From Akkermansia sp. (lineage in GTDB: Bacteria; Verrucomicrobiota; Verrucomicrobiia; Verrucomicrobiales; Akkermansiaceae), in contig JAGBDZ010000094.1 of the NCBI GenBank assembly GCA_017937215.1, forward strand, positions 1-64,000: DNA of 64,000 nucleotides, read 5' to 3'. Shown piece by piece: positions 1-64,000 of this stretch. The notes under the pieces were generated by a model. The model was not told the DNA's origin, did not search any database, and saw only the letters and a list, made by a program, of their open reading frames with translations. Position numbers and translations under genes: made by a program. How positions within the stretch are numbered: the first letter of the stretch is position 1; the number at the start of each line of letters is the position of its first letter.

Positions 1-270
1 CCTCGCTGTGTTCGTGCTGGTGTTCACCCTCGGCGGCGTGGTCGTGGGTGCAACCTTCGCCGTGCTCGTGCTGGTGTTCACCCTCGGCGGCGTGGTCATG
101 CGTGCAGCCCTCGCTGTGTTCGTGCTGGTGTTCACCCTCGGCGGCGTGGTCGTGGGTGCAACCTTCGCCGTGCTCGTGCTGGTGTTCACCCTCGGCGGCG
201 TGGTCATGCGTGCAGCCTTCGCCGTGTTCATGCTGGTGTTCAGCACTTTCAGCAGCGTGTCCGTGGTTGC
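1..270. repeat. 54-bp tandem repeat with 108-bp higher-order period
   Basis: Units of 54 bp (18 codons) repeat from position 1. Positions 1-108 and 109-216 are almost identical to each other, while adjacent 54-bp units differ, so the latest expansion copied a two-unit block. A diverged unit follows to about 270. The array codes for the His-rich segment on the minus strand and continues beyond the window edge. Confidence 0.9.
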
Positions 271-367
271 AACCTGCACCGTGCACATGGCCGGTGTAAT
301 CTTCCACCGAGAATTCGGCGGCATAGGCGACAGAGGCTACAAAGCCCAAAAACAGTTTCAGTTTCAT
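1..367 (-). CDS. His-rich repeat exported protein, truncated by window start (possible RND efflux periplasmic adaptor)
   Basis: The reading frame starts at an ATG (365-367) directly abutting the stop codon of the TolC-like gene and runs leftward out of the window, so only about 122 N-terminal residues are seen. They show a signal peptide (MKLKLFLGFVASVAYA) followed by an 18-residue repeat unit of the type HEHGEGCTHDHAAEGEHQ, full of His, Glu/Asp and one Cys. Such segments bind transition metals. Position directly after a CusC/TolC-type channel gene suggests a CusB/CzcB-like membrane-fusion adaptor with a metal-binding N-terminus, but no adaptor domain is visible here. That identity is inference; the exported His-rich nature is seen directly. 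Confidence 0.75.
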   Translation of the reverse strand, partial: MKLKLFLGFVASVAYAAEFSVEDYTGHVHGAGCNHGHAAESAEHQHEHGEGCTHDHAAEGEHQHEHGEGCTHDHAAEGEHQHEHSEGCTHDHAAEGEHQHEHGEGCTHDHAAEGEHQHEHSE

Positions 368-1654
368 TTACTTAGCAATAAAATCGGGGTTAAGGTACTG
401 AATTTCCACCTGAGTGGTCAGCAGTTTGGAAAGGCAATCGAGATAATTCATGCGGCGCAGATAAGCCTCCTGGCGGGCATCTGCCACGGCAGGAAGCTTT
501 GTTTCACCAATGGCATAGAGCTCTTCCTGACGTTTTTCCGCGTCGGAAAGCTGAGAGACACGGCCCTGCTCGGCTCGGCAGTGTTTCAGGAGAAGAGTCT
601 GCATATCAGCCAGAGCTACGGACTGCTGCACCAGGTCACGCCAGGTCTGCACGGCATCGTATTCCTTGATATTGCGTTCAGCCGTGGCTTCCGCAATACC
701 CTGCCGATTGCGGTTCCAGAGGGGAAGCTTGATGCCTACACCTACACCGACTTTGCTGTTGCCGTCCTCGTGTTCGAAGCCGGGGCCCAGTTCCAGCTCA
801 GGATACTGCTTGCGGATTTCGCGCTGTAATTCAGCCTCGCTGGTATCGTGGTTGGCCATGGCGGCCTTCAGAGAGGGATGCTGCAGCAGTTTCTCCTGCG
901 TGGGTGCAGTCACCGCAGCGGGAATTCCCTTGGGAAGGTGCCCGGCCATCTCTACTTCGCGCATATCGGGATGCAGGCCCAGCAACTTCACCAGCTCAAG
1001 ATGCTGAGCCAAGTGCAACTGCTCCATTTCCTGCAGTTCCTTCTGACCATCGTTCAGGCGGCGGCAGATAACCTGGTAATCTGCGAACTCCATTTCACCC
1101 AGGTCATGCAGACGTGCGGCATTTTTCTGTTCGTCAGACTGCTGCTTTACGCGGTCTTTCATCAGGTGCAGCTTGGCATGTGTGGCCATGACCTCATAGC
1201 GCAGGGTATCCAGTTTCACCAGATAAGCTCGTTCCTTGGCCTGCATGGTCAGGTAGTCCGCCTGTTTGTAGCATTCGGCCACCTTTTCAGCCAGAGCCGG
1301 CAGTCCGGTCACCGGAATGGTGAGTCCCAGCCCAATGCCGCGGTTCGTGACATCCGCTTCGCGGACCTGCTTCACCTCTGCCGAGATGGAGGGATCCTCC
1401 CACAGTCCGGCAAACTCCGCCACTGCCGTGCTGCGGGCATAGCTGAGGCGGGCCTGGTTCAGCTCGGGATTCAGCAGCAGACCAATCTCGTGCAGCTTCT
1501 CCAGGCTCATCGGATTAGCGCCTTCGCAGAGGCGGGAGGAAAGCTGCAGCCACTCGGCCGTATCCTGCTGCAGATTCACCGGACTGGGTGAATACACAGC
1601 ACATGCTGCAAACGCCAGTGGAAGCACACAGCTTCCCCAGAATTTTAATTTCAT
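368..1654 (-). CDS. TolC/CusC-family outer membrane efflux protein
   Basis: 428 residues, close to the usual 420-480 of outer-membrane factor proteins. The N-terminus is a signal peptide with a lipobox-like FAAC near residue 18, as in the lipoprotein CusC. Two long helical, coiled-coil-prone halves follow, including a GVGVGIKLPLWNRNR segment typical of the second OEP repeat. It would form the trimeric outer-membrane duct of a tripartite RND metal or drug pump. The next gene downstream begins immediately after its stop (TAA-ATG junction), so they are co-transcribed. The flanking His/Cys-rich proteins make a heavy-metal (Cu/Ag/Zn/Co type) substrate likely, by inference. Confidence 0.85.
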   Translation of the reverse strand: MKLKFWGSCVLPLAFAACAVYSPSPVNLQQDTAEWLQLSSRLCEGANPMSLEKLHEIGLLLNPELNQARLSYARSTAVAEFAGLWEDPSISAEVKQVREADVTNRGIGLGLTIPVTGLPALAEKVAECYKQADYLTMQAKERAYLVKLDTLRYEVMATHAKLHLMKDRVKQQSDEQKNAARLHDLGEMEFADYQVICRRLNDGQKELQEMEQLHLAQHLELVKLLGLHPDMREVEMAGHLPKGIPAAVTAPTQEKLLQHPSLKAAMANHDTSEAELQREIRKQYPELELGPGFEHEDGNSKVGVGVGIKLPLWNRNRQGIAEATAERNIKEYDAVQTWRDLVQQSVALADMQTLLLKHCRAEQGRVSQLSDAEKRQEELYAIGETKLPAVADARQEAYLRRMNYLDCLSKLLTTQVEIQYLNPDFIAK

Positions 1655-1799
1655 GATAATATTCAGTTGTAAAATTGTTATTCGCGCGCGATGCGCGCAT
1701 ATTGGTTTAGTCTCTTATAGCCCCGCAAGAGGCCCATGTAAAGCAAAAAGTGCCCACTCCCCTGCAAGAACAAAGGACGGGCCTATTACTGAACCAGCT

Positions 1800-2186
1800 T
1801 TAACAACGCCGGGGTCGCAAATACCCACCATACAGGGGCGGCAGGTTTCCTGTTTCGGAGGAAGCACCGGGCACCACCCAATGGGGCACCTCATGCGTGG
1901 CATGGCAGGTACTTTCCACCACTGCCGCAGGTGCGGGTGCCTCGGCACGCCGAGCATCCTCGCGCATCAATTGCATGCGTTCATGCTGGTGGTGACGGTG
2001 GTCGTGTTCTGCGCAGCGTCCCTGCTCATGCATGGTCTGCGTCTCGTGTGCGCAGCAGTGGTGCAAGCCACAGCAGGAATGAGCAACACAATCCGCCCCC
2101 GGCAACCCATACAGGGCCCCGGACATCATCACCGGCAGCAGCAGAAACATGGCCACAACCAGCAGAATGCGGCTCACAACTCTCAC
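1800..2186 (-). CDS. Small His/Cys-rich membrane-anchored protein, putative metal-binding
   Basis: 128 residues beginning with a GTG start and a hydrophobic N-terminal segment (about residues 5-25), followed by a Cys/His-dense stretch (HSCCGLHHCCAHE, then EHDHRHHQHE) and a Pro/Ala-rich tail. No family is recognised. The clustered Cys and His residues, and its place 145 bp upstream of a CusC-like gene on the same strand, suggest a periplasmic metal chaperone or sensor of the same efflux locus. The GTG was chosen because a TTGACA-like promoter ends with its -10 box 8 nt upstream, which fits a leaderless transcript. Confidence 0.6.
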   Translation of the reverse strand: MRVVSRILLVVAMFLLLPVMMSGALYGLPGADCVAHSCCGLHHCCAHETQTMHEQGRCAEHDHRHHQHERMQLMREDARRAEAPAPAAVVESTCHATHEVPHWVVPGASSETGNLPPLYGGYLRPRRC

Positions 2187-2194
2187 AACAGGGG

Positions 2195-2224
2195 GATTTA
2201 GCCATAGATACTTGAATTTGTCAA
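2195..2224 (-). promoter_or_regulatory. Sigma70-type promoter of the metal-resistance genes
   Basis: On the minus strand TTGACA (2219-2224), an 18-nt spacer and TAAATC (2195-2200). The -10 ends 8 nt before the GTG at 2186. Confidence 0.6.
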
Positions 2225-2267
2225 GGGTGTTTTACAAAAAAATAACAGGATTTTTTCTCCTTTTTAC

Positions 2268-2296
2268 TTGAAAAAGTTGAATATACAGGTTAGAGT
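2268..2296 (+). promoter_or_regulatory. Promoter of the MBL-fold hydrolase gene
   Basis: TTGAAA (2268-2273), 17-nt spacer, TAGAGT (2291-2296). The -10 ends 8 nt before the ATG at 2305, so the mRNA is probably leaderless and the GTG at 2302 is less likely to be used. Confidence 0.6.
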
Positions 2297-2304
2297 ATGA
2301 AGTG

Positions 2305-3711
2305 ATGAAAATTCATTTTTGTGGAGCAGCAGAAACAACGACGGGGTCCCAGCATCTTCTGGAGGTGAATGGTAAGAAAATCCTCCTGGACTGCGGTATG
2401 TACCAGGGGCACCGTGAGGACCAGTTGCGCATCAACCGCGAATTCCCTTATTTCAATCCGGCAGAGGTGGATTGCGTAGTGCTCTCCCACGCCCACATTG
2501 ACCACTCAGGCAACCTGCCCAACCTGGTCAAGAAAGGCTACAAGGGGTTCATATACAGCACCCACGCAACGCGTGATCTGTGCCAGGTGATGCTGGCGGA
2601 CTCGGCCCGCATCCAGGAAAGCGACTGCAAGTTCATGAACAAGATGAGCGCACGCAAAGGCGGCAGCGGCAAGGTGGCAGAAGTCATCTACACCGAGCAG
2701 GATGCCGAGCTCTGCCTGCGACGATTCATCAATATAGGCTACGAAATTCCCTTCCCGATTCTGCCGGGTGTCATGCTCACCTTCTACGATGCCGGCCATA
2801 TTCTCGGCGCTGCGCAGATTGTGCTGGATATCGACGATGAAGAAGACGGGCAGCACAAGCGTCTCCTGTTCTCAGGCGACGTAGGGCGCGGCAACAACGA
2901 GTTGCTGCGGGACCCGGTTCCCGTACCGGATGTAGACATCATGCTCATGGAATGCACCTACGGCGGGCGCTATCACGAAGCCCCCAGCCGAGATGACGAA
3001 ACCTTCTGCCGAACCATCCGCGAAGCCTTGAAGCGCGGCGGCAATGTCTACATTCCCTCCTTTGCGGTAGAGCGTACGCAGCAGCTGCTCTACCTGCTGA
3101 ACCGAGCCTACAAAGAGGGGCGACTCCCGAATTACCAGGTGTACGTGGACAGTCCTATGGCGGTGAGTGCCACGGAAATCTTCCGCATTCACCCGGAATG
3201 CTTCAACAAGGAGGTGTACAACTTCCTGTTCGACGAGCGCGACCCCTTCCAATTCGAGCAGCTTCATATGGTGCGCAGCATCTCAGAATCGCAACGGCTC
3301 AACAATCTGCGCGAAAACGCCATCATCATTTCCGCATCAGGCATGTGCGAAGCAGGTCGCATTCTTCACCACCTCAAGAACGGCATCGGCCGTCCCAACA
3401 ACACCGTGCTCTTTGTGGGTTACTGCGCGGCAAATACACTGGGCCGCCGTATTCTGAACGGCGCGCTGGAAGTGCGGATTCTGGGTGATTTGTATCCGGT
3501 GCGGGCTCGTATCGAATCACTGGACTCCTTCTCCGGCCACGCCGACCACGATGAACTGCTGGGCTACTTCAAGCGCACAGGCGGGTGCAAATCCAAGGTA
3601 TTCCTGGTGCACGGCGAAAAGGAATGCAGCGCTGCCATGCTGGATGCCCTGCAGGATATTCACAGCGGCGAAATCCAGGTAGCCAGGCTGAACACCGTGG
3701 TAGAATGCTGA
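2305..3711 (+). CDS. MBL-fold metallo-hydrolase with beta-CASP and RNA-specificity domains
   Basis: About 468 residues. The N-terminal metallo-beta-lactamase fold carries the zinc signature HAHIDH (near residue 61) and further ligands in DAGHILGAAQ and FSGDVGR. A central beta-CASP region and the C-terminal FSGHADHDEL motif complete the RNA-metabolising MBL family (YSH1/CPSF-like, KH-less bacterial branch). Members are predicted exo- or endoribonucleases. Length and all metal ligands look intact. It stands alone, divergent from the metal-efflux genes and converging on the Sel1 gene. The exact RNA substrate cannot be read from sequence. Confidence 0.9.
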   Translation: MKIHFCGAAETTTGSQHLLEVNGKKILLDCGMYQGHREDQLRINREFPYFNPAEVDCVVLSHAHIDHSGNLPNLVKKGYKGFIYSTHATRDLCQVMLADSARIQESDCKFMNKMSARKGGSGKVAEVIYTEQDAELCLRRFINIGYEIPFPILPGVMLTFYDAGHILGAAQIVLDIDDEEDGQHKRLLFSGDVGRGNNELLRDPVPVPDVDIMLMECTYGGRYHEAPSRDDETFCRTIREALKRGGNVYIPSFAVERTQQLLYLLNRAYKEGRLPNYQVYVDSPMAVSATEIFRIHPECFNKEVYNFLFDERDPFQFEQLHMVRSISESQRLNNLRENAIIISASGMCEAGRILHHLKNGIGRPNNTVLFVGYCAANTLGRRILNGALEVRILGDLYPVRARIESLDSFSGHADHDELLGYFKRTGGCKSKVFLVHGEKECSAAMLDALQDIHSGEIQVARLNTVVEC

Positions 3712-3730
3712 TTTCCGCCTCGTTCATCAA

Positions 3731-3764
3731 AAGCCCCGGTTGCAGGAATCTGCGCCGGGACTTT
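3731..3764. terminator. Probable terminator between convergent genes
   Basis: Imperfect hairpin with arms AGCCCCGG and CCGGGACT followed on the minus strand by a T-run (CTTTTGA). It lies between the 3' ends of the MBL and Sel1 genes. Confidence 0.5.
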
Positions 3765-3769
3765 CAGCT

Positions 3770-5131
3770 TCATGGCATAAACTTCCAGGAACCGGCCTGC
3801 ACCATGGTATCGAAGGTCTGCTGGGGAGAAATTTCGCCGCGTTCCTGAGCCATGCGCAGGTACATGCGGGCACGGGCGGGATCCGAAGGTTTGGCCGCAT
3901 TGCCGAGCTGGGAAATCACAGCCATGAGGGTGTAACTCTGCGGCACCCCCATGCTGGCAGCAGTTGTCAGGCAGCTGAGAGCTTTTGTCATGTCTGCTTC
4001 AACGCCGGAACCATTAAAGTACAAATCAGCAAGTGCCATATTGGCAAAGGGCACACCGGCATCCACCAGCTGGCGCAGAATGCGGATACCTCGCTCCGCA
4101 TCCGGAGAGCAGCCTCGCCCCACCACCAGGCAATACGCATAAGCCACCCCGCCGCGGGGGTCGCCGGCATCTGCCGCCTGGCGGTATAATTCGAAGACAC
4201 GCTCAGGTGCATACTTCTCCGGCTGCTTATGGTATTCACCCGCCAGCGGGATAAGCGCGCGGGGGTAGCCCAGCAGAACGGCACGGCGGAACAGGCGAAT
4301 GGATTCTTCCGCATCGGGCTTAATGATTCCTTTCAGCCCCGGGCTGAGCTCGGCGCCTGGCAAGGTGAGCGCAGCAAGCTGGGCTAAAGCCTCAGCGTGG
4401 TCGCGCTCTGCAGCCAGTTTCAGGAACTCGTACCCGAGGGCATCCTTGCCCTGGTTCAGGTAATACAAGGCCAGCGAGCAAGCCGCGCCCGGGCTGCCAT
4501 GCTTGGAAGCCAGGGTAAGCCATTCGCGGCTTTTGGCTTCATCTGAAGGGGCCGTAAATGCGGAGAGGAACTCCTCAACATAGAAATTATTGCGTTTCAA
4601 CTCCGATGCGACTGCCGCACCGGTGGCACCTTCCTTCTCCAGTCGACCGGAAAGCAGCAGGTAGGCCGCGCGAGCCCGGGCACTATTGGCCTTGCAGGCC
4701 TGCATGAGGTATTTCATTCCTTCTTTCTCATTGGCAGGAGCCCCGATTCCGCTGCCGCAGAAATGCGCCATCTCAACCACTGCGGGGATATACCCCTGGG
4801 AGGCAGCCTGTTCCATGACGGCGCGCAGCCGGGCGGCTTCGGGCGCAGTTTCCAGATTTACACGCGCAGCCTGCAGCTGCCGCAGCGACTGCCGGGCAAG
4901 CCAGGTCAGCGCCACAGGATGCCCCGAATCAGCAGCTTTCTTAAGTAATTGGGCATACATGCGTTCATCTCCCCCGGTGGCATCCATCACCGCTGTGACC
5001 ACTGGTCCCATGTATTCAGATTGCGAATTTTTAACGGTATCCAGTGCCGCCATGCAGGCAGATTCAGCATCCGCCACCTGAGCGGAAACCGGGCATAAGG
5101 CCAGAGGCAGGAGATAAAGAAGCTGTTTCAT
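3770..5131 (-). CDS. Secreted Sel1-like repeat (SLR/TPR) protein
   Basis: 453 residues with an N-terminal signal peptide (MKQLLYLLPLALCPVSAQ). The remainder is a chain of about 36-residue Sel1-like helical repeats, recognisable from units such as AAEQG-like A..G...A...L and ADLYFNGSGVEAD. Sel1 proteins are scaffolds for protein-protein contacts, often in the envelope. No enzymatic motif is present. The start is supported by a promoter whose -10 ends 6 nt upstream. It is monocistronic and divergent from nadC. Precise function unknown. Confidence 0.8.
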   Translation of the reverse strand: MKQLLYLLPLALCPVSAQVADAESACMAALDTVKNSQSEYMGPVVTAVMDATGGDERMYAQLLKKAADSGHPVALTWLARQSLRQLQAARVNLETAPEAARLRAVMEQAASQGYIPAVVEMAHFCGSGIGAPANEKEGMKYLMQACKANSARARAAYLLLSGRLEKEGATGAAVASELKRNNFYVEEFLSAFTAPSDEAKSREWLTLASKHGSPGAACSLALYYLNQGKDALGYEFLKLAAERDHAEALAQLAALTLPGAELSPGLKGIIKPDAEESIRLFRRAVLLGYPRALIPLAGEYHKQPEKYAPERVFELYRQAADAGDPRGGVAYAYCLVVGRGCSPDAERGIRILRQLVDAGVPFANMALADLYFNGSGVEADMTKALSCLTTAASMGVPQSYTLMAVISQLGNAAKPSDPARARMYLRMAQERGEISPQQTFDTMVQAGSWKFMP

Positions 5132-5137
5132 TCCGGC

Positions 5138-5166
5138 ATTCTACTTCTACCAAACCAGGCTTGCAA
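5138..5166 (-). promoter_or_regulatory. Promoter of the Sel1-repeat gene
   Basis: Minus-strand TTGCAA (5161-5166), 17-nt spacer, TAGAAT (5138-5143), then six bases before the ATG at 5131. Leaderless layout. Confidence 0.65.
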
Positions 5167-5250
5167 GCTGTTTTTGCAGCATAGACGCGGATTTTCCATA
5201 TGCTTAAAAAACACATTTCTGCCTTTACAATCGGCATCAAGGGGGCTATC

Positions 5251-6126
5251 ATGGGCGGCATGAGCCACACTAAGGTATCGGATAACATGGAAGCGCTTAT
5301 CAAACTGGCGCTGGAAGAAGATTTTGGCGATGGGGACGTGACTTCCCTTTACTTTGTACCTGCAGAACTCCAGGCCCGCGCCCTGCTGCGCCCCCGCACT
5401 CAGGGTGTGCTGTCCGGGGTGGAGGTTGCGCGTGCCGTGTTCAAAGCAGTGGATCCCACACTGAAAGTGGAAGTTTACCTGAACGATGGTGATGAAGTTT
5501 CCCCCGGTGCCGTCGTGATGATGATTGAGGGTAAAGCCCAGTCCATTCTGGGTGCAGAGCGTACGGCCCTCAACTTCATTCAGCGTCTTTCCGGCGTGGC
5601 CAGCATGACTCACAAGTACGTGAAGGCCATAGCCCACACCGACTGCAAGCTGCTGGATACGCGCAAGACCACCCCCGGCTACAGACTGCTGGAAAAAGCA
5701 GCCGTGGTGCATGGTGGCGGCAATAACCACCGTCTGGGGCTCTATGACCGGGCCATGGTGAAGGACAATCACCTGATGACCGATGGCAACACAGACCACC
5801 TGCAGGCCTGCATCACCAAGCTCAAGAACGAGCGCCCCGGAGTGGAAGTGGAACTGGAGGCAGACAATCTGCAGCAGGTCGAGGCCTTCCTCAAGCTGGA
5901 GGGTGTGGACTACATCCTGCTGGATAACATGAGCAACGAAGATATGCGCAAGGCTGTGGAAATGCGCGGTCAGAACGGCAAGCCCTATTTCGAAGCCTCC
6001 GGTGGTCTCACCCTGGCTACGGCTCCGGCTGCAGCCGAAACCGGTGTGGATTTCATGAGCTTCGGTTGTCTCACTCACTCGGTTCCGTCTCTGGACCTGG
6101 GGCTGGATTTCACCGTGGAGCGCTGA
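5251..6126 (+). CDS. nadC: Nicotinate-nucleotide pyrophosphorylase (carboxylating)
   Basis: Quinolinate phosphoribosyltransferase: converts quinolinate and PRPP to nicotinate mononucleotide, CO2 and PPi in de novo NAD synthesis. About 291 residues, normal for NadC. Visible signatures are EEDFGDGDVTS near the N-terminus, the substrate-binding TRKTTPGYR, the VVHGGGNNHRLGLYD segment and KDNHL, and a C-terminal EASGGL phosphate-binding loop. An upstream in-frame ATG at 5200 exists, but the ATG at 5251 follows a good AAGGGGG ribosome site and gives the family-typical length. dprA follows 10 bp downstream, so they are probably co-transcribed. nadA and nadB are not in the window. Confidence 0.95.
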   Translation: MGGMSHTKVSDNMEALIKLALEEDFGDGDVTSLYFVPAELQARALLRPRTQGVLSGVEVARAVFKAVDPTLKVEVYLNDGDEVSPGAVVMMIEGKAQSILGAERTALNFIQRLSGVASMTHKYVKAIAHTDCKLLDTRKTTPGYRLLEKAAVVHGGGNNHRLGLYDRAMVKDNHLMTDGNTDHLQACITKLKNERPGVEVELEADNLQQVEAFLKLEGVDYILLDNMSNEDMRKAVEMRGQNGKPYFEASGGLTLATAPAAAETGVDFMSFGCLTHSVPSLDLGLDFTVER

Positions 6127-6136
6127 TCTGCCCCGC

Positions 6137-7270
6137 ATGCTCACCCCCAAGGAAGCACTTATCACGCTCAACCTCATTCCCGGCCTCGGTTCAATGAGGA
6201 TTCAGGCACTGCTGGAATTTTTCGGCAGTGCCGAACTTGTGCTCAGCGCCCCGGAGAAAATGCTGGCCATGGTGCCGCGCATCGGTCCGCGACTGGCCGC
6301 CGCCATCGCAGACTGGCGCAACTGCACCAATGTGGAAGCCGAGCTGCAATGCGCCGCCGATTACGGGGTGCGGGTGGTCACGCTGACCGATGCAGATTAC
6401 CCGGATTTTCTGCGACGCATGAGCGACCCGCCCATTGTGCTTTACGTGCAGGGTGAATACAGAGCAGCAGACAGTGACCGCAGCGTGGCCATTGTGGGCA
6501 CCCGCCAGGCATCTCCCTATGGAGCAACGACGGCGCGGCGCTTCGGGCGCGAACTGGCGGATGCCGGCTGCACCATTATCTCCGGTCTGGCACGGGGCAT
6601 CGACACCGCAGCCCACTGGGGTGCGCTGGATGCCGGTGGCCGCACACTGGCCGTGCTGGGATTCGGCATGGCCTCCCTCTATCCGGAAGAAAACGCCGAG
6701 CTGGCAAACCGCATCTGCGCGGGGCACGGAGCCTTGCTGAGCGAGTTTCCCATGTACATGCGCCCCAGCCGCACCACCTTCCCGCAGCGCAACCGCATTG
6801 TCGCAGCGTGGAGCCGGGCCACCCTGGTGGTAGAAGCGCCGGAGCGCAGCGGGTCTCTGCACACGGCCAACATGGCCGCCAGCGACTATGGCAACACGGT
6901 TTTCGCCATTCCCGGACCTATCAACCAGATTGGCTCCAGCGGATGCCACTCCCTCATCCGGGATGGCGCCACGCTGTGCACCTCACCTCATGAACTGCTG
7001 GCCGACATGGGATGGCTCAACACCCACCGGCAGATGGAACTGTTTACTCCGGAACCGGTCGAAAAGGAAGTTCCGGCACTGCGCCCGGCGCTGACCGATG
7101 CAGAATCTTCCGATATTCTCCGGGCTCTGGCAGACGGGCATGACACGCTGGATGCACTCTGCACCGTTCTGGGCAGAGGAGCACACACTATCACCCCTAT
7201 CCTGATGCGTTTGCAGATTGAGCGACGCATCACACCCCTTCCCGGCGGGCGTTTCTGCATCACCCGGTGA
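6137..7270 (+). CDS. dprA: DNA-processing protein DprA
   Basis: 377 residues. The N-terminal helical region (LIPGLGSMRIQALLEFFGSA) resembles the SAM/HhH part, residues about 110-290 form the Rossmann-like DprA core (GTRQASPYG, SGLARGIDTAAH, PEENAELA, FPQRNRIVA), and the C-terminal 60 residues look like the winged-helix DprA_WH domain. DprA loads RecA on incoming single-stranded DNA during natural transformation. The gene lies 10 bp after nadC. The core is intact; competence itself is not demonstrated by anything in the window. Confidence 0.93.
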   Translation: MLTPKEALITLNLIPGLGSMRIQALLEFFGSAELVLSAPEKMLAMVPRIGPRLAAAIADWRNCTNVEAELQCAADYGVRVVTLTDADYPDFLRRMSDPPIVLYVQGEYRAADSDRSVAIVGTRQASPYGATTARRFGRELADAGCTIISGLARGIDTAAHWGALDAGGRTLAVLGFGMASLYPEENAELANRICAGHGALLSEFPMYMRPSRTTFPQRNRIVAAWSRATLVVEAPERSGSLHTANMAASDYGNTVFAIPGPINQIGSSGCHSLIRDGATLCTSPHELLADMGWLNTHRQMELFTPEPVEKEVPALRPALTDAESSDILRALADGHDTLDALCTVLGRGAHTITPILMRLQIERRITPLPGGRFCITR

Positions 7271-7283
7271 ACGCACTTTAGAC

Positions 7284-7312
7284 TTGCAAATCAGAAGGGG
7301 GTGACATAGACT
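7284..7312 (+). promoter_or_regulatory. Promoter of the D,D-carboxypeptidase gene
   Basis: TTGCAA (7284-7289), 17-nt spacer, TAGACT (7307-7312), then 8 nt to the ATG at 7321. Confidence 0.55.
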
Positions 7313-7320
7313 CTGCCGCC

Positions 7321-8256
7321 ATGCGTTTTATTGCCGCCACACTGACGCTCTGCTCGATTTTCTTAGCCTTTGCCCCGGTTCCCGTGGTGGCAGCATCTCC
7401 TTTCGCCCAGAACCAGAAGCTGAGCGGCCACAGGCCAGCACCCATTCCTGCCGAGGCACGCAAAGTGCGTCGCCCCTACGCCGGCGGTCTGAATCCCTCA
7501 CGCCCGCTGCGCACGCCCGACACCCCTGCACCGCAACCCAACTGCGCGGCCGTCTGCGTGATTGATCCATACAATGGCAACGTGCTCTACGGATTCAATG
7601 CAAACACGCGCCGCCAGGTGGCCAGCACGCAGAAAATCATCACCGCTCTGTGTGTATGCGACACTAAGGACCTGGACAAAATGGTGACCATCAAAGCCTC
7701 TGATCGACTGGCTCCCCCCATCCGTCTCAACCTGCGTGCCGGCGAACAATACTCGCGACGCGATTTGCTGCAAGCCATGCTCACCGGCAGTTTCAACGAC
7801 GTAGCAGTTTCACTTGCGCGCGACTGCGCCGGCAGCGTGGATGCCTTTGTAGACCGCATGAACGCCCGCGCACGCCGCATGCGCATGTACAACACCCATT
7901 TTGAAAACCCGAACGGGCTTCCCGCCCAGCAGTATTCCACCGCATACGACATGGCTCTGGCGGCCTGCTATGCGTACAACAACCGCACCATCCGCAGCAT
8001 GATCAACATCCCGGCCTATGAATTCCGCCGGAATAATGGTCAGGTGCGCATGATTCGCTCCACTAACCGCCTGCTGACCTCGCACCCCTGGGTACAAGGC
8101 ATGAAAACCGGCTACACTAACCTGGCCGGTAAGTGCCTGATATCCTGTGCCTCGGCCAATGGTCGCGCCGTCATCGTAGTGGTACTGGGCAGCACCAGCC
8201 GCAAAATCTGGGGTGAATCACTTAAATACCTCCGCTGGGCACTGGACGCGGCCTGA
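7321..8256 (+). CDS. D-alanyl-D-alanine carboxypeptidase (peptidase S11, PBP5-like)
   Basis: 311 residues with an N-terminal signal peptide (hydrophobic to about residue 25). All three penicillin-binding motifs are present: SxxK as S102-T-Q-K105, SxN as S157-F-N159 and KTG at 262-264. It would trim the terminal D-Ala of peptidoglycan pentapeptides in the periplasm. It is shorter than E. coli PBP5: the C-terminal beta domain and membrane-anchoring helix are missing, as in DacF or small S11 proteins, so it may be soluble. Start chosen because of the promoter 8 nt upstream. Confidence 0.9.
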   Translation: MRFIAATLTLCSIFLAFAPVPVVAASPFAQNQKLSGHRPAPIPAEARKVRRPYAGGLNPSRPLRTPDTPAPQPNCAAVCVIDPYNGNVLYGFNANTRRQVASTQKIITALCVCDTKDLDKMVTIKASDRLAPPIRLNLRAGEQYSRRDLLQAMLTGSFNDVAVSLARDCAGSVDAFVDRMNARARRMRMYNTHFENPNGLPAQQYSTAYDMALAACYAYNNRTIRSMINIPAYEFRRNNGQVRMIRSTNRLLTSHPWVQGMKTGYTNLAGKCLISCASANGRAVIVVVLGSTSRKIWGESLKYLRWALDAA

Positions 8257-8333
8257 TTTATCAACGGCGATTCATTGCCGTACAAATTGCTGTCTGCACA
8301 CTGTTTTTTCCTTTTCATCGCAGAAAAAATGGC

Positions 8334-8339
8334 TATAAT
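8334..8339 (+). promoter_or_regulatory. TATAAT -10 element
   Basis: Perfect TATAAT 16 nt before the ATG at 8356. No clear -35 match is visible, so only the -10 is claimed. Confidence 0.4.
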
Positions 8340-8355
8340 ACTTCGGTAGTATAGC

Positions 8356-9189
8356 ATGCCCGGTTCCAACAACAGAAAACGAACAAAAAAACGAGCAGAG
8401 GAGGAAACTTCCCTGTGGGGCTTTCTGTTCAACAACAATGAGCAGGGACAGGATATCACCAAGAGTGCATTCTTCGGTCATCCCGGTGAAGAGGAAGATT
8501 CTGAAGAAGCTCCGGAGCAGCGGCACTGGCTGCACGAAATCTGGAGAAGGTTCAATTTCTGGAGCATACTTGCTATCACCATCTTCCTGGCTTTCACCAC
8601 AGTGCTGGTCAGCGCGGTGCTGAGCATGTGGACCCCGCAGAATATGCGGGACATTGCCGGATATTCCGACAACGGCAGCGCACGCGACATTACCGCCCTG
8701 CTCCGCAATGCCAATGGTCAGGAAATCAGCTTTACAGAGGCGGAGATTAACCGTTATCTGCGGGAAACCTGCCGCATCCGCCAGACCGGCGTCTTCTCCA
8801 TCATCACCCACGGCCACGGCATCGGGCTCCGCATCCACGATGGATATGCGGAACTGGTCATCGACCGTATGATTGGCGCCAACATTCACCAGACCACCTC
8901 CGTGAACCTGAGTTTTCGACAGGAAACTGAGCATGGGCGCCCCGTGCTGAAAGTTGATTTCAAGAGCACCACGCCACTTGCCGGCGATGTGCAGCACGGC
9001 GGCAGCATTGGTACTTTCGGCATTCCGGACCGCCACATCAGCATGTTGAATCCGGCGCTTCGCACACTGCTGGACTGCTACCCGGAAATTGCCGGTATCG
9101 TGGAAGAACACGGCTACTGCCCCTACTTCAGCAAAGGCCAGAACGGCAACGAAAGCCGTGTCCGTCTGGTCCCCTACCGACCTTCATAA
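8356..9189 (+). CDS. Single-pass membrane protein of unknown function
   Basis: 277 residues. Residues 1-65 are charged and likely cytoplasmic (NRKRTKKRAEEE at the start, acidic EEEDSEEAPE later). One transmembrane helix spans about 68-91 and roughly 185 residues follow, probably periplasmic. The distal part contains the alternating hydrophobic pattern of a beta-rich domain. No known motif is recognised. It heads a run of three same-strand genes (this, a lipoprotein and the LpxL-GT9 fusion) with gaps under 30 bp, so an envelope role is plausible by context only. Confidence 0.7.
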   Translation: MPGSNNRKRTKKRAEEETSLWGFLFNNNEQGQDITKSAFFGHPGEEEDSEEAPEQRHWLHEIWRRFNFWSILAITIFLAFTTVLVSAVLSMWTPQNMRDIAGYSDNGSARDITALLRNANGQEISFTEAEINRYLRETCRIRQTGVFSIITHGHGIGLRIHDGYAELVIDRMIGANIHQTTSVNLSFRQETEHGRPVLKVDFKSTTPLAGDVQHGGSIGTFGIPDRHISMLNPALRTLLDCYPEIAGIVEEHGYCPYFSKGQNGNESRVRLVPYRPS

Positions 9190-9217
9190 CTTACACAACT
9201 CAATTTCAGCACACACC

Positions 9218-9619
9218 ATGACCGCACGTCGACTGATTCTGCCTTTCGTAGCAGCATGCTCCATGCTCAGTCTCAGCTCCTGTATTTTCCAGCAGATTGC
9301 CAGCAATTTCATCCGCGACGAATACCCGGGCGAACGTCCGCCGCACGTCATTGCTGATATCAATGGCAAACCGGCCAGCAACAACTGGATTAAGGTCAAC
9401 CCCTACGATTTGCCTCCCTCGGGGCATCTCAATGGCCGCGTAGAATATGCAGATGATGGTCTGCCCTATGGGCTGCCCTGCGAGTTCTCCAACATCCTGG
9501 TTTCGCCCTACGAGCCATACTACCAGCTTGACTACAGCAACAGCAGCGTGGGTGACAAGGTGTGGGACCCCTATACCCGCAAGCCCTTCTACGTACCTCG
9601 TTTCCTGACAATCAATTAA
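9218..9619 (+). CDS. Small predicted lipoprotein
   Basis: 133 residues from the ATG at 9218, giving a signal peptide with lipobox LSSC (MTARRLILPFVAACSMLSLS then SC). The mature part is rich in Tyr, Pro and Asn and has no motif that I recognise. The frame stays open upstream to 9089, but that region overlaps the previous gene and lacks signal-peptide character. It lies 28 bp after the membrane protein and 12 bp before the acyltransferase fusion. Confidence 0.7.
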   Translation: MTARRLILPFVAACSMLSLSSCIFQQIASNFIRDEYPGERPPHVIADINGKPASNNWIKVNPYDLPPSGHLNGRVEYADDGLPYGLPCEFSNILVSPYEPYYQLDYSNSSVGDKVWDPYTRKPFYVPRFLTIN

Positions 9620-9631
9620 TAGCTGTTCGTT

Positions 9632-11500
9632 ATGAGTACCGATACTCCCACGAAAGCCACGTTTGGGCAAAAGGCCGGCGCATTTGCCTACAAGGTTTTC
9701 TGTGGCATTCTGCGGCTGCTGGATATCCGGATTGTTGCCATCTTCGGGCGTTGCATCGGTTACCTTGTCTGGGCGGCATTCCCCGGCCGCAGACGCATTG
9801 TTGCCCGCAATATGCGTATCGTGGCAGATCCCATGCTGCGAGGCAGCAAACTATCTGCACTGGTGCGCCGCAACATGGTACGCACCACTATGAACATGGC
9901 CTGCACGTTCAAGACAGGTCTGATGACGGACAAGGAATTCCAGCGTTCCGTCGCGCTTAGCGGTGCTGAAGAGTTTGAAAGACTGGCAGCCGGGGGCGAC
10001 TGCGTGATTGGCTGCATTCCGCATGCCGGCAACTGGGAAGTTCTGGCCCGCATCCGACCACTGTTCCCGAAAGTGAAGCGCTTCGGGTCCATGTACCGTC
10101 GGCTGGATAATCCGGTTCTGGAGGAGATCGTTTACAAGAGCCGCACGCGTTACGGCTGCGAAATGTTCAGCAACAAAAAGGGGCTGAAAGAAGTATTCCG
10201 TCTTGCAAAGGATGGTGGCATGCTGGGCGTACTGAGCGATCAATTCACCAAGCAGGGCTTCTTTGTACCCTACTTCGGCAAAGTGACCGGCACCACTCCG
10301 CTTCCCTCTCTCATCTACAAACGCTGCAAGGGTCGTGGTCATCTTTTTGCGGTATCCACCCGCAACACCGGTCTTGGCAAATGGGAGGCTGTACTGGGGC
10401 GTGAAATCGAAATACCGGAAGGCGATTTGGACACAGCTGAAATCACCCTGCTGGTAAATCAGGCACTGGAGGCCGTGCAGAAGGAAAGCATCATCGACGG
10501 CTTCTGGATGCACCACCGTTGGAAGTCGTTCGGTCGATTCTCCCCGAACCTTGATGAAAAGCAGAAAGAGCTCATCAGCAAGCACTACACCCTGCCGTTC
10601 CGCATCATCATCTGCGTGCCCGAGGCGTTTGAAGAGGCCGTACTCACCATTCCTTGCCTGCGCGAGCTCCGTGGCTGCCGCCCCGACATGCAGCTCAACA
10701 TCGTCTGTCCTGCGGCTCAGCAGGCATTCTGGAGCACACAGGAATACGTGGCCCATGTCGTGACTGATGAGCACCCGGTCGCCCAGCTGGAAGCCGATGA
10801 GTTGTACAAGGATGGGCCCTACGACTACCTCTTCATGTTCTCAGAGAACCGCAAATGCTTCCGGGACCTGCAGAAGCTCATGCCTCTGTACTCCAGCGGT
10901 TTTGCAGACAGTCCTTTCCGCAAGAAGCTCAACAATAAGTTTACCCTGCCGGTGGGCACAGCTCCCAACCACCGCTGCGAGGATTACCTGCTTCTTGCCG
11001 CCAGACACATTGCCCTTACAGGCGAGGGCTACGCAGATGCAGCCAAAGGCAACCAGACCGCCTGTGAGAACTTCATTGCGCCATTCTCCACCCTGGGTAA
11101 AGCAGATACCTGGCCGGCAGAACAATGGCAGGAGCTCATTGCCCGTCTGGATGGTAACGCCACTCTCCTTGCCTTCGAACAAGATAAGCCAGAAGCAGAA
11201 AAACTGGCCACGGCCTGGGGTATTCCCTGCAAGCTGGTGCGCCCCGAGACGGTGGCCGATGTGCTGGGGCCGAACTGCCGGCTCTATGCGGTGGATGGCT
11301 TGCTGCCGCAGCTGGCAGCGCTGGTGGGATGCCCGAGCCGAGTCATCATGTGCAGCCGACTGGCGGCTGTATATGGGCCGGCCGGAGATGGGCACAAGAC
11401 CTTCACGCAGCATGAGCCGTGTCACCCATGTTACCGACAGGAATGCGACCAGCAGCCTCCCTGCTCCGCCGGGGTTACAGTCGAGGAGCTCCTCTCCTGA
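9632..11500 (+). CDS. Fusion of LpxL/HtrB-type lipid A acyltransferase and GT9 heptosyltransferase-like domain
   Basis: 622 residues, about twice a normal LpxL. Residues 1-305 match the lysophospholipid/lipid A acyltransferase family: an N-terminal hydrophobic segment, the catalytic HxxxxE as HAGNWE (131-136) and the LSDQFTKQGFFVPYFG region. From about residue 325 a second domain starts (PFRIIICVPEAFEEAVLTIP) and ends with a Cys-rich tail (HEPCHPCYRQECDQQPPC) of the kind seen in ADP-heptose:LPS heptosyltransferases (GT9). One protein may therefore both acylate lipid A and add or recognise a core sugar. A strong terminator follows. Individual domains are well supported, but their joint function is inference. 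Confidence 0.8.
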   Translation: MSTDTPTKATFGQKAGAFAYKVFCGILRLLDIRIVAIFGRCIGYLVWAAFPGRRRIVARNMRIVADPMLRGSKLSALVRRNMVRTTMNMACTFKTGLMTDKEFQRSVALSGAEEFERLAAGGDCVIGCIPHAGNWEVLARIRPLFPKVKRFGSMYRRLDNPVLEEIVYKSRTRYGCEMFSNKKGLKEVFRLAKDGGMLGVLSDQFTKQGFFVPYFGKVTGTTPLPSLIYKRCKGRGHLFAVSTRNTGLGKWEAVLGREIEIPEGDLDTAEITLLVNQALEAVQKESIIDGFWMHHRWKSFGRFSPNLDEKQKELISKHYTLPFRIIICVPEAFEEAVLTIPCLRELRGCRPDMQLNIVCPAAQQAFWSTQEYVAHVVTDEHPVAQLEADELYKDGPYDYLFMFSENRKCFRDLQKLMPLYSSGFADSPFRKKLNNKFTLPVGTAPNHRCEDYLLLAARHIALTGEGYADAAKGNQTACENFIAPFSTLGKADTWPAEQWQELIARLDGNATLLAFEQDKPEAEKLATAWGIPCKLVRPETVADVLGPNCRLYAVDGLLPQLAALVGCPSRVIMCSRLAAVYGPAGDGHKTFTQHEPCHPCYRQECDQQPPCSAGVTVEELLS

Positions 11501-11510
11501 TAAATCAGAA

Positions 11511-11538
11511 AGCCGCGCAACTCCTGGCGCGGCTTTTT
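11511..11538 (+). terminator. Rho-independent terminator
   Basis: Arms AGCCGCGC (11511-11518) and GCGCGGCT (11527-11534) followed by TTTTT. Placed right after the LpxL-GT9 gene. Confidence 0.9.
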
Positions 11539-11542
11539 CATT

Positions 11543-12019
11543 TCAGCTCTCCTCGGGGGCCAGCATGAACAACAAGCGGTCAACGCCGTAATGCGTCACC
11601 TCATTCCAGAGGCTCTTTTCCATTGCAGCGGAGTGGCTGGCGCGCTCCTCCGGGCTCATATTTTCCACTGCTTCCTGTCCGTAATATTCGGCCAGTGAGC
11701 GATTTGCCAGTCGGGCCACCAGTTCCTCCCAGAATGTGGCATCGCGGTATTCATCCAGCACATCGGAATAAAAGGCATTCTCAATATACGGACGCTTGAA
11801 AAACCAGTAGCCGCAATCCGGGTTCAGTTCCATATCGCGGGCGATGGAGGGCACGGTGCGCCCCGCCTTCACGAGCGCTACCAGAAGCTTCTGCCAGGCA
11901 TCAGCTCGCGGGTTGCGGCCATCCGGCATGGCCTGTCCCAGCACAGTGAGCGACATTGCACAGACCTCTGCGAGGTCGCGCATCTCCTGCTCCGACAGTT
12001 CGAGGGTAACCTTGCCCAT
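11543..12019 (-). CDS. Conserved-looking hypothetical protein
   Basis: 158 residues, hydrophilic and largely alpha-helical by composition, no signal peptide or membrane segment. The N-terminus (MGKVTLELSEQEMRDL) suggests a small cytoplasmic helical protein. No family is recognised. It is the last gene of the minus-strand set recJ, M50-like protein, sufT; its start lies only 6 bp after the sufT stop. Function unknown. Confidence 0.65.
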   Translation of the reverse strand: MGKVTLELSEQEMRDLAEVCAMSLTVLGQAMPDGRNPRADAWQKLLVALVKAGRTVPSIARDMELNPDCGYWFFKRPYIENAFYSDVLDEYRDATFWEELVARLANRSLAEYYGQEAVENMSPEERASHSAAMEKSLWNEVTHYGVDRLLFMLAPEES

Positions 12020-12025
12020 ACGTCC

Positions 12026-12577
12026 TTACTCCAGCCCAAGCTGCATGCGGGCCTCTTCCGTCATCATCCCCTGATTCCAGGGCGGGTCCCACACAAACTC
12101 AATATCCACATTCTGCACACCGTCCAACGCAGCAATTCCCATCTCAGCCTCTGCCATGATATGGGGTCCCATACCGCAGCCGGGAGCCGTCAGCGTCATC
12201 TGCACACTCACATGGCTGCCACCTTCTTTCTGCGGAATAATCTCTACCCCATAAATCAGGCCCAGATTCACGATATCCACCGGAATCTCGGGGTCGTAAA
12301 TATTGCTGAGAACCTTCCAGACGCGTTCCTCCAGGGTCAGATTCTCATCGCTTTCCTGCACCACCTGGGAAGAAGCAATGATGCCGGCGCGGGCCGCTTC
12401 CTCGCGAGAAATACGCACCAGCCCCACATCCGTAGCGGCGGTGATGGAATTACCCAGCATCTGGGTCACATAAATGCGCGACCCCTCCGGCAAAATAACA
12501 GCATTGCCTGCGGGAATCTGGATGGCGGCGGTCTCGGCCTCTGTAATCACTTCCTGGTTCAACATGGCGCGCGGCAA
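12026..12577 (-). CDS. sufT: Fe-S cluster assembly protein SufT (DUF59/MIP18 family)
   Basis: 183 residues. The N-terminal SufT-type region (QIPAGNAVILPEGSRIYVTQ) is followed by the DUF59/MIP18 domain from about residue 85, with VWKVLSNIYDPEIPVDIVNL and the conserved LTAPGCGMGPHI loop. The loop Cys is the residue required for cluster transfer in this family. SufT supports maturation of Fe-S proteins under high demand. The other suf genes are absent from the window, so here it works in trans. A short minus-strand TTGCAT/CATAAT promoter-like pair lies just upstream. Confidence 0.88.
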   Translation of the reverse strand: MPRAMLNQEVITEAETAAIQIPAGNAVILPEGSRIYVTQMLGNSITAATDVGLVRISREEAARAGIIASSQVVQESDENLTLEERVWKVLSNIYDPEIPVDIVNLGLIYGVEIIPQKEGGSHVSVQMTLTAPGCGMGPHIMAEAEMGIAALDGVQNVDIEFVWDPPWNQGMMTEEARMQLGLE

Positions 12578-12624
12578 TTATGGCAGAAAATGCCCTGCAT
12601 GCAAGGCAAATCTGATGAGATGAC

Positions 12625-13548
12625 TCAAATCTGCTGCAAAAGCCAGAGAGCCAGGTCATGATAAGTAGTGTAGATATCCTGCGCGCAGGTCAGAAAATCG
12701 CGGGCATAGCCGCGCAGACTGATGACCCCGAAACAGCGCAGCACGAGAAGCAACGCTGCAATGTTCGTGAGCATGATAATCATGAAGGAAAGCACCACGC
12801 CATTCTCCAGCAGATCCGGTTGCTCACGAGGAATAACCCACAGGGTCCAGTAAATATGGAAGGCCCACCAGAAACCGAATCCTGCATAGAACCACGCCTG
12901 GTAGGTCTCGAACGGCACAATCCAGTTTGCTACAAAAAAGCAACCCAGCCACAGCAGCATCCAGAGCGGCACAAAGTACGGCGAGAGTGCCACGAACAGG
13001 TTGTCTGTATCAGTATCAACATAGCCGCCGTCCAGATCCACGCTCACCGCCTGCACCTTACCGAAACACATCAGCGCCGCCAGCGCGTGCGTCAGTTCAT
13101 GCCCGGCCACGTAGGCAAACATCAGCATGGGGTCAATGAGGCGGAAGAATTTGATAGCCATGAACACCAATGCGCCCAACACCGAAAACCACACAGGTTC
13201 GCTCTGCCAGAAATCAAAATTGCCCACTACCGGTGCAGCATGATACAACTGCTGCAGCAGCGCAAACACCATCACCACGGAAAGAGGCAGCAGCACAAGC
13301 AGACCGATTGCGGCGCGTATCACTTTCTTCCACCCGTGCACAGGCTGCCAGTCATCTGCGTAGTCGGCTTCATACACCGGCTCAACCGACTGCCAGTAAG
13401 CAGCCTGCACCCGCCAGCGGCGCACCACACTCACAGGAGTGGTCTTGAGGTGCTCCACCTCATGCGGTTTAGCCACCGGCACGCGCCAGTCGCCGAACTC
13501 GGGTTCCCGGGTGCGGCGGCGTCTGGTGGTCTGTCGGGTGGGCTTCAT
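12625..13548 (-). CDS. Multi-pass membrane protein with HELTH zinc-protease motif (M50-like)
   Basis: 307 residues. The basic N-terminal 75 residues are cytoplasmic, followed by about five or six membrane helices (roughly 78-100, 120-135, 140-160, 186-208, 215-235, 250-275). Helix three contains H150-E-L-T-H154, the HExxH zinc site, followed by a GGYVDTDTDN stretch similar to that after the active site of M50 site-2 proteases. The classical third ligand region is not obvious. Its ATG overlaps the recJ stop by 4 nt. An intramembrane metalloprotease role is inference from the motif. Confidence 0.65.
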   Translation of the reverse strand: MKPTRQTTRRRRTREPEFGDWRVPVAKPHEVEHLKTTPVSVVRRWRVQAAYWQSVEPVYEADYADDWQPVHGWKKVIRAAIGLLVLLPLSVVMVFALLQQLYHAAPVVGNFDFWQSEPVWFSVLGALVFMAIKFFRLIDPMLMFAYVAGHELTHALAALMCFGKVQAVSVDLDGGYVDTDTDNLFVALSPYFVPLWMLLWLGCFFVANWIVPFETYQAWFYAGFGFWWAFHIYWTLWVIPREQPDLLENGVVLSFMIIMLTNIAALLLVLRCFGVISLRGYARDFLTCAQDIYTTYHDLALWLLQQI

Positions 13549-15257
13549 ATCTGCGCAGCAGGACGAATATCCTGAATGGAAATCGAAAGAGTGGTACGAC
13601 CGCGCCAGACATTGCGGTCAATGGTGAAAGCAATATCCCACGGCGGGTCCGGCAACCGCACAGAACCGCCGTTGAAATACATAGCATCGCATTCGCAGGT
13701 TCCCTGACGCAAGCCCAGACGCAAGTGATTGCCCTGCAAGTGGCGAGGGGCATCCGTCAGCATCACGTTGCGGCTCATGAACACAGGCTGTGGGTTCGAG
13801 TTGCCAAATGGCTCCAGCAATTCATAGCTGTCCAGCAAATCAAGCGTCAGCTCGGGGAAGGTCACCTCCGCGTCCACATTCAGCACCGGGGTGAGCTTGT
13901 CCGGGTCCACACTTTCCTGCACAAAGCGGTTGAAGCGCTCCCTGAACGCATCAATCATGTCCTCGTGAATCACCAGGCCGGCTGCCATATCGTGCCCGCC
14001 GCCGGAAATCAGCGTATCTGCACAAGCGTGAATGGCCTGCACGAGCGACACTCCGGGAATGGAACGCCCACTGCCTTTGCCAATGCCGTTTTCATCCAGA
14101 GAAATCACAAAAGTGGGCTTGTGGTAGCGACGCATGAGCAGCGAAGCCACAATTCCCACCACGCCCGGGTGCCAGGTGCGGGACCCCAGCACGATCACAC
14201 TGTCGCGACTGGGCGAGAAATTCTGAGCCAGCATCTCCATGGCCTCGTGGCGGATTTTCTCCTCCTCCTGCTGGCGGGCGCGATTGTGCAGCTCAAGACG
14301 CTCGGCCAGTTCCATGGCCATCGCGGTATCACGAGTCATGAGCAGATTGAGCGCATCCAGGGGGCTGTCCATGCGTCCGGCGGCATTCAACCGGGGGCCG
14401 ATACGGAAGGAAACATGACTGGCACTGGGGCGGCGATTCAGATTCGTCACACGGTTGAGCGCCTGAATACCGATATTGCCTCCGCTCTCCATTACCCGCA
14501 AGCCGTGGCGGGTAAGCAGGCGATTCTCCTCCACCAGCGGCACTATATCAGCCACGGTGGCGATTGCCACCACATCCAGGTGCTGTTTGAGGTCGAAATC
14601 CGGCAGGCGGCGAATCTTGAGCATGGCATGCGCCAGCTTGAACACCACTCCGGCGCTGCAGAGATAGGTGAAGGGACTATCATCTTCCAGTTTTGCATTC
14701 ACCACGGCCACCGCCGGGGGACGCCCCTGGGTACTGGCCTCGTGGTGGTCCAGAATCACCACATCAATCCCCTGTTCCTGCAGCCACGAAACCTCCTCCA
14801 CCGAGGAGGTGCCGCAGTCCACCGCGATAATCAAATCCGGTTTCTCGCCGCATTTGGCAATGGCATTCGCCATGCCCTCCTCGCTCAGGCCGTAGCCTTC
14901 CCGGGTGCGCACGGGGATAAAGTAATCGGTGCGGATGCCGTAGGCCCGCAGAATGGAATACAGGAGCGTGACAGAGCTCACGCCGTCCACATCGTAGTCA
15001 CCGTAGATGCAGACGTGCTCGCCGTTGTCTGCCGCGCGGAAGATGCGCTCAACGGCTGCATCCATCTCCCGCATGGCGAAAGGGTCTCCCAGATCCGCTA
15101 GCCTGGGTCTTAGGAATCGTTGTGCCCTATCCCGGCCGGAAATGCCCCTCTGGGCCAGCAACTTACGAACCAGCAGCGGCAGCTGTGCGTTCAGTTCCTC
15201 TCCAAAGTCCACACTTCCGTCCATTGGGCGTAATTCCCAATTGAACTTAGTACTCAT
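13545..15257 (-). CDS. recJ: Single-stranded-DNA-specific exonuclease RecJ
   Basis: 570 residues, the usual size. DHH-family motifs are complete: IYGDYDVDGVSSV (motif I), VDCGTSS, LDHHEAS (the DHH triad), then the DHHA1 region with SGGGHDMAAG. A C-terminal OB-like domain follows. RecJ degrades ssDNA 5' to 3' in recombinational and mismatch repair. The start is supported by a promoter 6 nt upstream. It leads an operon with the M50-like gene (4-nt overlap), sufT and a hypothetical gene. Confidence 0.95.
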   Translation of the reverse strand: MSTKFNWELRPMDGSVDFGEELNAQLPLLVRKLLAQRGISGRDRAQRFLRPRLADLGDPFAMREMDAAVERIFRAADNGEHVCIYGDYDVDGVSSVTLLYSILRAYGIRTDYFIPVRTREGYGLSEEGMANAIAKCGEKPDLIIAVDCGTSSVEEVSWLQEQGIDVVILDHHEASTQGRPPAVAVVNAKLEDDSPFTYLCSAGVVFKLAHAMLKIRRLPDFDLKQHLDVVAIATVADIVPLVEENRLLTRHGLRVMESGGNIGIQALNRVTNLNRRPSASHVSFRIGPRLNAAGRMDSPLDALNLLMTRDTAMAMELAERLELHNRARQQEEEKIRHEAMEMLAQNFSPSRDSVIVLGSRTWHPGVVGIVASLLMRRYHKPTFVISLDENGIGKGSGRSIPGVSLVQAIHACADTLISGGGHDMAAGLVIHEDMIDAFRERFNRFVQESVDPDKLTPVLNVDAEVTFPELTLDLLDSYELLEPFGNSNPQPVFMSRNVMLTDAPRHLQGNHLRLGLRQGTCECDAMYFNGGSVRLPDPPWDIAFTIDRNVWRGRTTLSISIQDIRPAAQI

Positions 15258-15263
15258 GGGGCG

Positions 15264-15293
15264 ATTTTACCATTTCCCCCTATATGGCGTCAA
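15264..15293 (-). promoter_or_regulatory. recJ promoter
   Basis: Minus strand TTGACG (15288-15293), 18-nt spacer, TAAAAT (15264-15269), six bases (CGCCCC), then the recJ ATG. Leaderless layout. Confidence 0.7.
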
Positions 15294-15330
15294 GTGTGAA
15301 ATAACAGGATGCACAAGGCAAAATTACGGC

Positions 15331-15358
15331 TTGAGTGGTGGGCATAATGTGGTACAAT
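15331..15358 (+). promoter_or_regulatory. Promoter of the ankyrin lipoprotein gene
   Basis: TTGAGT (15331-15336), 16-nt spacer, TACAAT (15353-15358), six bases, then ATG at 15365. Confidence 0.65.
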
Positions 15359-15364
15359 GCGCGC

Positions 15365-17191
15365 ATGAGCTTCCTCCGCACCCTTCTGCTGGCTTCCCTG
15401 AGTAGTGGTATCCTGCTTTCCGGCTGCCGACCGCCGGAACAGGGACACGCCACGCCACAAGCCGCCGAGGAACTGGCGCAGATTACAGCTTACCTCCCCG
15501 AAATCGGAATCGACGAAGTGCTGGAGCTGCCGGATGCGCACGAGATTTTCACCCTCATGGCCGATTTTGCCACCACCCCGGATGCGCGGCGCACCATGCC
15601 GGCTTCGGGTATCAGCATGCTGCACCTGGCCTGTCTTTTCAAGAAAGCGGAACTGGCGCGCTGCCTGCTGCTGGATAAAGCAGATCCGAACGCCGCCACC
15701 GCCGTGGGCGACACCCCATTAGCGCTGGCTGTCTCGATGCGCGGAGTGGAGGACGATTCGGTGGACGATGCTGCCGTCATCCGACTGATTGATACGCTTA
15801 TAGCCGGCGGGGCTGATGTAACCCGGAACGCACCGGGTGATTTACCACTCATCAACTACGCAGGGCTGAGCTGCTACAGCGAGGGCGTATTCCTGCACCT
15901 GCTGGATAAAGGATGCCCCACAGATGAAACCACCTGCCAGGCACCGGCCATGATGGGCTGGAACACCGCCCTGAAACGCATGCTTGACCAGGGTGCAGGC
16001 AATGCACCGGGAGCACTTGACACCATGCTGCTCATGGCGGCGGCCAATCTGCATGCCGATACCGTGCAACTGCTGCTGAATGCCGGGGCCGATGTGAACG
16101 CCCATCAGCTCAGTGGCACCACGCCGCTGCTGGAGGCGGCCGGGCACCTGCTCTCACCGGCAGAGGAGGAAGAATCAGCCCACCGGCGTGCCATTCTGGA
16201 AGTCTGCGCCCTGCTCATCAAAGCCGGAGCCGACCCGGAGCTGGCTGAAATCCGCCAGGATGGTTCACCTGCCTTCCGGGCTTCCGATATCCTCACCAAA
16301 GATGCCGATATCATTGCTGAGCTGCGCGAACTCGGCGTAGAGATGAAAGAGCCAGAAATCCGCTTCACCAGCGGCATCTCACTGCTGGAGGAAGTAGGCA
16401 AGGCCACCGTTCTGGAGCGAGTGCCCCCGGCCGAGTCATTTGACGCCATTGCCACAGTGCTGACTCCCACGCCGGAAATGCAGGCACATGCCAGCTACCA
16501 CGATGTGCTCCCCATGGCGGTGGAGCTGCTGCACAGCATCGATGCAACCAAAGCCTCGCAGCGCGTGGCCGCCATGCCGCTCTGGACCGGAGCCGAAGCA
16601 TGGAACAAGGGCCACGGAGATTGCCTGCTCCCCGCACTGACCAAATGCGAAAACATTGTGCTGCCCAAGCAGATTATCTGCGCTGCGGCAGAGCATCTCA
16701 ACCAGGCCGGCAAGGCAGACAATGCCGCCTACATGGTTGAGCTTCTCGCCCGCTGCCCGGATGCCGCAGCAGAAATCGAGCATTTCTGCAACCACACCTC
16801 CATGCCTCTGGCTGCGGGAGCCCTGGGGGCCAGACTCCGCCAGGCTGGCCTGCCCACTCCGCGAGACGGCGATGTGCAGCTCTGGCTGGAGAACAATGGT
16901 CGCGAAGCCGATTCGCCGGAGCTGAAGAAAGCCGTGTTGCTCACCTCACTTTCTCGCCTGTGGTATGGCGATATGCTCCCCGCTGAGCAAGAGGAAATGC
17001 TCAAGGCCATGGAAGAAATCGGGGCCGGACAAGCCGCAGCGCGTTACCGGGCCATTGCCGCCGCTATGAACGACCCGGATACCCTCGACAAGCTCACGGA
17101 AGACAGCGATTCCTGGAAATTTGAGCTCGAAATTGCCACAGCTCGCTATATTCTGGCCCACTCTGCTGCTTTTCACGCCCCTGAGCCGTAA
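15365..17191 (+). CDS. Ankyrin-repeat lipoprotein
   Basis: 608 residues starting MSFLRTLLLASLSSGILLSG with the lipobox LLSGC. The N-terminal half carries ankyrin repeats, visible as GISMLHLACLFKKAELARCLL, ADPNAATAVGDTPLALAV and ADTVQLLLNAGADVN. The C-terminal half is helical, repeat-like and not assignable. Upstream in-frame codons from 15335 are excluded because the promoter -10 box ends at 15358. Probably an envelope-anchored protein-binding scaffold. It starts a same-strand run leading to cysS. Confidence 0.8.
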   Translation: MSFLRTLLLASLSSGILLSGCRPPEQGHATPQAAEELAQITAYLPEIGIDEVLELPDAHEIFTLMADFATTPDARRTMPASGISMLHLACLFKKAELARCLLLDKADPNAATAVGDTPLALAVSMRGVEDDSVDDAAVIRLIDTLIAGGADVTRNAPGDLPLINYAGLSCYSEGVFLHLLDKGCPTDETTCQAPAMMGWNTALKRMLDQGAGNAPGALDTMLLMAAANLHADTVQLLLNAGADVNAHQLSGTTPLLEAAGHLLSPAEEEESAHRRAILEVCALLIKAGADPELAEIRQDGSPAFRASDILTKDADIIAELRELGVEMKEPEIRFTSGISLLEEVGKATVLERVPPAESFDAIATVLTPTPEMQAHASYHDVLPMAVELLHSIDATKASQRVAAMPLWTGAEAWNKGHGDCLLPALTKCENIVLPKQIICAAAEHLNQAGKADNAAYMVELLARCPDAAAEIEHFCNHTSMPLAAGALGARLRQAGLPTPRDGDVQLWLENNGREADSPELKKAVLLTSLSRLWYGDMLPAEQEEMLKAMEEIGAGQAAARYRAIAAAMNDPDTLDKLTEDSDSWKFELEIATARYILAHSAAFHAPEP

Positions 17192-17199
17192 TTTACAGA

Positions 17200-17228
17200 T
17201 TGACACTCGAGTGGTTTTCCTTTAAATT
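17200..17228 (+). promoter_or_regulatory. Sigma70-type promoter
   Basis: TTGACA (17200-17205), 17-nt spacer, TAAATT (17223-17228); the gene starts at 17240 after an 11-nt gap. Confidence 0.7.
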
Positions 17229-17239
17229 CAGGGAAAGCA

Positions 17240-18520
17240 ATGAGGATTTCACACACAGTTCTGGCTGCACTCTGCTCCGCAGGTTTTGCTGCGGCGGCGG
17301 AGTCTGTGTCCCCCACTCCCGCAGAGCTGGTGCCGGAACTGCTCGAATCCCTCTATCTGCCGGAGGAGGAAAATGACCAGGGAGACACCCTGCTCATCAC
17401 CATGTCGAGGGCTGCCTACGCCATGCCTTCTGCCGCACGTGTGCAACTCTTTGAGCCGCTGCTTACCGGCATGCTCAAAATGGGTCACGACCCGTTGCAC
17501 GAAAACAAATCCGGCTGCAACGCCGTATTCTACCTGGCCGGCATGCCCCAGTTTTACCAGCGGCTCAATGCTGAAGGGCTGTTGCCCCGGGAACTTGCCC
17601 TGCGCATTCCCCACGATGAGGGTGCCCTGCTGCGTTACATGCGTCTGCGCAACAACCAGGCGCTGCTGTCCAAATCCGCAGGCAGCCACGATTACCTGAC
17701 CCGCCGATACTGCACCCCCGCCCTGGAGCGCGCCCAACGCATGGTGCAGAACTACCTGGGAGCCACCTCACTCAGCCGCATTCCGGAAGGGGCCCTGGGC
17801 GATTGCCTCACGTTCATGCACCTGGCAAGCCCTCAGGCGGCGGAAGGTTTTATCAATTCTCTCACGCTCTGGGAACATGGGGAACACTTTCTCGAGGAAA
17901 TTCCCGCATACCTGCTCAAGACGCTCCACAGCATGGGCTGGAATGTGAATCCCGCACTGCTCCGCAAGGCCCTGCACAAGCTCGGCTCCATGCTCCCTGT
18001 GAGCAAGGACGACATGATTGAGTGCGCCGCGTCGGCCCCCATGTCCATGATTCTGGAGATGCTCACCCAGCGAGAAGGAGCCGGAGCGATGCCGGAACTG
18101 CAGCAGTACGCCGCCGCATTTGACCCCGAGATTGTGCACACCGCCCTGGCGCTGCAGATGAAGCTCAAAGGTCTGCCCCGCCCATGGGAATCTGCATTCA
18201 CGCGGCTGACGGCTCCGGAACTTGTTGAGATTCGCGAGGCATGGCGCGCCGACGCTGCCATCCGCTACGGGCGAATGGACAGTCTCAGTGGCGAGCAGCT
18301 TACCGCTGCCGCGGCAGTATTCCGCAAGCACCACATGCCCCGACATGCCGACATGCTGGAAGGTATCGTGGAAGGGGCAGATGTCATCCTGCGCCCGGAA
18401 CTCAGGCCTGCCTACCGCACGCGCTACGAGGAACTGCGGGAAACAGCCCCGCACGTCGCTCTGCTTCGCTATCTCATGGAGCATGAGGAGCTTCTCAAAC
18501 CCGGGGAGGCCCAACCATGA
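17240..18520 (+). CDS. Secreted protein of unknown function
   Basis: 426 residues with a clear signal peptide (MRISHTVLAALCSAGFAAAA). The mature part is helical, Leu/Ala-rich and superficially like helical-repeat scaffolds, with ankyrin-like traces (LFEPLLTGMLKMGHDPLHEN then a GCNAVFYLA segment). No catalytic motif is visible. It overlaps the next gene by 4 nt, so the two are translationally coupled and likely act together in the envelope. Confidence 0.75.
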   Translation: MRISHTVLAALCSAGFAAAAESVSPTPAELVPELLESLYLPEEENDQGDTLLITMSRAAYAMPSAARVQLFEPLLTGMLKMGHDPLHENKSGCNAVFYLAGMPQFYQRLNAEGLLPRELALRIPHDEGALLRYMRLRNNQALLSKSAGSHDYLTRRYCTPALERAQRMVQNYLGATSLSRIPEGALGDCLTFMHLASPQAAEGFINSLTLWEHGEHFLEEIPAYLLKTLHSMGWNVNPALLRKALHKLGSMLPVSKDDMIECAASAPMSMILEMLTQREGAGAMPELQQYAAAFDPEIVHTALALQMKLKGLPRPWESAFTRLTAPELVEIREAWRADAAIRYGRMDSLSGEQLTAAAAVFRKHHMPRHADMLEGIVEGADVILRPELRPAYRTRYEELRETAPHVALLRYLMEHEELLKPGEAQP

Positions 18521-19899
18521 GGCGCGGTCTGGTTTCTCTGTGCAGATTGCTGCTCTACCCCACGCGTCTGCACATTCTGTGCGTGGCGGCCGCGTTGCTT
18601 TGCTGCATACCGATTATTTTCCCGGAAACCTGCCCGACCGACTATACAGAGCCGGTGTTGCACTATGCCGGATGGGGGCTGCTGGTAGCATTCAGTCTCT
18701 CCACGCTGATGATGCTCATATCCGCAGCCACCCACATGCTGCGGCTGAGCAACACCCGTGCATTCAGTCAGTTATTCAAGTGGCTCCTCATATGGAGCAT
18801 CGGCGTGGGGCTCTATGCCTTACTCGCCATTGCGGCAGATGTAGCACCACCACATAATAACGAGGAGAGCCAACCCATCCAGGATTCTGATATTCTCTAC
18901 ACCCCGCGCGACCAGCTGAACGGCCCGGCCTCTCTCGTAATTCCCATCGACCCGAATGACCAGCCCACCGACATGGTGGTGCAGACCCCGAACCTGACAC
19001 AGCTGGAAAACGAGCACGAAGACCTGCTCCAGAGCTATATCGACAGCTCGCCCCGCTGGTCAGGTCAGGAGGGGGACGACACGTTCTATTCCAAGCCAGG
19101 GCACTTGGTGATGGTGCCGCCTACCACCTCAGGTGCGCCCGGTCTGGTGCATGTGTGCTTCCGCCGGCTCGTGGAAGGAGACCCTCTGCCGCAGGGCTAT
19201 GCCGTGGTGCAACCCGGCGGCGCTTTCCCAGAGGTAGATGAAGCCAACCCCATCATCCCCGACATCGCAGTCGACCTCGGTCGAAACCACTTCCTGCTGC
19301 TGGCCTGGCGCGGCAGTTCCCACCGCGAAACAGCCTACAGCGCCATCAATGCGGCCATCTCCGCCACCGATGCGCGCATGCACCCACTCTGTGACACTCC
19401 CACCCCGGAAACGGTGCAGCGCATGCTCAACGGCCGCGAATCCTACCCCGGCACCACCCCGGAGTTCCGCCTTTCTGAACCTCTGGCACAGGAGGGAGCC
19501 TACCAGGCCGAGCTCTATGCCAACCCGGGGGAACCCGGCGTCATCCTGGTATACATCAAAGACCTTGAAACAGACAAGACCCTGCGTCTGCTCAACTGCC
19601 CTGCGCGCTATTCCGACAAGGCAGACGAACTCTTCCGCCACGACCTTCCCGGCTCCATGCCCGAGTGGATTCGCAGCAGAACAGAGGGCCACATCTCCAC
19701 CATTTTCCCGACCAACACCCCGCTTTTCGCCATACGCCACGGCCAGTCTCACCAGTATTTCGGCGTAGCGTTTGAGGTATGGTTCAAGCCCTCCGATGTG
19801 CGCAAACGCCGGCACATGCTCCTGCGCCGCTGCTACAAGGTGCAGGCCTACGATGCACCAGCGCCGGAAACTCCTGCGGCTGACACCCCGCAGACTTGA
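18517..19899 (+). CDS. Membrane protein with three N-terminal helices, unknown function
   Basis: 460 residues. Three transmembrane helices at about 18-36, 50-74 and 87-110 are followed by a 345-residue soluble part with beta-rich stretches and no known motif. The ATG overlaps the stop of the preceding secreted protein (ATGA), indicating coupling. The distal coding region contains the cysS promoter. Function unknown. Confidence 0.7.
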   Translation: MRRGLVSLCRLLLYPTRLHILCVAAALLCCIPIIFPETCPTDYTEPVLHYAGWGLLVAFSLSTLMMLISAATHMLRLSNTRAFSQLFKWLLIWSIGVGLYALLAIAADVAPPHNNEESQPIQDSDILYTPRDQLNGPASLVIPIDPNDQPTDMVVQTPNLTQLENEHEDLLQSYIDSSPRWSGQEGDDTFYSKPGHLVMVPPTTSGAPGLVHVCFRRLVEGDPLPQGYAVVQPGGAFPEVDEANPIIPDIAVDLGRNHFLLLAWRGSSHRETAYSAINAAISATDARMHPLCDTPTPETVQRMLNGRESYPGTTPEFRLSEPLAQEGAYQAELYANPGEPGVILVYIKDLETDKTLRLLNCPARYSDKADELFRHDLPGSMPEWIRSRTEGHISTIFPTNTPLFAIRHGQSHQYFGVAFEVWFKPSDVRKRRHMLLRRCYKVQAYDAPAPETPAADTPQT

Positions 19900-19924
19900 C
19901 AAAGAACGGCGCGAGGGGCATACT
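19896..19924 (+). promoter_or_regulatory. cysS promoter
   Basis: TTGACA (19896-19901), 17-nt spacer, CATACT (19919-19924), nine bases before the ATG at 19934. The -35 overlaps the stop of the upstream gene. Confidence 0.65.
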
Positions 19925-19933
19925 CCCCGCGTT

Positions 19934-21349
19934 ATGTTACATCTACACGATACACAGTCGGGGGCTATGAAGCCCGTGCAGGCAGAAGACGGCAAGCAGC
20001 TGCGCTTCTACTGTTGCGGCCCCACCGTGTATGCCGCAGCCCACATCGGCAACTTCCGCACCTTTGTGGTGCAGGACGTTTTCCGCCGCGTGGTGGAGCT
20101 CGGCGGGCTGCGCACCAAGCACGTGCGCAACCTCACAGATGTGGATGACAAGACCATCCGCAACTCCCAGGCTCAAGGCATGCCTCTGGGCGAATACACC
20201 GCCAAATGGACAGCCAAGTTCCACGCCGACTGCAAGGCTCTCAACTGCCTTTCCCCGCACGTGGAGCCCAGCGCCGTGGGCCACATCAAGGAGCAGCTCG
20301 ACATCGTGCAGAAACTCATGGACGGTGGCCACGCCTACCAGAGCGAAGACGGCTCCATTTACTTCCGCATTTCCTCCTATGCTGACTACGGCCGTCTGGC
20401 CCACCTGGACCGCCAGGAGCTCGACCTCGGCAAGACGGCCAACACCCGCGCCGATACGGACGAGTACGAGAAAGACAGCGTGGCCGACTTCGTGCTGTGG
20501 AAAGCCCGCCGCCCCGAGGATGGTCCGAACTTCTGGGAATCTCCCTGGGGTGAAGGCCGCCCCGGCTGGCACCTGGAGTGCTCTGCCATGAGCCACAAGT
20601 ATCTCGGCGACACGTTCGACCTGCACTCCGGCGGCGTGGACCTCGTGTTCCCGCACCACGAGAATGAGATTGCCCAGAGCCGCTGCGCCTGCGGCGGCGA
20701 ATTTGCCCGCCACTGGTTCCACGTGACCCACTTGCTGGTGGATGGCGCCAAGATGAGCAAGAGCCTCGGCAACATGTACACCCTGGACCAGCTGCAGGAA
20801 ATGGGCTACAGCCCCGCCGCCCTGCGCTACGTGCTGGCCGGTGCCTACTATCGCCGCCCGCTCAACTTCACCCTCTCCGGCATGAAAGATGCCACCAGCG
20901 CCCTCAACAAGCTGGGTCGCTTCGATAAGGAGCTCGCCAAGGCCAGCGGCACCAAGGAGCCCACCTACCGCGACCTCGTGAAGAAGGCCCCTGCCCTCGG
21001 TGCTTTCCAGCCCGCCTGGGACAGTCTGGAAGATGACCTGAACAGCCCCGAGGCCCTTGGCCACGTGTTCAGCGCCATCAAGGGTATCAAGCCGGCTGAA
21101 ATGGAACCAGCGGAGGCCGAGAAGGTCTGGAAAGCCTTCCGCTTCATCATGGAAGCCCTCGGTCTGCAGCTGCCCGACCCGGACGCTGATATCGAGGTAC
21201 CGGAGGACATCAAGGCCATTGCTGATGAACGCTGGGCCGCCCGCCTGGCCAAGGACTGGGCCACAGCCGATGCTCTGCGCGGCAAGCTCGCCGAGCTTGG
21301 CTGGGCCATGAAGGACGGCAAGGACGGCTACAAACTCACCAAAGCGTAA
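19934..21349 (+). CDS. cysS: Cysteinyl-tRNA synthetase
   Basis: 471 residues. Class I signature HIGN inside FYCCGPTVYAAAHIGN, zinc-ligand region (LECSAMS and HHENEIAQS) and KMSKS as AKMSKSLGN. It charges tRNA-Cys. The frame is open upstream to 19772, but that part overlaps the previous gene and the promoter; the ATG at 19934 gives the normal N-terminus (MLHLHDTQSG). queF follows 14 bp later, so the three genes cysS, queF, queC are likely one tRNA-related transcript. Confidence 0.95.
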   Translation: MLHLHDTQSGAMKPVQAEDGKQLRFYCCGPTVYAAAHIGNFRTFVVQDVFRRVVELGGLRTKHVRNLTDVDDKTIRNSQAQGMPLGEYTAKWTAKFHADCKALNCLSPHVEPSAVGHIKEQLDIVQKLMDGGHAYQSEDGSIYFRISSYADYGRLAHLDRQELDLGKTANTRADTDEYEKDSVADFVLWKARRPEDGPNFWESPWGEGRPGWHLECSAMSHKYLGDTFDLHSGGVDLVFPHHENEIAQSRCACGGEFARHWFHVTHLLVDGAKMSKSLGNMYTLDQLQEMGYSPAALRYVLAGAYYRRPLNFTLSGMKDATSALNKLGRFDKELAKASGTKEPTYRDLVKKAPALGAFQPAWDSLEDDLNSPEALGHVFSAIKGIKPAEMEPAEAEKVWKAFRFIMEALGLQLPDPDADIEVPEDIKAIADERWAARLAKDWATADALRGKLAELGWAMKDGKDGYKLTKA

Positions 21350-21363
21350 TCTTATCTGAAAAC

Positions 21364-21777
21364 ATGGACAACAAAGACCTTTCCCTGCTCGGTAAGCACA
21401 CGGATTTCTTCCGCAGCCCGGAAGAAGCCAAGCTGGAGGCATTCCCGAACCGCAGCCCGCAGCGTCGCTACGTGGTGACGCTCGACACGCACGAGTTCTC
21501 CTCCCTCTGTCCAGTGACCGGCCAGCCGGACAGCTGCCACCTCACCATCACCTACTGCCCGGCAGAAAAAGTGGTGGAGACGAAGAGCCTCAAGTACTAC
21601 CTCGTTTCCTTCCGCAACTATGCTGCTTTCAATGAGCAGGTGGTGAACCGCATTCTGGATGACCTTGTGGCGGCTGTCGAGCCCTCCTGGATGAAAGTGA
21701 CCGGTCGCTTCGGCGCCCGTGGCGGCATTCAGCTCACCTGCGAGGCCGAGCACAATCCCGAGAACCGCCCTGCATGA
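21364..21777 (+). CDS. queF: NADPH-dependent 7-cyano-7-deazaguanine reductase (preQ0 reductase)
   Basis: 137 residues, the short unimodular QueF type. The active-site Cys lies in SSLCPVTGQPD and the substrate-binding region in VETKSLKYYLVSFRN. It reduces preQ0 to preQ1 for queuosine in tRNA wobble position 34. Its stop overlaps the queC start by 4 nt, so the preQ0-making and preQ0-reducing steps are encoded together. queD and queE are not in the window. Confidence 0.95.
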   Translation: MDNKDLSLLGKHTDFFRSPEEAKLEAFPNRSPQRRYVVTLDTHEFSSLCPVTGQPDSCHLTITYCPAEKVVETKSLKYYLVSFRNYAAFNEQVVNRILDDLVAAVEPSWMKVTGRFGARGGIQLTCEAEHNPENRPA

Positions 21778-22436
21778 AAGTAGCCGTTCTCCTCTCCGGC
21801 GGGCTGGATTCCACCACCGCCTTGCACTGGGCGCTGCGCCACCACGAGGTGGTCTGCGCCCTTTCCTTCGACTACGGCAGCAACCACGCCGCCCGCGAGC
21901 TGGCCTGCGCCCGCTGGCAGGCAGAGCACTGCGGCGTGCCCTGCCACGAAATCGACCTGTGCTCCGTCTCCGCCCACCTCGAAAGCGCCCTGCTCAACGG
22001 CGCGGAGGCCATCCCCACTGCCGACTATGCCGAGGAGAACATGAAGCAGACCGTCGTCCCCTTCCGCAACGGCATCTTCCTGTCCATCGCCGCCGGTATT
22101 GCCGAAAGTAAAGGAGCCACTGGCCTCGTCATTGCAGCCCACGGCGGCGACCACGCCCTCTACCCCGACTGCCGGGAGGAATTCATGGCTGCCATGTCCG
22201 CCGCCATTGCCCACGGCACCTACGCCCACCTGCAGATTCTTCGCCCCTTCATTGCCAACACAAAGGCCGAAATCACCGCCCTCGGAGCCCGGCTCGGCGT
22301 AGACTTCGCCCACACCTATTCCTGCTACTGCGGCGGTGAGCAGCACTGCGGACAGTGCTCCACCTGCCGCGAGCGGCGCGAATCCTTTGCCGCCGCCGGC
22401 ATTCCCGACCCCACCTCTTACCTCCACGGCAGATAA
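21774..22436 (+). CDS. queC: 7-cyano-7-deazaguanine synthase
   Basis: 220 residues. The PP-loop ATP-binding motif is LLSGGLDSTTALHW at the N-terminus. The C-terminal zinc site has four Cys in CYCGGEQHCGQCSTCRER. QueC converts 7-carboxy-7-deazaguanine to preQ0 using ATP and ammonia. It overlaps queF by 4 nt, opposite to the enzymatic order (queC product is the queF substrate). Intact by motif and length. Confidence 0.95.
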   Translation: MKVAVLLSGGLDSTTALHWALRHHEVVCALSFDYGSNHAARELACARWQAEHCGVPCHEIDLCSVSAHLESALLNGAEAIPTADYAEENMKQTVVPFRNGIFLSIAAGIAESKGATGLVIAAHGGDHALYPDCREEFMAAMSAAIAHGTYAHLQILRPFIANTKAEITALGARLGVDFAHTYSCYCGGEQHCGQCSTCRERRESFAAAGIPDPTSYLHGR

Positions 22437-22471
22437 ACTGCGCCGCATGGCTCCGCCCTCTCGCCCGGGGT

Positions 22472-23092
22472 TCAGGGAGCAGCCGTTTCGGGTGGATTAT
22501 CCGCGAAACAGGAGCTGATAAAGTCTGCCGCACCGGCGATGATGACATAACAGCCGGCCCCGGCCCCCAGGGCAACTACAGTAGCCGCACCGGCGATGTT
22601 CAAAGGAACATCCACGCAGATGAGGGTGACTGCAGCCAGGGGATAGGAATAGAAGGCATGCGGGGTAAGTTCGCGGCTGGAAGTATCGACCTTGCTTGTC
22701 ACGTACATAGGCTCGGGCAAAGGATGTGAGCGATCGGCATTCACTGCAAGAGGATACCAGTTTTTTCCATCAACGAGAGAAGCGCCTTCTTCTTCATCAA
22801 TTTTTACTTCACTATAGACAAGCTCGCCCAAGGTATCAGCCTTCAGTGCAAATTGCGGGGGCTGAGGCTTAACAATTCTCCATGGATGCTCCACCTCTGT
22901 GCGGCGAAATTTTGCGCAGCGGCCTTGCATGTATTTCTTACCATTCAGGCTGTAGTACACAGCAGGGTTCGTCAATTGCACCCCATCGTATTCCGCTCCC
23001 CAATCTGCCACATTCTGGCATAAGTTAGTGCACGAGGCCAATAGCATGGCAGCGCCCACAATCAATGCGTTCAGTCTGACGGACCACCTCAT
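22472..23092 (-). CDS. Predicted lipoprotein of unknown function
   Basis: 206 residues from the ATG giving MRWSVRLNALIVGAAMLLAS followed by C, a signal peptide with lipobox. An in-frame start 12 codons upstream gives a non-signal N-terminus and is not preferred. A hydrophobic stretch near the C-terminus (about 170-195, Ala/Gly/Val-rich) could be a membrane-embedded segment. No family recognised. It is convergent with queC and tandem with the ABC operon but separated by about 50 bp. Confidence 0.65.
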   Translation of the reverse strand: MRWSVRLNALIVGAAMLLASCTNLCQNVADWGAEYDGVQLTNPAVYYSLNGKKYMQGRCAKFRRTEVEHPWRIVKPQPPQFALKADTLGELVYSEVKIDEEEGASLVDGKNWYPLAVNADRSHPLPEPMYVTSKVDTSSRELTPHAFYSYPLAAVTLICVDVPLNIAGAATVVALGAGAGCYVIIAGAADFISSCFADNPPETAAP

Positions 23093-23140
23093 GTTCGCTA
23101 TGCTACCCTGCCCGTCTGGATGAGTCAAGTAGATTTCTCC

Positions 23141-24082
23141 TCAATCCTTGGCGGATTTGGGGTCGAGGGCATCGCGCAAGCCATCGCCCAGGAAGTTGAG
23201 GGCCAGGAGGGTTAGGCAGAAGAAGAGAGCCGGGAAGAAGAGGAGCTCGGGGGTGGCCTCCATGCGGTCGGCGCCCTCCTTGATAAGCGTGCCCCACGAG
23301 GAGTTGGGAGCGCGTACGCCTAGACCGATGAAGGAGAGGGTGCTTTCAGTGAGCATGATACCGGGCACAGCCAGGGTGGTGTAGACCACCACGGTGCCCA
23401 GCAGATTGGGCGCGATGTGGCAGAAAAGGATGCGAAGGTGCCCCAGGCCCAGGGAGCGCGCGGCAAGCACATATTCCTGAGCCTTAATCTCCAGAGTCTG
23501 GGTGCGGACAATGCGCGCGAGGGTGAGCCAGCCGAGCGCACCGATGGCGATAAAGAGCGGCACAAGCCCGAGGATGGGGGCCACGCTTTCGCGGCTCCAG
23601 CCGGTGTTCGCCACCACCCAGTTGGTGAGCTCGCGGCTGGGTTCCTCGATACTCAGGGAGAACACGATGACCAGCACGATAAAAGGCAACGCAAAAAGCA
23701 CATCCACCGTGCGCATCATGAGCGCATCCGTCCGCCCGCCCACATAACCGGAAATGAGTCCATAGCTGAGCCCGATGACAAAAGAAACCGCCGTGGCTAC
23801 CAGGCCCACCAGCAGAGAGATGCGGCCACCGTAAAGCACGCGGGCGAGCAGGTCGCGCCCCAGCTGGTCGGTGCCGAAGGGGTGAGCCCAGCTGCAATCG
23901 GCTGCAATATTGGCAAGGTTGGTGACGTTCGGGTTTGCGATGCAAGGGAACAGCGGCAGCACAAAACAGGCCAGCGCCATGAGCAGCAGGAAGACGAGCG
24001 AGGCCATGGCGGCGCGGTTGCGGCACAGGCGGCGGCGGGCGTCTTTCCAGAGGGAGTTGCCTTGTTCGTAGTTCTTCTTCAT
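23141..24082 (-). CDS. oppC: Oligopeptide-type ABC transporter permease, C subunit
   Basis: 313 residues. A cytoplasmic N-terminus and first helix (about 25-47) precede the OppC-type periplasmic loop with HPFGTDQLGRDLLARVLYGG, and the five-helix permease core carries the EAA-like loop EYVLAARSLGLGHLRILFCH. Typical DppC/OppC length. It is the third gene of the oppA-oppB-oppC transcript, 9 bp after oppB. Substrate class (peptide) follows from family; specificity unknown. Confidence 0.9.
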   Translation of the reverse strand: MKKNYEQGNSLWKDARRRLCRNRAAMASLVFLLLMALACFVLPLFPCIANPNVTNLANIAADCSWAHPFGTDQLGRDLLARVLYGGRISLLVGLVATAVSFVIGLSYGLISGYVGGRTDALMMRTVDVLFALPFIVLVIVFSLSIEEPSRELTNWVVANTGWSRESVAPILGLVPLFIAIGALGWLTLARIVRTQTLEIKAQEYVLAARSLGLGHLRILFCHIAPNLLGTVVVYTTLAVPGIMLTESTLSFIGLGVRAPNSSWGTLIKEGADRMEATPELLFFPALFFCLTLLALNFLGDGLRDALDPKSAKD

Positions 24083-24091
24083 GGCAGTGTA

Positions 24092-25021
24092 TCAGGCCGC
24101 GCCCTGCGAGCGCAATCGGGGGTTGAGGGCGACCAGCACAAGGTCCACCACGAGGTTAGCAATCACGATGAGCACGCCATAGCAGAATACCAGGCCCTGA
24201 ATGAGGAAGTAGTCGCGGTCGGTGGTGGCATTCACGAAGTGAAGTCCCATGCCCGGCACCTGAAAACAGGTTTCCACCACAAATGAACCGGTGATAAGCG
24301 CGGCAAAAGCCGGCCCCAGATACGACACCGCCGGCAACAGACCGCTGCGCAGGGCATGCACAAACAAGAGACGACCGGCCCGCACGCCCTTGGCGCGCGC
24401 CGTGCGAATGAAATCAGCCGAAAGCACCTCGACCATGCCACCGCGCGTGAGTCGGGCGATATACGCAGCATTGATAAGCCCCAGGGTAAGCGCGGGCAGA
24501 ACCGCGCAGAGCGGGTCATCCCACCCGGCCACGCTGAGACCCGGCACATGCATACCCAGGGTAAGCCCGAAGAGCGGCGCAATCACAAAAGCGGGAATGC
24601 AGATACCCGCCATGGCCAGCAACATGAAGAGCGAATCCGGCCAGCGGTTGCGCCAGTAGGCTGCCAGCATGCCCGCGGGAATGCCCAGCACAATGGCAAT
24701 GCCCATGCCCAGCACACCAAGCCAGAGCGACACCGGAAAAGCCTGCGCAATAATATCCGCCACCTGCACTCCCTCACGCACCAGCGAGGGGCCGAAATCG
24801 CCCTGGCACAGGATTCCTTTCCAGTAGTTCAGATACTGCACCAGCGGGCTCTGGTCGAGCCCATAAAGAGCATTGAGCTGCGCCATGATGTGCTCCGGCA
24901 ACCTGCGCTCACCCAGGAAAGGATTGCCCGGCAGCAGACGCACCAGGAAGAAGGTGATGGTCTGCAACACGAAAATCACGAGGACGCCCTGCCCGAGGCG
25001 CTTGAAAAGTAACTTAATCAT
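24092..25021 (-). CDS. oppB: Oligopeptide-type ABC transporter permease, B subunit
   Basis: 309 residues with six membrane helices. The N-terminal signature (GQGVLVIFVLQTITFFLVRLLP) and EAA-like loop DFIRTARAKGVRAGRLLFVH identify the DppB/OppB family. Its ATG overlaps the oppA stop by 4 nt. Together with oppC it forms the transmembrane channel. No ATP-binding subunit (oppD, oppF) is encoded in the operon or anywhere in the window. Confidence 0.92.
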   Translation of the reverse strand: MIKLLFKRLGQGVLVIFVLQTITFFLVRLLPGNPFLGERRLPEHIMAQLNALYGLDQSPLVQYLNYWKGILCQGDFGPSLVREGVQVADIIAQAFPVSLWLGVLGMGIAIVLGIPAGMLAAYWRNRWPDSLFMLLAMAGICIPAFVIAPLFGLTLGMHVPGLSVAGWDDPLCAVLPALTLGLINAAYIARLTRGGMVEVLSADFIRTARAKGVRAGRLLFVHALRSGLLPAVSYLGPAFAALITGSFVVETCFQVPGMGLHFVNATTDRDYFLIQGLVFCYGVLIVIANLVVDLVLVALNPRLRSQGAA

Positions 25022-26631
25022 GGTTTCACTTGCACAGCATCGAGCGGGTGGTTATCGAGCAGCAGAGGGTACCAGCCACTCGCGGCGGGTGATTTGAGAT
25101 AGGTGCGCTCACTCCAGTAGAGCGGGATGACGGGCTGCGCCTCCAGCATGAGCTGTTCGGCGCGGTGCAGATGGACGCGGCGTTCATCCGCTGCGCCGGT
25201 GGTGCGTGCGGCAGCAAGGGCGGCATCGCACTCCGCGCTGCCCCATCCGGTGCAGTTGTTCCCACCGCCGCTGCGCCAGAGTTCCACAAAGGTAGCGGGG
25301 TCCAGATAATCTCCACTCCACGAGGACGAGGAAATATCGTAATCGCCATTCTGCTGGGCAGCCTTGTAGGCAGTCCACTCACAGGCGCGGATTTCCACAT
25401 GAATGCCCAGTTCCTTCTGCCACATGGCCTGGATGGTTTCAGCCATCACGCGCTGCACATCGCGGCTGGTGGTCATGATTTCCAGTGTGGGAAATCCCTT
25501 ACCACCGGGGTAGCCGGCCTCGGCCAGCAGCTGGCGAGCAAATTCCACCTGAGCGCTGCGGTGTGCATAGGCAAACGAACTATCATACCCGGCACCAGGC
25601 GGAGTGAAGCAGGACGCAGCGCGACCTGCGCCTCGCACCACATCATTCACCAAAGATTCGCGGTCGACAGACAGTGAGAGCGCACGGCGCACGCGCACAT
25701 CGTCCAGCGGTGGGCGGGTGGTATTCAGGCGGTAGAATATAGTGCAGTAGTAGGGATCCTGGCAGTAGGCATCCGGACGGCTGCTGCGTGCCACCTTCAA
25801 CAGCTCAGGTGGCACGTTGTTGGTGATATGCAGCTTACCGTCCATGAACATGCGGGTCTCCGTGTAGCCGTTCACGATGGGCAGAAAGCGGATGCCACGG
25901 TTACGTACTTCACTCGCACGCCAATAGCGCGGATTCGCTGCAACGAACAGATAATCATTGAAATGGTGGGAGTCCAGCACATAGGCGCCATTTCCCACCC
26001 AGTTACCCACGCGGCTCCACAGGCTGCGGCGGTCGAGCATGCCGCCATGCGCCTCCACCGCGTGAGCCGGCACCGGGCACCAGGTAAAATGCAGCAGCAA
26101 ATGCAGCAGGTGCGGAGTGGGCCCGGAAAGCCGCAGCTTCAGCGTGTGTTCATCCAGAGCCTTCACACCGACCTCATTCCAGTCGCACTGCCCGCGGTTA
26201 AAAGCCTCGGCATTTTTCAGTGGGTAGAGCATCTCGGCATACTTACCGCCGAACTCCGGGTGCAGTAAACGCTTGTAGGCATACTCGAAATCGTGTGCCG
26301 TCACAGGCTTACCGTCACTCCAGCATGCTTTGCGTAAGTAAAAGATCCACTCGCAGGCATCATCGCTGCGCTCCCAGCGTTCGGCCATGCCGGGGTGGAT
26401 GCGGGTTTCATCCTGCGCATCCGGGCGCACCAGTCCCTCCAGCAGAGTGGCGATAATCTTGCCATCCGCTACTGCGGTGGCCTTGTGAGGGTCCAGGCTG
26501 AGCGGTTCCTGGTTGTTGCCGACTATGAGAATCCCCTGCTCCGCGGCCATTTCGGCCGTACTGCGCGAATCTCCACAGCCCGCCAGAAACATGGCGGCAA
26601 GAGACACACAGATGGACGGCAGCAGTTTCAC
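25018..26631 (-). CDS. oppA: Peptide ABC transporter substrate-binding lipoprotein
   Basis: About 537 residues of the SBP_bac_5 (OppA/DppA) family: GILIVGNNQEPLSLDPHKAT near the mature N-terminus, the LEGLVRPDAQDE region, and YAYKRLLHP. The lipobox is LAGC. Two starts are close: ATG at 26640 and GTG at 26631 (MKLLPSICV when initiated). A TTGCGT/TAGAAT promoter overlaps the ATG itself, its -10 occupying 26639-26644, which makes the GTG at 26631 the likely leaderless start. It captures peptides in the periplasm for OppBC. Confidence 0.88.
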   Translation of the reverse strand: MKLLPSICVSLAAMFLAGCGDSRSTAEMAAEQGILIVGNNQEPLSLDPHKATAVADGKIIATLLEGLVRPDAQDETRIHPGMAERWERSDDACEWIFYLRKACWSDGKPVTAHDFEYAYKRLLHPEFGGKYAEMLYPLKNAEAFNRGQCDWNEVGVKALDEHTLKLRLSGPTPHLLHLLLHFTWCPVPAHAVEAHGGMLDRRSLWSRVGNWVGNGAYVLDSHHFNDYLFVAANPRYWRASEVRNRGIRFLPIVNGYTETRMFMDGKLHITNNVPPELLKVARSSRPDAYCQDPYYCTIFYRLNTTRPPLDDVRVRRALSLSVDRESLVNDVVRGAGRAASCFTPPGAGYDSSFAYAHRSAQVEFARQLLAEAGYPGGKGFPTLEIMTTSRDVQRVMAETIQAMWQKELGIHVEIRACEWTAYKAAQQNGDYDISSSSWSGDYLDPATFVELWRSGGGNNCTGWGSAECDAALAAARTTGAADERRVHLHRAEQLMLEAQPVIPLYWSERTYLKSPAASGWYPLLLDNHPLDAVQVKP

Positions 26632-26638
26632 GCGCTCC

Positions 26639-26666
26639 ATTCTACCACAGCCAGCGACGCACGCAA
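26639..26666 (-). promoter_or_regulatory. opp operon promoter overlapping the annotatable ATG
   Basis: Minus strand TTGCGT (26661-26666), 16-nt spacer, TAGAAT (26639-26644). Seven bases separate the -10 from the in-frame GTG at 26631. Confidence 0.6.
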
Positions 26667-26766
26667 GGAATGAATGCGTCAATCTGCAGGCTTGTTGATG
26701 CGCGTGAATCCATGTGACATGCTTTGTACTTGCGCGGGCGGGAAGAGCATGCTAGATTGAGGGGTA

Positions 26767-27459
26767 ATGAGCAACAAATGCATACTGGTGGCTGAGGACG
26801 ATGGAGCCATCCGCCGCGTGCTGGCAGATTCACTGACCGGCGCGGGCTACGACGTGCGCACCGCGCCGGATGGTCGCGCGGCGCTGGAGTTGCTGCTATC
26901 CACCCCGATTGATCTGGCCCTGCTGGACGTCAACATGCCCGAGATAAGCGGGTTCAAACTACTGCGCATGATGCAGAAGGAATGTCCCGGGATTCCCAGC
27001 ATCATCCTCACCGCGTGCGGTGATGAGCAAGACCGTGTGAAAGGCCTCCAGCTGGGGGCGGATGACTACGTGGTAAAACCTTTCAGCATTGCCGAACTGC
27101 TGGCTCGTGTGGCGGCAGTGCTGCGGCGCTCACCCGGCCGCCAGCTGGCTGTGGCCCAAGTGCTGCAATTTCCCGGAGGCACGCTGGATGGAGAAACCCG
27201 CCGCGCTCAGTTTGACGATGGTTCCCCCCTGCCCCTGACCGAAAAGGAGTTTGAGCTTTTCCGCTATTTCCTGACGCACCCGGGCCGTGTGATTCCGCAG
27301 GAAGAACTGCTGCTGCGCGTGTGGGGCAGCCGCAACAAAGCCGCACAGACCCGCACTGTAGCCGTCACCCTTACCCGTTTGCGCGAAAAGCTGGGCCCCA
27401 TCCCCGCCGCGTGTATCGAAACCATCCGCGGACGCGGATACCGTTGGAACGAAGTATGA
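26767..27459 (+). CDS. OmpR/PhoB-family response regulator
   Basis: 230 residues. The receiver domain has the acidic pair in VAEDDG, phospho-acceptor Asp in LLDVNMPE (near residue 56) and the Lys in VVKPFS. The C-terminal winged helix contains LTEKEFELFRYFLTHPGRV and TIRGRGYRW. A GAGGGG ribosome site precedes the ATG and a TTGCGC/TAGATT promoter (26730-26758) lies upstream. Its stop overlaps the start of the histidine kinase gene by 4 nt. Target genes unknown. Confidence 0.93.
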   Translation: MSNKCILVAEDDGAIRRVLADSLTGAGYDVRTAPDGRAALELLLSTPIDLALLDVNMPEISGFKLLRMMQKECPGIPSIILTACGDEQDRVKGLQLGADDYVVKPFSIAELLARVAAVLRRSPGRQLAVAQVLQFPGGTLDGETRRAQFDDGSPLPLTEKEFELFRYFLTHPGRVIPQEELLLRVWGSRNKAAQTRTVAVTLTRLREKLGPIPAACIETIRGRGYRWNEV

Positions 27460-29027
27460 ATAAGAAACTAATCCTCATCATTACCTTTTTCTCACTGCTC
27501 ACCCTGAGTGCGGCCTCCTGGCTGGCCTACGAAGCCTTCACGCTGGATGCCCGCCTGCTGCAACTGGACAAGGAAGCCCAGCAGAAGCGTCTGGTCGAGC
27601 TCTCCCTGCCGCGCATCCAGGACGAAATCAAGCGCGTACTGGAGCAGGAACGCAACAAACTGGGCTATGCTCCCCCCATCGGGCAATTGGTCTACGCCCC
27701 GCCCACCGACAACATGCCCGACTATGTGCGCGGCTATTTCCTGCTCACCCCGGCCGGACTGCAGGTGCCGGAGGGTCAGGAAGCCCTGGCAGCCGAGATT
27801 GAGGGCAAGCCTGCCATCATCGACACCATCCGCCGAAAGGCATTCAATCCCTCCGCCCCGGTATACGACCCCACCAAGCCGACACACAAGACCATTGATC
27901 GCAAGAGCCAGCTGCCGATTTTCGGCGTATTTGAGGCCGAGGACAATGATTTCAGCAAACCACTCGAAATGAAAGGAGAGCCCGGACCTTTCTATTCCTG
28001 GTACTATATTGACGACATGGTGTACATGCGCAATATCAGCACCACACACGGCTCCGCTGCCGAGGGTATTCTGCTGGATGCCGCCAAACTGGCCGAGCGC
28101 CTGAAGCCCTACGTGGAACCGGCACTGAAAGGAGCCACCATTTCACTGTGTAAGAAGAATGAACCGGCCAATCTCTTCCCGCTGCCCATGGTGCTGCGCC
28201 CCGGCGATGATGTAGAAGTGCCCGATACGGCAGCCCGCCGCGAGGCCATGCGCGGCACTCTGGCTTCCGCCACCCTGGTAACGGTACTGGCCATCGGGAT
28301 TCTTTTCGGGCTGCTGTTCTTCTACGGCCGGCTGGAACGCCGACGCTCCGATTTTGTCTCGGCGGTGACACACGAACTGCGCACCCCGCTCACAAGCTTC
28401 TCGCTCATGACCGAGATGCTCAGGAATAAGCTGGTGCCCGCCGACAAGCTGGATGAATACCACGAAACACTGCACCAGGAAAGCCAGCGACTGGGGCACC
28501 TGGTGGAAAATGTGCTCGCTTTTGCCAAGCTCACCCGAGGCAAGCAGCGGGGGCGCGCCGATAAAGCTCCCTGCCCGCAGCTCATCGACCGCGCACTCAA
28601 CAAAGTTACCTTCCGACTCAAGGAAGCAGGCTTCCAGGTGCAGGTGAAGCACGACAAACGCACCGAACTCATCACGCTGAACACCGACCTCATCTCGCTG
28701 GAGCAGATTTTCACCAATCTGGCCGATAACGCCATCAAGTACGCCGCCACGGCAGAGCACCCCACCATCAGCATCACCACGATGCGCGGGCACGATACCC
28801 TGAGTGTACGCTTCGCTGACAACGGCCCCGGCATTCCGGCCAAGTTGCAGCGCAGTATCTTCCGGCCCTTCTCACGCTCGGCCAAAGACGTGGAAGGCCG
28901 CAAACCCGGCATCGGCCTCGGTCTGGCCCTCTCTCGCGATGTAGCCCGCAGCATCGGCGGCAATCTTGCCCTGGAAAAGAGCGACGATAAAGGCACTGCC
29001 TTCACCCTCACACTCCCGCTGAATTAG
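27456..29027 (+). CDS. Membrane sensor histidine kinase
   Basis: 523 residues. An N-terminal helix (about 5-23), a periplasmic sensor of about 240 residues and a second helix (about 270-290, ATLVTVLAIGILFGLLFF) precede the HisKA H-box VSAVTHELRTPL and the HATPase domain (NLADNAIKYA, ADNGPGIPAK, GIGLGLALS). Start ATG at 27456 overlaps the regulator stop. The sensor domain is not recognised, so the stimulus is unknown. A perfect 13-bp-stem terminator closes the pair. Confidence 0.93.
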   Translation: MNKKLILIITFFSLLTLSAASWLAYEAFTLDARLLQLDKEAQQKRLVELSLPRIQDEIKRVLEQERNKLGYAPPIGQLVYAPPTDNMPDYVRGYFLLTPAGLQVPEGQEALAAEIEGKPAIIDTIRRKAFNPSAPVYDPTKPTHKTIDRKSQLPIFGVFEAEDNDFSKPLEMKGEPGPFYSWYYIDDMVYMRNISTTHGSAAEGILLDAAKLAERLKPYVEPALKGATISLCKKNEPANLFPLPMVLRPGDDVEVPDTAARREAMRGTLASATLVTVLAIGILFGLLFFYGRLERRRSDFVSAVTHELRTPLTSFSLMTEMLRNKLVPADKLDEYHETLHQESQRLGHLVENVLAFAKLTRGKQRGRADKAPCPQLIDRALNKVTFRLKEAGFQVQVKHDKRTELITLNTDLISLEQIFTNLADNAIKYAATAEHPTISITTMRGHDTLSVRFADNGPGIPAKLQRSIFRPFSRSAKDVEGRKPGIGLGLALSRDVARSIGGNLALEKSDDKGTAFTLTLPLN

Positions 29028-29052
29028 GAATAACAGCGAGATTTACCAGCAA

Positions 29053-29089
29053 AAACGCCTGCTTGCTCGAAATGAACAAGCAGGCGTTT
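29053..29089. terminator. Strong bidirectional hairpin terminator
   Basis: 13-bp perfect arms AAACGCCTGCTTG (29053-29065) and CAAGCAGGCGTTT (29077-29089), with A-run before and T-run in the stem end. It closes the two-component operon at the left edge of the genomic island. Confidence 0.85.
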
Positions 29090-29096
29090 CTGCCAG

Positions 29097-29106
29097 CAGC
29101 CCCGAC
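29097..29106 (+). other. Candidate att site (left end of genomic island)
   Basis: CAGCCCCGAC is identical to the last ten template positions of the tRNA-Arg 3' end at 34633-34642 and in the same orientation. It lies just beyond the terminator of the chromosomal two-component genes. Ten bases is short for an att core, so this is a candidate only. Confidence 0.4.
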
Positions 29107-29226
29107 ATAACAGGCCAGCCATCAATCCCAGACTGGGAGTTCGTTCCGTTTGACTCGGAAGAATAACCACCCAAACCACACGCCCAGAAGTGTCATACCA
29201 AATTACAGATTTGTTACAAATCCCCC

Positions 29227-29439
29227 TTAGTAGCTCACCCGGCACAACACCGGCATCAGTCTCGGCAGCGCCCGCAGCCTCTCCAGCAAAGCAGCGCTCG
29301 GCTCCCGGTCACTCTGCAGCACCCTGGTCAAATGAGCAGGGCTGCACCCAACATTCTGCGCAGCGCGCGTAATACTGTACCCCTTATCCGCGAGATACTG
29401 CGCCGTTACCGCAACATTATTGTTGTCTATCTGATTCAT
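29227..29439 (-). CDS. Small HTH DNA-binding protein (Cro-like)
   Basis: 70 residues from the ATG at 29439 (MNQIDNNNVAV). A helix-turn-helix is visible in GYSITRAAQNVGCSPAHLTRVL. Size and divergent placement against an XRE gene resemble the Cro/CI arrangement of phages and integrative elements. Palindromic GTTAC-type motifs in and next to its 5' end are candidate operators. It is the first gene of the island. Phage or island regulator function is inference. Confidence 0.6.
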   Translation of the reverse strand: MNQIDNNNVAVTAQYLADKGYSITRAAQNVGCSPAHLTRVLQSDREPSAALLERLRALPRLMPVLCRVSY

Positions 29440-29500
29440 TTTTGTTAACATTCCGTTACCGTAACCGCGCCTCCTGCGTCACCAGTCTTGCGGTTACGGC
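29405..29500. promoter_or_regulatory. Operator-like palindromes between divergent regulators
   Basis: GTTACCGTAAC (29455-29465) is an 11-bp perfect odd-centred palindrome. GTTACCGCAAC (29405-29415) is a near copy, and TTGCGGTTACGG (29488-29499) is the related motif on the other strand. Three similar sites over about 95 bp around the start points of two HTH genes is the pattern of a repressor-controlled switch. Confidence 0.5.
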
Positions 29501-29867
29501 TTTATTTAACCGGACGGCTCATTACAATGCAAGAAAAAATGCACTTTGCAAACAATTTTCTGCGCGCTTTACTGAAGCGCTCGGTTCATCAGGCATTCGT
29601 CAAAAAGACCTAGCAGAACATACAAACATCAGAGAACAAACACTTTCCAGATACAAAACAGGCGAAAGAATACCCGACACCTATGAACTCTACCGAATCG
29701 CAATAGCACTCGGAGTATCCATTGACTGGCTACTCGGCATCAATTCTCCGACCGATTCATCCACTTCACCGCTCGCGCCAACCGCCCGCGAGGCGAAACT
29801 CACAGAAAAGCTCGCCATCGCCACCGTCGGCCTCGAAGCCATCCTCGCACAACTCAAAAAACAATAA
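29442..29867 (+). CDS. XRE-family repressor-like protein, start doubtful (possible frameshift)
   Basis: The continuous frame encodes up to 141 residues beginning at TTG. The recognisable HTH is residues about 45-105 (SSGIRQKDLAEHTNIREQTL, then RYKTGERIPDTYELYRIAIA and VSIDWLLG), followed by a short helical tail. There is no ATG or GTG in this frame before the HTH. In the +1 frame an ATG at 29527 opens MQEKMHFANNF, a natural N-terminus, and one extra T in the T4 run at 29556-29559 would join the two. Either the gene is frameshifted or a TTG is used. It probably controls the downstream membrane protein and caspase genes. Confidence 0.6.
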   Translation: MLTFRYRNRASCVTSLAVTALFNRTAHYNARKNALCKQFSARFTEALGSSGIRQKDLAEHTNIREQTLSRYKTGERIPDTYELYRIAIALGVSIDWLLGINSPTDSSTSPLAPTAREAKLTEKLAIATVGLEAILAQLKKQ

Positions 29868-29882
29868 CACATCTACCACACG

Positions 29883-30320
29883 ATGAATGCAGAATGGATT
29901 GCTGCAATCGCCGCAGCTTTAACAGTTGTCATCGCCATTATCCAAGGCATATACATGTGGAGGCAGGAAGACATCAGGAAAAAGGAATACTTTCAAGCAA
30001 AGCTAGCCCGCATTCTCGAACTTACCATTGAATACCCCTATCTTGAAGACCCAGCATTCACCCAAAGCTGGATTGAAAAGAAAGATGCTCCTGATGACAA
30101 AATGATGCGATACGACCAATTTTGCAACCTGATATTCAACTATCTTGAAGAACTTTACAACTATTGCGACGGAAAAGCAGAGAAAATAGAAAAATTCGTA
30201 GACGTTAAATCCTGGGTTCGGCTGCACCACCAAAACTGGGAAAATCCCCGGGTGTCATTTGAAAATGCCGATGCTTATAGCGAGAGCTTTAAAAGCTTCG
30301 TAAACTCACACTTAAAATAA
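29883..30320 (+). CDS. Small membrane-anchored protein, unknown function
   Basis: 145 residues. One N-terminal transmembrane helix (about 5-25, WIAAIAAALTVVIAIIQGIY) and a 115-residue cytoplasmic part rich in aromatic and charged residues. No family recognised. Codon use is AT-rich compared with the flanking chromosome. It lies 15 bp after the XRE gene and 13 bp before the caspase-like gene, so co-expression is likely. It might be a membrane partner, sensor or target of the protease; this is inference from context. Confidence 0.7.
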   Translation: MNAEWIAAIAAALTVVIAIIQGIYMWRQEDIRKKEYFQAKLARILELTIEYPYLEDPAFTQSWIEKKDAPDDKMMRYDQFCNLIFNYLEELYNYCDGKAEKIEKFVDVKSWVRLHHQNWENPRVSFENADAYSESFKSFVNSHLK

Positions 30321-30333
30321 TACAGTCAGACTC

Positions 30334-31113
30334 ATGAATAGATTTGCCCTACTGCTCGGAAACAATCGCGGATCTATAGGTGTTCCCATAGACATAGAAG
30401 CGTATCGAAGCTTTCTTACAAGCTCAATAGGGGGAGCGTGGAAGCCAGAGGAAATTTTAATTCAATACGATTTAACGGTAGAAACTCTACTTGAAATATT
30501 AGATATTATTAAAGCAAGATGCTATGATTATTTTCTGTTTGTATTTTCCGGGCATGGAGGAATAGATAGAACCCTCCACGAAACAATTCTAGAATTAAAA
30601 TCTGGTGAAGAAATCGGAGAATCCTGCCTTAATAGCATAGCCACACGTCAATTATCAATTTTGGACTGCTGCCGTGACTATGAGAACGGAGAAGAACACT
30701 TACAAGCAAGCCGTACGCCTCAATTGATAAAAGAATCTAGTTATGATATCTCAGCTATTCGTAAAATTTACGAATCGGCTCTATACTACGCACCAGCATT
30801 TCATCATCGGATTTACGCATGTCAGGAGGGAGAATGTGCTTCAGGGTCATACCTCAAAGGAGGTCATTTCTCTCAATCTTTTCTGAAAATGGCAAGGACT
30901 TTGGCATCAACCTCAGATGACGAACTAGTATATTTGAACGACTGTTTTTTGAGAACCGCCGTAAGTTGCGCCACAGAAGAACAGCATCCGGATGCTATTC
31001 TTCCTCGGTCGTTACACCAGTTGCCGTGGGCAGTTAACGCAAAAGCTTTTTCTTTATATGAAGAAATATGCGGAGGTTTCTTAAATCCCATATGGTCGAC
31101 AACAAATCCCTAA
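30334..31113 (+). CDS. Caspase-fold protease (peptidase C14, metacaspase/orthocaspase-like)
   Basis: 259 residues. The fold signature is complete: N-terminal FALLLGNN with the following acidic stretch DIEAYRSFL, catalytic His74 in FVFSGHGG, and catalytic Cys113 in SILDCCRDY (the D-C-C context of metacaspases). His-Cys spacing of 39 residues fits the p20 domain. No signal peptide, so it acts in the cytoplasm. The gene is AT-rich, lies in an integrase-bearing island, and sits between two single-pass membrane proteins. Bacterial C14 proteases often serve as abortive-infection effectors; that role here is inference. Only about 20 residues beyond the core remain at the C-terminus, so the sensor must be separate. 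Confidence 0.82.
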   Translation: MNRFALLLGNNRGSIGVPIDIEAYRSFLTSSIGGAWKPEEILIQYDLTVETLLEILDIIKARCYDYFLFVFSGHGGIDRTLHETILELKSGEEIGESCLNSIATRQLSILDCCRDYENGEEHLQASRTPQLIKESSYDISAIRKIYESALYYAPAFHHRIYACQEGECASGSYLKGGHFSQSFLKMARTLASTSDDELVYLNDCFLRTAVSCATEEQHPDAILPRSLHQLPWAVNAKAFSLYEEICGGFLNPIWSTTNP

Positions 31114-31142
31114 ACTATCAAGCTTACCCAATCACCCCCATC

Positions 31143-31295
31143 ATGAGCAACGAAGAAACCGTACAAGGCATAAAAGCCCAACCGCAGTACACCTCTGGCA
31201 AGGCAGAAAGCGTACAAGGCTCCCGTGTACCCTCAGCCGTCATCCCCACCCCGCCGCCCACGCCGTCCTCGTCACCCCAGAATCGGGACAAATAA
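31143..31295 (+). CDS. Possible small proline-rich peptide
   Basis: A 50-residue frame (MSNEETVQGIKAQPQYTSGK at its start, then a PTPPPTPSSSP tail) in the 318-bp gap between the caspase-like gene and the next membrane protein. The rest of the gap is AT-rich with no clear promoter or RNA that I can identify. Coding is doubtful. Confidence 0.25.
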   Translation: MSNEETVQGIKAQPQYTSGKAESVQGSRVPSAVIPTPPPTPSSSPQNRDK

Positions 31296-31431
31296 CCCCA
31301 TCCCCCGAAATTAGGACTTGCCGCAATCGAGGCAATAATTCATTTCACCAAAATCCCTAAAGAAGTACATGCTCGAACAACTCAAAAATAAAATTTTTCC
31401 AGACACTTAACCTTATTCCCCTAGTATAGAA

Positions 31432-32433
31432 ATGAACAATCAGACACCTGAGATACACAAAATGATGGAAGCCATGGGCTTTTATCATGTAGAAGATGGA
31501 AATTACGCATTAAGAAATTTCTCGCTTAAAATTAATTTCGATGGTAAAATGTCACCGAAAGTTCTTAAAAGCGCAGCAAGCGGACTGGACAATATGTTGA
31601 CTGTAGCCGCCCGAATACTGTCTGACGCAACAGAACAAGAGATTATACTAGCAGGAATATCAGTAAATACAGTACAGGCCGGAAGCTGCGAATTCGACAA
31701 AATTGAATTAATAACAAAAATTGTAAGTACAATAAAGGACATGGATTACAAAACAGTTTTGACAATATGTCTCTCAGGCTTAGCATGTTTCTCTATTTAC
31801 TGGTTTAGCCAATACCAAATAACAAAGCTTGAAGCGGATTCTCGGACAGAAACTCCTGGATTAATAACAGTAAAAGACTCAACAATCTCCATCACAGAAT
31901 CACTCAACAATCAGTACCCAGGGAACGAAGAAACCGTCGACAAAATCGTTCAAGCAATTGTCAATCTTTATGAAAAATCCCCTCGTGTAATGCGAAAATT
32001 TGCGAGAGGGTTAACTGAGATTTCGCATCCTGGAGAAATTGAGCCTACAAATGTGCAATTTAGCTCTGACAACAACCAAGGTAAACAAACGACACACACG
32101 CTACTTACAGAAGAGCAAATTCAACTTGTCCCTGACAAGATGCCGCCAGAAGAAAAATCAGAACCAGAACCTGAACTTTGCAAAAATGTTCAAATTGCAA
32201 TCATCAAGATTGACACAGAAAGCAATGCAGACAGCGCAATTCAATGTCGAATCATCGACGAAGACTACAGCAACAAGAAATGCTCGCTTATCATTCATGA
32301 AGCTGCACAGAAACAAGAAATCATGAATAGATTTCCCAAAAATGTTAATGTAAATCTGTACGCTTTAAAACAATTGACACCTAATGGAGAAACAAAACTC
32401 AAAGCGTATGTATTGAAAGACATACTTAATTAA
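31432..32433 (+). CDS. Single-pass membrane protein of the caspase island, unknown function
   Basis: 333 residues. An N-terminal domain of about 105 residues (with SAASGLDNMLTVAARIL and an EFDKIELI segment) precedes one transmembrane helix at about 108-126 (TVLTICLSGLACFSIYWF). About 205 residues follow, with a Pro/Glu-rich linker near 225-245 and a mixed alpha/beta C-terminus. No family recognised. AT-rich, same strand as the caspase gene and closed by a terminator. It could be a membrane effector cleaved by the protease, or its sensor; this is inference only. Confidence 0.75.
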   Translation: MNNQTPEIHKMMEAMGFYHVEDGNYALRNFSLKINFDGKMSPKVLKSAASGLDNMLTVAARILSDATEQEIILAGISVNTVQAGSCEFDKIELITKIVSTIKDMDYKTVLTICLSGLACFSIYWFSQYQITKLEADSRTETPGLITVKDSTISITESLNNQYPGNEETVDKIVQAIVNLYEKSPRVMRKFARGLTEISHPGEIEPTNVQFSSDNNQGKQTTHTLLTEEQIQLVPDKMPPEEKSEPEPELCKNVQIAIIKIDTESNADSAIQCRIIDEDYSNKKCSLIIHEAAQKQEIMNRFPKNVNVNLYALKQLTPNGETKLKAYVLKDILN

Positions 32434-32446
32434 TTCGACTCACAAG

Positions 32447-32470
32447 AAAGCCCCGCTGGTGCGGGGCTTT
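32447..32470 (+). terminator. Rho-independent terminator
   Basis: Arms AAAGCCCCGC and GCGGGGCTTT with a TGGT loop, directly after the 333-residue membrane protein gene. It marks the end of the island's plus-strand transcript. Confidence 0.9.
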
Positions 32471-32499
32471 CTGTGTCAAACCGAAAAAGAGGAGTAAAG

Positions 32500-32940
32500 C
32501 TACTCACTTACAAGCTCCGGGTGTCGCTCAATCAGCGACAGCAACCTTGCAGAAGCACCGTCGGGACGTCGGCGCCCCTGCTCCCACTGACCAACTGAAG
32601 ACAAAGAAACCCCCAGAGCCGCCGCAAAATCAGCCTGACTGAGGCCCAGACTACGGCGTAATCTTGCAATCGAGTTTCTCACATCCGCAGAAAGCGAATA
32701 TCGGGACTTATTAATCACAGCAAAATTGCCGGGAGGGGGGAGCGAGCACTCCCCCGCCTCTGCTTTTTCCACCCACTCCTGAGCAATAGTGTCAAGTTGT
32801 GGGTATAATTCTTCAACCGAATCACCGTGGCAGCAGGGGCCACAGATTTCGGGAAGGCTGCCAATATAGCAGGCATCCTCTACGCTCCAGTATATAAGTC
32901 GCGCATACTGGGCGGCAAGTGTAATGATGGTGGCTTTCAT
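32500..32940 (-). CDS. hicB: HicB-family antitoxin with C-terminal XRE domain
   Basis: 146 residues. The N-terminal half is a HicB-type RNase H-like fold (YIGSLPEICGPCCHGDSVEE, then LDTIAQEWVEKAE). The C-terminal half is an XRE helix-turn-helix (RRSLGLSQADFAAALGVSLS followed by SVGQWEQGRRRP). The antitoxin neutralises HicA and represses the operon. It follows hicA by 38 bp on the same strand. The HTH type of HicB is a known subclass. Confidence 0.88.
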   Translation of the reverse strand: MKATIITLAAQYARLIYWSVEDACYIGSLPEICGPCCHGDSVEELYPQLDTIAQEWVEKAEAGECSLPPPGNFAVINKSRYSLSADVRNSIARLRRSLGLSQADFAAALGVSLSSVGQWEQGRRRPDGASARLLSLIERHPELVSE

Positions 32941-32978
32941 GTTGTGTAGGGAAAAGAAAACTTGATACGCTGGCGGGG

Positions 32979-33173
32979 TTATGACCCCGCCAGCTTTATC
33001 TTCACGTCAGCCTCTTTCAGCTGATAAGGTTTGACATCATCACCCCGCTGGCCGCTCAATGTCAATTTTACCCCACTAGGGTGGCAGAAATGACGATGGC
33101 TACCCTTACCGGGAGACATGACAAACCCCGCTTTAAGCAAACGCTTTTCGAGGTCTCTAATCTTGATTGGCAT
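32979..33173 (-). CDS. hicA: HicA-family mRNA interferase toxin
   Basis: 64 residues from the ATG at 33173 (MPIKIRDLEKRLLKAGF). The family signature GKGSHRHFCHP contains the catalytic His region (GSHxxF). Normal HicA length. HicA cleaves mRNA independently of ribosomes when unopposed. The toxin-first order with hicB downstream is the usual one. In this place the pair probably stabilises the island against loss. Confidence 0.88.
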   Translation of the reverse strand: MPIKIRDLEKRLLKAGFVMSPGKGSHRHFCHPSGVKLTLSGQRGDDVKPYQLKEADVKIKLAGS

Positions 33174-33299
33174 AAGCGAACTATAATACATAGTAAGGAT
33201 TTTAGCAAGAAAAAAAATGACCTAGTAATGATTTTTGTTGACATTTACACCGTACCCTGCTTAAATAAGGCCAAGGAAACATAATCTTATTGGCATAGA

Positions 33300-33324
33300 A
33301 GGAGCCCGGCACCATGTCGGGCTC
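33300..33324. terminator. Hairpin terminator after the integrase gene
   Basis: GGAGCCCG and CGGGCTCC arms around an 8-9 nt loop, with T-rich sequence on either side. It ends just 9 bp from the integrase stop. Confidence 0.7.
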
Positions 33325-33332
33325 CTTCGACT

Positions 33333-34484
33333 TTAAGCACTCATCAGCGACAACCGTTCCGCCGCCTCCCGCAACTGCTCCGCCGTAGGCCGCAAATACA
33401 CCGCATGCACCTCCGGCGAATCATGCCCCACCAACTCCATCGCCATACCCTGGGAAACACCATTCGCATGCAACATCGTCACCACCGTAGATCGGAGGCA
33501 ATGAAACGTCTTACTATGCCAGGTACGCCGCTTCCCCTGTCCACCACCGGACTGCAACCCGATACCATGCAGCCGCACCAACTGAGTAAACTCCTGACTC
33601 GGATTTGAATGCACCCGCAACCGCGGCAACACCCACACCGCCGCATCACCCCCTTGCCCCTGCGCCCATTCAAACCGCGCACGCGCCCACTCATAAAACC
33701 CCGCCAGCATAGGCTGCTGCAACCGGCGCCCCGTCTTACCCGTAGTCATATTCACCACCCGGCGCTCCCAATCAAACTGATCCCAGCGCAACTGACGAAT
33801 ATCCCCCAGGCGCTGTCCGAACGTCCCCAGACAACACCGCACCGCCGCCGCCCACTCATCCGGCAACTTCTCCACCAATATTTGCACCTCCTCCTGGGAA
33901 AAAGCCTCATGCACCACCCGCTCATCCTTAGAATCCGGCGGCACAGAAACCCTATCGCACGGATTCCTCGCAATCAACTCCGCATCCAGCGCCCAATTAA
34001 ACGCCGCCCGCAGCACATACAGCCCATGCTGCACCGTCTTGCACCGCACCTCAGCCCGCCTATCCGTCACCCACAGCTTAATATCCGCCCTGGTCACCAG
34101 CCTGGCCGGCGAAGCCGCCCGGCAAGCCCCCAGCCAACCACAGAACTGGGCATAAGTAGTCCGCGCATTAGCATAAGTAGCCACCGAAAGCCTGCCCAGC
34201 TTCCCCTTCAGCACCGTATCAAACAACTCCCTCACCGACAAATTATCCTGGCGCTCCGCCTCCACCTGAGCCGCCGCCGCCAACTCCTGAGCCACCAGCA
34301 GAGCCCGCTTCCTGGCCTGCACCTTCGACAAGCGCTCCCCTTGGAACAAGCCCCCCTCCACCGGCACCTTAGTAGACCTCTTCACACGCGCCCCATTCGA
34401 CAACGACCACTGAGCCACCCAGAATGGCGACTTAGCATCCTGCGTCACAGACACCCCGACCAACGACAAACAATCTCTTTTCAT
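33333..34484 (-). CDS. Tyrosine recombinase / integrase
   Basis: 383 residues from the ATG at 34484 (MKRDCLSLVGVSV); a TTG six codons upstream is an alternative. The N-terminal SAM-like core-binding domain spans about residues 80-160. The catalytic domain shows Arg in TFGQRLGDIRQLRW, HxxR in TFHCLRSTVVTML, and His and the nucleophile Tyr in GHDSPEVHAVYLRP. The gene starts 148 bp from the tRNA-Arg 3' end, the classical place for an integrase using the tRNA as attachment site. Its base composition is higher in GC than the caspase genes, so the island is mosaic. Confidence 0.93.
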   Translation of the reverse strand: MKRDCLSLVGVSVTQDAKSPFWVAQWSLSNGARVKRSTKVPVEGGLFQGERLSKVQARKRALLVAQELAAAAQVEAERQDNLSVRELFDTVLKGKLGRLSVATYANARTTYAQFCGWLGACRAASPARLVTRADIKLWVTDRRAEVRCKTVQHGLYVLRAAFNWALDAELIARNPCDRVSVPPDSKDERVVHEAFSQEEVQILVEKLPDEWAAAVRCCLGTFGQRLGDIRQLRWDQFDWERRVVNMTTGKTGRRLQQPMLAGFYEWARARFEWAQGQGGDAAVWVLPRLRVHSNPSQEFTQLVRLHGIGLQSGGGQGKRRTWHSKTFHCLRSTVVTMLHANGVSQGMAMELVGHDSPEVHAVYLRPTAEQLREAAERLSLMSA

Positions 34485-34632
34485 ATCTATTGAGCTAAAC
34501 AAGATTTTTCGCTCACTTTTCGCTCACCGACTCGCTCAGTTTTCGCTCAAAGTGATGCGCTAAATTAGCTCAACACCCATACATAAATCAAGTAAAATCA
34601 ACACTTGCGCTAAACAGCACAAAACAAGCAAA

Positions 34633-34642
34633 CAGCCCCGAC
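34633..34642 (+). other. Candidate att site in the tRNA-Arg 3' end (right end of island)
   Basis: CAGCCCCGAC, matching 29097-29106, covers the discriminator and 3' acceptor strand. Integration here would leave the tRNA intact. Confidence 0.4.
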
Positions 34643-34704
34643 GGGAATCGAACCCATATCTGCCCTTTAGGAGAGGGCCGTTCTATCCATTGAACTACGG
34701 GGCC
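34633..34704 (-). tRNA. tRNA-Arg (anticodon CCU)
   Basis: On the minus strand a 72-nt cloverleaf can be drawn: acceptor GGCCCCG/CGGGGCT with a G-U first pair, D-arm, anticodon arm GCCCT-CTCCTAA-AGGGC with anticodon CCU, and T-arm with loop TTCGATT. No encoded CCA. Its 3' end faces the integrase gene, and its last ten positions recur at 29097-29106. Reads AGG codons. Confidence 0.95.
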
Positions 34705-34728
34705 GGGTCTGTGTGAAAGTCTTTATTG

Positions 34729-35553
34729 TCAAGCCTTGAAAGCCGAGCGAACCTCCTGCAGCTGGTCTGCATCCAGCGCAGGCTGCAGCTCAGGCAGCAT
34801 GCGGGCGAAATACTCCGCCGGGGTCCAGCCATGCAGCGGTTGCGGCGTGGGCTTCTCAAAAGCCCAGGTAGGGATAGGCAGCGCCAGGTCCAGCACAACC
34901 GGAGAAAGCGGAGCCATGCGGCAGAGAGCATCGGCAGCTTCCTGCGCCAGTGAGGGGTATGCTTCCAGCGCACGAAGCACAAAGGTGCAGCTCAGGCGAT
35001 TCGGCGTGGTTTCCAGCGTATCAAGCAGCTCCTCCATTCGCTCATCCGGGAGCTCGAAGAGCGGCTGCAGCAGCGGCAGCACGCGCATATCGGCCAGGCT
35101 GAGCACGGCATCCAGCAGTGTGGTGGGGGTGAACTCGTCGCGCACAAGGCGGTTCACGAGTTCCTGCACACCAGCCAGGTGTTCGGTGGGGCCGGGCTGC
35201 GCCAGGGTTACCACATAGGTGGCAGCCTTGCGGCTCAGTGCTTCATCCGGTTCATTGGTGGCATAGGGGATAAGAGATTTCCACCCCTCGCCCTTGCGAC
35301 CGGTAATGAAGCGGGAAAGCTGGATAAGGCTGCTCTTGCGGGCTGCAACGCTGGTTTTGGATGCAAAGATATCGTAGATATCGAAGTTTTCCTCCAGCTT
35401 CTCCTCGTCGTTGCTGGCCATGAGGCCACAGGCCATCATGGTGAGCGGCCACTGATCAGTGCCGATTTCGTGCACGCGCACCGGGTCGTGAGCCATGGCG
35501 GCCAAGCGCTCCAGCTCAGAAAGACCGGTGAAGTTATCCTGGTAAAGGCCCAT
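34729..35553 (-). CDS. Helical-repeat-like hypothetical protein
   Basis: 274 residues, soluble, without signal peptide. Repeated Leu/Ala helical pairs (such as LLDAVLSLADMRVLPLLQPL and LSCTFVLRALEAYPSLAQEA) give it a HEAT/ARM-like look, but no family is certain. It is the last gene of a minus-strand set with a YfgM-like gene, metF and a membrane protein, starting 14 bp after the YfgM-like stop. Function unknown. Confidence 0.7.
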   Translation of the reverse strand: MGLYQDNFTGLSELERLAAMAHDPVRVHEIGTDQWPLTMMACGLMASNDEEKLEENFDIYDIFASKTSVAARKSSLIQLSRFITGRKGEGWKSLIPYATNEPDEALSRKAATYVVTLAQPGPTEHLAGVQELVNRLVRDEFTPTTLLDAVLSLADMRVLPLLQPLFELPDERMEELLDTLETTPNRLSCTFVLRALEAYPSLAQEAADALCRMAPLSPVVLDLALPIPTWAFEKPTPQPLHGWTPAEYFARMLPELQPALDADQLQEVRSAFKA

Positions 35554-35567
35554 GGTTCAGGAAATTA

Positions 35568-36383
35568 TCAGAAACCGGGGTTGAATTCGGTGCCACCTAC
35601 CGCGGGGGCCTCGCCAAAGGGATTGCCCAGCGGGTTTTCGCCCTGCTGAGGCTGGGGTGCAGGCTCCACCGGCGTGGGGGCATCCACATCAAGCAGGGTG
35701 AGACGCATATCCACCGTCTTGTCTGCCACAAGGGCGCTGGTGGGGCACTTGGCCTTACACTGTTCATACCAATTGCGGGCGGCATCGTTCTCGCCCTTGG
35801 CTTTGGCAAGGTCGCCCAGCATGAGGTAAGCCAGTGCGGAATAGGGATTGGCTTCCATCTGGGTGATGCGGGTCCAGGTGGGGGCAGAGTCTTTGCCCTG
35901 CTGCAACTCATAGGTGGCCAGAGCCGCCAGAGCACGGGCACGCAGCGGTACCGGAGCGGAGCTGGCGGCAGCCTTCTCCAGGGCAGCCACACCGGCCTCA
36001 TCGCCCTTAGCCAAGAGGGAAAGGCCACTCAGGAGGTCCGCCGTGACAGCAGAGGGAGTATTGGCGAAATCCTGCTTCAGCGTATCAAGAGCGGCGGTAT
36101 CGTACTCATCGGCGCTGGCAATACCCTCGCCAGGGGCGGTAATCTTCATGGCCTGCACCACCTGGGCTGCCGCCTCGTGGCGCATGTCGTTGCGGTGAGA
36201 GAAGAACGCAATCACACCACCGGCCACAACGCCGAGGGTAATGCCGCCCCACATCAGCTTCTTGTAGTGAGCATTCAGGAACTGCTCATGCCTGGACGGG
36301 CCGATGGCAATTTCACCAATGGCCTTGATTTCCTCCGGAGAGAGCGGCAGGGTATCCTCGTTCGTCTTGCTGTTGGTATCCAT
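35568..36383 (-). CDS. YfgM-like TPR membrane protein
   Basis: 271 residues. A 45-residue cytoplasmic N-terminus (SPEEIKAIGEIAIGPSRHEQ), one membrane helix at about 46-63 (GGITLGVVAGGVIAFF) and a TPR-type helical domain to about residue 215, then a Pro/Gln/Gly-rich tail. This is the layout of YfgM (ancillary SecYEG subunit, periplasmic chaperone network). Family assignment is by architecture, not by a diagnostic motif. It starts 11 bp after the metF stop. Confidence 0.65.
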   Translation of the reverse strand: MDTNSKTNEDTLPLSPEEIKAIGEIAIGPSRHEQFLNAHYKKLMWGGITLGVVAGGVIAFFSHRNDMRHEAAAQVVQAMKITAPGEGIASADEYDTAALDTLKQDFANTPSAVTADLLSGLSLLAKGDEAGVAALEKAAASSAPVPLRARALAALATYELQQGKDSAPTWTRITQMEANPYSALAYLMLGDLAKAKGENDAARNWYEQCKAKCPTSALVADKTVDMRLTLLDVDAPTPVEPAPQPQQGENPLGNPFGEAPAVGGTEFNPGF

Positions 36384-36394
36384 AATACGGTGTT

Positions 36395-37318
36395 TTATCT
36401 GTAAACTTTGTTGAGCGAGCGTACTCGTTCGAGGTCAAAATAGTTATTAAAGCCCAGGTTGTGGTAAATTTCCAGCGTGGCCTTGGATTTATTGAGCGTA
36501 TAGAAGTGGATGCCATCCACATCGGCATCGAGCAGCTCGCTGCACTGGTTGCTGGCATAGTTGATGCCGATTCGCTCAATGGAGGCCTTGTCGCCACCGG
36601 CGCGAAGCATGGCCTTGAGCAGGCGGGCGGGGAAATTAGTACCAGCGGAGAGGTCAGCCATGCGATTCATGCTGGAAATGGAAGTAACTGGCATGATGCC
36701 GGCAATAATGGGCACGTTGATATCCATGATGCGGCAGCGGTCACGGAAATCAAAGAAAGCGTGGTTATCGAAGAAGAGTTGCGTGCAGATGTAGTCAGCA
36801 CCCTCATCCATCTTGGCTTTCAGATAATCCATTTCCTTGAGGCGATTGCGGGAATCGGGGTGCCCCTCGGCAAAGCCGGCTACACCGATGGAAAGACGGT
36901 AAGGGAGATTCTGGCGTTCCTCCCAGGCGCGGATAAAACGCACCAGGTCGGCCGCGTGGCGGAAAGCATCCTTGGAGGGGTCGTAGGGCTGGTTGCGTGG
37001 CGGGTCTCCACGCAAGGCCATAACGGCTCGAGCGCCGGCGCTGATGTAGCCGTGCAGGATTTCCTCAATCTCCGCCTCAGTATGCCCCACGCAGGTAAGG
37101 TGCGGCACCGTGGGGATACCGCGGCTCTGCATATCATGCACCACGGCGCGGGTCAGCCCACGGGAACTGCCACCGGCGCCGTAGGTCACACTCACAAAGC
37201 TGGGATTAAATTCCTGAAGCTTGACCACCGTTTCCAGCAACGAGGCGGCTCCCTCCGGGGTTTTGGGAGGGAAGAACTCAAATGAGAAACTGGGTGTGCG
37301 GTCAAATAAGGCGCTCAT
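36395..37318 (-). CDS. metF: 5,10-methylenetetrahydrofolate reductase
   Basis: 307 residues from the ATG giving MSALFDRTPSFSFEFFPPKT, the standard MetF opening. The catalytic Glu lies in FEFFPPK, the FAD-binding region in VTYGAGGSSR and VPHLTCVG, and the LRGDPP motif is present. It makes 5-methyl-THF for methionine synthesis. An upstream in-frame start (37342) is less likely because it adds eight residues before the conserved N-terminus. No riboswitch is visible upstream. Lies between a membrane protein of unknown function and the YfgM-like gene. Confidence 0.95.
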   Translation of the reverse strand: MSALFDRTPSFSFEFFPPKTPEGAASLLETVVKLQEFNPSFVSVTYGAGGSSRGLTRAVVHDMQSRGIPTVPHLTCVGHTEAEIEEILHGYISAGARAVMALRGDPPRNQPYDPSKDAFRHAADLVRFIRAWEERQNLPYRLSIGVAGFAEGHPDSRNRLKEMDYLKAKMDEGADYICTQLFFDNHAFFDFRDRCRIMDINVPIIAGIMPVTSISSMNRMADLSAGTNFPARLLKAMLRAGGDKASIERIGINYASNQCSELLDADVDGIHFYTLNKSKATLEIYHNLGFNNYFDLERVRSLNKVYR

Positions 37319-37353
37319 AGTAATATGGTAGAAAAGGGACAAGCCCCGGCATA

Positions 37354-38085
37354 TCAGGGAACCGGGGTAAGAATGGCCTCAATCTCAGGCATAGGCTGAG
37401 GCTCTTCCGCAGGGGTGGTGGGTGGTGTGTAGCTTTCCAGACGCAGGTCGCGACTGCTCAGGAACGGAGACACAATCACCTGGTCGCCGGGGCGGGGCTT
37501 GCAGTTTTCCTCGGCCACCGGGTCTTTCACGCCGCCGAAATTAGCCTGTTTCAGAGCTGCCGTGAACTGGCCTGATTCCTCATCCTTGCCATCAACCGTA
37601 GCCTCGCAAACGATATAATCATCGCGACGAACGGCAATGAGCAGGCCTTCGTTCACCGGCATGGAGCCATCCGCCTTGAACAGCAGCACCGCGCAATCTT
37701 CCAGATACGCGGTAACCGCTCCCAGGGGGGCCGGCTTGGCGGCATCCTCCGCGGCGGTGGCGGCCTCCTCAATTTCCTGACGACGCTTGGCGGAAGCAAT
37801 CACGCTGCTTTCCTCAGCGGCGGTCAGGTCGGCCTCGTTTTTCTTGGCCTCTTCCTCCGCAGCGGCGCGGGCAGCAGCTACCTCAGGGGCGTCCACCTCG
37901 GCACCGAGGCGGGCCATGCGGGCATCGTGTTCCATCTGCCGCTTCTCGTACTCATTGATTTTAAGCTGCGTCTGATACATCTGGTACTGATCCTGGCGAG
38001 CAGGCAGCAGCACGGTGAATGCATAGAACATAAGCCCTACTGTGAGAATCAGGAGCACAAGAATGGTAGCACGAAAGCCGTTCAT
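37354..38085 (-). CDS. Membrane-anchored coiled-coil protein, unknown function
   Basis: 243 residues from the ATG at 38085. A transmembrane helix (about 6-28, ILVLLILTVGLMFYAFTVLL) is followed by a long charged coiled coil (about 30-110) and a beta-rich C-terminal part. No known family. Start chosen because a TTGAAT/TATACT promoter ends 7 nt upstream, placing longer in-frame starts inside the promoter. Heads the metF transcript. Confidence 0.7.
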   Translation of the reverse strand: MNGFRATILVLLILTVGLMFYAFTVLLPARQDQYQMYQTQLKINEYEKRQMEHDARMARLGAEVDAPEVAAARAAAEEEAKKNEADLTAAEESSVIASAKRRQEIEEAATAAEDAAKPAPLGAVTAYLEDCAVLLFKADGSMPVNEGLLIAVRRDDYIVCEATVDGKDEESGQFTAALKQANFGGVKDPVAEENCKPRPGDQVIVSPFLSSRDLRLESYTPPTTPAEEPQPMPEIEAILTPVP

Positions 38086-38092
38086 GCGGGCA

Positions 38093-38120
38093 AGTATAGC
38101 AAAAACAGTTTCGGATTCAA
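38093..38120 (-). promoter_or_regulatory. Promoter upstream of the coiled-coil protein and metF
   Basis: Minus strand TTGAAT (38115-38120), 16-nt spacer, TATACT (38093-38098), seven bases to the ATG at 38085. Confidence 0.65.
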
Positions 38121-38175
38121 GCAAAGAATCTGTCACAAATTCTCACTGTTTTTGGCATACAGCCTTGATTTCTGC

Positions 38176-38204
38176 TTGCAAGTTGGCAGCGGGCGGGATA
38201 TAAA
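38176..38204 (+). promoter_or_regulatory. pgsA promoter
   Basis: TTGCAA (38176-38181), 17-nt spacer, TATAAA (38199-38204), with an AGGTG ribosome-site-like stretch before the ATG at 38217. Confidence 0.65.
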
Positions 38205-38216
38205 ACAGGTGATACA

Positions 38217-38843
38217 ATGTTGAATCTGCCAAATACCATTACGCTTTCCCGCATCATCCTCGTCATTATCTACACGATAGCACTGGCGATAGATGGCAGC
38301 GTCTCCCCCTATATCAACGAAGTGACCGGAGGCTGGTTCCAGCCAATTTCCGTGACGGCCTGTGTGGCTCTCTGGGCTTTTGTTGTGGCCGCCATCACTG
38401 ATTTCTTCGATGGCTACCTGGCCCGCAAGTATAATCTGGTCACGAGCTTCGGCAAGCTGATAGACCCGCTGGCCGATAAAATTCTGGTGAGCGCCGCTTT
38501 TATTTATCTCACGGCAGTGGGCATTTGTCCATTCTGGGTATCCATCGTCATCATTTTCCGCGAGTTCCTGGTGACAGGACTGCGCCAGCTGGCGGTGGCG
38601 AAAGGCGTAGTGATTGCCGCGGACCGACTGGGCAAGTGGAAGACCACAGCCCAGCTGACTTACTGTATTGCATGCATGGCTCAGCTTGCCTATGGCGGCA
38701 ACCTGTTTGAACCGCTGCGCTCGCTGAGCATTGGCGAGACCGGCTGGTGGTTCCGCGAAATTGCCCTGTGGCTCAGCGTGATTCTCACCCTCTGGAGCGG
38801 CGCCAATTACTGCATTCACAGCCGCCACCTGCTGCGCGACTGA
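38217..38843 (+). CDS. pgsA: CDP-diacylglycerol-glycerol-3-phosphate 3-phosphatidyltransferase
   Basis: 208 residues with several membrane helices. The CDP-alcohol phosphotransferase motif DGxxAR(x8)GxxxDxxxD reads DGYLARKYNLVTSFGKLIDP followed by LAD. Catalyses the committed step to phosphatidylglycerol in the inner membrane. Slightly longer than E. coli PgsA (182), with an insertion after the first helix. A lipoprotein gene follows 32 bp downstream. Confidence 0.92.
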   Translation: MLNLPNTITLSRIILVIIYTIALAIDGSVSPYINEVTGGWFQPISVTACVALWAFVVAAITDFFDGYLARKYNLVTSFGKLIDPLADKILVSAAFIYLTAVGICPFWVSIVIIFREFLVTGLRQLAVAKGVVIAADRLGKWKTTAQLTYCIACMAQLAYGGNLFEPLRSLSIGETGWWFREIALWLSVILTLWSGANYCIHSRHLLRD

Positions 38844-38875
38844 ATTATCCATTTCCCCTCCCACGGATTCATACC

Positions 38876-39457
38876 ATGAACAAAGTATTTCTCACCCTCT
38901 GCCTTGCCACCGGCGCCCTGGTGCTGGGCAGCTGCCAGCAAAAGCAGTACAAAGCCTATTTCCTGACCGAGTCGTCCAACCCGGAGGCCGGTGCGGCTTT
39001 CAACGTGCGCTACAACGGCCGCATGTATAACCGCATGCCCATCATGAGCCTGAAGCACTTTGAAAAGTTCAAGTCCTTCATGGCCGATGATGGTTCGTAC
39101 GGCGCGGTGCTCTACACGCCGAAAGAATATCGCATGCGTCTGTACACCGAAACGCAGCAGAACATCGGCAAGCACATTCTGCCGGTCATCGATGGTCTGG
39201 CATTTGAGCCCATGGAGATTGACTGCGGCATTTCCGATGGTCAGCTCATCATCTGGGGCGGTCTGAACGGCTACGACCTCAGACGAATCAGCGAAACACT
39301 CGAACCCGTTGACCCGGAAATGGAGGAGAAGCGCTATCTGGATGATGACCCGCGACCGAAGCCTGAGCTGCCCAAGGAAGCCGCCCCTCAGAAGGATGAG
39401 CACGGCCGCATCATTCCCGAATTGTACTCCTCTGCTACCCGTAAGAAGAAGCAGTGA
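38876..39457 (+). CDS. Predicted lipoprotein of unknown function
   Basis: 193 residues from the ATG at 38876, with signal peptide and lipobox LGSC (MNKVFLTLCLATGALVLG then SC). The mature part is mixed alpha/beta and ends in a Pro/Glu/Lys-rich tail. No family recognised. Its stop overlaps the GTG start of the M23 peptidase gene, so it is translationally coupled to a cell-wall hydrolase-like protein and may be its partner (inference). Confidence 0.7.
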   Translation: MNKVFLTLCLATGALVLGSCQQKQYKAYFLTESSNPEAGAAFNVRYNGRMYNRMPIMSLKHFEKFKSFMADDGSYGAVLYTPKEYRMRLYTETQQNIGKHILPVIDGLAFEPMEIDCGISDGQLIIWGGLNGYDLRRISETLEPVDPEMEEKRYLDDDPRPKPELPKEAAPQKDEHGRIIPELYSSATRKKKQ

Positions 39458-40515
39458 AGTTTCCCCGGCTCATAGCTACGCTTGCCCTGCTCTGCGCTGC
39501 CGCCTGGGCCCAGCCGCAGGACCTGGTATTCCGTCTGCCCACGGATAACAATACCCTCTTCACCACAGGGGGAGACGATTATTACGTGTACGTAGACCGC
39601 GTGTTCGAAGGGGTGAAATCCCAGCCCTGGCAAGCCGGGACCTACGGCATGGTGCGCAATCCTTTCCGCCCCAGCCCGGGTGCGGAGGTGATGTACAGCC
39701 GTTTCCACGAAGGCATCGATGTGAAGCCCATTTATCGCGACGCCCGGGGCGAACCGCAGGATGACGTGCGCCCCATCGCCCCCGGAAAAGTCGTGCACGC
39801 CAGCAGCAATCCTCGACACAGCAACTACGGTCGCTACGTGGTCGTGGCTCACCAGGTGCCCGAAGGCACCATCTACTCCCTGTACGCCCACCTGGCCTCG
39901 GTGACATGCAGCGTCGGCCAGCGTGTCGGCACCGGCAACACTCTGGGCAGACTGGGCTATAGCGGCGTGGGGCTCAACAAGACCCGCGCACACCTCCATC
40001 TGGAAATCGGGCTCATGATCAACAGCCGCTTTGCGGATTTTTACATGGGGGAAAACAAGCATGGTCATTTCAATGGCTTGAACCTGACCGGTTTTAATCC
40101 TACCGATGTGCTCAAGGCCTGCAAAGATGGTGCACCATTCTCACTCAAGGCCTACTTTGCCACACTGAAAGAACATTATCGCGTGGCAGTTCCCTGCGTG
40201 GGCACCATGGATATCATGCGCCGGCATCCTTTCCTGTACAAGGGCGACCGCCAGTCCCACGCCCGCCCTCGCTCTCTTGAAATGGCTTTCACTGCTGAAG
40301 GTGTGCCTATCGGCATCTACCCATCCGATAGAGAAGTGCACACGCCTCACATCGTTTCCTGCCGGCCCATGCCCACCGTGCAGCAGAACTGCACGGTGAA
40401 CCGGGTCAAGCACGACAGCCGCCGCGCAGCACTCACTCGCTCCGGGCTTGGTTACATAACCCAGTTCCTGTGGCTGGAGGGTCAATACCCGCCCGGAGCT
40501 GATTCTGAACCCTGA
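39454..40515 (+). CDS. Secreted M23-family (LytM-like) metallopeptidase domain protein
   Basis: 353 residues, GTG start overlapping the upstream stop. Signal peptide MKFPRLIATLALLCAAAWAQ. The M23 zinc site is visible as FHEGIDV (HxxxD), YAHL and HLHLEIG, so the enzyme looks catalytically competent. An additional region of about 140 residues follows the peptidase core with no recognised fold. Likely cleaves peptidoglycan cross-links or activates amidases in the periplasm. Confidence 0.85.
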   Translation: MKFPRLIATLALLCAAAWAQPQDLVFRLPTDNNTLFTTGGDDYYVYVDRVFEGVKSQPWQAGTYGMVRNPFRPSPGAEVMYSRFHEGIDVKPIYRDARGEPQDDVRPIAPGKVVHASSNPRHSNYGRYVVVAHQVPEGTIYSLYAHLASVTCSVGQRVGTGNTLGRLGYSGVGLNKTRAHLHLEIGLMINSRFADFYMGENKHGHFNGLNLTGFNPTDVLKACKDGAPFSLKAYFATLKEHYRVAVPCVGTMDIMRRHPFLYKGDRQSHARPRSLEMAFTAEGVPIGIYPSDREVHTPHIVSCRPMPTVQQNCTVNRVKHDSRRAALTRSGLGYITQFLWLEGQYPPGADSEP

Positions 40516-40539
40516 TTTTTTTTTACTTTTCCACTGCAC

Positions 40540-43002
40540 ATGAAGCCAACCTCTCTCCTTCTATTAGCACTGCTGGCCGGCACCACAGCGATGGCGGACA
40601 CTCAGCAAGCTGAAACGCTGCTGCGAGATGGACGCGCAGCCGATGCGCTGGATGCGCTGCATGGATTCGACACGCCGGAAGCTGCGTTCTGGCGTGGGCG
40701 CGCACTCATTGAGCTGGGGCGGCTGCAGGAAGCCAGTGAAGCTCTGCAACAAGTCCCGACAGAGCATACGCTGTACCCCTATGCGGCCAAAGGTCTCCTG
40801 TATTGTGCCTGGAAGAGCAACCGCGTGGACTTTGCTGTGGTGGCCACCCCCATGGTGACGAGCGATAACAAAGAAATCGCAACACTGGCCACAGCCGCCC
40901 TGGCAGAGCACTGGCTGCGCCAGCCCAACAGCCAGGATAATTCAGCTCTGGAGCGTCTCCGCCAACTGGCCAAGGAGCAGCCGAAACTGCAATCTCTGCT
41001 CCGTCTGCTGGAAATCGACAATCTGCGCAACAGCGGTGATTTTGAAAAAGCCATAGCACAATGCAAGGCAATGGAGGCAGACCGCAGTCTGCCGCTTCTC
41101 ATGCGCCAGCGTGCTCGCCTTTCCCTTTCGGCAGTGTACTATGCGAAGGAAGCAGCCGAAGCTAAAGATACAACGCCTCCGGCGGATGATGATGAGGAGG
41201 AGGAGACGTCTGCCGGCATGCAGGGAAATGAAGACCAGATTGTTTCAACATATGACGATGGCAAGGGCGAAGAGACGCTGTTGCATTTCATCTCGTCTAA
41301 CCCGGATTCTCCGCTGCTGGAAGAAGCATTCCAGCGGCTGCATGAGAACGGAGCTTTCCGCACCAGTGAATATGCAGGCCTCAAATTAAAAGAGTGGATG
41401 GCAGAACCGTTGAAATCCCGCAGAGCCGCGCTGGCCCTGTTAATTCAGCAGCATCTGCAAACACCGGAAGGAGCTCACGAGATTCCCCTGGATGTCTCCT
41501 ATGCCAACAATGCCGCAGCCACCTGCCCCCACGAGCCGGCAACCCGCACTATTCTGCTGGAGCAGACACGTTGGTTTCTGGAGCGTGGCCAGACCCACGA
41601 AGCCCTGTTGTACCTGGGCATGATTCAGGGAGACGATGCCATCAAACAATTCTACGAAAACCAGCTGCACAATCCGGAAGCAGAGTCTACCGGCCGCAAT
41701 TACCTTGCGTGTGCAAGAGAAGCCTCTGAAACCCTGCGACCCGCCGCGCTGACCAACGCTCTCATCTGCGCTCTGAAAGCTGGCGATTATGCCACTCAGG
41801 AAGCAGTTTTCAACATGCCCGATATCTCCGCAAAACTGCACTACGAGCTGCTACTGGCGCGTGTTGCCTATTGGCTGGATAAGGATGCAGCCAAGGCCCA
41901 GGCAGATATCGACACGCTGCGCAGCCTTCCGGCACCGGACCAGCAGCTGCAGGCAGACCTGGAGATGGACCAGGCATACCTGCACCTGCAGCGCGACCCG
42001 GCCACTACTCGTGAACTTCTTCACAAGAGCACCATCAATGAGCACCTGACTGAGCTGAGCGATGAAAGACAGCTGCGTTTCTTCGCCCTGCAGGAGGAGG
42101 CGCTGAAACGCATTTCCGGTACCGAGGGAGGAATCAACGCCACGCAGGAAGCCATTGATATGATTCAACAAGCGGCCAGCAAGGTCCGCTCGCACAAGGT
42201 GGTTTCCATATTAACCCTGCATCTGGCCAGTCTTCAATCCTCGCTTGGTCAGCACACGGCAGCACTGAACACGCTCAACATGCTGCTGCGCAAGTATCCC
42301 AAGAGCGACTTTGCCGACCGCGTACGGTACATGGCCGCACGCGAATCTGAATTCATTGCCACTCAGGATTCGCTGAAGCGGGCGGCTGAGCTGTATGCGC
42401 GCTGCGCCTCCCGCAGCGAAGAACTGCGCATCAAGGCTGCAATTCGCCACGCCGCGGTGATGCTTCGTCTGGGTAATTACGAAGAATCCGAACACATCCT
42501 GGTACGGCTGCTGCGACAGGAGACGAACATGCGCGCCGAGGACAAGGTTCTGGCCCACGCTGTGCTGGCCAATAACAAGGCACTACAAGGCACGGCGGAA
42601 GGACGAGCGGAAGCCATCGACATCGTGGGGAAATCACTGGCAGATACTACCCTGCCCGACTGGTGGCGCAGCCGCGCCCTGCTGCACCACGCAACTCTCT
42701 GTTCCCGCGATGGCCGGAGCGAGGATGCGCTCCGCGACTACGAGGAAGTACTGAACATGAAACCGGCTGCAGGAGATTTCCCCACCAAAGCAGACTGGCA
42801 CATTCTGTACAGTGCCGGCTCCGGGGCTGTGATGCAGCTGCTTTACCTGAAACGCTACGCCGAGGCCGCCGATAAGGCAGAACAGATAGCCAACTGGAAC
42901 GCTGAAAAGGCAGATTCTGCCAAACGCAAGCAATTCAGCGACTGGGCACAGTTCATCCGCCAGACCAATTTCGTCAACACGGTGGATGGGCTGCCCTTCT
43001 GA
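40540..43002 (+). CDS. Large secreted TPR-like repeat protein
   Basis: 820 residues with a signal peptide (MKPTSLLLLALLAGTTAMAD). The whole mature part is a chain of helix pairs of TPR type (for example LLRDGRAADALDALHGFDTP near the N-terminus and HTAALNTLNMLLRKYPKSDF near residue 580), interrupted by an acidic stretch DDDEEEE near residue 215. Resembles tol-pal YbgF or outer-membrane assembly scaffolds in general look only. Its stop codon lies inside one copy of a 13-bp direct repeat created by the adjacent mobile element. Function unknown. Confidence 0.75.
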   Translation: MKPTSLLLLALLAGTTAMADTQQAETLLRDGRAADALDALHGFDTPEAAFWRGRALIELGRLQEASEALQQVPTEHTLYPYAAKGLLYCAWKSNRVDFAVVATPMVTSDNKEIATLATAALAEHWLRQPNSQDNSALERLRQLAKEQPKLQSLLRLLEIDNLRNSGDFEKAIAQCKAMEADRSLPLLMRQRARLSLSAVYYAKEAAEAKDTTPPADDDEEEETSAGMQGNEDQIVSTYDDGKGEETLLHFISSNPDSPLLEEAFQRLHENGAFRTSEYAGLKLKEWMAEPLKSRRAALALLIQQHLQTPEGAHEIPLDVSYANNAAATCPHEPATRTILLEQTRWFLERGQTHEALLYLGMIQGDDAIKQFYENQLHNPEAESTGRNYLACAREASETLRPAALTNALICALKAGDYATQEAVFNMPDISAKLHYELLLARVAYWLDKDAAKAQADIDTLRSLPAPDQQLQADLEMDQAYLHLQRDPATTRELLHKSTINEHLTELSDERQLRFFALQEEALKRISGTEGGINATQEAIDMIQQAASKVRSHKVVSILTLHLASLQSSLGQHTAALNTLNMLLRKYPKSDFADRVRYMAARESEFIATQDSLKRAAELYARCASRSEELRIKAAIRHAAVMLRLGNYEESEHILVRLLRQETNMRAEDKVLAHAVLANNKALQGTAEGRAEAIDIVGKSLADTTLPDWWRSRALLHHATLCSRDGRSEDALRDYEEVLNMKPAAGDFPTKADWHILYSAGSGAVMQLLYLKRYAEAADKAEQIANWNAEKADSAKRKQFSDWAQFIRQTNFVNTVDGLPF

Positions 43003-43239
43003 CCCACACGTGTCCCAAAGATTTTGTAGAGAATAGAAATATCAGCAACATTTTGGAAGAAGCCCCCCCTCTGCTCAATAAATTGATGTTTATCGTTATC
43101 GGAGCACGGGACTTCAGTCCCGAAATCACGGTGCATTTAATCGGGACTAAAGTCCCGTGCTTCGACAAAGTTCCACCCCCGCCAAATTCCCATTTATCAA
43201 GCTCCGTACTCAAACTTTGGGACACATGCCCTTCTGACC
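42992..43239. mobile_element. MITE-like element copy 1 with target-site duplication
   Basis: The element (43005-43226, 222 bp) has imperfect terminal inverted repeats: GTGTCCCAAAG at 43010-43020 and CTTTGGGACAC at 43215-43225. It is bracketed by a perfect 13-bp direct repeat TGCCCTTCTGACC at 42992-43004 and 43227-43239. Inside are large palindromes, with arms 43104-43123 and 43141-43160 (GCACGGGACTTCAGTCCCGA type). No coding capacity. The left 84 bp recur inverted at 47921-48004. It sits between two convergent genes; without it their stop codons would be about 10 bp apart. Confidence 0.8.
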
Positions 43240-43245
43240 GGTATT

Positions 43246-45234
43246 TCACTGAGGCAGATGCTCCAGCAGCAAATCGGCCACACGCAGAGAGCCAAATCGG
43301 CTCAGGTGATTAGTGTCGCGGTACAGAAATTTGCCCTGCATGCGCAGCGGATAGGTGCCGTTTTCTTCCAGTGCGGGTGAAATATCAATCACCGTAGCCA
43401 GGCCCAGTCGTTCCAGACTCTGCATGAACGGTTCCTCCGTTGCTGTAGCATCAGCATACTGCTCCAGGGTCTGCAGCGGAAGCTCATATTCCAGCCCCAG
43501 CAAGTCCCGACGCAAGTAGCGGTTTACATGGTTCGTACTGCGAGGGTGGAATGGGTTATCTCGCAGCACCAGTACCTGCTTGCCCATGGTCTTCATCCTC
43601 CGGCAAGTCTCGCGCATACCTTCCTCCATATGGCGGCGGATATCAGCCGTCGGGATGCGGCGCAGATTCCAGTCACGCATGCTCCCGGCAGAAAAGCGCA
43701 AGTGCCAGTAGCAGGAGATGATGATGGTGCGGATATTCTTCTGCCGCTCCAACCAGGAAAGCAAGGCCTCTCCGCGCTGGCGGTTCCAGCGGGCATTGCC
43801 CCCTTGCAACTCCATGAAGCAATCCCACGCCGGCACACAGGAATTATTCAGATACATCCCGCGCAAGCCGCCACGCTCGCGCAGCAGTTTATCCAGACCG
43901 TAATGCAAATGCCAGGCGTGGCTGTCGCCCATCAGGAAGAAGCTCACCGGGGCTGCTACGTCATTCCCGGCCAACAAGGGCACATGTTGAAACGCCCGGG
44001 CGGGAAATCCGTTCAAATCAGCCGTTTTCGCCCTGCCGGTCATGATATAGTGAGAAAACTGCATTTCCTCTTCATCAATAGCATTAGGTAAGGCTTTCTG
44101 CAGCTCAGCATTATGTGCGACCCAATTGGTTGATGCTCCAAGAATAATCAAAGCAGAAGCAGCCGTAAGTCCAGGCCTGCGGAGAGCCCTGCCCCATGAG
44201 GCACTGCGGCTTTCCACCAGTCGCCACACGCCCCACGCCAGCAGAAGAGAAACCACCAGCATAGCCACCTTGTCATCGGTGCCCACGTCGTTAAATGTGG
44301 CGTAGCGCCAAAGTGCCATGACCGGCCAATGCACAAGGTACAGAGAAAAGGAAATCGTTCCCAGTTGCTGCAGTGGCTGCCAGTTGAACAAAGCGCCCAT
44401 TGGTCCCGAAGCGCCATACTGCAACAGGAGCATTGCCCCCGCCAGTGAAGGCAGAACGCCGGCAGAACCAGTTTCACACATCCACACCGGGGCAATCAGC
44501 AGGGCTGCTCCCACCAGAGAAAGCAACATCCCCACCCAGCGAAGCCGACACACTGGGAGCACCAGCACTAAGGCAGCCAGGAAGGGTTCCCACAAGCGGG
44601 TTGCCAGGCTGTAATACGGAGGGAAAATTTCCATGAGTATCGTTACATGCGGTACCCAGGCGTCCACATCATCTCCATATTGCAGGAAGAAATAGAGAAA
44701 TGCCGAACACAGGCCCAGCAGTCCATATACCACATAGCGCCAGCGTCCTGCAAAACGCGCCACCAGCGGCAGCAACAGGTAAAGCTGCACCGTGAGCCCC
44801 ACATACCAGAGATGCATCAGCGGATTATCCTGAGTTGCCGGGCTGAAATAATCGCCACTGTGTGCCACATACTCATTGCTCAGCCCCACGCAGGATGCGG
44901 CAAATGTTTTCAGCAGCACCTCATACAAATCCGGCTGCAGCAGGAAAGCGCCGCCCAGAACCAGCGGCATGCCCACCACCAGCATCGGCGGAGCCAGTCG
45001 CCACATCTTTCTTTGCAGGTAATCCCCATAACGTACCGCGGACAATCTCTCCGGTTGTATATCGCCCCGGAACATAAAGTAACCGGTGATAAGCAGAAAT
45101 ACATCCACCCCGAAATAGCCACAGGGGCATAGCTCGGCATCCAGATGATACAGCACCACAGCAAGAATGGCCATGGCCCGCATTCCGTTGATATGGGGTA
45201 AGAAGCCCGGTTTAGCAGAGGAGACGAAATTCAT
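43246..45234 (-). CDS. Acyltransferase-3 / SGNH-hydrolase envelope O-acyltransferase
   Basis: 662 residues from the ATG at 45234. The N-terminal 340 residues are an AT3 membrane domain with about ten helices, opening with RAMAILAVVLYHLDAELCPC and FGVDVFLLITGYF. The C-terminal periplasmic SGNH domain shows the block I GDSH (FLMGDSHAWHL) and the block V DTNHLS. This OafA/YrhL architecture O-acetylates LPS, O-antigen or peptidoglycan. The start is set by a promoter at 45246-45274, which excludes the GTG at 45255. Confidence 0.92.
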   Translation of the reverse strand: MNFVSSAKPGFLPHINGMRAMAILAVVLYHLDAELCPCGYFGVDVFLLITGYFMFRGDIQPERLSAVRYGDYLQRKMWRLAPPMLVVGMPLVLGGAFLLQPDLYEVLLKTFAASCVGLSNEYVAHSGDYFSPATQDNPLMHLWYVGLTVQLYLLLPLVARFAGRWRYVVYGLLGLCSAFLYFFLQYGDDVDAWVPHVTILMEIFPPYYSLATRLWEPFLAALVLVLPVCRLRWVGMLLSLVGAALLIAPVWMCETGSAGVLPSLAGAMLLLQYGASGPMGALFNWQPLQQLGTISFSLYLVHWPVMALWRYATFNDVGTDDKVAMLVVSLLLAWGVWRLVESRSASWGRALRRPGLTAASALIILGASTNWVAHNAELQKALPNAIDEEEMQFSHYIMTGRAKTADLNGFPARAFQHVPLLAGNDVAAPVSFFLMGDSHAWHLHYGLDKLLRERGGLRGMYLNNSCVPAWDCFMELQGGNARWNRQRGEALLSWLERQKNIRTIIISCYWHLRFSAGSMRDWNLRRIPTADIRRHMEEGMRETCRRMKTMGKQVLVLRDNPFHPRSTNHVNRYLRRDLLGLEYELPLQTLEQYADATATEEPFMQSLERLGLATVIDISPALEENGTYPLRMQGKFLYRDTNHLSRFGSLRVADLLLEHLPQ

Positions 45235-45245
45235 GGGCGCGCCAC

Positions 45246-45274
45246 ATGCTATCACATCTCCAACAATTGCTCAA
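45246..45274 (-). promoter_or_regulatory. Promoter of the acyltransferase gene
   Basis: Minus strand TTGAGC (45269-45274), 17-nt spacer, TAGCAT (45246-45251), 11 nt to the ATG at 45234. Confidence 0.55.
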
Positions 45275-45386
45275 GGGCGATTTTTTTGTCAGCATTGCAG
45301 GAAACAGGACTTTTCTAACGTAATTTTAACTGGAAATGCAATTTCTGTGCGCCTATACTAACACAGTAATCAAACACATACGAATC

Positions 45387-45848
45387 ATGATGAAAAAATT
45401 CGCCCTTATCCTCGCACTGGCTGCCATCGGCAGTGCCTCCGCTGCCATCACCATCCCCACCAGCAAGGCTGAGTGGAAATCCGCTGCTGCCGCTAAAAAA
45501 GCTGCCGCCAAAGCCGACAGCGATGCAAAAAAAGCCGCTGCCCAGAAAGCGATTACAGACAAAATTGCTACTGCAAAAGCCGAGGCTGCTGCAAAAGACG
45601 CCGCTAACAAGCAGACTATCACCGACTCCATCACCGAGAAAGCCTCTGCTATTCAGAGCAAGGTGAATGAAACCCAGGCTCAGGTCGATTCCGCTAAAAC
45701 AGCCATCAGCGATGCCAAGACCAGGCTCGACGCACTTAAGAACACGTCTTCCTCTTCCACCACGCCCAAGGTAGAAGTGGAAAAACCAGCCATCGAGCTC
45801 AACGAAACCGGCATCCAAATTAAGAAACCTACCCTCAAGCTTAAGTAA
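45387..45848 (+). CDS. Secreted Ala/Lys-rich coiled-coil protein
   Basis: 153 residues from the first of two consecutive ATGs (45387, 45390). Signal peptide MMKKFALILALAAIGSASA. The mature part is an Ala/Lys/Asp-rich coiled coil (about 30-125) then a Ser/Thr linker and a basic C-terminus. No family recognised; abundant coiled-coil envelope proteins of this kind can be structural (Lpp-like), which is inference. TATACT at 45353-45358 may be its -10. A strong terminator follows. Confidence 0.7.
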   Translation: MMKKFALILALAAIGSASAAITIPTSKAEWKSAAAAKKAAAKADSDAKKAAAQKAITDKIATAKAEAAAKDAANKQTITDSITEKASAIQSKVNETQAQVDSAKTAISDAKTRLDALKNTSSSSTTPKVEVEKPAIELNETGIQIKKPTLKLK

Positions 45849-45871
45849 AAAGCGCACTCACCAGATATTTC

Positions 45872-45903
45872 AAACGCCCGGGATTCATTTCCCGGGCGTT
45901 TTT
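45872..45903 (+). terminator. Rho-independent terminator
   Basis: Arms AAACGCCCGGG (45872-45882) and CCCGGGCGTTT (45891-45901), followed by more T. Closes the Ala/Lys-rich gene. Confidence 0.9.
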
Positions 45904-45914
45904 GCATGATTTGT

Positions 45915-45944
45915 CTTCACATCCGATTAGAAAGATGATAAAAT
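45915..45944 (+). promoter_or_regulatory. gpmI promoter
   Basis: TTCACA (45915-45920), 18-nt spacer, TAAAAT (45939-45944), six bases, ATG at 45951. Leaderless layout. Confidence 0.55.
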
Positions 45945-45950
45945 GCGCCC

Positions 45951-47483
45951 ATGGCAAATAAACCCGTAGTACTTATCATCCGCGACGGCTGGGGCCGCAA
46001 CCCGCAGGGCCCGGAAGCCGCCAATCAGACCGGCGATGCTACCGTTCTCGCCAAGACTCCTTTCACCGACAAACTGCTGGCCACCTGCCCGCACATGATG
46101 CTGGGCGCCTCCGGTCAGGATGTGGGTCTGCCCGATGGGCAGATGGGCAACTCCGAGGTGGGTCACCTGAACCTGGGTGCCGGCCGCGTGGTGTTCCAGG
46201 ACCTCTGCCGCATCACCAACGCCATCAATGATGGTTCCCTGGCCAAGAACCCTGTGATTGTGGATGCCTATGCCAAAGCTGCCGGCAGCCGCCTGCACCT
46301 CATGGGCCTTGTGTCCGACGGCGGTGTACACTCTCACATCGACCACCTCATCGGCCTCGTGAAGATTGCCGCTGAAGCCGGCGTGAAGGATATCTTCATC
46401 CACGCCATCATGGACGGCCGCGACACCGACCCGAAGAGCGGCGCCGGTTTCCTCCAGCAGCTTCAGGACGCTGTGGCTCCGTATGGTGCCAAGATTGCCA
46501 CCGTAGTGGGCCGTTTCTACGCCATGGACCGCGACAAGCGCTGGGACCGCGTGCAGATTGGCTGGGACGCCATCGTGCTGGGCAAGGGCGAGGCCTGCAC
46601 CTGCTCCCCCGCCGACTACGCCCGCAAGAGCTATGAAGACGGCGTGACGGACGAATTCATGAAGCCCGCCGTATTCGTGGAGGCCGACCAGCAGCGAGTG
46701 CGCGATGGCGATGTGGTGTATTTCTTCAACTTCCGCGCCGACCGCGCCCGCGAGCTTTCCCGCGCCTTCATCTATGAGGACTTCGACGGTTTCGACCGCA
46801 CGGTGCAGCCCAAGGTGCACTACGTGACCATGTCCGAATACGAGGCCTGCTACCCGACTCCGATTGTGTTCGAGCAGGAACAGCTTTCCAACATTCTGGG
46901 CGAGGTTATCGCCAAGGCCGGGCTCAAGCAGCTCCGCATTGCCGAGACGGAGAAGTATGCCCACGTAACCTTCTTCTTCAACGGTGGTGTAGAAACCCAG
47001 TTCGAAGGCGAGGACCGCATCCTGGTACCCTCCCCCCGCGAAGTGGCTACCTACGACCTGAAGCCCCAGATGAGTGTGGGTGAAGTGGCCGATAAGTTTG
47101 TGGAAGCCATCGGCAACTACGATATCGCCATCATGAACTTCGCTAACCCCGACATGGTGGGCCACACCGGTTACCTCGAAGCCGGCATCGCCGCCTGCGA
47201 GGCTGTGGACGCAGCCCTGGAGAAGAGCGTGAACAAGATTCTGGAGCTGGGCGGCTGCTGCCTTATCTGCGCCGACCACGGCAACTGCGAGAACATGCTC
47301 AACCCGGATGGCTCCCCCAACACCGCCCACACCACCAACCTGGTGGACCTCATCTACTGCGGCCCCGACCAGGACAGCATCACCCTGAGCGATGGTATCC
47401 TGGCCGATATCTCCCCCACGCTGCTGCACCTGCTCGGCATTGAGCAGCCCGCCGAAATGACCGGCCACAGCCTGGTTAAGTAA
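45951..47483 (+). CDS. gpmI: 2,3-bisphosphoglycerate-independent phosphoglycerate mutase
   Basis: 510 residues, standard for iPGM. The opening VVLIIRDGWGRNP gives a metal-binding Asp, the phospho-acceptor Ser is in GQMGNSEVGH, and further ligands are in DGRDTDPKSG, FFNFRADRARELS, NFANPDMVGHTG and CADHGNCE. Interconverts 3- and 2-phosphoglycerate in glycolysis. Monocistronic with its own terminator; the mobile-element copy 2 lies just downstream. Confidence 0.96.
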   Translation: MANKPVVLIIRDGWGRNPQGPEAANQTGDATVLAKTPFTDKLLATCPHMMLGASGQDVGLPDGQMGNSEVGHLNLGAGRVVFQDLCRITNAINDGSLAKNPVIVDAYAKAAGSRLHLMGLVSDGGVHSHIDHLIGLVKIAAEAGVKDIFIHAIMDGRDTDPKSGAGFLQQLQDAVAPYGAKIATVVGRFYAMDRDKRWDRVQIGWDAIVLGKGEACTCSPADYARKSYEDGVTDEFMKPAVFVEADQQRVRDGDVVYFFNFRADRARELSRAFIYEDFDGFDRTVQPKVHYVTMSEYEACYPTPIVFEQEQLSNILGEVIAKAGLKQLRIAETEKYAHVTFFFNGGVETQFEGEDRILVPSPREVATYDLKPQMSVGEVADKFVEAIGNYDIAIMNFANPDMVGHTGYLEAGIAACEAVDAALEKSVNKILELGGCCLICADHGNCENMLNPDGSPNTAHTTNLVDLIYCGPDQDSITLSDGILADISPTLLHLLGIEQPAEMTGHSLVK

Positions 47484-47510
47484 GAGCTCCGCATACGGAA
47501 TCCATTTCAG

Positions 47511-47541
47511 AAGCCGCTTTCCCCCGGGAGAGCGGCTTTTC
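47511..47541 (+). terminator. gpmI terminator
   Basis: Arms AAGCCGCT (47511-47518) and AGCGGCTT (47531-47538), then TT. Confidence 0.85.
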
Positions 47542-47542
47542 T

Positions 47543-48013
47543 GATTAACACCACGCGTATCCCAAAGTTTGAGTACGGAGCTCGATAAATTGGAATTTGT
47601 CGGGCTGAAAGCCCGAGGCATTTTTGAGTCCCGGGACGTCAGCCCTTAGACCGGGGTGAAGCCTCGAAGAGGCGGAACCCCGGGTCAGGCAAATAATATT
47701 CCCGGAACCCCCGAAGTGGGGTGGCAGCAGGCGAGGCTATCATATAAAGCTCAGCATTAAGAATCTGCATCCCTTTCTCTGCCACCCCTGCCGGGGTTCG
47801 GTTAATATTTATACCATACCCGGGGTTTCGCTGCTGACGCAGCTGCACCCCGGTCTAAAGGCTGACGTCCCTCCGGGACTCTGAATTCCGCGGACGTTCC
47901 GTCCGCAAACTGTCCGACAAACATCAATTTATTGCGCAGAGGGGGGCTTCTTCCAAAATGTTGCTGATATTTCTATTCTCTACAAAATCTTTGGGACACG
48001 TGTGGATTAACAC
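47543..48013. mobile_element. MITE-like element copy 2 with target-site duplication
   Basis: About 453 bp (47552-48004), inverted relative to copy 1. Ends are GTATCCCAAAG at 47557-47567 and CTTTGGGACAC near 47989-47999. A 9-bp direct repeat GATTAACAC flanks it (47543-47551 and 48005-48013). The right 84 bp match the left end of copy 1 with about two differences, and the left about 45 bp match the right end of copy 1. The interior is different and holds its own inverted repeat (GACCGGGGTG near 47650 and CACCCCGGTC near 47850). No convincing gene is inside. This fills the 580-bp gap between gpmI and menD. Confidence 0.78.
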
Positions 48014-48030
48014 TCGGTCAATGTCCAGCC

Positions 48031-48059
48031 TTGTATGGGGAGCGTGGCTGTGTTAGAAT
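48031..48059 (+). promoter_or_regulatory. menD promoter
   Basis: TTGTAT (48031-48036), 17-nt spacer, TAGAAT (48054-48059), six bases, ATG at 48066. It lies 18 bp beyond the mobile element. Confidence 0.7.
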
Positions 48060-48065
48060 GGGCGC

Positions 48066-49670
48066 ATGATAAGCGAAAAGCCCGTGGTGCAGGAATTAGT
48101 GGCGCTGATGCTGGCGCATGGTGTGACAAGGGCAGTGCTCTGCCCCGGCAGCCGGAATTCCCCCATTGTGGCCACCCTGGCCGCCCAGGCCGAGGTAGAG
48201 TGCCGCAGCGTGACCGATGAACGCAGCGCGGGCTTCGTGGCCATGGGCTGGGCACAGCAGGTGCAGGCACCGGTGGCAGTCGTTGTGACCTCCGGCAGCG
48301 CTGTGCTGAACCTGCACCCTGCGGTGGCCGAGGCTTTTTATCGCAGGACTCCCCTGCTTGTCATTTCCGCAGACCGCCCGGCTGCCTGGGTGGGGCAGAA
48401 CGATGGGCAGACCGTGCCGCAACCGGGCGTGTTCAACTCCTTGGTGCGTTTCTCCGCCCAGGTGCCGGAGGACGATGCCTGGCACGCCAACCGCCTTATC
48501 AATGAAGCGATGCTGGAGCTCCGCCACCGAGGGGGAGGTCCCGTGCATCTGAATGTGCCGCTCACTGAGCCGTTCTTTGCCATGGTGGATGCCCCCCTGC
48601 CGCAGGTGCGGGTCATAGGGCGCACAGAAGCCGCCCGTATGGGTGCAGATGAGGAGGAAGCGCTGCTGGAGGAAGCCTCAGCCCTGCCGCGGCGCCTGAT
48701 TCTGCTGGGGCAGCAGCATGCACCTTCACCCATTCTGGCTAAGCTGGCAGCAGAGAAACAGTTTGTCCTGGTGGGCGAGCACATTGCCAACGCGCCCTTT
48801 GCCGATTGCTGCCGGCCGGACACACTCATCGGTGCCACGCCGGATGCAGACTGGAGCCCCGATCTGCTCATCACCTGCGGGGGGGATATTATCTCCAAGC
48901 GCATGAAGCGGCTGCTGCGCACCCATCCACCCAAGGCACACTGGCATATCTCCCCCGATGGAGAGGTGGTGGATACTTTCTGTGCCCTTACCCGCGTACT
49001 GGAAGGCGAGCCGGATGAGTTCTGGGAGCTGCTGGATGCCTTTGCCGAAGAGGGGGATGAAGCCTACCGCACCCGCTGGCAGACCGTCCCCGCCACCCTG
49101 CCGGAGCATGAGTTCAGCGGCATGAAGTTCGTGGGAGACTTAATCGCCCACCTCCCTGAAAACTGTGTACTGCACCTGGGCAACAGCTCCGCCGTGCGCT
49201 ATGCCCAGCTCTTTCCGCTGCCCACGGGAGTGCACAAGGTGCTCTGCAACCGCGGCGTAAATGGCATCGAGGGCAGTGTTTCCACCGCCGCAGGCTATGC
49301 CCTGGCGGACCCTGAGCGCTTGCATTTCCTCATCATCGGCGATTTGAGCATGTTCTATGATTTGAACGGACTGCTGGCAGCCAAAGAATGCGATAACCTG
49401 CGCATCCTCCTGCTGAACAACAATGAGGGCGGCATCTTCGGCACCCTGCCCGGCATGCCCGATTGCCCGCATATCCGCGCACCGCATGGCGAAAGCATCA
49501 TGGCCTGGGGTGGCGCCAACTTCAACTACACGCAGGTGTTCAATACCACCGACTGGCCCAGGGCGCTGGAGCTTCTGCTGGGCCCCGAGCTCGGTACCGT
49601 CATGGTCGAGATTTTCACCGGGACCGAACTGGATGCCGCCATCCTGAAAGAATTTTACAGCAAGCATTAA
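48066..49670 (+). CDS. menD: 2-succinyl-5-enolpyruvyl-6-hydroxy-3-cyclohexene-1-carboxylate synthase
   Basis: 534 residues of the ThDP-dependent family. N-terminal LCPGSRNSPIVATL and catalytic Glu region VECRSVTDERSAGF are typical of MenD; the ThDP/Mg site is GDLSMFYDLNGL with LLNNNEGGIFGTLPG. Adds a succinyl semialdehyde unit from 2-oxoglutarate to isochorismate in menaquinone synthesis. menB follows 6 bp later. menF and menH are not in the window. Confidence 0.95.
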   Translation: MISEKPVVQELVALMLAHGVTRAVLCPGSRNSPIVATLAAQAEVECRSVTDERSAGFVAMGWAQQVQAPVAVVVTSGSAVLNLHPAVAEAFYRRTPLLVISADRPAAWVGQNDGQTVPQPGVFNSLVRFSAQVPEDDAWHANRLINEAMLELRHRGGGPVHLNVPLTEPFFAMVDAPLPQVRVIGRTEAARMGADEEEALLEEASALPRRLILLGQQHAPSPILAKLAAEKQFVLVGEHIANAPFADCCRPDTLIGATPDADWSPDLLITCGGDIISKRMKRLLRTHPPKAHWHISPDGEVVDTFCALTRVLEGEPDEFWELLDAFAEEGDEAYRTRWQTVPATLPEHEFSGMKFVGDLIAHLPENCVLHLGNSSAVRYAQLFPLPTGVHKVLCNRGVNGIEGSVSTAAGYALADPERLHFLIIGDLSMFYDLNGLLAAKECDNLRILLLNNNEGGIFGTLPGMPDCPHIRAPHGESIMAWGGANFNYTQVFNTTDWPRALELLLGPELGTVMVEIFTGTELDAAILKEFYSKH

Positions 49671-49676
49671 AGAGAT

Positions 49677-50495
49677 ATGAAACGCGAGTGGACCCCCATC
49701 AAGGTATATAAGGATATCATCTTCGAGCAATACAACGGCATTGCCCGCATTACCATCAACCGAGAGCGCTACCGCAACGCCTTTACACCTCTTACCACAG
49801 CGGAAATGAGCGATGCGCTGAGACTCTGCCGCGAAATGCAGGACATCAGCGTGGTGGTGCTCACTGGTGCGGGCGACACAGCCTTCTGCGCCGGTGGCGA
49901 TATGAATGTGAAAGGCCGCGGCGGCTATGTGGACACCGAGGGAGTTCCGCGTCTCTCGGTGCTGGAAGTGCAGAAGCAGATCCGATCCCTGCCCAAGCCG
50001 GTGATTGCCGCAGTGAATGGCTTTGCCATTGGCGGCGGGCATGTGCTGCATGTGGTGTGCGACCTGAGTATTGCCTCCGAAAACGCCATATTCGGGCAGA
50101 CCGGCCCGCGCGTGGGCAGTTTCGATGCCGGGTTCGGCTCCTCGTACATGGCCCGCTGCATCGGACAGAAGAAGACGCGGGAAATCTGGTTCCTCTGCCG
50201 CAAATACAACGCACAGGAAGCCCTGGAGATGGGACTGGTGAACAAGGTGGTGCCCCTGGAGCAACTGGAGGACGAATACGTGCAGTGGGCCGAGGAGATG
50301 ATGCAGCACTCCCCCATTGCGCTGCGCCTCATCAAGGCCGGGCTGAATGCCGAGCTGGATGGCCAGGCCGGCATCCAGGAACTGGCGGGCGATGCCACTA
50401 TGCTCTTCTACATGTGCGATGAAGCGCACGAGGGCTCCCGTGCTTTCCTTGAAAAGCGCAAGCCCGATTATTCTAAATACCCGAAACTCCCCTGA
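49677..50495 (+). CDS. menB: 1,4-dihydroxy-2-naphthoyl-CoA synthase
   Basis: 272 residues, crotonase fold. Oxyanion-hole segments [14 protein letters not shown] and [20 protein letters not shown] and the [18 protein letters not shown] segment are MenB hallmarks. Closes the naphthoquinone ring of O-succinylbenzoyl-CoA. The start of menC overlaps the last base of its stop codon, so the order menD-menB-menC is a tight operon. Confidence 0.96.
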
Positions 50496-51514
50496 TGCAG
50501 CTCATCGATGCCGCAGCGCTGATGCACTTTCCGCAGCCCATCCGGCTGCGGTGGCAGCGGCGCGTGCTGCATTTCAAACGCCCCGCTGCCACCTCGCGCG
50601 GAGCACTGACCGAGCGCAGCACCTACATCATCGAAGCAGAAACATCCGATGGTGTCGGCCGTGGCGAGTGCTGCACCATGCCCGGGCTGCTGCCGGAACC
50701 TACTCCAGATGAACTGGATTACTGGTGCAATCGAATCCGGGAAAATCAGGGGCTGACGGAAGCCCCGGCCCCCTCTCCTATCCAGTTCGGGATGGAATGC
50801 GCCCTGATGGCAGCGCTTCGACCCGGGAAGCCCCGCTGGGATACCCCCTTTGCTCACGGTGAGACGGGCATCCCGATTCACCACCTCATCTGGATGGACA
50901 GCATCGACCACATGCTGGCGGCCATGCAACAGGGTATTGATGCTGGATTCAGATGTCTGAAAATGAAGGTGGGCGCGCTCCCCTTTGCAGATGAGCTGCA
51001 ACTGCTGCGGCATGCCCATGCCGCCTTTCCCGAAGCCGAGCTGCGAGTAGATGCCAATGGCGCTTTCGCCCCGCAGGAAGCTCTCGCAAAGCTGGAAGCC
51101 CTGGCCACGGCCGGCGTCTCCCTCATCGAGCAACCCATCCGCCACGGCCAGTGGCAGAAAATGGCAGAGCTCTGCAACACCAGCCCCCTGCCCATTGCGC
51201 TGGACGAAGAACTCATCGGCAACACCCCGGAGATTCTTGAAAGCATCCGCCCGCAGGCCATCGTCATCAAGCCCTCACTGCATGGCGGACTTCTCGCCGC
51301 GCAGAACTGGGCCCGGAAGGCAGAATCTCTCGGCATCCGCTGGTGGGTCAATTCCGCACTGGAAAGCCAGATTGGTCTCACCGCCCTGGCCGAGTGGTGC
51401 GCCTATGCAGCCCCCGGAACAATGCAGGGACTCGGCAAGGGAAATCTCTTCACCGATGACGCTTACGGCCCCATCCAGCTCGCAGGCAACCGTCTGAAAA
51501 TGCAACAAATCTGA
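50495..51514 (+). CDS. menC: o-succinylbenzoate synthase
   Basis: 339 residues of the enolase superfamily. The acid-base Lys pair region is FRCLKMKVG, metal ligands lie in LRVDANGAF, SLIEQPI and ALDEELIG, and the second catalytic Lys in AIVIKPSLHGG. Dehydrates the MenD/MenH product to o-succinylbenzoate. menE and menA are elsewhere. Confidence 0.94.
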   Translation: MQLIDAAALMHFPQPIRLRWQRRVLHFKRPAATSRGALTERSTYIIEAETSDGVGRGECCTMPGLLPEPTPDELDYWCNRIRENQGLTEAPAPSPIQFGMECALMAALRPGKPRWDTPFAHGETGIPIHHLIWMDSIDHMLAAMQQGIDAGFRCLKMKVGALPFADELQLLRHAHAAFPEAELRVDANGAFAPQEALAKLEALATAGVSLIEQPIRHGQWQKMAELCNTSPLPIALDEELIGNTPEILESIRPQAIVIKPSLHGGLLAAQNWARKAESLGIRWWVNSALESQIGLTALAEWCAYAAPGTMQGLGKGNLFTDDAYGPIQLAGNRLKMQQI

Positions 51515-51562
51515 TAGATAACTTGAACAATTAACGTACCTCTTGTGTCAACAAGTATAATC

Positions 51563-52504
51563 ATGAGCAGAATCATCACACTTAGCTCGGTCATGGCCCT
51601 GGCCATGAGTACTCCTATGCTGCTGGCAAATAATGCCCCCGCTCTGCGTGCCATGCCCGCCGGGCTCATGCCTATGCAGGCCCGCGGCAACTGCGATATG
51701 ATGGCATCCAACACCGTGAGCGCCAGCTTTGTCGGTCTTCGCGACCTGGCTGTGCAGCGAGTGGACCAGAGTGAGCCCAGCACCGTGCAGGTGGGCGTGT
51801 TCCAGGTCATCAACAACCTGGCCTACCGTCGTTTCAACCGCATCGGCGACGGTCAGCTGGTGCCCGGCATGCAGTTCACCATTGCCATGAACAAGGAACT
51901 GCCCGGCCAGCCCGCTGAAAATGTGGATACCATTTCCACCCTGCAACCCGGCGAGGAAGTAGTGATGCGAGTGGATCACCTGTACCTCATCACCGGTCAG
52001 GAGGGCGAATCCATCCGCGTGTGCGCCCGTCTGGCCCGTCGCAATGCCCAACCGGCTGCTCCCACAGCCGCTCCTGCCCCCCTGCCCATCCCCGGTGCTC
52101 CGCAAGCTGCTCCCGGCGGTGTGCAGTACTCCAGCAGCAGCGCCTCATTCTCCTTCTCCTCCGGCGCCAATGGCCAGATGCAGACCGTGCAGACCAGCCG
52201 TTACTACGATTCTGCCACAGGTGAAATCAAAACCCGCATGATTATCAACGGCGTGGAGGTAGACCCCGTCACCCGCCAGCCGCTGGCTCCGGCCACCCCC
52301 GCCGCCGCACCTGCCCCCACCAGCGAGGAGCAGGCAAAACAGGAAGCCGCCGAGGACGAAGATGACGACACCATCATCGAGCACAACAACAACCCGATTG
52401 TGCAGCCCGGCGACAAACCGGTCCTCACCCCGGAGACCACGCCCAGCCCGGCTCCGGCTCCCGTTACCCCCGAAGGCCACATGGATGCCGCTGATAGCTT
52501 CTGA
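51563..52504 (+). CDS. Secreted low-complexity protein of unknown function
   Basis: 313 residues from the ATG at 51563, with a signal-peptide-like start (MSRIITLSSVMALAMSTPML). Residues about 40-160 look like a compact beta-rich domain; the C-terminal half is Pro/Ala/Ser-rich with an acidic EDEDDDTIIEHNN segment. A perfect TATAAT at 51556-51561 lies only one base before this ATG, so the real start could be the downstream ATG in frame (MALAM). No family recognised. Confidence 0.65.
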   Translation: MSRIITLSSVMALAMSTPMLLANNAPALRAMPAGLMPMQARGNCDMMASNTVSASFVGLRDLAVQRVDQSEPSTVQVGVFQVINNLAYRRFNRIGDGQLVPGMQFTIAMNKELPGQPAENVDTISTLQPGEEVVMRVDHLYLITGQEGESIRVCARLARRNAQPAAPTAAPAPLPIPGAPQAAPGGVQYSSSSASFSFSSGANGQMQTVQTSRYYDSATGEIKTRMIINGVEVDPVTRQPLAPATPAAAPAPTSEEQAKQEAAEDEDDDTIIEHNNNPIVQPGDKPVLTPETTPSPAPAPVTPEGHMDAADSF

Positions 52505-52531
52505 TATCAGCATCTCCGCTCCACCTTTTCT

Positions 52532-52559
52532 GCCACCCGGTCTCCGGGTGGCATTTTTT
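52532..52559 (+). terminator. Rho-independent terminator
   Basis: Arms GCCACCCGG and CCGGGTGGC with a TCT loop, then ATTTTTT. Confidence 0.9.
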
Positions 52560-52562
52560 GCA

Positions 52563-52592
52563 TTGTATCCGGGAACCACGGTGTGGTAAACT
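52563..52592 (+). promoter_or_regulatory. Promoter of the UmuD-like gene
   Basis: TTGTAT (52563-52568), 18-nt spacer, TAAACT (52587-52592), six bases, ATG at 52599. No LexA box is evident to me around it. Confidence 0.5.
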
Positions 52593-52598
52593 CCCGGC

Positions 52599-53000
52599 AT
52601 GGCAGACCAACCCAGCATCCCCTTCTTTGCAGAAAGTGTAGCCGCAGGTTTTCCCTCCCCGGCGGTCGGAGAACTGAACGGAACGCTGGATTTAAATCAA
52701 CTCTGTGTGCGCCACCCCGCCGCCACCTACTTTGTGCGAGCCCGTGGCGACAGCATGACCGGCGCCGGCATTGATGATGGCGATATCCTCGTAGTGGACC
52801 GCAGTGTCACCGTAACCAACGGCGCCATCATCATCGCCGCACTGGATGGCGAGTTTACCGTCAAACGCCTGGAAATGAAAGATAAGCACGTCCGGCTCCT
52901 GCCAGAAAACCCAGCCTACCACCCCATCGAAATCACCCCCGCCACCGGCGCCGAGTTCTTCGGCGTGGTCACCTTTGTCGTCAAGTGCGTGCATGCATAA
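52599..53000 (+). CDS. umuD: UmuD-like S24 self-cleaving protein
   Basis: 133 residues, the size of UmuD. The self-cleavage site Ala16-Gly17 lies in SVAAGFPSPAVGE, the catalytic Ser52 in RGDSMTGAGI and Lys89 in FTVKRLE. There is no DNA-binding domain, so it is not LexA. UmuD' supports error-prone polymerase V; no umuC lies beside it, which is unusual because the two are normally one operon. It may pair with a polymerase encoded elsewhere. Confidence 0.88.
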   Translation: MADQPSIPFFAESVAAGFPSPAVGELNGTLDLNQLCVRHPAATYFVRARGDSMTGAGIDDGDILVVDRSVTVTNGAIIIAALDGEFTVKRLEMKDKHVRLLPENPAYHPIEITPATGAEFFGVVTFVVKCVHA

Positions 53001-53006
53001 AAAACC

Positions 53007-53035
53007 GCCCTGCAAGCGCAGCGCACTTGCAGGGC
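53007..53035 (-). terminator. infC terminator (bidirectional hairpin)
   Basis: Perfect 10-bp arms GCCCTGCAAG (53007-53016) and CTTGCAGGGC (53026-53035). The run of A before it on the plus strand gives a U-tract to the minus-strand transcript ending infC. Confidence 0.85.
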
Positions 53036-53067
53036 TGGAAGAGATGGGCCGCAACGGGCCAGAAATA

Positions 53068-53784
53068 TTATTCCTCGCTCACGTCGTCGGTGGCGTCGAA
53101 TTCGTCGGACTCGGCGTCGAAGTCAGCCTCCTCGTACTTCTTGAACTTCTTGACGCGCTGGTTGGCGGGGAGCGGGGCGAGCACCATGGTGACGGTGTTG
53201 CCGGCGAGCTTGGCGGGCTGGTCCACCTGGCCCATGGTCTTCATGTCCTCCACCACCTTGGCCATGACATCCAGGCCCAGTTCGCGGTGAGCATTTTCGC
53301 GGTTGCGGAAACGAAGCTGGAAGCGCACCTTGTGACCGTGGTCGAGGAACTGCTCGGTGCGGGCCATTTTGACGTTGTAGTCGTTGACGTCCGTGCCGAC
53401 GCGGAGTTTCACTTCCTTCATCTTGGTCACTTTGGACTTGTTGTTCTTCTGCAGCTTGGCCTGCATGTACTTGAACTTACCATAGTCGATAAGTCGGCAT
53501 ACGGGCGGGTCTGCATTCGGGGCTACCTCTACGAGGTCAAGTCCGATTTCCTTGGCCTTGGCGAGGGCATCGCGGGTGGCCATGACGCCGAGCTGGTCAC
53601 CCTTGGCGGTGACGACTCGTACCTTCGGTGCGCGGATGCGGTCGTTGACGCGAATCTGCGGTGCTTTGTTGGCGCCTTTATCGCCGCGCTGGGGGCGATT
53701 GGCGGGTTTACTGGGTTTCTGGGGGGCTGCCACTTGTGTGTGTTCTTGGTTAGTCCTGGGGATTCTGCCGCAGCGGGGAGGCAC
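53068..53784 (-). CDS. infC: Translation initiation factor IF-3
   Basis: About 238 residues if begun at GTG 53784, with an AGGGG stretch about nine bases upstream. Core IF-3 is clear: NDRIRAPKVRVV, YGKFKYMQAKLQKNNKSKV and GHKVRFQLRFRNRE. An acidic C-terminal tail (YEEADFDAESDEFDATDD) of about 25 residues is extra. No ATG precedes the core; candidate starts are GTG 53784, GTG 53733 or an ATC between them, in keeping with the rare-start autoregulation of infC. It follows thrS by 36 bp; rpmI and rplT do not follow. Confidence 0.92.
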   Translation of the reverse strand: MPPRCGRIPRTNQEHTQVAAPQKPSKPANRPQRGDKGANKAPQIRVNDRIRAPKVRVVTAKGDQLGVMATRDALAKAKEIGLDLVEVAPNADPPVCRLIDYGKFKYMQAKLQKNNKSKVTKMKEVKLRVGTDVNDYNVKMARTEQFLDHGHKVRFQLRFRNRENAHRELGLDVMAKVVEDMKTMGQVDQPAKLAGNTVTMVLAPLPANQRVKKFKKYEEADFDAESDEFDATDDVSEE

Positions 53785-53820
53785 ACGGTCCGGCCCCTGC
53801 TGCGGCGGAGAGATTTTGTT

Positions 53821-55743
<1,923 letters not shown>

Positions 55744-55768
55744 ATCTAATTAAGTGAGCCCCTAATAT

Positions 55769-55789
55769 CGCCCTTTCGGGCGCTTTTTT
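55769..55789 (+). other. Hairpin plus T-run in the thrS 5' leader
   Basis: CGCCC-TTTC-GGGCG followed by CTTTTTT on the plus strand, 26 bp upstream of thrS. As a terminator it would act on plus-strand RNA, for which no gene is seen; on the thrS transcript it is a short leader hairpin. Confidence 0.35.
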
Positions 55790-55843
55790 CAAGCTTAATC
55801 AATGCCAACGGGGCAAAAAAGTCTTATTTTTCTTAATTTTCGT

Positions 55844-56725
55844 TTATTTACGGCGCTTGCGGAAGCCGGGCAACCCCCCACGCAGGGCGCGACGATGGGT
55901 GCGGATGGAATTCAACTTCACCTTAAGGCGGCGGAACGGCGTGCTGAGCACATGCATGATGCCGGCGGGGGTCGTGTAGCTGTGCGGCTTCAGCGTCTGG
56001 TCGTACTTGTCGGTATAGGTGATGGCAGAACCGCTCACATCCGACACACCGTCGATATGCACCACCAAATCAGGCTGAATGGCGTAGATTTTCACCCCCG
56101 GCATACTGGCGGCTGTATCTTTATAGAAGGTATCGATAGCGCGGTGAATGGACATCCACTCCCAGATGGTTTCTTCCGTAGGCATGATGGCCAGCAGGCG
56201 GTCGTACATACTCTCGGGGACCAGGTAAGCAAAGGTGGACAACACGCCCTCCACCTGCCAGAGCGCATGTTCGCCTGCTTGCTGCACACTGCGGCCATAA
56301 GGGGTCGGGCGGCTGTAGCCCAGATACAGCATGTAATCCCCCTCTGCATTCTTCAGCGCATATTCCAGCATGGCCAGAGCATCCGGATGCTGACCGGTCA
56401 GCACGTCGTCTTCCATGATAAGCACGTTGCGCCAGCCTTTTTCCTTTGCCATGGCAATTGCTTTCGCGTGGGATAAGGTGCAGCCGCCGGCGCCGCCCCA
56501 ATAGGAAGCCCGCTCCGCGGTGCGCTCTGTAAACCACGGTTCCTTGCCGAAACTCGGCAAAGAACGGCCCAGCACAGCGCTGAGGCGGTGAACTTTATCC
56601 AAGGGTAAAGTTTCTGCATTATCCTGCAAAAACTTATCCATGCGCTCCCGGCTCGTATCCAGGTTAATCACCAGAATACCATCCACAAGGTCCCATGCAG
56701 GATGAAGATTTGTTGAACCTCTCAT
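55844..56725 (-). CDS. Glycosyltransferase family 25 (LPS sugar transferase)
   Basis: 293 residues. GT25 signatures are present: GILVINLDTSRERMDKF near the N-terminus, GGCTLSHAKAIAMAKEKGW and the DxD-like ILIMEDDVL-type acidic patch (LIMEDDVLTG). Members add galactose or glucose to LPS or glycoproteins. It is the last gene of a minus-strand cluster with a cupin, two nucleotidyltransferase-type genes, and is separated from thrS by about 100 bp. Confidence 0.88.
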   Translation of the reverse strand: MRGSTNLHPAWDLVDGILVINLDTSRERMDKFLQDNAETLPLDKVHRLSAVLGRSLPSFGKEPWFTERTAERASYWGGAGGCTLSHAKAIAMAKEKGWRNVLIMEDDVLTGQHPDALAMLEYALKNAEGDYMLYLGYSRPTPYGRSVQQAGEHALWQVEGVLSTFAYLVPESMYDRLLAIMPTEETIWEWMSIHRAIDTFYKDTAASMPGVKIYAIQPDLVVHIDGVSDVSGSAITYTDKYDQTLKPHSYTTPAGIMHVLSTPFRRLKVKLNSIRTHRRALRGGLPGFRKRRK

Positions 56726-56738
56726 ATAGAAATATATG

Positions 56739-57113
56739 TTAATCTACTCGACCGTAATCATCATTAAATCGCTCAATATCCTCCTCAGAGAGATAGTTGC
56801 CAATCTGCACTTCAATGAGAGCCACCGGAGCCGTGCCCTGGTTGCTGAGGCGGTGAATGCTACCGCGGGGAATCATAATAGATTCACCCACATTGAGGTG
56901 CATGATATTGTTATCGCAACGCACCGTGGCCACGCCTTCCGTCACAATCCAGCGCTCGGTGCGGTGCTCATGACGCTGGAGCGAAATGCGACCGCCGGGA
57001 TACACCAACAGTTTTTTTACCACGACATGGGACTGCAAGTCCAGCACCTGCCACTCGCCCCATGGGCGAGTTCCCTTCTCACCCACGTGGTATGTAATTC
57101 TGGATTCTTTCAT
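56739..57113 (-). CDS. Cupin of the mannose-6-phosphate isomerase type II family
   Basis: 124 residues resembling the stand-alone C-terminal cupin of ManC/AlgA: KGTRPWGEWQVLD, PGGRISLQRHEHRTERWIV (metal-binding His-His-Glu) and GESIMIPRGSIHRLSN. Predicted sugar-phosphate isomerase or epimerase. Its ATG overlaps the stop of the upstream cytidylyltransferase gene by 4 nt. The mannose relation fits a sugar-nucleotide cluster; the substrate is unproven. Confidence 0.85.
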   Translation of the reverse strand: MKESRITYHVGEKGTRPWGEWQVLDLQSHVVVKKLLVYPGGRISLQRHEHRTERWIVTEGVATVRCDNNIMHLNVGESIMIPRGSIHRLSNQGTAPVALIEVQIGNYLSEEDIERFNDDYGRVD

Positions 57114-57529
57114 TTGCCTATCGTTTCACGGATGCTGGTGGTAGAACGCTCAGGCAGGTCGGCATGAGGAATGCGGGAACTGGTTACATAACGGATACCC
57201 TTGGACTCCACAAACTCTTTCTTGGCATCGCTGGTGCCATCCGAATTCACGAAGAAAATATCCGGTTTCACCTCATCCAGCAGCGGAGCGAAATCGAGAA
57301 TCTTTCCTGTATCCGGGCCAATGTAGACCTTCTTGACAAAACGGATAGCCTCGAGCATATACTTACGCTCCTGCTCTGTATACATTGTCTTACGATTCTT
57401 GAGAGCCATCACCGTGGCATCCGAACCGAGGGAAACATACACATCTCCATAACTGGCCGCTTCCTCCAGGAAAGCTATGTGGCCGCTATGCAGCACATCA
57501 AAACAACCGGAAACAAAAACTTTTGGCAT
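57110..57529 (-). CDS. Stand-alone cytidylyltransferase-like protein
   Basis: 139 residues from the ATG giving MPKVFVSGCFDVLHSGHIAF, with the HxGH nucleotide-binding motif of the RfaE2/TagD/GCT family and an ISSSTSIR-like end (RSTTSIRETIGK). Predicted to attach a nucleotide to a sugar or polyol phosphate. It is a paralog of the N-terminal domain encoded by the next gene upstream (17 bp away), so duplication is likely. Confidence 0.85.
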   Translation of the reverse strand: MPKVFVSGCFDVLHSGHIAFLEEAASYGDVYVSLGSDATVMALKNRKTMYTEQERKYMLEAIRFVKKVYIGPDTGKILDFAPLLDEVKPDIFFVNSDGTSDAKKEFVESKGIRYVTSSRIPHADLPERSTTSIRETIGK

Positions 57530-57546
57530 AACAAGAGAGAAAAAAA

Positions 57547-58701
57547 TCATTTGATAACGCCTCGCTTTTTAAGGCGTTCCAGGAAACGAGGCGCCCAGGG
57601 CACCTGCTCGTCCTTACCGAAAGTACGGCAGTACGGCTCCACAGGATACATATCCTCACAGGCGTCTACCGCGGCATCGCGGGCTTCCTGATTTTCATAC
57701 AGATACAGAGCATAGCCACCGTGGCCACCACCGCAATACTTGTGCGCCAGCTGGCAGCCTATGTCAGGCAAGGGCTGCATACCTTCCTCCAGCTGCAACT
57801 GGTAGCTCATCTGCACGCCCACGGCAAGCACAGCGACATCCTGCTGCTGAACACCAAGACGAGCAATGCGGGCAGCTTTGGCGATACGTTCATATGAACG
57901 CTCATAGCCGGCAAACCCAGGTGTAAAGTGTTTCACCCGCGTATCATACACGGCCATACAGCCTTTCAGAAAATCACCGGTATTCTTGAAATCCAGCACT
58001 GGTCTGCCGCCGGATTTCCACACGCATGCACCGGTTTCCGCAATCACAGCAGGGTCCTGCCAGCCCACTCCCAGGCCCAGCTCGGACTTCACTGGGTCCC
58101 AGCCGTTGAGCACACTCCAGCCACCGCTGCCACCCAATCCGGCACCTTGCCGATACAGCCACTCTTTCAGAGAAACGGTGGGGGAAATCGAACAATTCAC
58201 CACATACTCGCCCGGCATGGCATTTTCAGGGACATCGAGCCACCCGCCGGCAAAATCCACGCGCAGCGGCGCGTGCATCGGGGCTTTTACTCGCGACAAA
58301 ACCTGGGAGCTTGTTGTCTGGCCTTGCTGAGGTCCTGTTTTGTCGAGCACCACAAACTCTGCCCCCACCGACTCGCAGAAACGGCGTTTTGCCTCCATGT
58401 GCTGGTCATCTGTGGTCACAGCCAGTACGTGCGGAGCCGTTTGCAGAAATGCCGTACGGAAAGAAAGTTCCACGTCCTCATCCGTTGACTCCACGACCTC
58501 GTCAACCATGGACAGCGAGCTGATTACCGCCTTCTTATCAAGATCATCCAGAACGGACTTCTTATCGTACAGTTTCCACAGCAAATCCGCCGGTGGATAT
58601 GATACAATCAGATAATCACCAAGCTTTCTGGCATCCTCGAAAAAACGGATATGCCCCGCGTGAAGAACGTTAAAAGCACCAGAGACGAATACCTTTTTCA
58701 T
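57547..58701 (-). CDS. Fusion of cytidylyltransferase-like and GHMP-kinase-like domains
   Basis: 384 residues from the ATG giving MKKVFVSGAFNVLHAGH. Residues 1-140 are a nucleotidyltransferase with HxGH (H14-A-G-H17). From about 145 a compact GHMP-kinase-like part follows: APLRVDFAGGWLDVPEN (motif 1), GAGLGGSGGWSVL (motif 2) and KYCGGGHGGYALYLY (motif 3). This joins phosphorylation and nucleotide transfer as in HldE or FKP, but with an unusual domain pairing. Longer in-frame starts upstream do not resemble the family. Substrate unknown, perhaps a heptose or fucose-type sugar. Confidence 0.8.
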   Translation of the reverse strand: MKKVFVSGAFNVLHAGHIRFFEDARKLGDYLIVSYPPADLLWKLYDKKSVLDDLDKKAVISSLSMVDEVVESTDEDVELSFRTAFLQTAPHVLAVTTDDQHMEAKRRFCESVGAEFVVLDKTGPQQGQTTSSQVLSRVKAPMHAPLRVDFAGGWLDVPENAMPGEYVVNCSISPTVSLKEWLYRQGAGLGGSGGWSVLNGWDPVKSELGLGVGWQDPAVIAETGACVWKSGGRPVLDFKNTGDFLKGCMAVYDTRVKHFTPGFAGYERSYERIAKAARIARLGVQQQDVAVLAVGVQMSYQLQLEEGMQPLPDIGCQLAHKYCGGGHGGYALYLYENQEARDAAVDACEDMYPVEPYCRTFGKDEQVPWAPRFLERLKKRGVIK

Positions 58702-58711
58702 ATGGGACAAT

Positions 58712-59089
58712 CTATAAATCCATCGAGCAACCAGGAGCAACCGATTTTGTTCCCGACTTCTGCAGATACTGCTGCAACCTGGGCAGCAATACAGGAGTGG
58801 CCAGCTGCAAGGCCAGCTGGAGCAGCATTCCAAGCGAAGAGTTCGGTTTCACGGCCTTTTGTTCGGCGACCTTTTTCTTCCGGCGCAATCCCGCCATGGC
58901 CCCCATAACGGAAGCTGCGGCACCGGCTGCGGCACCAAGCTTCAATACCGTAGCAGGGGAAACCGGCAATGCATTGACACAGGCTACCGCATGTCCGCGG
59001 GTTGCAGACACAGCATCCAACATCGCCACGCGACTCGCAGCAACCCGCATCAGGGCTTGCTGTTTTCCTTGCAGAGTAATTTGAGACAT
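58712..59089 (-). CDS. Small helical protein, YqjK-position gene
   Basis: 125 residues from the ATG at 59089 (MSQITLQGKQQ). Ala-rich helical with a hydrophobic Gly/Ala segment (about 45-65) then KKKV, and a Leu-rich stretch near residue 90. Overlaps the upstream holin-like gene by 40 bp. Its position third in a yqjD-yqjE-like set recalls yqjK, but sequence evidence is weak. Unknown function. Confidence 0.6.
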   Translation of the reverse strand: MSQITLQGKQQALMRVAASRVAMLDAVSATRGHAVACVNALPVSPATVLKLGAAAGAAASVMGAMAGLRRKKKVAEQKAVKPNSSLGMLLQLALQLATPVLLPRLQQYLQKSGTKSVAPGCSMDL

Positions 59090-59484
59090 TGCCAATCATT
59101 CCTGAGCTCCTGCGCCGTAGCCGGAGCCAATTTCTTACCAGCCATCCGTTTAACCGCCATCAGGAGCCATATTCCCACCAGCAGATTCAACAGAAACACA
59201 ACTACTAATGCCCACGCCAGGCCAATATACATGGCCAGCAGAACAGCCAGCAAAGCGCAAAGCACAAAATAGGCACCAAGCAGCAGAACGCCCCCCAGCA
59301 CAGCCATAATGAGGCGCTGCACCTGGTGTGCGGCGTATTCCTTGACCTCCTCGGAAAAAAGAGCCCCCAGCGCCCCTGTGTGTTCCACGGCGCGCTGAGC
59401 AACCCCACGGGCCTGCTGCATGACTGCAACGGCCTCCTCCTTCAGAAGAGACTTCTGTTCTTTTCCTTTAAAAAGCGAGAACAT
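59050..59484 (-). CDS. YqjE/holin-X superfamily membrane protein
   Basis: 144 residues. A cytoplasmic N-terminal helix (about 10-55) precedes two adjacent membrane helices (about 57-80 and 84-110), the layout of the phage holin family / YqjE proteins. It lies 32 bp after the YqjD-like gene. In enterobacteria the yqjDE proteins are stationary-phase inner-membrane proteins; a lysis role is not implied. Confidence 0.75.
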   Translation of the reverse strand: MFSLFKGKEQKSLLKEEAVAVMQQARGVAQRAVEHTGALGALFSEEVKEYAAHQVQRLIMAVLGGVLLLGAYFVLCALLAVLLAMYIGLAWALVVVFLLNLLVGIWLLMAVKRMAGKKLAPATAQELRNDWQCLKLLCKENSKP

Positions 59485-59516
59485 ACGCCGTACATCCTAC
59501 GGGTGTATGGCCAACC

Positions 59517-59909
59517 TCAGCGACGAGCGCCAAGGAGGAGGCCAATCAGGACACCAAGTCCCAGAGCACCGAGAACGCTACCGGTGGGATTTTCCTTCAC
59601 ATAGGCCTCGCCGACCTTATGATACTCCTTGGCTGCAGAGCATGTCTTATCCCAGCCTTCGTTCATCTGCACGCGAGCCTTGTCCCAGCCTTCGTTCATC
59701 TGCACGCGAGCCTTATCCCAGCTTTCGTTGATCTGGGTACGGGCCTGATCAGCATATTCACGCACGTGGTCCATCTGCTCGACAGCAGCGCGGCGAATCT
59801 TCTCATACTGCTCACTGGCATACTGGCGGGCAGCATTCAGACGGTCACAAGCATCCGCAGAAGGAGCGGGGGCGGGAGCTGTCGTTTCCTTGATTTCTTC
59901 GTTTTCCAT
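59517..59909 (-). CDS. YqjD/ElaB-family (DUF883) membrane protein with internal repeats
   Basis: 130 residues. A long helical cytoplasmic part contains three 11-residue units of the type QMNEGWDKARV, and a C-terminal membrane anchor (GSVLGALGLGVLIGLLLGAR) ends in RR, the YqjD/ElaB signature. Such proteins tether ribosomes to the inner membrane in stationary phase in E. coli. A TTGATT/TATAAT promoter and a leader hairpin lie upstream. Confidence 0.88.
   Translation of the reverse strand: MENEEIKETTAPAPAPSADACDRLNAARQYASEQYEKIRRAAVEQMDHVREYADQARTQINESWDKARVQMNEGWDKARVQMNEGWDKTCSAAKEYHKVGEAYVKENPTGSVLGALGLGVLIGLLLGARR
59639..59722. repeat. 33-bp tandem repeat within the YqjD-like gene
   Basis: About 2.5 near-identical 33-bp units encode the NEGWDKARVQM repeats. 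Adjacent copies differ at one or two positions, indicating recent duplication. Confidence 0.85.
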
Positions 59910-59977
59910 AATTTTCAGAATGTTGGTTAAGTTCTTTTTACAGAGCCTGAATCAGACTGGCTCTCTACCGATAGGAT

Positions 59978-60007
59978 ATTATAAGCACAAGAGCACCAGA
60001 AAATCAA
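59978..60007 (-). promoter_or_regulatory. Promoter of the yqjD-like operon with leader hairpin
   Basis: Minus strand TTGATT (60002-60007), 18-nt spacer, TATAAT (59978-59983). The 60-nt leader contains AGAGCC/GGCTCT arms at 59942-59964. Confidence 0.7.
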
Positions 60008-60097
60008 GCTAACTTAGATAAAATGACGAATTTTCTCAAGCGCAGAGCACCCACGCGCACACGCGTGCATAAATTTATCGGATGTAAGATTATTGCC

Positions 60098-60126
60098 TTG
60101 CATTTCTGCCGGTCCTTTGGTACAAT
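60098..60126 (+). promoter_or_regulatory. carA promoter
   Basis: TTGCAT (60098-60103), 17-nt spacer, TACAAT (60121-60126); carA ATG at 60147. Confidence 0.65.
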
Positions 60127-60146
60127 TCCACGGCTTAAATTAACAC

Positions 60147-62557
<2,411 letters not shown>

Positions 62558-62584
62558 TATCGGGTTGCCCGCTGATACATTTTC

Positions 62585-62619
62585 ACCGCCTTGTTCCGCA
62601 CCGGAGCAAGGCGGTTTTA
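62585..62619 (+). terminator. purA terminator
   Basis: Arms ACCGCCTTG (62585-62593) and CAAGGCGGT (62607-62615), then TTTTAT. Confidence 0.85.
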
Positions 62620-63666
62620 TTTACTCCGGGCTCTCATCTGCTGCCGGTAAGCGCAGAGACCCAGGCAGCCGCCGGACATGAATACCAGCCCCCAGAACGA
62701 GAGAAAAGCACCAGTTCCAAACATTGTCCTGGGGCACAGGGCCATAGCCTGCTCGGGAGCATCAGCGAAGTACAGAATGGTGGTTTCCAATCCCAGCAGC
62801 GGTTCATTGAAGTATTCGGTGTTTTCGACCTTCTGGCGAAAAACAGAGCCCTGCGAGGTCCGGAATTCATAAATAGGCAGAAAAGCGTCTTTTTCTTTTT
62901 TCTGAACCTCAACCACACGCCCTACCGTGCGCTCGGCGTGCAACAGGTAATAAAGCGGTTTCTCCAGCAGGAAAGTACTTCCATAGAAAGCAGCGCAGCC
63001 CATCAACACCATGGCCGATGCCATGAGCATCAATGATTTATCGGGCTTTCTCACAAAACGCTGCGAATCCGCCCAGTTCAAGTAGCGCGCATGTTCAGCA
63101 TCCGTCCGCGGAGGAAAAGACGCAGCGCTTGCAGCCAACGCATCGGCTACAGCATTCACATTGTTGATGCGTAAAAAGCCCAGCGGAGGGCGCTTCCCTG
63201 TGACATCCGGGCCGGTATTTTCATAGGCGAACACAATATCGCCGCTGCCATCGTTCCGCTCTACCACTTCCACCATCATGTTGGAGGCCAGAGGATAAGT
63301 CTGCACCCTGAATCCACGGAAAGGAAACCGCGGGCGCAACACCATTGCCCTCAGGTTAGTCACCACGTACACAGAATGACCAGCATTGAACATGCTGCTG
63401 CTCAATCCCAGGATGACACCAGCGGCTATAAGCCCCACAAAACCGGCAATAAACCACGCGAGCGGGTCGATTTCCTGACCGCCCAGCAAAAGGAGCCAGA
63501 ACACTCCTGCGAAAATAATATTCGCTCCCGATACCAGTACTGCATTCCGAACGTCCCGCCGACTGGAGGATGACCGAGGTCGCACATACCACTGCAAACG
63601 CTCCGTTGCATCCAGCTCGTTGCCAAGAACCGCCTGCTCGTGAAGACTGAGTGGCTGCGTAGTCAT
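62617..63666 (-). CDS. Membrane protein with PH-like and DUF3592-like regions
   Basis: 349 residues from the ATG at 63666 (MTTQPLSLHEQAVLGNELDA). Two helices at about 39-57 and 61-83, a PH-like soluble segment (about 95-190, including VYVVTNLRAMVLRPRFPFRG), a helix near 213-235, a DUF3592-like extracytoplasmic part (YEFRTSQGSVFRQKVEN) and a final helix. Function unknown. It is 13 bp after rsmI. Confidence 0.75.
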   Translation of the reverse strand: MTTQPLSLHEQAVLGNELDATERLQWYVRPRSSSSRRDVRNAVLVSGANIIFAGVFWLLLLGGQEIDPLAWFIAGFVGLIAAGVILGLSSSMFNAGHSVYVVTNLRAMVLRPRFPFRGFRVQTYPLASNMMVEVVERNDGSGDIVFAYENTGPDVTGKRPPLGFLRINNVNAVADALAASAASFPPRTDAEHARYLNWADSQRFVRKPDKSLMLMASAMVLMGCAAFYGSTFLLEKPLYYLLHAERTVGRVVEVQKKEKDAFLPIYEFRTSQGSVFRQKVENTEYFNEPLLGLETTILYFADAPEQAMALCPRTMFGTGAFLSFWGLVFMSGGCLGLCAYRQQMRARSK

Positions 63667-63679
63667 ATGAACGGAGGCA

Positions 63680-64000
63680 TCAGCTTCGCGGAGCATTCTG
63701 CCCACCGATAAGCACCACCATCTCACCCTTCGGGGGCTTGGCCTTGAATTCCTCCAGCACTGTGGCGGCCGAGCCGCGGTGGTAGGTCTCAAACACCTTC
63801 GTGAGCTCACGTGCCACGCAGATGGGCACCTCCGGGTCTATTTCGGCCAGCGCCTGCACCGTCTTGACTATACGGAACGGAGACTCGTAGAAAATGCTGG
63901 TGTGGCTGGCTTCCACTGCGGCTTTCAGCTGCGCAGCCTTGCGACCGGATTTCACCGGTAGAAACCCGCCGAAGAAGAAAGCATCACTTGGCAAGCCGGA
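63680..64000 (-). CDS. rsmI: 16S rRNA (cytidine1402-2'-O)-methyltransferase, C-terminal part
   Basis: About 106 C-terminal residues; the 5' part lies beyond the window end. Visible signatures are SGLPSDAFFFGGFLP, the SAM-enzyme segment FYESPFRIVKTVQAL, and CVARELTKVFETYHRG. RsmI 2'-O-methylates C1402 in the ribosomal decoding centre. No frameshift seen in the visible part. Confidence 0.92.
   Translation of the reverse strand, partial: SGLPSDAFFFGGFLPVKSGRKAAQLKAAVEASHTSIFYESPFRIVKTVQALAEIDPEVPICVARELTKVFETYHRGSAATVLEEFKAKPPKGEMVVLIGGQNAPRS

Follow-up and report, generated by a model that had tools for sequence, protein, structure and literature searches.

A lipid A acyltransferase-like protein of Akkermansia fused to a probable pseudo-heptosyltransferase half

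Introduction

What a lipid A acyltransferase and a heptosyltransferase-like domain do in one polypeptide is the question raised by an open reading frame in the window, the stretch of 64,000 nucleotides of Akkermansia sp. DNA that was analysed here. The initial annotation of this frame had proposed that an LpxL-type acyltransferase was joined to a GT9 domain, and had offered either a physical coupling of lipid A acylation and core glycosylation or a regulatory pseudo-transferase as its meaning. The LpxL and GT9 families are both known already, and domain databases may well already include the LpxL-GT9 architecture. A literature search found no prior account of an LpxL-heptosyltransferase fusion and no published account of a pseudo-GT9 in LPS, which is weak evidence of novelty in either case as subscription papers lay largely outside its coverage.

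Results

The open reading frame and its acyltransferase half

The fusion is encoded on the + strand by an uninterrupted frame of 622 codons (9632..11500) that starts with the ATG at 9632 and whose stop codon ends at 11500. The source genome is Akkermansia-like (2.48 Mb in 151 contigs, 95.4% complete), and a search of this assembly returned a single copy. The closest named relative is the Akkermansiaceae isolate SIG71, at 74% identity. Residues 13-298 (9668..10525, +) form an LpxL/HtrB-type acyltransferase domain that passes the gathering score of PF03279 (Lip_A_acyltrans; 100.3 bits vs 22.3, E 1.5e-28). The HxxxxE site that had been reported for this protein is HAGNWE, residues 131-136 (10022..10039, +), and its His and Glu are present in 50/50 aligned fusions. 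An AlphaFold2 model of the whole protein, built from an alignment of these 50 fusions (alignment A1: 28 from Akkermansia including the window, and 22 order-level outgroup fusions), had a pLDDT of 91.8 and a pTM of 0.90. From residue 48 onward the model matched LpxM (5kn7) with a Z of 25.8. The curated NCBIfam cut-off for the LpxL/LpxP subfamily (TIGR02207) was missed (86.1 bits vs 297.8). Acyl transfer is the predicted function of this half.

The C-terminal half has the GT9 fold

Profile searches barely detect the C-terminal half: PF01075 gave 10.5 bits, under its cut-off of 22, and NCBIfam gave TIGR02193 with an E of 0.062. Its GT9 identity is nevertheless clear by fold. Residues 323-622 of the model superimpose on WaaF (1psw) with a VIA Z of 17.8 over 287 residues (rmsd 3.2), and the same half matches WaaC (2h1f), again with a Z of 17.8, and one more GT9 protein. 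The match of the predicted model to 1psw indicates that the GT-B fold of GT9 is present. PF01075 matched 31/50 members of A1.

The acceptor-side N-lobe comprises approximately residues 322-468 (10595..11035, +), the structural match to 1psw and 2h1f beginning at residue 323. The donor-side C-lobe, defined by the alignment and the structure match, comprises approximately residues 469-622 (11036..11497, +); it has lost the donor motifs. The border between the lobes was placed from the AlphaFold2 model together with the endpoint of a truncated clade described below. The Cys-rich tail of the initial annotation proved to consist of four cysteines, C597, C600, C605 and C611 (11420..11464, +), which are nearly invariant among the 50 fusions of A1. 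Two Akkermansia fusions (L096 and L097, from genomes G085 and G046) have lost the tail, while all else in the C-lobe stays.

The GT9 half also resembles chains of the chloroplast NDH-PSI supercomplex (7wff_a, 7f9o_6 and 9grx_1; Foldseek E 5e-8 to 9e-5, VIA Z 12.6-13.6). On these structural matches, it is possible that a GT9-like fold serves there as a structural subunit. A literature search for PnsB1 as a non-catalytic GT9-like precedent gave nothing relevant.

The catalytic residues of the GT9 half are altered in Akkermansia

Residues of E. coli WaaC were placed on the window protein via the outgroup fusion L110. The place of the catalytic base D13 is taken by E335 (10634..10636, +) and that of the donor-binding K192 by D492 (11105..11107, +). 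The DTGxxH donor motif is replaced by DGLLPQ, residues 555-560 (11294..11311, +), in which D261, T262 and H266 of WaaC correspond to D555, G556 and Q560, so that D555 alone is retained. According to the available part of a review (PMC5713226), the activity of WaaC drops 4688-fold in D13A, 926-fold in K192A and 2027-fold in D261A. A search of PMC8124905 for such residues gave no match.

These changes separate Akkermansia from its relatives. The DxGxxH motif occurs in 22/22 outgroup sequences of A1 vs 0/28 from Akkermansia, in which a lone His is found in L041. Lys at position 492 is present in 21/22 outgroup fusions (L119 is without it) and in none of the 28 Akkermansia proteins, where this position is not fixed. 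Asp at position 335 is found in all 22 outgroup members and in one of the 28 from Akkermansia (L034), the others having Glu (25), Ser (1) or Lys (1). D555 is retained in 50/50 sequences. In one-frame fusions from further families of the class, the Asp, the Lys and DxGxxH are all kept (19/19). The cut-off of the curated WaaF model TIGR02195 was exceeded by three of the four outgroup fusions tested (L099, L100 and L110, not L119), and no match above this cut-off was found in the 116 genomes of the window's own family. In the relatives both halves of the fusion apparently work. Of the two meanings that had been offered for the fusion, the pseudo-transferase, for which regulation would be one possible role, is the one favoured by these replacements in the window protein.

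The fusion is an old trait of the class

An order-level search gave a match in 370/386 genomes. Within the genus 67 of 69 genomes matched and two gave no match; 52 of the 67 have the full-length fusion in a single frame, and 13 encode LpxL and the first GT9 lobe only, the match ending at about residue 434-462. The remaining two are G015, with two overlapping ORFs, and G315, in which the fusion is split across contigs. At least four further families of the order have full-length one-frame homologues of 23-26% identity. With an outgroup fusion as the query, a search of the phylum matched at least 283 of 288 genomes; at least 23 genomes of the same class but outside the order matched over both halves. 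Outside the class, none of the matches listed covers both halves, and the GT9 half alone was matched. The matches over both halves across the class imply that the fusion is an old trait of the class and not a curiosity of the window. The premise that the two activities are normally found in separate proteins therefore does not hold here, as fusions of LpxL to a canonical WaaF are widespread among the relatives.

In G015, of the A. muciniphila type (L091:2945-5063), the two ORFs arise at the linker, where a homopolymer differs in length. A-runs at this place are seven long in two relatives and four to six long in four others, and slippage and sequencing error are both possible as the origin of the break. 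A 20th locus from the further families of the class (G629, L155:3155-5135) also reads as two ORFs; its break lies within the GT9 half and leaves ORFs of 476 and 175 aa.

Gene neighbourhood

In the window's clade the fusion is preceded by a gene with a membrane-like segment, as judged by eye (8356..9189, +), and by a small lipoprotein-like gene, also judged by eye and with an inferred start (9218..9619, +), which ends 12 bases 5' of the fusion; the pair at 8356-9619 is not found in this position in A. muciniphila-type or outgroup loci. Promoter and terminator scans around the fusion gave nothing beyond chance, a terminator-like hairpin 3' of the stop codon (11509..11536, no strand assigned) included (three found vs 3.3 expected). 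The Pfam-identified neighbours in the window are nadC, dprA, a D-Ala-D-Ala carboxypeptidase and recJ, so that the context adds little. Among 10 neighbouring proteins at four loci, Pfam identified one DegT-type aminotransferase and no lipid A or core transferase, and an LPS operon context was rejected on this ground.

Selection and lobe-wise loss

Within the clade of the window, synonymous sites are almost saturated (window vs L031, pN/pS: LpxL 0.10/0.68, N-lobe 0.23/0.78, C-lobe 0.20/0.65), and dN/dS was therefore determined in closer pairs of the A. muciniphila type. In 15 such pairs (Nei-Gojobori) LpxL had values of 0.07-0.14, the N-lobe of 0.07-0.22 and the C-lobe of 0.09-0.25, those of the GT9 lobes being mostly 1.5-2 times that of LpxL. 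The GT9 half is under purifying selection. Of 53 C-lobe positions that are fixed in the outgroup, nine are unchanged in Akkermansia, nine have switched to a different residue that is again fixed, and 35 have become free. The switched positions are fixed in at least 90% of the 28 Akkermansia sequences, and several of them lie at donor loops (554, 556, 559 and 576). Together with the dN/dS values these counts show that constraint from the former role has loosened in the lobe, which is nevertheless not neutral.

The ten aligned proteins of the truncated clade (two of them identical) all stop at the lobe border. A confident structure model of one of them (pLDDT 91.7, pTM 0.90) has the N-lobe as its last domain, and neither a donor lobe nor a second GT9 fragment was found within the stretches examined in this clade. 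In other genera of the family, eight loci were read in detail, and their tails measure about 100-170 residues. A profile of the N-lobe weakly matched three of these (L102 1.5e-8, L106 3.6e-5 and L101 5.3e-5) and gave no match to the other five. The donor lobe is dispensable among the genomes examined. In an LpxL tree with 84 proteins, three changes account for the four states, the minimum possible, and the intact forms lie on one side of a branch with support 95/82; the tree contains long branches.

Heptose genes and published LOS chemistry

In the window genome no GT9 above the Pfam cut-off was found. An HldE-like gene (TIGR02199) was not found either: the best match (E 2e-23, 83.5 bits vs a cut-off of 181.5) sits in a frame of 155 aa, and this absence is not certain because the genome is 95.4% complete. 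Co-occurrence was counted, ignoring kinship, in 37 genomes of the genus with a completeness of at least 90%. An HldE-like match (TIGR02199, E <1e-44) is accompanied by a PF01075 match (<1e-13) in 28, and none of these 28 HldE-like matches is over the curated TIGR02199 cut-off. The nine others, the window genome included, have neither HldE-like gene nor stand-alone GT9 (G000, G050, G060, G067, G073, G198, G216, G246 and G247); two of them gave weak PF01075 matches only, located inside the fusion itself. G050 belongs to the truncated clade, which suggests that heptose was lost more than once. Six of the 28 were searched again (G001, G010, G015, G070, G085 and G213). In these, the main GT9 stands alone as a gene of its own and scores best as heptosyltransferase I, under the cut-off in all six; three of the six have the hldE-like gene at a distance from it of about 2 kb or less.

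The accessible portions of two papers (PMC13135019; PMC12527988) give one heptose for the core oligosaccharide of A. muciniphila. This fits the loss of the second heptosyltransferase, and a single heptose would be expected if one WaaC-like enzyme works beside a WaaF half that is dead. For strain HW07, the accessible text of the latter reports one low-identity LpxL homologue, no lpxM and a mainly tetra-acylated lipid A (PMC12527988); the tetra-acylation suggests that LpxL activity may be low in HW07. A further source, available in part, is a description of TibC (PMC4358343).

Discussion

We consider it probable that the protein belongs to the LpxL family of secondary lipid A acyltransferases and has kept a pseudo-heptosyltransferase half, which helps the acyltransferase. 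To judge from present-day sequences, an ancestor would have made a bifunctional LpxL-WaaF enzyme. In the lineage of the Akkermansiaceae the WaaF half appears, from its altered residues, to have lost what is needed to bind and use ADP-heptose, and to have been kept under the purifying selection that the dN/dS values record. The most likely reason for this is that the N-lobe packs against the acyltransferase, where it would aid folding, membrane docking or the holding of Kdo-lipid A; the acceptor lobe may still face or hold this substrate, or it may stabilise LpxL. The donor lobe is expendable among the genomes examined, given that one clade has dropped precisely this lobe and that only short tails are left in other genera of the family.

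The GT9 half might instead be a working glycosyltransferase whose ADP-heptose site has been rebuilt for another nucleotide sugar. The invariance of D555 and the mildness of the change to E335 mean that residual activity on another donor may persist, and the nine fixed switches, several of them at donor loops, could reflect a rebuilt rather than a dead active site in a lobe with a dN/dS well below 1. It is an unlikely reading: D13 and K192 have both been replaced, two species have Ser or Lys at position 335, position 492 is unfixed, and one clade has lost the whole C-lobe with no second copy in the stretches examined. Loss of constraint at 35 of 53 C-lobe positions also fits slow decay, and the half could be a functionless relic still awaiting loss. 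The repeated shortening within the family and the higher dN/dS of the GT9 lobes agree with this. We hold it to be at least as doubtful as a changed donor, since the frame is open in 52 of the 67 matched genomes of the genus, both lobes have a dN/dS far under 1, a compact fold is predicted with confidence, and the truncated clade ends at a clean lobe border and not at random points.

That the protein couples two LPS steps as a bifunctional acyltransferase-heptosyltransferase in the window organism, a gut Akkermansia, is very improbable. The architecture is genuine and the relatives have canonical forms, so that coupling suits them; in the window the catalytic residues are lost, no GT9 exceeds the cut-off in its genome, and the best HldE-like match there has an E of 2e-23 vs <1e-44 in 28 genomes of the genus. 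An active WaaF in the window is disfavoured on the same grounds. A frame or assembly error joining two genes, for which the two ORFs of G015 could be cited, can practically be dismissed, given a single full-length frame in 52 of the 67 matched genomes from separate assemblies and fusions found across the class.

Within the preferred reading of a retained pseudo-heptosyltransferase half, we tentatively raise the idea that it presents substrate to LpxL and positions it, in that its acceptor lobe would bind Kdo-lipid A without a second (or any) heptose and tune both the timing and the strength of acylation. If true, a pseudo-transferase would help to determine the properties of the LOS of Akkermansia, which is under-acylated and stimulates the immune system weakly. 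The fusion is a candidate for the control of lipid A acylation in A. muciniphila, a commensal, and the pseudo-WaaF could account for the one heptose that has been reported in its LOS. The reading predicts no more than one heptose for cores of Akkermansia that have HldE, zero for the species of the window, and at least two where a relative has kept its fused WaaF intact. It also makes an evolutionary series testable, from intact LpxL-WaaF through full-length pseudo-WaaF and acceptor lobe only to a short remnant.

Compared with known systems, the window protein shares with LpxL/HtrB/LpxM (PF03279; 5kn7) the HxxxxE site, the fold from residue 48 and the Pfam score, but it scores under all curated NCBIfam LpxL/LpxM cut-offs among the models listed and has an additional GT-B domain. 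JFJHEM_01585 of A. muciniphila HW07, a 'potentially new acyltransferase', is likewise a low-identity LpxL homologue and probably the orthologue of the fusion; the text available to us (PMC12527988) mentions no second domain, whereas the window protein has two domains. Residues 323-622 have the fold of WaaF (heptosyltransferase II, TIGR02195, 1psw, GT9), and the window protein has the four-Cys tail in common with those outgroup fusions that reach the WaaF score. The window protein differs from WaaF in the catalytic base, the donor Lys and DTGxxH, and in staying under the PF01075 and TIGR02195 thresholds. It agrees in domain order with the canonical LpxL-WaaF fusions that other families of the class possess, and is homologous to them over the full length, but the GT9 half of those fusions carries the catalytic motifs, whereas that of the window protein does not.
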